Shown here in pieces: positions 1-24,641 of a stretch of DNA of 24,641 bases (positions within the stretch are counted from its first letter, which is position 1; each line of letters begins with the position of its first letter). A model generated the notes under the pieces. It made no database searches and was not told the DNA's origin. It was given only the letters and a program-made list of their open reading frames with translations. Origin of the DNA: Utricularia gibba (taxonomy: Eukaryota; Streptophyta; Magnoliopsida; Lamiales; Lentibulariaceae); assembly GCA_002189035.1 (NCBI GenBank), contig NEEC01000187.1:1-24641 (forward strand), in the 5' to 3' direction. Both the position numbers and the translations under genes were made by a program.

Positions 1-875
1 AAAATATAAATAATGTAAATACGTTAGTTATTAAAGCATATACTACATGTGAAAGTTTCTTAGTTTTTAATTTTATTAGCATTCGACCCTTAGTTATACT
101 TTGGATGGAGTGTGCATTTTTATTTTAATCATTTTAATTAGCATTCGATCCTTGGTTAAGATTCCAATCGAGTGTATATTTTTTATTTGAACGATTCTAT
201 TTGCATTCGATTCTAAGATATGATGCGGATCGAGCGTATATTTTTTATTTTAATATTTTTTATTGGCTTTCGGTCTTTAGACATGATTCGGATCGAGTGG
301 AGATGGTTTACTTGAAACTTGTGTTAACGCTCGATCCTTAGGAGCAATGTGGAGCGTGTTTACATTGCAAGGGCACACGGGCGTGGTTGTGCGTAAACAC
401 GCCCGTGTGGCATGCATTGTAATGTATGGCACACGTTCTAAATTGCTCCTAACGGTGGAACGCTAATTAAGATTTAAAATAAATGAATATGCACTCGATC
501 CAAAGTATACCTAAGGATCTAAGGCTAATAAAAATATGAGAGTGAAAAATATACGCTCGATCCGCAGCATACCTAACGTTCGAATGCTAATAAAAATATT
601 AAAATAAAAAATACGCGCTCGATCCGCATTATACTTAAGGATCGAATGATAATAAAAATATTTAAAGTAAAAAAATAGCAAATATGATCTGAATCATAAC
701 CAAGGATCGAATGCTAATTAAATTGACTAAAGTAAAAATACACACTCCATCCAAAGTACAACTGAGGATCAAATGGTAATAATTAAGTCAAAGAAGCTTT
801 CACAGTTATCCTACGGTTTAATAAATAATGTATTTCAATTATTTATAATTTAATAAACCTATATCATATGATTAT
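1..875. repeat. Foldback-like inverted repeat, unit 1 (left end cut by window)
   Basis: The left terminus is missing because the window starts about 24 bp inside it. The arms converge on an apical stem at 374-385 paired with 398-409 around a 12-base loop. Relative to the consensus stem, one base is lost from each side, so pairing is kept. The right terminus is the gattat at 870-875. Confidence 0.9.
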
Positions 876-1219
876 GATTAGAGATGGGCCTGGTTGGATC
901 CATTCAGGTTCGGACCCAACCCGATGAAATTCTGGGTATTACAGTTTGCATGACCCATGGGGTTGTCTTTCTGTTCAACCCGAACGGGTTAAACCCTACG
1001 GGTTTTGATTGGGCCCGAACCGAACCAAGGGTTTATCAATTTTATTTTTTATTTTTGGCTTATTGTATTTTATGGTTGTTTTTCTTTTTTTCCACGGCCG
1101 TATGGCCTTGTGGCTGCTGCTCGAGCACGCGGGCATTAACCAAGCCCATGTGGCCTCGTGGTGCTGCTGCGTATGCACACGGGCTGGGGGTCGCGCCGGG
1201 CATGAGCCAAAGTCAGTTT

Positions 1220-2126
1220 TAGCCCGGCGAAAAAAGGGATGCATTTCTTAGCGTTGGGTTATCACGAGCCGCCTAATTTTTTTTCGTGGAACACCATCTA
1301 GTTTTGTGGGGGGGCGCTCTCGAGGGGCCCTTGGCTTGGGCCCCGGGTTCGGTCTGGCTGATGAGCCCACTCTGGTCCCACTCGGCGAAAATCGTGACAC
1401 ATTTGTTGAAATTAGGATGTCACGTGCACCCAACACGGTTTTTTCAACAACACGCTTTATACTTGTGGAGACGCTCTCGGGGGGCACTCGAATCTTCCCA
1501 TACGTCGTACCAGGCTCGAGCGTAAAGTCATTGTAGCCCGGCAAAGAAAGTGATGCATTTTATTACTTTGGGTTGTCACGAGCCGCCTAAATGGTTTTCC
1601 ATGGAACACCTTCTAGTTTTGGGGGGGAGGGGAGCGGGCGCTGCGCCTCGTCCGGGCCCCGGGAGCCCGGTCCCGTCCGACTCGACGAAAATCGTGATGC
1701 ATTTGTTGAAGTTAGGATGTCACGAGAACCGCACACGTTTTTTTCAACAACACACTTTATACTTAAGGAGGAGCTCTCGGGGGGCACCCTGATCGGCCGG
1801 AGGTCGTGCCGAACTCGGGCCCAAAGTCAGCAGTAGCGCGCCAAAAAAAGTGATGCATTTATTAACGTTGGGTTGTGACGAGACGCGTATATGGTTTTTG
1901 AAGGAACACCTCCTCGTATTGAGGCGGGCGCTCTCGAGGGGCCCTTGGCCCGGGCCCCGGGTTCGGACGGGCTCATGGGCCCACTCGACGAAAATCATGA
2001 TGCATTTGTTGAAATTGGGATGTCACGTGCACCCCACATTTGTTGAGCGAGGACGGCCAATTTTAGAGACTCGATGGGCCATTCTTCGATCAGCGTCCTA
2101 CTATCTAGTTCAAACTCAAAGTCACA
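1220..2126 (+). repeat. GC-rich subrepeat block, unit 1
   Basis: Copies A, B and C start at 1220, 1534 and 1834. Private changes include gatgcattttattac in place of gatgcatttattaac at 1552 and gaactcggg for gaactcagg at about 1811. Confidence 0.88.
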
Positions 2127-2300
2127 TTATTCTTGCACAATTTCGTATGAATGAATATGGGATATGATCCGTTGGAAGCCAAGTGTTAGAGAATTTTACT
2201 GAATCTGCTGAGCAAGGGGTTGTGAGTTCATAGCTGTTGAAACCTCTCCAGGGTGGTGTTGGCGTGATGAGCTTTCTACAATGACAAAAAAAATATTTTT

Positions 2301-3180
2301 ATAATCATGTGATATATGTTTATTAAAATATAAATAATGTAAATACGTTAGTTATTAAAGCATATACTACATGTGAAAGTTTCTTAGTTTTTAATTTTAT
2401 TAGCATTCGACCCTTAGTTATACTTTGGATGGAGTGTGCATTTTTATTTTAATCATTTTAATTAGCATTCGATCCTTGGTTAAGATTCCAATCGAGTGTA
2501 TATTTTTTTATTTGAACGATTCTATTTGCATTCGATTCTAAGATATGATGCGGATCGAGCGTATATTTTTTATTTTAATATTTTTATTGGCTTTCGGTCT
2601 TTAGACATGATTCGGATCGAGTGGAGATGGTTTACTTGAAACTTGTGTTAACGCTCGATCCTTAGGAGCAATGTGGAGCGTGTTTACATTGCAAGGGCAC
2701 ACGGGCGTGGGTTGTGCGTAAACCACGCCCATGGCAAATGTAATAAAAACTGCTCCTAACGGTGGAACGCTAATTAAGATTTAAAATAAATGAATATGCA
2801 CTCGATCCAAAGTATACCTAAGGATCTAAGGCTAATAAAAATATGAGAGTGAAAAATATACGCTCGATCCGCAGCATACCTAACGTTCGAATGCTAATAA
2901 AAATATTAAAATAAAAAATACGCGCTCGATCCGCATTATACTTAAGGATCGAATGATAATAAAAATATTTAAAGTAAAAAAATAGCAAATATGATCTGAA
3001 TCATAACCAAGGATCGAATGCTAATTAAATTGACTAAAGTAAAAATACACACTCCATCCAAAGTACAACTGAGGATCAAATGGTAATAATTAAGTCAAAG
3101 AAGCTTTCAGTTATCCTACGGTTTAATAAATAATGTATTTCAATTATTTATAATTTAATAAACCTATATCATATGATTAT
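2301..3180. repeat. Foldback-like inverted repeat, unit 2 (880 bp)
   Basis: The termini ataatcatgtgatatatg (2301-) and catatgattat (-3180) are near-perfect inverted copies. The right side of the apex (2731-2750) is altered, so only an 8-bp GGGCGTGG/CCACGCCC stem remains and the outer apical pairing is lost. Confidence 0.93.
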
Positions 3181-4638
3181 GATTAGAGATGGGCCTGGTT
3201 GGATCCATTCAGGTTCGGACCCAACCCGATGAAATTCTGGGTATTACAGTTTGCATGACCCATGGGGTTGTCTTTCTGTTCAACCCGAACGGGTTAAACC
3301 CTACGGGTTTTGATTGGGCCCGAACCGAACCAAGGGTTTATCAATTTTATTTTTTATTTTTGGCTTATTGTATTTTATGGTTGTTTTTCTTTTTTTCCAC
3401 GGCCGTATGGCCTTGTGGCTGCTGCTCGAGCACGCGGGCATTAACCAAGCCCATGTGGCCTCGTGGTGCTGCTGCGTATGCACACGGGCTGGGGGTCGCG
3501 CCGGGCATGAGCCCAAAGTCAGTTTTAGCCCGGCGAAAAAAGGGATGCATTTCTTAGCGTTGGGTTATCACGAGCCGCCTAATTTTTTTTCGTGGAACAC
3601 CATCTAGTTTTGTGGGGGGGCGCTCTCGAGGGGCCCTTGGCTTGGGCCCGGGTTCGGTCTGGCTGATGAGCCCACTCTGGTCCCACTCGGCGAAAATCGT
3701 GACACATTTGTTGAAATTAGGATGTCACGTGCACCCAACACGGTTTTTTCAACAACACGCTTTATACTTGTGGAGACGCTCTCGGGGGGCACTCGAATCT
3801 TCCCATACGTCGTACCAGGCTCGAGCGTAAAGTCATTGTAGCCCGGCAAAGAAAGTGATGCATTTATTAACTTTGGGTTGTCACGAGCCGCCTAAATGGT
3901 TTTCCATGGAACACCTTCTAGTTTTGGGGGGGAGGGGAGCGGCGCTGCGCCTCGTCCGGGCCCCGGGAGCCCGGTCCCGTCCGACTCGACGAAAATCGTG
4001 ATGCATTTGTTGAAGTTAGGATGTCACGAGAACCGCACACGGTTTTTTTCAACAACACACTTTATACTTAAGGAGGAGCTCTCGGTGGGGCACCCTGATC
4101 GAGCCGGAGGTCGTGCCGAACTCAGGCCCAAAGTCAGCAGTAGCGCGCCAAAAAAAGTGATGCATTTATTAACGTTGGGTTGTGACGAGACGCGTATATG
4201 GTTTTTGAAGGAACACCTCCTCGTATTGAGGCGGGCGCTCTCGAGGGGCCCTTGGCCCGGGCCCCGGGTTCGGACGGGCTCATGGGCCCACTCGACGAAA
4301 ATCATGATGCATTTGTTGAAATTGGGATGTCACGTGCACCCCACATTTGTTGAGCGAGGACGGCCAATTTTAGAGACTCGATGGGCCATTCTTCGATCAG
4401 CGTCCTACTATCTAGTTCAAACTCAAAGTCACATTATTCTTGCACAATTTCGTATGAATGAATATGGGATATGATCCGTTGGAAGCCCAAGTGTTAGAGA
4501 ATTTTACTGAATCTGCTGAGCAAGGGGTTGTGAGTTCATAACAGCTGTTGAAACCTCTCCAGGGTGGTGTGCGTGGCGTGATGAGCTTTCTACAATGACA
4601 AAAAAAATATTTTTATAATCATGTGATATATGTTTATT
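2325..4638 (+). repeat. Macrosatellite unit 2 (2314 bp)
   Basis: This is the shortest complete unit. The right side of the foldback apex is replaced by a shorter, different sequence at 2731-2750. A CA is missing in the agctttcagtt motif near 3107. The GC half has shortened G and C runs at 3645-3652 and 3936-3942. Like unit 1 it has gggcctggttgg (one G fewer) at the start of the GGGTT-rich segment. Confidence 0.95.
3526..4433 (+). repeat. GC-rich subrepeat block, unit 2
   Basis: Copies start at 3526, 3839 and 4141. A C lost in copy A and a G lost in copy B shift the local frames. Confidence 0.88.
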
Positions 4639-5500
4639 AAAATATAAATAATGTAAATACGTTAGTTATTAAAGCATATACTACATGTGAAAGTTTCTTA
4701 GTTTTTAATTTTATTAGCATTCGACCCTTAGTTATACTTTGGATGGAGTGTGCATTTTTATTTTAATCATTTTAATTAGCATTCGATCCTTGGTTAAGAT
4801 TCCAATCGAGTGTATATTTTTTATTTGAACGATTCTATTTGCATTCGATTCTAAGATATGATGCGGATCGAGCGTATATTTTTTATTTTAATATTTTTAT
4901 TGGCTTTCGGTCTTTAGACATGATTCGGATCGAGTGGAGATGGTTTACTTGAAACTTGTGTTAACGCTCGATCCTTAGGAGCAATGTGGAGCGTGTTTAC
5001 ATTGCAAGGGCACACGGGCGTGGGTTGTGCGTAAACCACGCCCGTGTGGCATGGCATTGTAATGTATACACGTTCTAAATTGCTCCTAACGGTGGAACGC
5101 TAATTAAGATTTAAAATAAATGAATATGCACTCGATCCAAAGTATACCTAAGGATCTAAGGCTAATAAAAATATGAGAGTGAAAAATATACGCTCGATCC
5201 GCAGCATACCTAACGTTCGAATGCTAATAAAAATATTACGCGCTCGATCCGCATTATACTTAAGGATCGAATGATAATAAAAATATTTAAAGTAAAAAAA
5301 TAGCAAATATGATCTGAATCATAACCAAGGATCGAATGCTAATTAAATTGACTAAAGTAAAAATACACACTCCATCCAAAGTACAACTGAGGATCAAATG
5401 GTAATAATTAAGTCAAAGAAGCTTTCACAGTTATCCTACGGTTTAATAAATAATGTATTTCAATTATTTATAATTTAATAAACCTATATCATATGATTAT
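4615..5500. repeat. Foldback-like inverted repeat, unit 3 (886 bp)
   Basis: Consensus apex and termini. It is 13 bp short in the A-rich spacer between two right-arm subrepeats near 5235. Confidence 0.94.
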
Positions 5501-6955
5501 GATTAGAGATGGGCCTGGGTTGGATCCATTCAGGTTCGGACCCAACCCGATGAAATTCTGGGTATTACAGTTTGCATGACCCATGGGGTTGTCTTTCTGT
5601 TCAACCCGAACGGGTTAAACCCTACGGGTTTTGATTGGGCCCGAACCGAACCAAGGGTTTATCAATTTTATTTTTTATTTTTGGCTTATTGTATTTTATG
5701 GTTGTTTTTCTTTTTTCCACGGCCGTATGGCCTTGTGGCTGCTGCTCGAGCACGCGGGCATTAACCAAGCCCATGTGGCCTCGTGGTGCTGCTGCGTATG
5801 CACACGGGCTGGGGGTCGCGCCGGGCATGAGCCCAAAGTCAGTTTTAGCCCGGCGAAAAAAGGGATGCATTTCTTAGCGTTGGGTTATCACGAGCCGCCT
5901 AATTTTTTTTCGTGGAACACCATCTAGTTTTGTGGGGGGGCGCTCTCGAGGGGCCCTTGGCTTGGGCCCCGGGTTCGGTCTGGCTGATGAGCCCACTCTG
6001 GTCCCACTCGGCGAAAATCGTGACACATTTGTTGAAATTAGGATGTCACGTGCACCCAACACGGTTTTTTCAACAACACGCTTTATACTTGTGGAGACGC
6101 TCTCGGGGGGCACTCGAATCTTCCCATACGTCGTACCAGGCTCGAGCGTAAAGTCATTGTAGCCCGGCAAAGAAAGTGATGCATTTATTAACTTTGGGTT
6201 GTCACGAGCCGCCTAAATGGTTTTCCATGGAACACCTTCTAGTTTTGGGGGGGAGGGGAGCGGGCGCTGCGCCTCGTCCGGGCCCGGGAGCCCGGTCCCG
6301 TCCGACTCGACGAAAATCGTGATGCATTTGTTGAAGTTAGGATGTCACGAGAACCGCACACGTTTTTTTCAACAACACACTTTATACTTAAGGAGGAGCT
6401 CTCGGTGGGGCACCCTGATCGGCCGGAGGTCGTGCCGAACTCAGGCCCAAAGTCAGCAGTAGCGCGCCAAAAAAAGTGATGCATTTATTAACGTTGGGTT
6501 GTGACGAGACGCGTATATGGTTTTTGAAGGAACACCTCCTCGTATTGAGGCGGGCGCTCTCGAGGGGCCCTTGGCCCGGGCCCCGGGTTCGGACGGGCTC
6601 ATGGGCCACTCGACGAAAATCATGATGCATTTGTTGAAATTGGGATGTCACGTGCACCCCACATTTGTTGAGCGAGGACGGCCAATTTTAGAGACTCGAT
6701 GGGCCATTCTTCGATCAGCGTCCTACTATCTAGTTCAAACTCAAAGTCACATTATTCTTGCACAATTTCGTATGAATGAATATGGGATATGATCCGTTGG
6801 AAGCCAAGTGTTAGAGAATTTTACTGAATCTGCTGAGCAAGGGGTTGTGAGTTCATAACAGCTGTTGAAACCTCTCCAGGGTGGTGTGCGTGGCGTGATG
6901 AGCTTTCTACAATGACAAAAAAAATATTTTTATAATCATGTGATATATGTTTATT
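4639..6955 (+). repeat. Macrosatellite unit 3 (2317 bp)
   Basis: It carries a 13-bp deletion in an A-rich spacer of the right foldback arm at about 5231-5238. It shares with unit 1 the variants gatcggccgg, aagccaag and cacacg followed by T7 (others have cacacgg followed by T7). Single-base losses in C runs at 6281-6290 and 6603-6609 break the reading frame that is open in units 4, 6 and 10. Confidence 0.95.
5846..6751 (+). repeat. GC-rich subrepeat block, unit 3
   Basis: Copies start at 5846, 6160 and 6460. It carries the variant set shared with unit 1 and two C-run losses. Confidence 0.88.
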
Positions 6956-7815
6956 AAAATATAAATAATGTAAATACGTTAGTTATTAAAGCATATACTA
7001 CATGTGAAAGTTTCTTAGTTTTTAATTTTATTAGCATTCGACCCTTAGTTATACTTTGGATGGAGTGTGCATTTTTATTTTAATCATTTTAATTAGCATT
7101 CGATCCTTGGTTAAGATTCCAATCGAGTGTATATTTTTTATTTGAACGATTCTATTTGCATTCGATTCTAAGATATGATGCGGATCGAGCGTATATTTTT
7201 TATTTTAATATTTTTATTGGCTTTCGGTCTTTAGACATGATTCGGATCGAGTGGAGATGGTTTACTTGAAACTTGTGTTAACGCTCGATCCTTAGGAGCA
7301 ATGTGGAGCGTGTTTACATTGCAAGGGCACACGGGCGTGGGTTGTGCGTAAACCACGCCCGTGTGGCATGGCATTGTAATGTATACACGTTCTAAATTGC
7401 TCCTAACGGTGGAACGCTAATTAAGATTTAAAATAAATGAATATGCACTCGATCCAAAGTATACCTAAGGATCTAAGGCTAATAAAAATATGAGAGTGAA
7501 AAATATACGCTCGATCCGCAGCATACCTAACGTTCGAATGCTAATAAAAAATACGCGCTCGATCCGCATTATACTTAAGGATCGAATGATAATAAAAATA
7601 TTTAAAGTAAAAAAATAGCAAATATGATCTGAATCATAACCAAGGATCGAATGCTAATTAAATTGACTAAAGTAAAAATACACACTCCATCCAAAGTACA
7701 ACTGAGGATCAAATGGTAATAATTAAGTCAAAGAAGCTTTCACAGTTATCCTACGGTTTAATAAATAATGTATTTCAATTATTTATAATTTAATAAACCT
7801 ATATCATATGATTAT
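6932..7815. repeat. Foldback-like inverted repeat, unit 4 (884 bp)
   Basis: Consensus apex and termini. It is short by 14 bp near 7547, at the same right-arm spacer as unit 3. Confidence 0.94.
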
Positions 7816-9276
7816 GATTAGAGATGGGCCTGGGTTGGATCCATTCAGGTTCGGACCCAACCCGATGAAATTCTGGGTATTACAGTTTGCATGACCCATG
7901 GGGTTGTCTTTCTGTTCAACCCGAACGGGTTAAACCCTACGGGTTTTGATTGGGCCCGAACCGAACCAAGGGTTTATCAATTTTATTTTTTATTTTTGGC
8001 TTATTGTATTTTATGGTTGTTTTTCTTTTTTTCCACGGCCGTATGGCCTTGTGGCTGCTGCTCGAGCACGCGGGCATTAACCAAGCCCATGTGGCCTCGT
8101 GGTGCTGCTGCGTATGCACACGGGCTGGGGGTCGCGCCGGGCATGAGCCCAAAGTCAGTTTTAGCCCGGCGAAAAAAGGGATGCATTTCTTAGCGTTGGG
8201 TTATCACGAGCCGCCTAATTTTTTTTCGTGGAACACCATCTAGTTTTGTGGGGGGGCGCTCTCGAGGGGCCCTTGGCTTGGGCCCCGGGTTCGGTCTGGC
8301 TGATGAGCCCACTCTGGTCCCACTCGGCGAAAATCGTGACACATTTGTTGAAATTAGGATGTCACGTGCACCCAACACGGTTTTTTCAACAACACGCTTT
8401 ATACTTGTGGAGACGCTCTCGGGGGGCACTCGAATCTTCCCATACGTCGTACCAGGCTCGAGCGTAAAGTCATTGTAGCCCGGCAAAGAAAGTGATGCAT
8501 TTATTAACTTTGGGTTGTCACGAGCCGCCTAAATGGTTTTCCATGGAACACCTTCTAGTTTTGGGGGGGAGGGGAGCGGGCGCTGCGCCTCGTCCGGGCC
8601 CCGGGAGCCCGGTCCCGTCCGACTCGACGAAAATCGTGATGCATTTGTTGAAGTTAGGATGTCACGAGAACCGCACACGGTTTTTTTCAACAACACACTT
8701 TATACTTAAGGAGGAGCTCTCGGTGGGGCACCCTGATCGAGCCGGAGGTCGTGCCGAACTCAGGCCCAAAGTCAGCAGTAGCGCGCCAAAAAAAGTGATG
8801 CATTTATTAACGTTGGGTTGTGACGAGACGCGTATATGGTTTTTGAAGGAACACCTCCTCGTATTGAGGCGGGCGCTCTCGAGGGGCCCTTGGCCCGGGC
8901 CCCGGGTTCGGACGGGCTCATGGGCCCACTCGACGAAAATCATGATGCATTTGTTGAAATTGGGATGTCACGTGCACCCCACATTTGTTGAGCGAGGACG
9001 GCCAATTTTAGAGACTCGATGGGCCATTCTTCGATCAGCGTCCTACTATCTAGTTCAAACTCAAAGTCACATTATTCTTGCACAATTTCGTATGAATGAA
9101 TATGGGATATGATCCGTTGGAAGCCCAAGTGTTAGAGAATTTTACTGAATCTGCTGAGCAAGGGGTTGTGAGTTCATAACAGCTGTTGAAACCTCTCCAG
9201 GGTGGTGTGCGTGGCGTGATGAGCTTTCTACAATGACAAAAAAAATATTTTTATAATCATGTGATATATGTTTATT
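6956..9276 (+). repeat. Macrosatellite unit 4 (2321 bp)
   Basis: It has a 14-bp deletion at about 7543-7552, in the same A-rich spacer of the right foldback arm that is shortened in unit 3 but with different endpoints. Otherwise it follows the majority sequence of units 5-10, and it carries the full 206-codon forward frame in its GC half. Confidence 0.95.
8162..9071 (+). repeat. GC-rich subrepeat block, unit 4
   Basis: Copies start at 8162, 8476 and 8779. The G run of copy B is seven long (8563-8569) and sits next to two further G runs. Confidence 0.88.
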
Positions 9277-10151
9277 AAAATATAAATAATGTAAATACGT
9301 TAGTTATTAAAGCATATACTACATGTGAAAGTTTCTTAGTTTTTAATTTTATTAGCATTCGACCCTTAGTTATACTTTGGATGGAGTGTGCATTTTTATT
9401 TTAATCATTTTAATTAGCATTCGATCCTTGGTTAAGATTCCAATCGAGTGTATATTTTTTATTTGAACGATTCTATTTGCATTCGATTCTAAGATATGAT
9501 GCGGATCGAGCGTATATTTTTTATTTTAATATTTTTATTGGCTTTCGGTCTTTAGACATGATTCGGATCGAGTGGAGATGGTTTACTTGAAACTTGTGTT
9601 AACGCTCGATCCTTAGGAGCAATGTGGAGCGTGTTTACATTGCAAGGGCACACGGGCGTGGGTTGTGCGTAAACCACGCCCGTGTGGCATGGCATTGTAA
9701 TGTATACACGTTCTAAATTGCTCCTAACGGTGGAACGCTAATTAAGATTTAAAATAAATGAATATGCACTCGATCCAAAGTATACCTAAGGATCTAAGGC
9801 TAATAAAAATATGAGAGTGAAAAATATACGCTCGATCCGCAGCATACCTAACGTTCGAATGCTAATAAAAAATATTAAAATAAAAAATACGCGCTCGATC
9901 CGCATTATACTTAAGGATCGAATGATAATAAAAATATTTAAAGTAAAAAAATAGCAAATATGATCTGAATCATAACCAAGGATCGAATGCTAATTAAATT
10001 GACTAAAGTAAAAATACACACTCCATCCAAAGTACAACTGAGGATCAAATGGTAATAATTAAGTCAAAGAAGCTTTCACAGTTATCCTACGGTTTAATAA
10101 ATAATGTATTTCAATTATTTATAATTTAATAAACCTATATCATATGATTAT
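9253..10151. repeat. Foldback-like inverted repeat, unit 5 (899 bp)
   Basis: Full-length consensus copy, matching units 6-9 in length, with an intact apical stem and the 5-left/6-right arrangement of 62-bp subrepeats. Confidence 0.95.
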
Positions 10152-11607
10152 GATTAGAGATGGGCCTGGGTTGGATCCATTCAGGTTCGGACCCAACCCG
10201 ATGAAATTCTGGGTATTACAGTTTGCATGACCCATGGGGTTGTCTTTCTGTTCAACCCGAACGGGTTAAACCCTACGGGTTTTGATTGGGCCCGAACCGA
10301 ACCAAGGGTTTATCAATTTTATTTTTATTTTTGGCTTATTGTATTTTATGGTTGTTTTTTTTTTTCCACGGCCGTATGGCCTTGTGGCTGCTGCTCGAGC
10401 ACGCGGGCATTAACCAAGCCCATGTGGCCTCGTGGTGCTGCTGCGTATGCACACGGGCTGGGGGTCGCGCCGGGCATGAGCCCAAAGTCAGTTTTAGCCC
10501 GGCGAAAAAAGGGATGCATTTCTTAGCGTTGGGTTATCACGAGCCGCCTAATTTTTTTTCGTGGAACACCATCTAGTTTTGTGGGGGGGCGCTCTCGAGG
10601 GGCCCTTGGCTTGGGCCCCGGGTTCGGTCTGGCTGATGAGCCCACTCTGGTCCCACTCGGCGAAAATCGTGACACATTTGTTGAAATTAGGATGTCACGT
10701 GCACCCAACACGGTTTTTTCAACAACACGCTTTATACTTGTGGAGACGCTCTCGGGGGGCACTCGAATCTTCCCATACGTCGTACCAGGCTCGAGCGTAA
10801 AGTCATTGTAGCCCGGCAAAGAAAGTGATGCATTTATTAACTTTGGGTTGTCACGAGCCGCCTAAATGGTTTTCCATGGAACACCTTCTAGTTTTGGGGG
10901 GGAGGGGAGCGGGCGCTGCGCCTCGTCCGGGCCCCGGGAGCCCGGTCCCGTCCGACTCGACGAAAATCGTGATGCATTTGTTGAAGTTAGGATGTCACGA
11001 GAACCGCACACGGTTTTTTTCAACAACACACTTTATACTTAAGGAGGAGCTCTCGGGGGGCACCCTGATCGAGCCGGAGGTCGTGCCGAACTCAGGCCCA
11101 AAGTCAGCAGTAGCGCGCCAAAAAAAGTGATGCATTTATTAACGTTGGGTTGTGACGAGACGCGTATATGGTTTTTGAAGGAACACCTCCTCGTATTGAG
11201 GCGGGCGCTCTCGAGGGGCCCTTGGCCCGGGCCCCGGGTTCGGACGGGCTCATGGGCCCACTCGACGAAAATCATGATGCATTTGTTGAAATTGGGATGT
11301 CACGTGCACCCCACATTTGTTGAGCGAGGACGGCCAATTTTAGAGACTCGATGGGCCATTCTTCGATCAGCGTCCTACTATCTAGTTCAAACTCAAAGTC
11401 ACATTATTCTTGCACAATTTCGTATGAATGAATATGGGATATGATCCGTTGGAAGCCCAAGTGTTAGAGAATTTTACTGAATCTGCTGAGCAAGGGGTTG
11501 TGAGTTCATAACAGCTGTTGAAACCTCTCCAGGGTGGTGTGCGTGGCGTGATGAGCTTTCTACAATGACAAAAAAAATTTTTTATAATCATGTGATATAT
11601 GTTTATT
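9277..11607 (+). repeat. Macrosatellite unit 5 (2331 bp)
   Basis: Majority type. Local differences are a shortened T-rich tract at 10316-10335, an uninterrupted T run at 10352-10365 where other copies have a C, a TG loss at about 11055 that shifts the forward frame, and an altered A/T run just upstream of the next foldback at about 11571-11583. Confidence 0.95.
10495..11403 (+). repeat. GC-rich subrepeat block, unit 5
   Basis: Copies start at 10495, 10809 and 11111. The end of copy B reads ctctcggggggcac rather than ctctcggtggggcac, as in unit 1. Confidence 0.88.
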
Positions 11608-12482
11608 AAAATATAAATAATGTAAATACGTTAGTTATTAAAGCATATACTACATGTGAAAGTTTCTTAGTTTTTAATTTTATTAGCATTCGACCCTTAG
11701 TTATACTTTGGATGGAGTGTGCATTTTTATTTTAATCATTTTAATTAGCATTCGATCCTTGGTTAAGATTCCAATCGAGTGTATATTTTTTATTTGAACG
11801 ATTCTATTTGCATTCGATTCTAAGATATGATGCGGATCGAGCGTATATTTTTTATTTTAATATTTTTATTGGCTTTCGGTCTTTAGACATGATTCGGATC
11901 GAGTGGAGATGGTTTACTTGAAACTTGTGTTAACGCTCGATCCTTAGGAGCAATGTGGAGCGTGTTTACATTGCAAGGGCACACGGGCGTGGGTTGTGCG
12001 TAAACCACGCCCGTGTGGCATGGCATTGTAATGTATACACGTTCTAAATTGCTCCTAACGGTGGAACGCTAATTAAGATTTAAAATAAATGAATATGCAC
12101 TCGATCCAAAGTATACCTAAGGATCTAAGGCTAATAAAAATATGAGAGTGAAAAATATACGCTCGATCCGCAGCATACCTAACGTTCGAATGCTAATAAA
12201 AAATATTAAAATAAAAAATACGCGCTCGATCCGCATTATACTTAAGGATCGAATGATAATAAAAATATTTAAAGTAAAAAAATAGCAAATATGATCTGAA
12301 TCATAACCAAGGATCGAATGCTAATTAAATTGACTAAAGTAAAAATACACACTCCATCCAAAGTACAACTGAGGATCAAATGGTAATAATTAAGTCAAAG
12401 AAGCTTTCACAGTTATCCTACGGTTTAATAAATAATGTATTTCAATTATTTATAATTTAATAAACCTATATCATATGATTAT
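11584..12482. repeat. Foldback-like inverted repeat, unit 6 (899 bp)
   Basis: Full-length consensus copy. The A/T run immediately to its left differs from the other copies, but the left terminus itself is intact. Confidence 0.95.
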
Positions 12483-13940
12483 GATTAGAGATGGGCCTGG
12501 GTTGGATCCATTCAGGTTCGGACCCAACCCGATGAAATTCTGGGTATTACAGTTTGCATGACCCATGGGGTTGTCTTTCTGTTCAACCCGAACGGGTTAA
12601 ACCCTACGGGTTTTGATTGGGCCCGAACCGAACCAAGGGTTTATCAATTTTATTTTTTATTTTTGGCTTATTGTATTTTATGGTTGTTTTCTTTTTTCCA
12701 CGGCCGTATGGCCTTGTGGCTGCTGCTCGAGCACGCGGGCATTAACCAAGCCCATGTGGCCTCGTGGTGCTGCTGCGTATGCACACGGGCTGGGGGTCGC
12801 GCCGGGCATGAGCCCAAAGTCAGTTTTAGCCCGGCGAAAAAAGGGATGCATTTCTTAGCGTTGGGTTATCACGAGCCGCCTAATTTTTTTTCGTGGAACA
12901 CCATCTAGTTTTGTGGGGGGGCGCTCTCGAGGGGCCCTTGGCTTGGGCCCCGGGTTCGGTCTGGCTGATGAGCCCACTCTGGTCCCACTCGGCGAAAATC
13001 GTGACACATTTGTTGAAATTAGGATGTCACGTGCACCCAACACGGTTTTTTCAACAACACGCTTTATACTTGTGGAGACGCTCTCGGGGGCACTCGAATC
13101 TTCCCATACGTCGTACCAGGCTCGAGCGTAAAGTCATTGTAGCCCGGCAAAGAAAGTGATGCATTTATTAACTTTGGGTTGTCACGAGCCGCCTAAATGG
13201 TTTTCCATGGAACACCTTCTAGTTTTGGGGGGGAGGGGAGCGGGCGCTGCGCCTCGTCCGGGCCCCGGGAGCCCGGTCCCGTCCGACTCGACGAAAATCG
13301 TGATGCATTTGTTGAAGTTAGGATGTCACGAGAACCGCACACGGTTTTTTTCAACAACACACTTTATACTTAAGGAGGAGCTCTCGGTGGGGCACCCTGA
13401 TCGAGCCGGAGGTCGTGCCGAACTCAGGCCCAAAGTCAGCAGTAGCGCGCCAAAAAAAGTGATGCATTTATTAACGTTGGGTTGTGACGAGACGCGTATA
13501 TGGTTTTTGAAGGAACACCTCCTCGTATTGAGGCGGGCGCTCTCGAGGGGCCCTTGGCCCGGGCCCCGGGTTCGGACGGGCTCATGGGCCCACTCGACGA
13601 AAATCATGATGCATTTGTTGAAATTGGGATGTCACGTGCACCCCACATTTGTTGAGCGAGGACGGCCAATTTTAGAGACTCGATGGGCCATTCTTCGATC
13701 AGCGTCCTACTATCTAGTTCAAACTCAAAGTCACATTATTCTTGCACAATTTCGTATGAATGAATATGGGATATGATCCGTTGGAAGCCCAAGTGTTAGA
13801 GAATTTTACTGAATCTGCTGAGCAAGGGGTTGTGAGTTCATAACAGCTGTTGAAACCTCTCCAGGGTGGTGTGCGTGGCGTGATGAGCTTTCTACAATGA
13901 CAAAAAAAATATTTTTATAATCATGTGATATATGTTTATT
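11608..13940 (+). repeat. Macrosatellite unit 6 (2333 bp)
   Basis: Majority type. It has one G fewer in the run at 13085-13090, which shortens the reverse-strand frame that is 98 codons long in most copies. The T-rich tract at 12640-12698 is also slightly shorter. Confidence 0.96.
12827..13735 (+). repeat. GC-rich subrepeat block, unit 6
   Basis: Copies start at 12827, 13140 and 13443. Copy A is one base short in its distal G run. Confidence 0.88.
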
Positions 13941-14014
13941 AAAATATAAATAATGTAAATACGTTAGTTATTAAAGCATATACTACATGTGAAAGTTTCT
14001 TAGTTTTTAATTTT

Positions 14015-14282
14015 ATTAGCATTCGACCCTTAGTTATACTTTGGATGGAGTGTGCATTTTTATTTTAATCATTTTAATTAGCATTCGATCCTTGGTTAAG
14101 ATTCCAATCGAGTGTATATTTTTTATTTGAACGATTCTATTTGCATTCGATTCTAAGATATGATGCGGATCGAGCGTATATTTTTTATTTTAATATTTTT
14201 ATTGGCTTTCGGTCTTTAGACATGATTCGGATCGAGTGGAGATGGTTTACTTGAAACTTGTGTTAACGCTCGATCCTTAGGA
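14015..14282 (+). repeat. Left-arm 62-bp tandem subrepeats (five copies)
   Basis: Copies start at 14015, 14077, 14139, 14201 and 14262 (spacings 62, 62, 62, 61), each at an attagcattcga-like motif (attggctttcgg and gttaacgctcg in the last two). Each copy reads roughly GCATTCGATCCTTAG, a variable middle of about 10 bases, GGATCGAGTG, then a T-rich spacer. The inner CGATCC and GGATCG are themselves inverted, so each subrepeat is a small imperfect palindrome within the large one. The arrangement recurs in every unit. Confidence 0.88.
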
Positions 14283-14387
14283 GCAATGTGGAGCGTGTTT
14301 ACATTGCAAGGGCACACGGGCGTGGGTTGTGCGTAAACCACGCCCGTGTGGCATGGCATTGTAATGTATACACGTTCTAAATTGCTC
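14281..14387. repeat. Foldback apex: perfect 13-bp GC-rich stem with 12-base loop
   Basis: The stem cacacgggcgtgg (14313-14325) pairs with ccacgcccgtgtg (14338-14350). Outer pairing joins gagcaat (14281-14287) to attgctc (14381-14387) through gcgtgtttacattgc and its near-complement. This is the only GC-rich segment in the AT-rich palindrome. The CACACGGGCGTG motif resembles sequences common in plant retrotransposon DNA, but I cannot assign it to a family. Confidence 0.88.
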
Positions 14388-14400
14388 CTAACGGTGGAAC

Positions 14401-14720
14401 GCTAATTAAGATTTAAAATAAATGAATATGCACTCGATCCAAAGTATACCTAAGGATCTAAGGCTAATAAAAATATGAGAGTGAAAAATATACGCTCGAT
14501 CCGCAGCATACCTAACGTTCGAATGCTAATAAAAAATATTAAAATAAAAAATACGCGCTCGATCCGCATTATACTTAAGGATCGAATGATAATAAAAATA
14601 TTTAAAGTAAAAAAATAGCAAATATGATCTGAATCATAACCAAGGATCGAATGCTAATTAAATTGACTAAAGTAAAAATACACACTCCATCCAAAGTACA
14701 ACTGAGGATCAAATGGTAAT
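14401..14720 (-). repeat. Right-arm 62-bp tandem subrepeats (six copies)
   Basis: The mirror of the left arm: the gctaat-type motifs end at 14406, 14468, 14530, 14593, 14658 and 14720, spaced 62-65 bp. There are six copies against five on the left, so one is unpaired. By similarity the odd copy is the one ending at 14530, because the left copies at 14139 and 14201 match best to those ending at 14593 and 14468. Confidence 0.85.
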
Positions 14721-14815
14721 AATTAAGTCAAAGAAGCTTTCACAGTTATCCTACGGTTTAATAAATAATGTATTTCAATTATTTATAATTTAATAAACCT
14801 ATATCATATGATTAT

Positions 14816-14972
14816 GATTAGAGATGGGCCTGGGTTGGATCCATTCAGGTTCGGACCCAACCCGATGAAATTCTGGGTATTACAGTTTGCATGACCCATG
14901 GGGTTGTCTTTCTGTTCAACCCGAACGGGTTAAACCCTACGGGTTTTGATTGGGCCCGAACCGAACCAAGGG
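14816..14972. repeat. GGGTT/AACCC-rich segment, possible hAT-type remnant
   Basis: The segment starts tagagatgggcctgggttgg and contains several self-complementary motifs: gggttgg (14832-14838) with ccaaccc (14857-14863), and aacccg-aa-cgggtt (14918-14931), followed by gggcccgaaccgaacc. Runs of this kind after a TAGAGATGGG-like start are frequent at the ends of non-autonomous hAT elements in plants, by general knowledge. I see no matching opposite terminus or 8-bp duplication, so the assignment is weak. It holds the once-per-unit BamHI-type site and recurs in all eleven units. Confidence 0.4.
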
Positions 14973-15032
14973 TTTATCAATTTTATTTTTTATTTTTGGC
15001 TTATTGTATTTTATGGTTGTTTTTCTTTTTTT
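14973..15032 (+). repeat. T-rich low-complexity tract
   Basis: A tract of about 60 bases of T with scattered A and G, ending in T runs whose length varies between units (for example 10352-10365, 12686-12698, 19689-19703). It separates the AT-rich and GC-rich parts of the unit and is a likely site of slippage or sequencing error. Confidence 0.85.
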
Positions 15033-15161
15033 CCACGGCCGTATGGCCTTGTGGCTGCTGCTCGAGCACGCGGGCATTAACCAAGCCCATGTGGCCTCGT
15101 GGTGCTGCTGCGTATGCACACGGGCTGGGGGTCGCGCCGGGCATGAGCCCAAAGTCAGTTT
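15033..15161. repeat. GC-rich lead-in, partial degenerate subrepeat
   Basis: It starts with the palindrome acggccgt (15035-15042) and carries gtggctgctgctcgagcac-type sequence. Its last 45 or so bases (gggtcgcgccgggcatgagc, then ccaaagtcag) align with the end of the second 300-bp subrepeat (ggtcgtgccgaactcaggcc, then caaagtcag), so it looks like the worn 3' part of a further subrepeat ahead of the first recognisable one. Confidence 0.6.
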
Positions 15162-16070
15162 TAGCCCGGCGAAAAAAGGGATGCATTTCTTAGCGTTGGG
15201 TTATCACGAGCCGCCTAATTTTTTTTCGTGGAACACCATCTAGTTTTGTGGGGGGGCGCTCTCGAGGGGCCCTTGGCTTGGGCCCCGGGTTCGGTCTGGC
15301 TGATGAGCCCACTCTGGTCCCACTCGGCGAAAATCGTGACACATTTGTTGAAATTAGGATGTCACGTGCACCCAACACGGTTTTTTCAACAACACGCTTT
15401 ATACTTGTGGAGACGCTCTCGGGGGGCACTCGAATCTTCCCATACGTCGTACCAGGCTCGAGCGTAAAGTCATTGTAGCCCGGCAAAGAAAGTGATGCAT
15501 TTATTAACTTTGGGTTGTCACGAGCCGCCTAAATGGTTTTCCATGGAACACCTTCTAGTTTTGGGGGGAGGGGAGCGGGCGCTGCGCCTCGTCCGGGCCC
15601 CGGGAGCCCGGTCCCGTCCGACTCGACGAAAATCGTGATGCATTTGTTGAAGTTAGGATGTCACGAGAACCGCACACGGTTTTTTTCAACAACACACTTT
15701 ATACTTAAGGAGGAGCTCTCGGTGGGGCACCCTGATCGAGCCGGAGGTCGTGCCGAACTCAGGCCCAAAGTCAGCAGTAGCGCGCCAAAAAAAGTGATGC
15801 ATTTATTAACGTTGGGTTGTGACGAGACGCGTATATGGTTTTTGAAGGAACACCTCCTCGTATTGAGGCGGGCGCTCTCGAGGGGCCCTTGGCCCGGGCC
15901 CCGGGTTCGGACGGGCTCATGGGCCCACTCGACGAAAATCATGATGCATTTGTTGAAATTGGGATGTCACGTGCACCCCACATTTGTTGAGCGAGGACGG
16001 CCAATTTTAGAGACTCGATGGGCCATTCTTCGATCAGCGTCCTACTATCTAGTTCAAACTCAAAGTCACA
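15162..16070 (+). repeat. GC-rich subrepeat block, unit 7: three ~300-bp copies, six ~150-bp halves
   Basis: The ~300-bp copies are A 15162-15475, B 15476-15777 and C 15778-16070, each opening with tagcccggc or tagcgcgcc. Each has two related halves that share a core like cgaaaa..gtgatgcatttgttgaa.ttgggatgtcacg. The half cores start near 15170, 15328, 15484, 15627, 15786 and 15933, spaced 143-159 bp. The first half of each copy continues into ggaacacc..ctagtttt and a G run. The second halves of A and B continue into cacacggttttttcaacaac and ctttatact, while that of C diverges after cacatttgttgagcg. No RNA or protein function is evident. Confidence 0.9.
15190..15486 (-). other. 98-codon reverse-strand frame in subrepeat A (probably not a gene)
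   Basis: The same 98-codon frame is open in units 1, 3, 4, 5, 7, 8 and 9 and shortened in units 2, 6 and 10 by single-base changes. It begins at TTG (15486-15484), not ATG, which is a poor start for a nuclear gene. The product is basic and proline-rich with no domain I recognise. Its recurrence reflects homogenisation of the array, not demonstrated selection. Confidence 0.15.
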
Positions 16071-16251
16071 TTATTCTTGCACAATTTCGTATGAATGAAT
16101 ATGGGATATGATCCGTTGGAAGCCCAAGTGTTAGAGAATTTTACTGAATCTGCTGAGCAAGGGGTTGTGAGTTCATAACAGCTGTTGAAACCTCTCCAGG
16201 GTGGTGTGCGTGGCGTGATGAGCTTTCTACAATGACAAAAAAAATATTTTT
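16071..16251. other. ~180-bp segment between subrepeats and next foldback
   Basis: This is the only part of the unit without obvious internal repetition. It holds a 25-codon ATG frame (16101-16178, reading MGYDPLEAQVLENFTESAEQ and five more residues) with an in-frame stop just upstream, and after its TAA the same frame stays open for 18 more codons. A one-base loss in units 1 and 3 breaks it, so I do not call it a gene. The segment ends in an A8/T-rich stretch before the foldback. Equivalent segments precede every foldback except that of unit 1, which is outside the window. It could be a captured exon fragment or ordinary satellite sequence. Confidence 0.5.
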
Positions 16252-17150
16252 ATAATCATGTGATATATGTTTATTAAAATATAAATAATGTAAATACGTT
16301 AGTTATTAAAGCATATACTACATGTGAAAGTTTCTTAGTTTTTAATTTTATTAGCATTCGACCCTTAGTTATACTTTGGATGGAGTGTGCATTTTTATTT
16401 TAATCATTTTAATTAGCATTCGATCCTTGGTTAAGATTCCAATCGAGTGTATATTTTTTATTTGAACGATTCTATTTGCATTCGATTCTAAGATATGATG
16501 CGGATCGAGCGTATATTTTTTATTTTAATATTTTTATTGGCTTTCGGTCTTTAGACATGATTCGGATCGAGTGGAGATGGTTTACTTGAAACTTGTGTTA
16601 ACGCTCGATCCTTAGGAGCAATGTGGAGCGTGTTTACATTGCAAGGGCACACGGGCGTGGGTTGTGCGTAAACCACGCCCGTGTGGCATGGCATTGTAAT
16701 GTATACACGTTCTAAATTGCTCCTAACGGTGGAACGCTAATTAAGATTTAAAATAAATGAATATGCACTCGATCCAAAGTATACCTAAGGATCTAAGGCT
16801 AATAAAAATATGAGAGTGAAAAATATACGCTCGATCCGCAGCATACCTAACGTTCGAATGCTAATAAAAAATATTAAAATAAAAAATACGCGCTCGATCC
16901 GCATTATACTTAAGGATCGAATGATAATAAAAATATTTAAAGTAAAAAAATAGCAAATATGATCTGAATCATAACCAAGGATCGAATGCTAATTAAATTG
17001 ACTAAAGTAAAAATACACACTCCATCCAAAGTACAACTGAGGATCAAATGGTAATAATTAAGTCAAAGAAGCTTTCACAGTTATCCTACGGTTTAATAAA
17101 TAATGTATTTCAATTATTTATAATTTAATAAACCTATATCATATGATTAT
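16252..17150. repeat. Foldback-like inverted repeat, unit 8 (899 bp)
   Basis: Consensus copy, matching the unit 7 foldback in length, apex and subrepeat arrangement. Confidence 0.95.
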
Positions 17151-18610
17151 GATTAGAGATGGGCCTGGGTTGGATCCATTCAGGTTCGGACCCAACCCGA
17201 TGAAATTCTGGGTATTACAGTTTGCATGACCCATGGGGTTGTCTTTCTGTTCAACCCGAACGGGTTAAACCCTACGGGTTTTGATTGGGCCCGAACCGAA
17301 CCAAGGGTTTATCAATTTTATTTTTTATTTTTGGCTTATTGTATTTTATGGTTGTTTTTCTTTTTTTCCACGGCCGTATGGCCTTGTGGCTGCTGCTCGA
17401 GCACGCGGGCATTAACCAAGCCCATGTGGCCTCGTGGTGCTGCTGCGTATGCACACGGGCTGGGGGTCGCGCCGGGCATGAGCCCAAAGTCAGTTTTAGC
17501 CCGGCGAAAAAAGGGATGCATTTCTTAGCGTTGGGTTATCACGAGCCGCCTAATTTTTTTTCGTGGAACACCATCTAGTTTTGTGGGGGGGCGCTCTCGA
17601 GGGGCCCTTGGCTTGGGCCCCGGGTTCGGTCTGGCTGATGAGCCCACTCTGGTCCCACTCGGCGAAAATCGTGACACATTTGTTGAAATTAGGATGTCAC
17701 GTGCACCCAACACGGTTTTTTCAACAACACGCTTTATACTTGTGGAGACGCTCTCGGGGGGCACTCGAATCTTCCCATACGTCGTACCAGGCTCGAGCGT
17801 AAAGTCATTGTAGCCCGGCAAAGAAAGTGATGCATTTATTAACTTTGGGTTGTCACGAGCCGCCTAAATGGTTTTCCATGGAACACCTTCTAGTTTTGGG
17901 GGGAGGGGAGCGGGCGCTGCGCCTCGTCCGGGCCCCGGGAGCCCGGTCCCGTCCGACTCGACGAAAATCGTGATGCATTTGTTGAAGTTAGGATGTCACG
18001 AGAACCGCACACGGTTTTTTTCAACAACACACTTTATACTTAAGGAGGAGCTCTCGGTGGGGCACCCTGATCGAGCCGGAGGTCGTGCCGAACTCAGGCC
18101 CAAAGTCAGCAGTAGCGCGCCAAAAAAAGTGATGCATTTATTAACGTTGGGTTGTGACGAGACGCGTATATGGTTTTTGAAGGAACACCTCCTCGTATTG
18201 AGGCGGGCGCTCTCGAGGGGCCCTTGGCCCGGGCCCCGGGTTCGGACGGGCTCATGGGCCCACTCGACGAAAATCATGATGCATTTGTTGAAATTGGGAT
18301 GTCACGTGCACCCCACATTTGTTGAGCGAGGACGGCCAATTTTAGAGACTCGATGGGCCATTCTTCGATCAGCGTCCTACTATCTAGTTCAAACTCAAAG
18401 TCACATTATTCTTGCACAATTTCGTATGAATGAATATGGGATATGATCCGTTGGAAGCCCAAGTGTTAGAGAATTTTACTGAATCTGCTGAGCAAGGGGT
18501 TGTGAGTTCATAACAGCTGTTGAAACCTCTCCAGGGTGGTGTGCGTGGCGTGATGAGCTTTCTACAATGACAAAAAAAATATTTTTATAATCATGTGATA
18601 TATGTTTATT
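16276..18610 (+). repeat. Macrosatellite unit 8 (2335 bp)
   Basis: Same length as unit 7, with the same homopolymer lengths in the T-rich tract and in both G runs of the GC half. It looks like a very recent duplicate or conversion product of unit 7. Confidence 0.97.
17497..18405 (+). repeat. GC-rich subrepeat block, unit 8
   Basis: Copies start at 17497, 17811 and 18113, with the same internal lengths as unit 7. Confidence 0.88.
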
Positions 18611-19485
18611 AAAATATAAATAATGTAAATACGTTAGTTATTAAAGCATATACTACATGTGAAAGTTTCTTAGTTTTTAATTTTATTAGCATTCGACCCT
18701 TAGTTATACTTTGGATGGAGTGTGCATTTTTATTTTAATCATTTTAATTAGCATTCGATCCTTGGTTAAGATTCCAATCGAGTGTATATTTTTTATTTGA
18801 ACGATTCTATTTGCATTCGATTCTAAGATATGATGCGGATCGAGCGTATATTTTTTATTTTAATATTTTTATTGGCTTTCGGTCTTTAGACATGATTCGG
18901 ATCGAGTGGAGATGGTTTACTTGAAACTTGTGTTAACGCTCGATCCTTAGGAGCAATGTGGAGCGTGTTTACATTGCAAGGGCACACGGGCGTGGGTTGT
19001 GCGTAAACCACGCCCGTGTGGCATGGCATTGTAATGTATACACGTTCTAAATTGCTCCTAACGGTGGAACGCTAATTAAGATTTAAAATAAATGAATATG
19101 CACTCGATCCAAAGTATACCTAAGGATCTAAGGCTAATAAAAATATGAGAGTGAAAAATATACGCTCGATCCGCAGCATACCTAACGTTCGAATGCTAAT
19201 AAAAAATATTAAAATAAAAAATACGCGCTCGATCCGCATTATACTTAAGGATCGAATGATAATAAAAATATTTAAAGTAAAAAAATAGCAAATATGATCT
19301 GAATCATAACCAAGGATCGAATGCTAATTAAATTGACTAAAGTAAAAATACACACTCCATCCAAAGTACAACTGAGGATCAAATGGTAATAATTAAGTCA
19401 AAGAAGCTTTCACAGTTATCCTACGGTTTAATAAATAATGTATTTCAATTATTTATAATTTAATAAACCTATATCATATGATTAT
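18587..19485. repeat. Foldback-like inverted repeat, unit 9 (899 bp)
   Basis: Consensus copy with intact apex and termini. Confidence 0.95.
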
Positions 19486-20945
19486 GATTAGAGATGGGCC
19501 TGGGTTGGATCCATTCAGGTTCGGACCCAACCCGATGAAATTCTGGGTATTACAGTTTGCATGACCCATGGGGTTGTCTTTCTGTTCAACCCGAACGGGT
19601 TAAACCCTACGGGTTTTGATTGGGCCCGAACCGAACCAAGGGTTTATCAATTTTATTTTTTATTTTTGGCTTATTGTATTTTATGGTTGTTTTTCTTTTT
19701 TTTCCACGGCCGTATGGCCTTGTGGCTGCTGCTCGAGCACGCGGGCATTAACCAAGCCCATGTGGCCTCGTGGTGCTGCTGCGTATGCACACGGGCTGGG
19801 GGTCGCGCCGGGCATGAGCCCAAAGTCAGTTTTAGCCCGGCGAAAAAAGGGATGCATTTCTTAGCGTTGGGTTATCACGAGCCGCCTAATTTTTTTTCGT
19901 GGAACACCATCTAGTTTTGTGGGGGGGCGCTCTCGAGGGGCCCTTGGCTTGGGCCCCGGGTTCGGTCTGGCTGATGAGCCCACTCTGGTCCCACTCGGCG
20001 AAAATCGTGACACATTTGTTGAAATTAGGATGTCACGTGCACCCAACACGGTTTTTTCAACAACACGCTTTATACTTGTGGAGACGCTCTCGGGGGGCAC
20101 TCGAATCTTCCCATACGTCGTACCAGGCTCGAGCGTAAAGTCATTGTAGCCCGGCAAAGAAAGTGATGCATTTATTAACTTTGGGTTGTCACGAGCCGCC
20201 TAAATGGTTTTCCATGGAACACCTTCTAGTTTTGGGGGGAGGGGAGCGGGCGCTGCGCCTCGTCCGGGCCCCGGGAGCCCGGTCCCGTCCGACTCGACGA
20301 AAATCGTGATGCATTTGTTGAAGTTAGGATGTCACGAGAACCGCACACGGTTTTTTTCAACAACACACTTTATACTTAAGGAGGAGCTCTCGGTGGGGCA
20401 CCCTGATCGAGCCGGAGGTCGTGCCGAACTCAGGCCCAAAGTCAGCAGTAGCGCGCCAAAAAAAGTGATGCATTTATTAACGTTGGGTTGTGACGAGACG
20501 CGTATATGGTTTTTGAAGGAACACCTCCTCGTATTGAGGCGGGCGCTCTCGAGGGGCCCTTGGCCCGGGCCCCGGGTTCGGACGGGCTCATGGGCCCACT
20601 CGACGAAAATCATGATGCATTTGTTGAAATTGGGATGTCACGTGCACCCCACATTTGTTGAGCGAGGACGGCCAATTTTAGAGACTCGATGGGCCATTCT
20701 TCGATCAGCGTCCTACTATCTAGTTCAAACTCAAAGTCACATTATTTTGCACAATTTCGTATGAATGAATATGGGATATGATCCGTTGGAAGCCCAAGTG
20801 TTAGAGAATTTTACTGAATCTGCTGAGCAAGGGGTTGTGAGTTCATAACAGCTGTTGAAACCTCTCCAGGGTGGTGTGCGTGGCGTGATGAGCTTTCTAC
20901 AATGACAAAAAAAATATTTTTATAATCATGTGATATATGTTTATT
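18611..20945 (+). repeat. Macrosatellite unit 9 (2335 bp)
   Basis: It differs from unit 7 by one extra T in the T-rich tract at about 19696-19703 and one missing C at about 20746, which cancel in length. The second change truncates the forward open frame (20204-20764). Confidence 0.97.
19833..20741 (+). repeat. GC-rich subrepeat block, unit 9
   Basis: Copies start at 19833, 20147 and 20449, with the same internal lengths as units 7 and 8. Confidence 0.88.
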
Positions 20946-21822
20946 AAAATATAAATAATGTAAATACGTTAGTTATTAAAGCATATACTACATGTGAAAG
21001 TTTCTTAGTTTTTAATTTTATTAGCATTCGACCCTTAGTTATACTTTGGATGGAGTGTGCATTTTTATTTTAATCATTTTAATTAGCATTCGATCCTTGG
21101 TTAAGATTCCAATCGAGTGTATATTTTTTATTTGAACGATTCTATTTGCATTCGATTCTAAGATATGATGCGGATCGAGCGTATATTTTTTATTTTAATA
21201 TTTTTATTGGCTTTCGGTCTTTAGACATGATTCGGATCGAGTGGAGATGGTTTACTTGAAACTTGTGTTAACGCTCGATCCTTAGGAGCAATGTGGAGCG
21301 TGTTTACATTGCAAGGGCACACGGGCGTGGGTTGTGCGTAAACCACGCCCGTGTGGCATGGCATTGTAATGTATACACGTTCTAAATTGCTCCTAACGGT
21401 GGAACGCTAATTAAGATTTAAAATAAATGAATATGCACTCGATCCAAAGTATACCTAAGGATCTAAGGCTAATAAAAATATGAGAGTGAAAAATATACGC
21501 TCGATCCGCAGCATACCTAACGTTCGAATGCTAATAAAAAATATTAAAATAAAAAATACGCGCTCGATCCGCATTATACTTAAGGATCGAATGATAATAA
21601 AAATATTTAAAGTAAAAAAATAGCAAATATGATCTCTGAATCATAACCAAGGATCGAATGCTAATTAAATTGACTAAAGTAAAAATACACACTCCATCCA
21701 AAGTACAACTGAGGATCAAATGGTAATAATTAAGTCAAAGAAGCTTTCACAGTTATCCTACGGTTTAATAAATAATGTATTTCAATTATTTATAATTTAA
21801 TAAACCTATATCATATGATTAT
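20922..21822. repeat. Foldback-like inverted repeat, unit 10 (901 bp)
   Basis: Consensus copy with two extra bases (CT) at about 21635, between right-arm subrepeats. Confidence 0.95.
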
Positions 21823-22167
21823 GATTAGAGATGGGCCTGGGTTGGATCCATTCAGGTTCGGACCCAACCCGATGAAATTCTGGGTATTACAGTTTGCATG
21901 ACCCATGGGGTTGTCTTTCTGTTCAACCCGAACGGGTTAAACCCTACGGGTTTTGATTGGGCCCGAACCGAACCAAGGGTTTATCAATTTTATTTTTTAT
22001 TTTTGGCTTATTGTATTTTATGGTTGTTTTCTTTTTTTCCACGGCCGTATGGCCTTGTGGCTGCTGCTCGAGCACGCGGGCATTAACCAAGCCCATGTGG
22101 CCTCGTGGTGCTGCTGCGTATGCACACGGGCTGGGGGTCGCGCCGGGCATGAGCCCAAAGTCAGTTT

Positions 22168-23075
22168 TAGCCCGGCGAAAAAAGGGATGCATTTCTTAGC
22201 GTTGGGTTATCACGAGCCGCCTAATTTTTTTTCGTGGAACACCATCTAGTTTTGTGGGGGGCGCTCTCGAGGGCCCTTGGCTTGGGCCCCGGGTTCGGTC
22301 TGGCTGATGAGCCCACTCTGGTCCCACTCGGCGAAAATCGTGACACATTTGTTGAAATTAGGATGTCACGTGCACCCAACACGGTTTTTTCAACAACACG
22401 CTTTATACTTGTGGAGACGCTCTCGGGGGGCACTCGAATCTTCCCATACGTCGTACCAGGCTCGAGCGTAAAGTCATTGTAGCCCGGCAAAGAAAGTGAT
22501 GCATTTATTAACTTTGGGTTGTCACGAGCCGCCTAAATGGTTTTCCATGGAACACCTTCTAGTTTTGGGGGGGAGGGGAGCGGGCGCTGCGCCTCGTCCG
22601 GGCCCCGGGAGCCCGGTCCCGTCCGACTCGACGAAAATCGTGATGCATTTGTTGAAGTTAGGATGTCACGAGAACCGCACACGGTTTTTTTCAACAACAC
22701 ACTTTATACTTAAGGAGGAGCTCTCGGTGGGGCACCCTGATCGAGCCGGAGGTCGTGCCGAACTCAGGCCCAAAGTCAGCAGTAGCGCGCCAAAAAAAGT
22801 GATGCATTTATTAACGTTGGGTTGTGACGAGACGCGTATATGGTTTTTGAAGGAACACCTCCTCGTATTGAGGCGGGCGCTCTCGAGGGGCCCTTGGCCC
22901 GGGCCCCGGGTTCGGACGGGCTCATGGGCCCACTCGACGAAAATCATGATGCATTTGTTGAAATTGGGATGTCACGTGCACCCCACATTTGTTGAGCGAG
23001 GACGGCCAATTTTAGAGACTCGATGGGCCATTCTTCGATCAGCGTCCTACTATCTAGTTCAAACTCAAAGTCACA
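22168..23075 (+). repeat. GC-rich subrepeat block, unit 10
   Basis: Copies start at 22168, 22480 and 22793. Copy A is two bases short through G-run losses; copy B has the seven-G run. Confidence 0.88.
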
Positions 23076-23116
23076 TTATTCTTGCACAATTTCGTATGAA
23101 TGAATATGGGATATGA
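22496..23116 (+). other. 206-codon open frame within subrepeats B and C (probably not a gene)
   Basis: The frame opens at GTG (the first ATG is at 22499) and stays open for 206 codons. The product repeats a motif like MHLLxLGCxE four times, simply because the ~150-bp DNA subrepeats are in phase. It has no recognisable domain, signal peptide or membrane segment. Full-length versions occur in unit 4 (8492-9112) and unit 6 (13156-13776). Units 2, 7 and 8 have 192-codon forms, unit 9 a 186-codon form, and units 1, 3 and 5 are frameshifted. Lack of conservation between near-identical copies, and a long overlapping frame on the other strand, argue for a chance frame in GC-rich DNA. Confidence 0.2.
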
Positions 23117-23256
23117 TCCGTTGGAAGCCCAAGTGTTAGAGAATTTTACTGAATCTGCTGAGCAAGGGGTTGTGAGTTCATAACAGCTGTTGAAACCTCT
23201 CCAGGGTGGTGTGCGTGGCGTGATGAGCTTTCTACAATGACAAAAAAAATATTTTT

Positions 23257-24151
23257 ATAATCATGTGATATATGTTTATTAAAATATAAATAATGTAAAT
23301 ACGTTAGTTATTAAAGCATATACTACATGTGAAAGTTTCTTAGTTTTTAATTTTATTAGCATTCGACCCTTAGTTATACTTTGGATGGAGTGTGCATTTT
23401 TATTTTAATCATTTTAATTAGCATTCGATCCTTGGTTAAGATTCCAATCGAGTGTATATTTTTTATTTGAACGATTCTATTTGCATTCGATTCTAAGATA
23501 TGATGCGGATCGAGCGTATATTTTTTTATTTAATATTTTTATTGGCTTTCGGTCTTTAGACATGATTCGGATCGAGTGGAGATGGTTTACTTGAAACTTG
23601 TGTTAACGCTCGATCCTTAGGAGCAATGTGGAGCGTGTTTACATTGCAAGGGCACACGGGCGTGGGTGCGTAAACCACGCCCGTGTGGCATGGCATTGTA
23701 ATGTATACACGTTCTAAATTGCTCCTAACGGTGGAACGCTAATTAAGATTTAAAATAAATGAATATGCACTCGATCCAAAGTATACCTAAGGATCTAAGG
23801 CTAATAAAAATATGAGAGTGAAAAATATACGCTCGATCCGCAGCATACCTAACGTTCGAATGCTAATAAAAAATATTAAAATAAAAAATACGCGCTCGAT
23901 CCGCATTACTTAAGGATCGAATGATAATAAAAATATTTAAAGTAAAAAAATAGCAAATATGATCTGAATCATAACCAAGGATCGAATGCTAATTAAATTG
24001 ACTAAAGTAAAAATACACACTCCATCCAAAGTACAACTGAGGATCAAATGGTAATAATTAAGTCAAAGAAGCTTTCACAGTTATCCCTACGGTTTAATAA
24101 ATAATGTATTTCAATTATTTATAATTTAATAAACCTATATCATATGATTAT
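23257..24151. repeat. Foldback-like inverted repeat, unit 11 (895 bp)
   Basis: Complete copy. Three bases are lost from the apical loop, yet the 13-bp stem 23653-23665/23675-23687 is fully kept. TA is missing near 23907, and the A/T composition at 23521-23530 is slightly changed. Confidence 0.94.
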
Positions 24152-24641
24152 GATTAGAGATGGGCCTGGGTTGGATCCATTCAGGTTCGGACCCAACCCG
24201 ATGAAATTCTGGGTATTACAGTTTGCATGACCCATGGGGTTGTCTTTCTGTTCAACCCGAACGGGTTAAACCCTACGGGTTTTGATTGGGCCCGAACCGA
24301 ACCAAGGGTTTATCAATTTTATTTTTTATTTTTGGCTTATTGTATTTTATGGTTGTTTTTCTTTTTTCCACGGCCGTATGGCCTTGTGGCTGCTGCTCGA
24401 GCACGCGGGCATTAACCAAGCCCATGTGGCCTCGTGGTGCTGCTGCGTATGCACACGGGCTGGGGGTCGCGCCGGGCATGAGCCCAAAGTCAGTTTTAGC
24501 CCGGCGAAAAAAGGGATGCATTTCTTAGCGTTGGGTTATCACGAGCCGCCTAATTTTTTTTCGTGGAACACCATCTAGTTTTGTGGGGGGCGCTCTCGAG
24601 GGGCCCTTGGCTTGGGCCCCGGGTTCGGTCTGGCTGATGAG
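23281..24641 (+). repeat. Macrosatellite unit 11, truncated by the window end
   Basis: The first 1361 bp of a further unit: a complete foldback, the GGGTT-rich segment, and the start of the first subrepeat. Private changes are a 3-base loss in the apical loop (23666-23674), TA lost at about 23907, and an extra C near 24086. Confidence 0.95.
24497..24641 (+). repeat. GC-rich subrepeat block, unit 11 (first ~145 bp only)
   Basis: The first half of copy A, cut by the window end in ctggctgatgag. Its G run is one shorter than in unit 7. Confidence 0.85.

Follow-up and report, generated by a model that had tools for sequence, protein, structure and literature searches.

Every unit of a tandem array in Utricularia gibba carries a palindrome of about 900 bp, which raises the questions of where this structure came from and how it has persisted in series. 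The window analysed here is a stretch of 24,641 nucleotides that makes up the entire contig NEEC01000187.1 (C215) and consists of a single array of a 2.31–2.34 kb unit. The genome comprises 100.09 Mb in 516 contigs, and the evidence assembled below indicates that the palindrome is probably a decaying transposon foldback, passively carried in a satellite that is a mosaic of transposon sequences.

The array and its palindrome

A first-pass annotation of this DNA counted eleven palindromes at 2.33 kb spacing. The spacing holds, at 2314–2335 bp from start to start, but only ten copies are whole and the eleventh is cut by the contig start. The cut copy occupies positions 1–875; the whole ones are the reference copy at 13917–14815 and those at 2301–3180, 4615–5500, 6932–7815, 9253–10151, 11584–12482, 16252–17150, 18587–19485, 20922–21822 and 23257–24151. 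The copies are near-identical to the reference, as is the remainder of each unit, with differences that are almost only indels and are, we infer, long-read errors. Across the genome, a 41-base word from the loop gave 206 matches (62 + 144, at most one mismatch), which at 2.335 kb per unit corresponds to about 0.48 Mb of satellite. These matches and the near-identity of the window units reveal the long homogeneous head-to-tail arrays that characterise a satellite. At least 17 contigs carry the array, and the stretches fetched from C403, C404 and C258 consist of array only; collapse or misassembly may have affected the contigs that carry it. Within the window, indels are commoner toward the contig ends (2301–7815 and 20922–24151), as expected of low-coverage long-read consensus.

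The palindrome itself is real and spans 13917–14815, where single-stranded DNA folds into a hairpin of −230.2 kcal/mol, compared with −79.8 ± 5.25 kcal/mol in dinucleotide shuffles (z = −28.6, n = 20). Fold and arm alignment together define a left arm on the forward strand (13917–14331), which runs from an AT-rich outer end through ∼62 bp tandem subrepeats (14010–14238) to an inner junction with a GC-rich core, and a right arm on the reverse strand (14332–14815), an inverted copy with ∼62/125 bp tandem subrepeats at 14387–14617 that is longer than the left arm by about one ∼62 bp subrepeat. The window palindrome thus has long inverted arms and, within them, tandem subrepeats, as foldback elements do. 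An Rfam search of the window gave no RNA family match at the gathering threshold.

The arms had been described as complementary along nearly their whole length. A hairpin does form, but the arms match at only 329 of 412 ungapped columns (79.9%), with seven gaps between them and a longest perfect run of 26 bases. When the 75 gap columns are counted, the match falls to 329 of 487 (67.6%), a measure on which a shuffled right arm scores 47.0% (sd 1.1, 50 shuffles). At the centre, the innermost stem (14299–14328 with 14335–14364) leaves a gap of six bases instead of the proposed 12-base loop, and the GC-rich core module that it forms (14299–14364) is itself a small hairpin. Palindrome instability generally requires near-perfect arms. 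Since the arms here are only about 80% identical and nowhere perfectly paired beyond 26 bases, this is not a classically unstable near-perfect palindrome, and the paradox seen in the stability of so long and nearly spacerless a structure was overstated.

Borders of the palindrome and the rest of the unit

The palindrome is followed by the remainder of the unit (14816–15986), which includes GC-rich direct repeats of ∼300 bp (TRF match at 10650–11315 in an earlier unit), and then by a fragment (15987–16233, forward strand) with homology to the C-terminal portion of a PIF/Harbinger transposase gene and 84–92% DNA identity to Harbinger copies. The open reading frame at 15533–16108 had no Pfam match at E 0.01, and the link between the unit and Harbinger is one of DNA homology only. 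Pieces of 14816–15986 are also found near arm copies at three other loci (L030, L032 and L033), while an exact 29-nt word of the GC-rich ∼300 bp repeat had no genome matches and was an uninformative probe.

Upstream of position 13917, the corresponding copy of the transposase fragment lies at about 13652–13898, and the short segment 13899–13916 (forward strand) is a deletion junction between this fragment and the arm. Comparison with the related element L012 identified it: L012 retains ∼190 bp that are absent from the unit, with GCAACAATTA at both edges of the deletion, and loss between these 10 bp direct repeats accounts for the unit's shorter distance from transposase to arm. The left flank, a transposase fragment from Harbinger, meets the arm at a deletion, so the left border of the palindrome is a continuation of transposon sequence and not an insertion site. 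The right border is abrupt, the arm meeting unrelated GC-rich sequence, and 'TAGAGATGGG' at this border was considered as a candidate hAT-like end.

Such a border would suit a discrete foldback transposon that jumped into an ancestral 1.44 kb satellite unit and was amplified with it, as first proposed, and so would the foldback anatomy and the dispersed relatives described below. However, the flanks of the window palindrome share no word of five or more bases that could be a target duplication. The left border, moreover, continues the arm's Harbinger context into a flank that is itself Harbinger DNA. A search for a unit-like sequence lacking the element, made with one 31-nt empty-site junction pattern that leaves absence unproven, found no genome matches at up to three mismatches. 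We therefore consider an insertion into a pre-existing unit unlikely. A self-moving foldback as the inserted element was set aside on account of the continuity of the left flank with transposon sequence, and because the target-duplication test failed and no empty site was found, we do not class the window copy as the insertion of a foldback transposon, even though its source is foldback-bearing sequence.

Two loci outside the array on contig C402, where the array border is at 2,605,372, retain parts of the unit in other arrangements. L032, about 8–10 kb outside the array, keeps the right-border junction of the unit along with GC-rich pieces at 93–96% identity and an interrupted palindrome, and represents a remnant of the unit. 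In L033, about 27 kb beyond the border, GC-rich unit sequence is followed by the spacer lost from the unit and then by the arm, without the transposase fragment.

Arm relatives in two transposon contexts

A subrepeat word from the arms had 26 exact matches in the genome, none of which (0/26) lies inside the main-array unit, and a second arm word had 25 matches with at most one mismatch; the reversed control of each had none. Thirty loci were fetched from arm-word matches (L001–L011 and L018–L036), including the two that adjoin the C402 array.

PIF/Harbinger transposons are recognised by characteristic ends and a 3 bp TTA/TAA target. Two relatives, L012 and L013, are ∼5 kb elements with matching GGCCGTGTTTGGTA-type ends and 3 bp TAA/TTA target duplications, and L012 encodes a DDE transposase (DDE_Tnp_4, PF13359, E 4.4e-12). 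Harbinger-type ends are present on both sides of these two elements and on one side of L035; around the satellite unit in array loci L015, L016 and L037, neither Harbinger terminal inverted repeats nor a 3 bp duplication was found. In the Harbinger copies, the outer ∼130 bp of the arm follow directly behind the transposase; the spacer at this place in L002, L003 and L006 matches the arm end of the unit at 87–90% identity. L012 interrupts a sequence that has an integrase core domain and is presumably of Gypsy type. When L012 1657–8325 is compared with L015 3875–5568, the latter is an uninterrupted paralogue of 71–75% identity, situated next to the satellite border.

The second context is Mutator-like. 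Here an outer arm flank is common to 13 distinct places, counting L008 and L014 as one, and extends over the full 720 bp in 12 of them and over 586 bp in L011. Two locus pairs, L026/L027 and L028/L029, are duplicates of two insertions, since their outer flanks are identical within each pair. A word from the 5′ end gave 12 matches with up to three mismatches. Mutator-like elements generate target duplications of 9–11 bp. Both ends are in view in only three of the 13 copies, and 10 bp duplications flank two of these (L009 and L022) and not the third (L014). Both L009 and L022 contain short hairpin modules in tandem.

About 240 bp, made up of 110 bp of flank and ∼130 bp of arm, are common to the two transposon contexts, at 87–90% identity in most pairs. 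Among the loci examined, none of the Harbinger copies has both arms, which leaves the founder unseen; either PIF/Harbinger or a Mutator-like element may have been the first carrier of the arm.

Dispersed foldbacks and the age of the inversion

Inverted arm pairs occur in five of the 30 dispersed loci (L001, L005, L024, L025 and L034, with the unit relic L032 excluded). Foldback copies are hence dispersed outside the array, putatively mobile as one unit, and with the paired arms and the ∼62 bp subrepeats they support the foldback-transposon anatomy recognised in the first-pass annotation. That annotation also proposed a search for solo copies with flanking target duplications; dispersed foldbacks were found, with no convincing duplication at their borders: across seven trial borders of the five foldbacks, shared words were of 0 or 6–7 bases, a length reached by at least 8% of random place pairs.

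Some of these loci are composite. The foldback loop of L005 holds a hairpin-like insert at about 1590–1903, with mirrored ends AGGGTGTAGTCTGTGTGAC / GTCACACAGACTACACCCT identified by eye. In L001 (1093–1848) and L025 (991–1585), 85% and 78% self-complementary, respectively, the ∼62 bp arms are nested in the middle of a further foldback whose outer repeats differ and are of the GGTGTCT...AGACACC type.

Of 22 inner-arm segments extracted, 18 were placed in a tree of 135 columns; the four left out were two from a second L001 site and two second copies from contig C349, which carries a variant of the unit. A 100/100 branch splits five rows from the other 13. The five comprise L032 and four single arms, namely the left ones of the unit and the C349 variant and one from each of L034 and L001. 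The arms opposite to these four are among the 13. With arms of the unit and of two dispersed foldbacks lying on either side of this branch, the inversion is probably older than the satellite, the opposite arms having split before the loci did. The fit of L001, which had been labelled 'other' beforehand, is an after-the-fact reading, and a third foldback does not fit the split, both L024 arms being among the 13. Side labels set in advance clustered no more than shuffled ones did (for all groups together, 30 of 200 shuffles were as low; 113, 84 and 312 of 500 for the groups Mside, distal and other, respectively).

Loop variation, arm drift and array borders

Ten palindromes were recovered from C349, eight of 1015–1022 bp, one of 957 bp and one of 895 bp. 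The length steps correspond to one ∼62 bp core module, of which the loop holds three, two or one. The loop is thus variable, and the near-spacerless palindrome represents one of its states. Long cores are also present in L024 and L034. The array on C349 (L037–L041) changes orientation at 25–33 kb and at 38.8 kb, and a partial unit of 87% identity together with non-unit sequence lies between 25.4 and 32.7 kb.

Beyond the core, at least three of the ten C349 copies depart from the main unit at 14 positions, two of them in unpaired columns and 12 in paired ones. At eight of the 12 paired sites the main unit lacks pairing, and at the other four C349 does. No two of these sites are partners, and there are no compensatory changes among them between the main unit and C349. 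One reading of this comparison, which is unpolarised and has no computed expectation, is that the arms are drifting apart in both lineages; as the 12 differences are unpolarised, C349 may instead have gained pairing. Gained pairing at the eight sites could be taken as a sign that selection keeps the hairpin, for example as a source of double-stranded and small RNA or as a protein-binding array, and the near-identity of the window copies and the recurrence of tandem hairpin modules in Mutator-like L009 and L022 could be read in the same way. Against this, no compensatory pair distinguishes the satellite variants and the remainder of the unit shows the same near-identity, which makes selection on the hairpin an improbable explanation.

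Array borders were readable in seven places, one on C402 and six on C349. If the palindrome had driven amplification through breakage or cruciform extrusion, as was also suggested, borders might concentrate within it, and four of the seven do lie there; the changes of array orientation on C349 would agree with this mechanism. However, 2.7 borders would be expected from the palindrome's 38% share of the unit, so that four, located by approximate BLAST edges, are no clear excess and provide no evidence for such a role. One orientation change, moreover, falls outside the palindrome (unit 1650/1085), and the arms are only about 80% identical. We regard this mechanism as highly improbable.

Proposed origin of the satellite

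The reading that we favour is that of a decaying foldback carried along in a transposon-mosaic satellite. In the order of events that we infer, an old foldback drawn from non-coding DNA-transposon sequence would have come to adjoin a broken PIF/Harbinger transposase gene, and the entire mosaic would later have been amplified as the 2.33 kb satellite, by unequal exchange, rolling circle or a similar process. The hairpin would have no present function; it would persist because its arms have diverged too far to act like a perfect palindrome and because homogenisation of the unit includes them.

Comparison with known systems

The closest precedent is Tetris, a foldback transposon of Drosophila virilis with its TIR-220 satellite; its authors suggest that the transposon belongs to the Mutator superfamily (PMC4079207). 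Like the palindrome described here, Tetris is a foldback with tandem subrepeats in its arms, and it fed a satellite; in Tetris it was internal 220 bp arm repeats that were amplified (PMC4079207), whereas here each unit retains the whole foldback together with GC-rich sequence and a fragment of Harbinger transposase.

Among plant foldbacks, MuTAnT of Medicago and FARE of Arabidopsis have been assigned to the Mutator-like elements, according to PMC4486113, through which alone FARE is cited. As described there, they share with our relatives modular inverted repeats that form a hairpin, and the 9 bp target duplications of MuTAnT compare with 10 bp in two of the Mutator-like relatives (PMC4486113). 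In contrast to MuTAnT and FARE, the relatives have internal repeats and ends that are only loosely alike, and Harbinger copies too contain the outer portion of the arm. The resemblance to PIF/Harbinger lies in the DDE_Tnp_4 domain of L012 and in the GGCCGTGTTTGGTA-type ends and 3 bp TTA/TAA duplications of L012 and L013. The satellite unit differs in keeping only a transposase fragment and spacer, and array loci L015, L016 and L037 have no such ends.

More broadly, tandem arrays founded from pieces of mobile elements are described in PMC7004042 and PMC12628747. The title of the former stresses repeats derived from retrotransposons, while here the recognised sources are DNA transposons and a foldback is present in each monomer. 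In titles and abstract openings from the literature on foldback satellites, Mutator-like elements and U. gibba satellites or centromeres, this repeat is undescribed, which does not imply that it is unpublished.

Implications for the U. gibba genome

The first 600 bases of C402 (L048), at the far end of this satellite-ending contig, look GC-rich and contain no telomere repeat. Among the matches listed, TTTAGGG telomere repeats stand at the beginning of C1, C2 and C3, and C3 has them also near 5.35 Mb.

By loop-word count, the repeat amounts to about 0.48 Mb of satellite in a species whose putative centromeric regions reportedly lack satellite repeats, as stated in a passage of PMC8333044 that cites its reference 15. 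A more far-reaching and rather doubtful possibility is that a hairpin-rich non-coding module, its outer ∼240 bp common to unrelated PIF/Harbinger and Mutator-like elements, spread, formed foldbacks and founded a major satellite; the array may then come from the centromere or its surroundings and be so far unplaced. The U. gibba genome offers a readable series from dispersed foldback through diverged relics beside the array and a variable-loop contig to a homogeneous satellite, and this suggests that divergence of the arms allows a long inverted repeat to survive in tandem.
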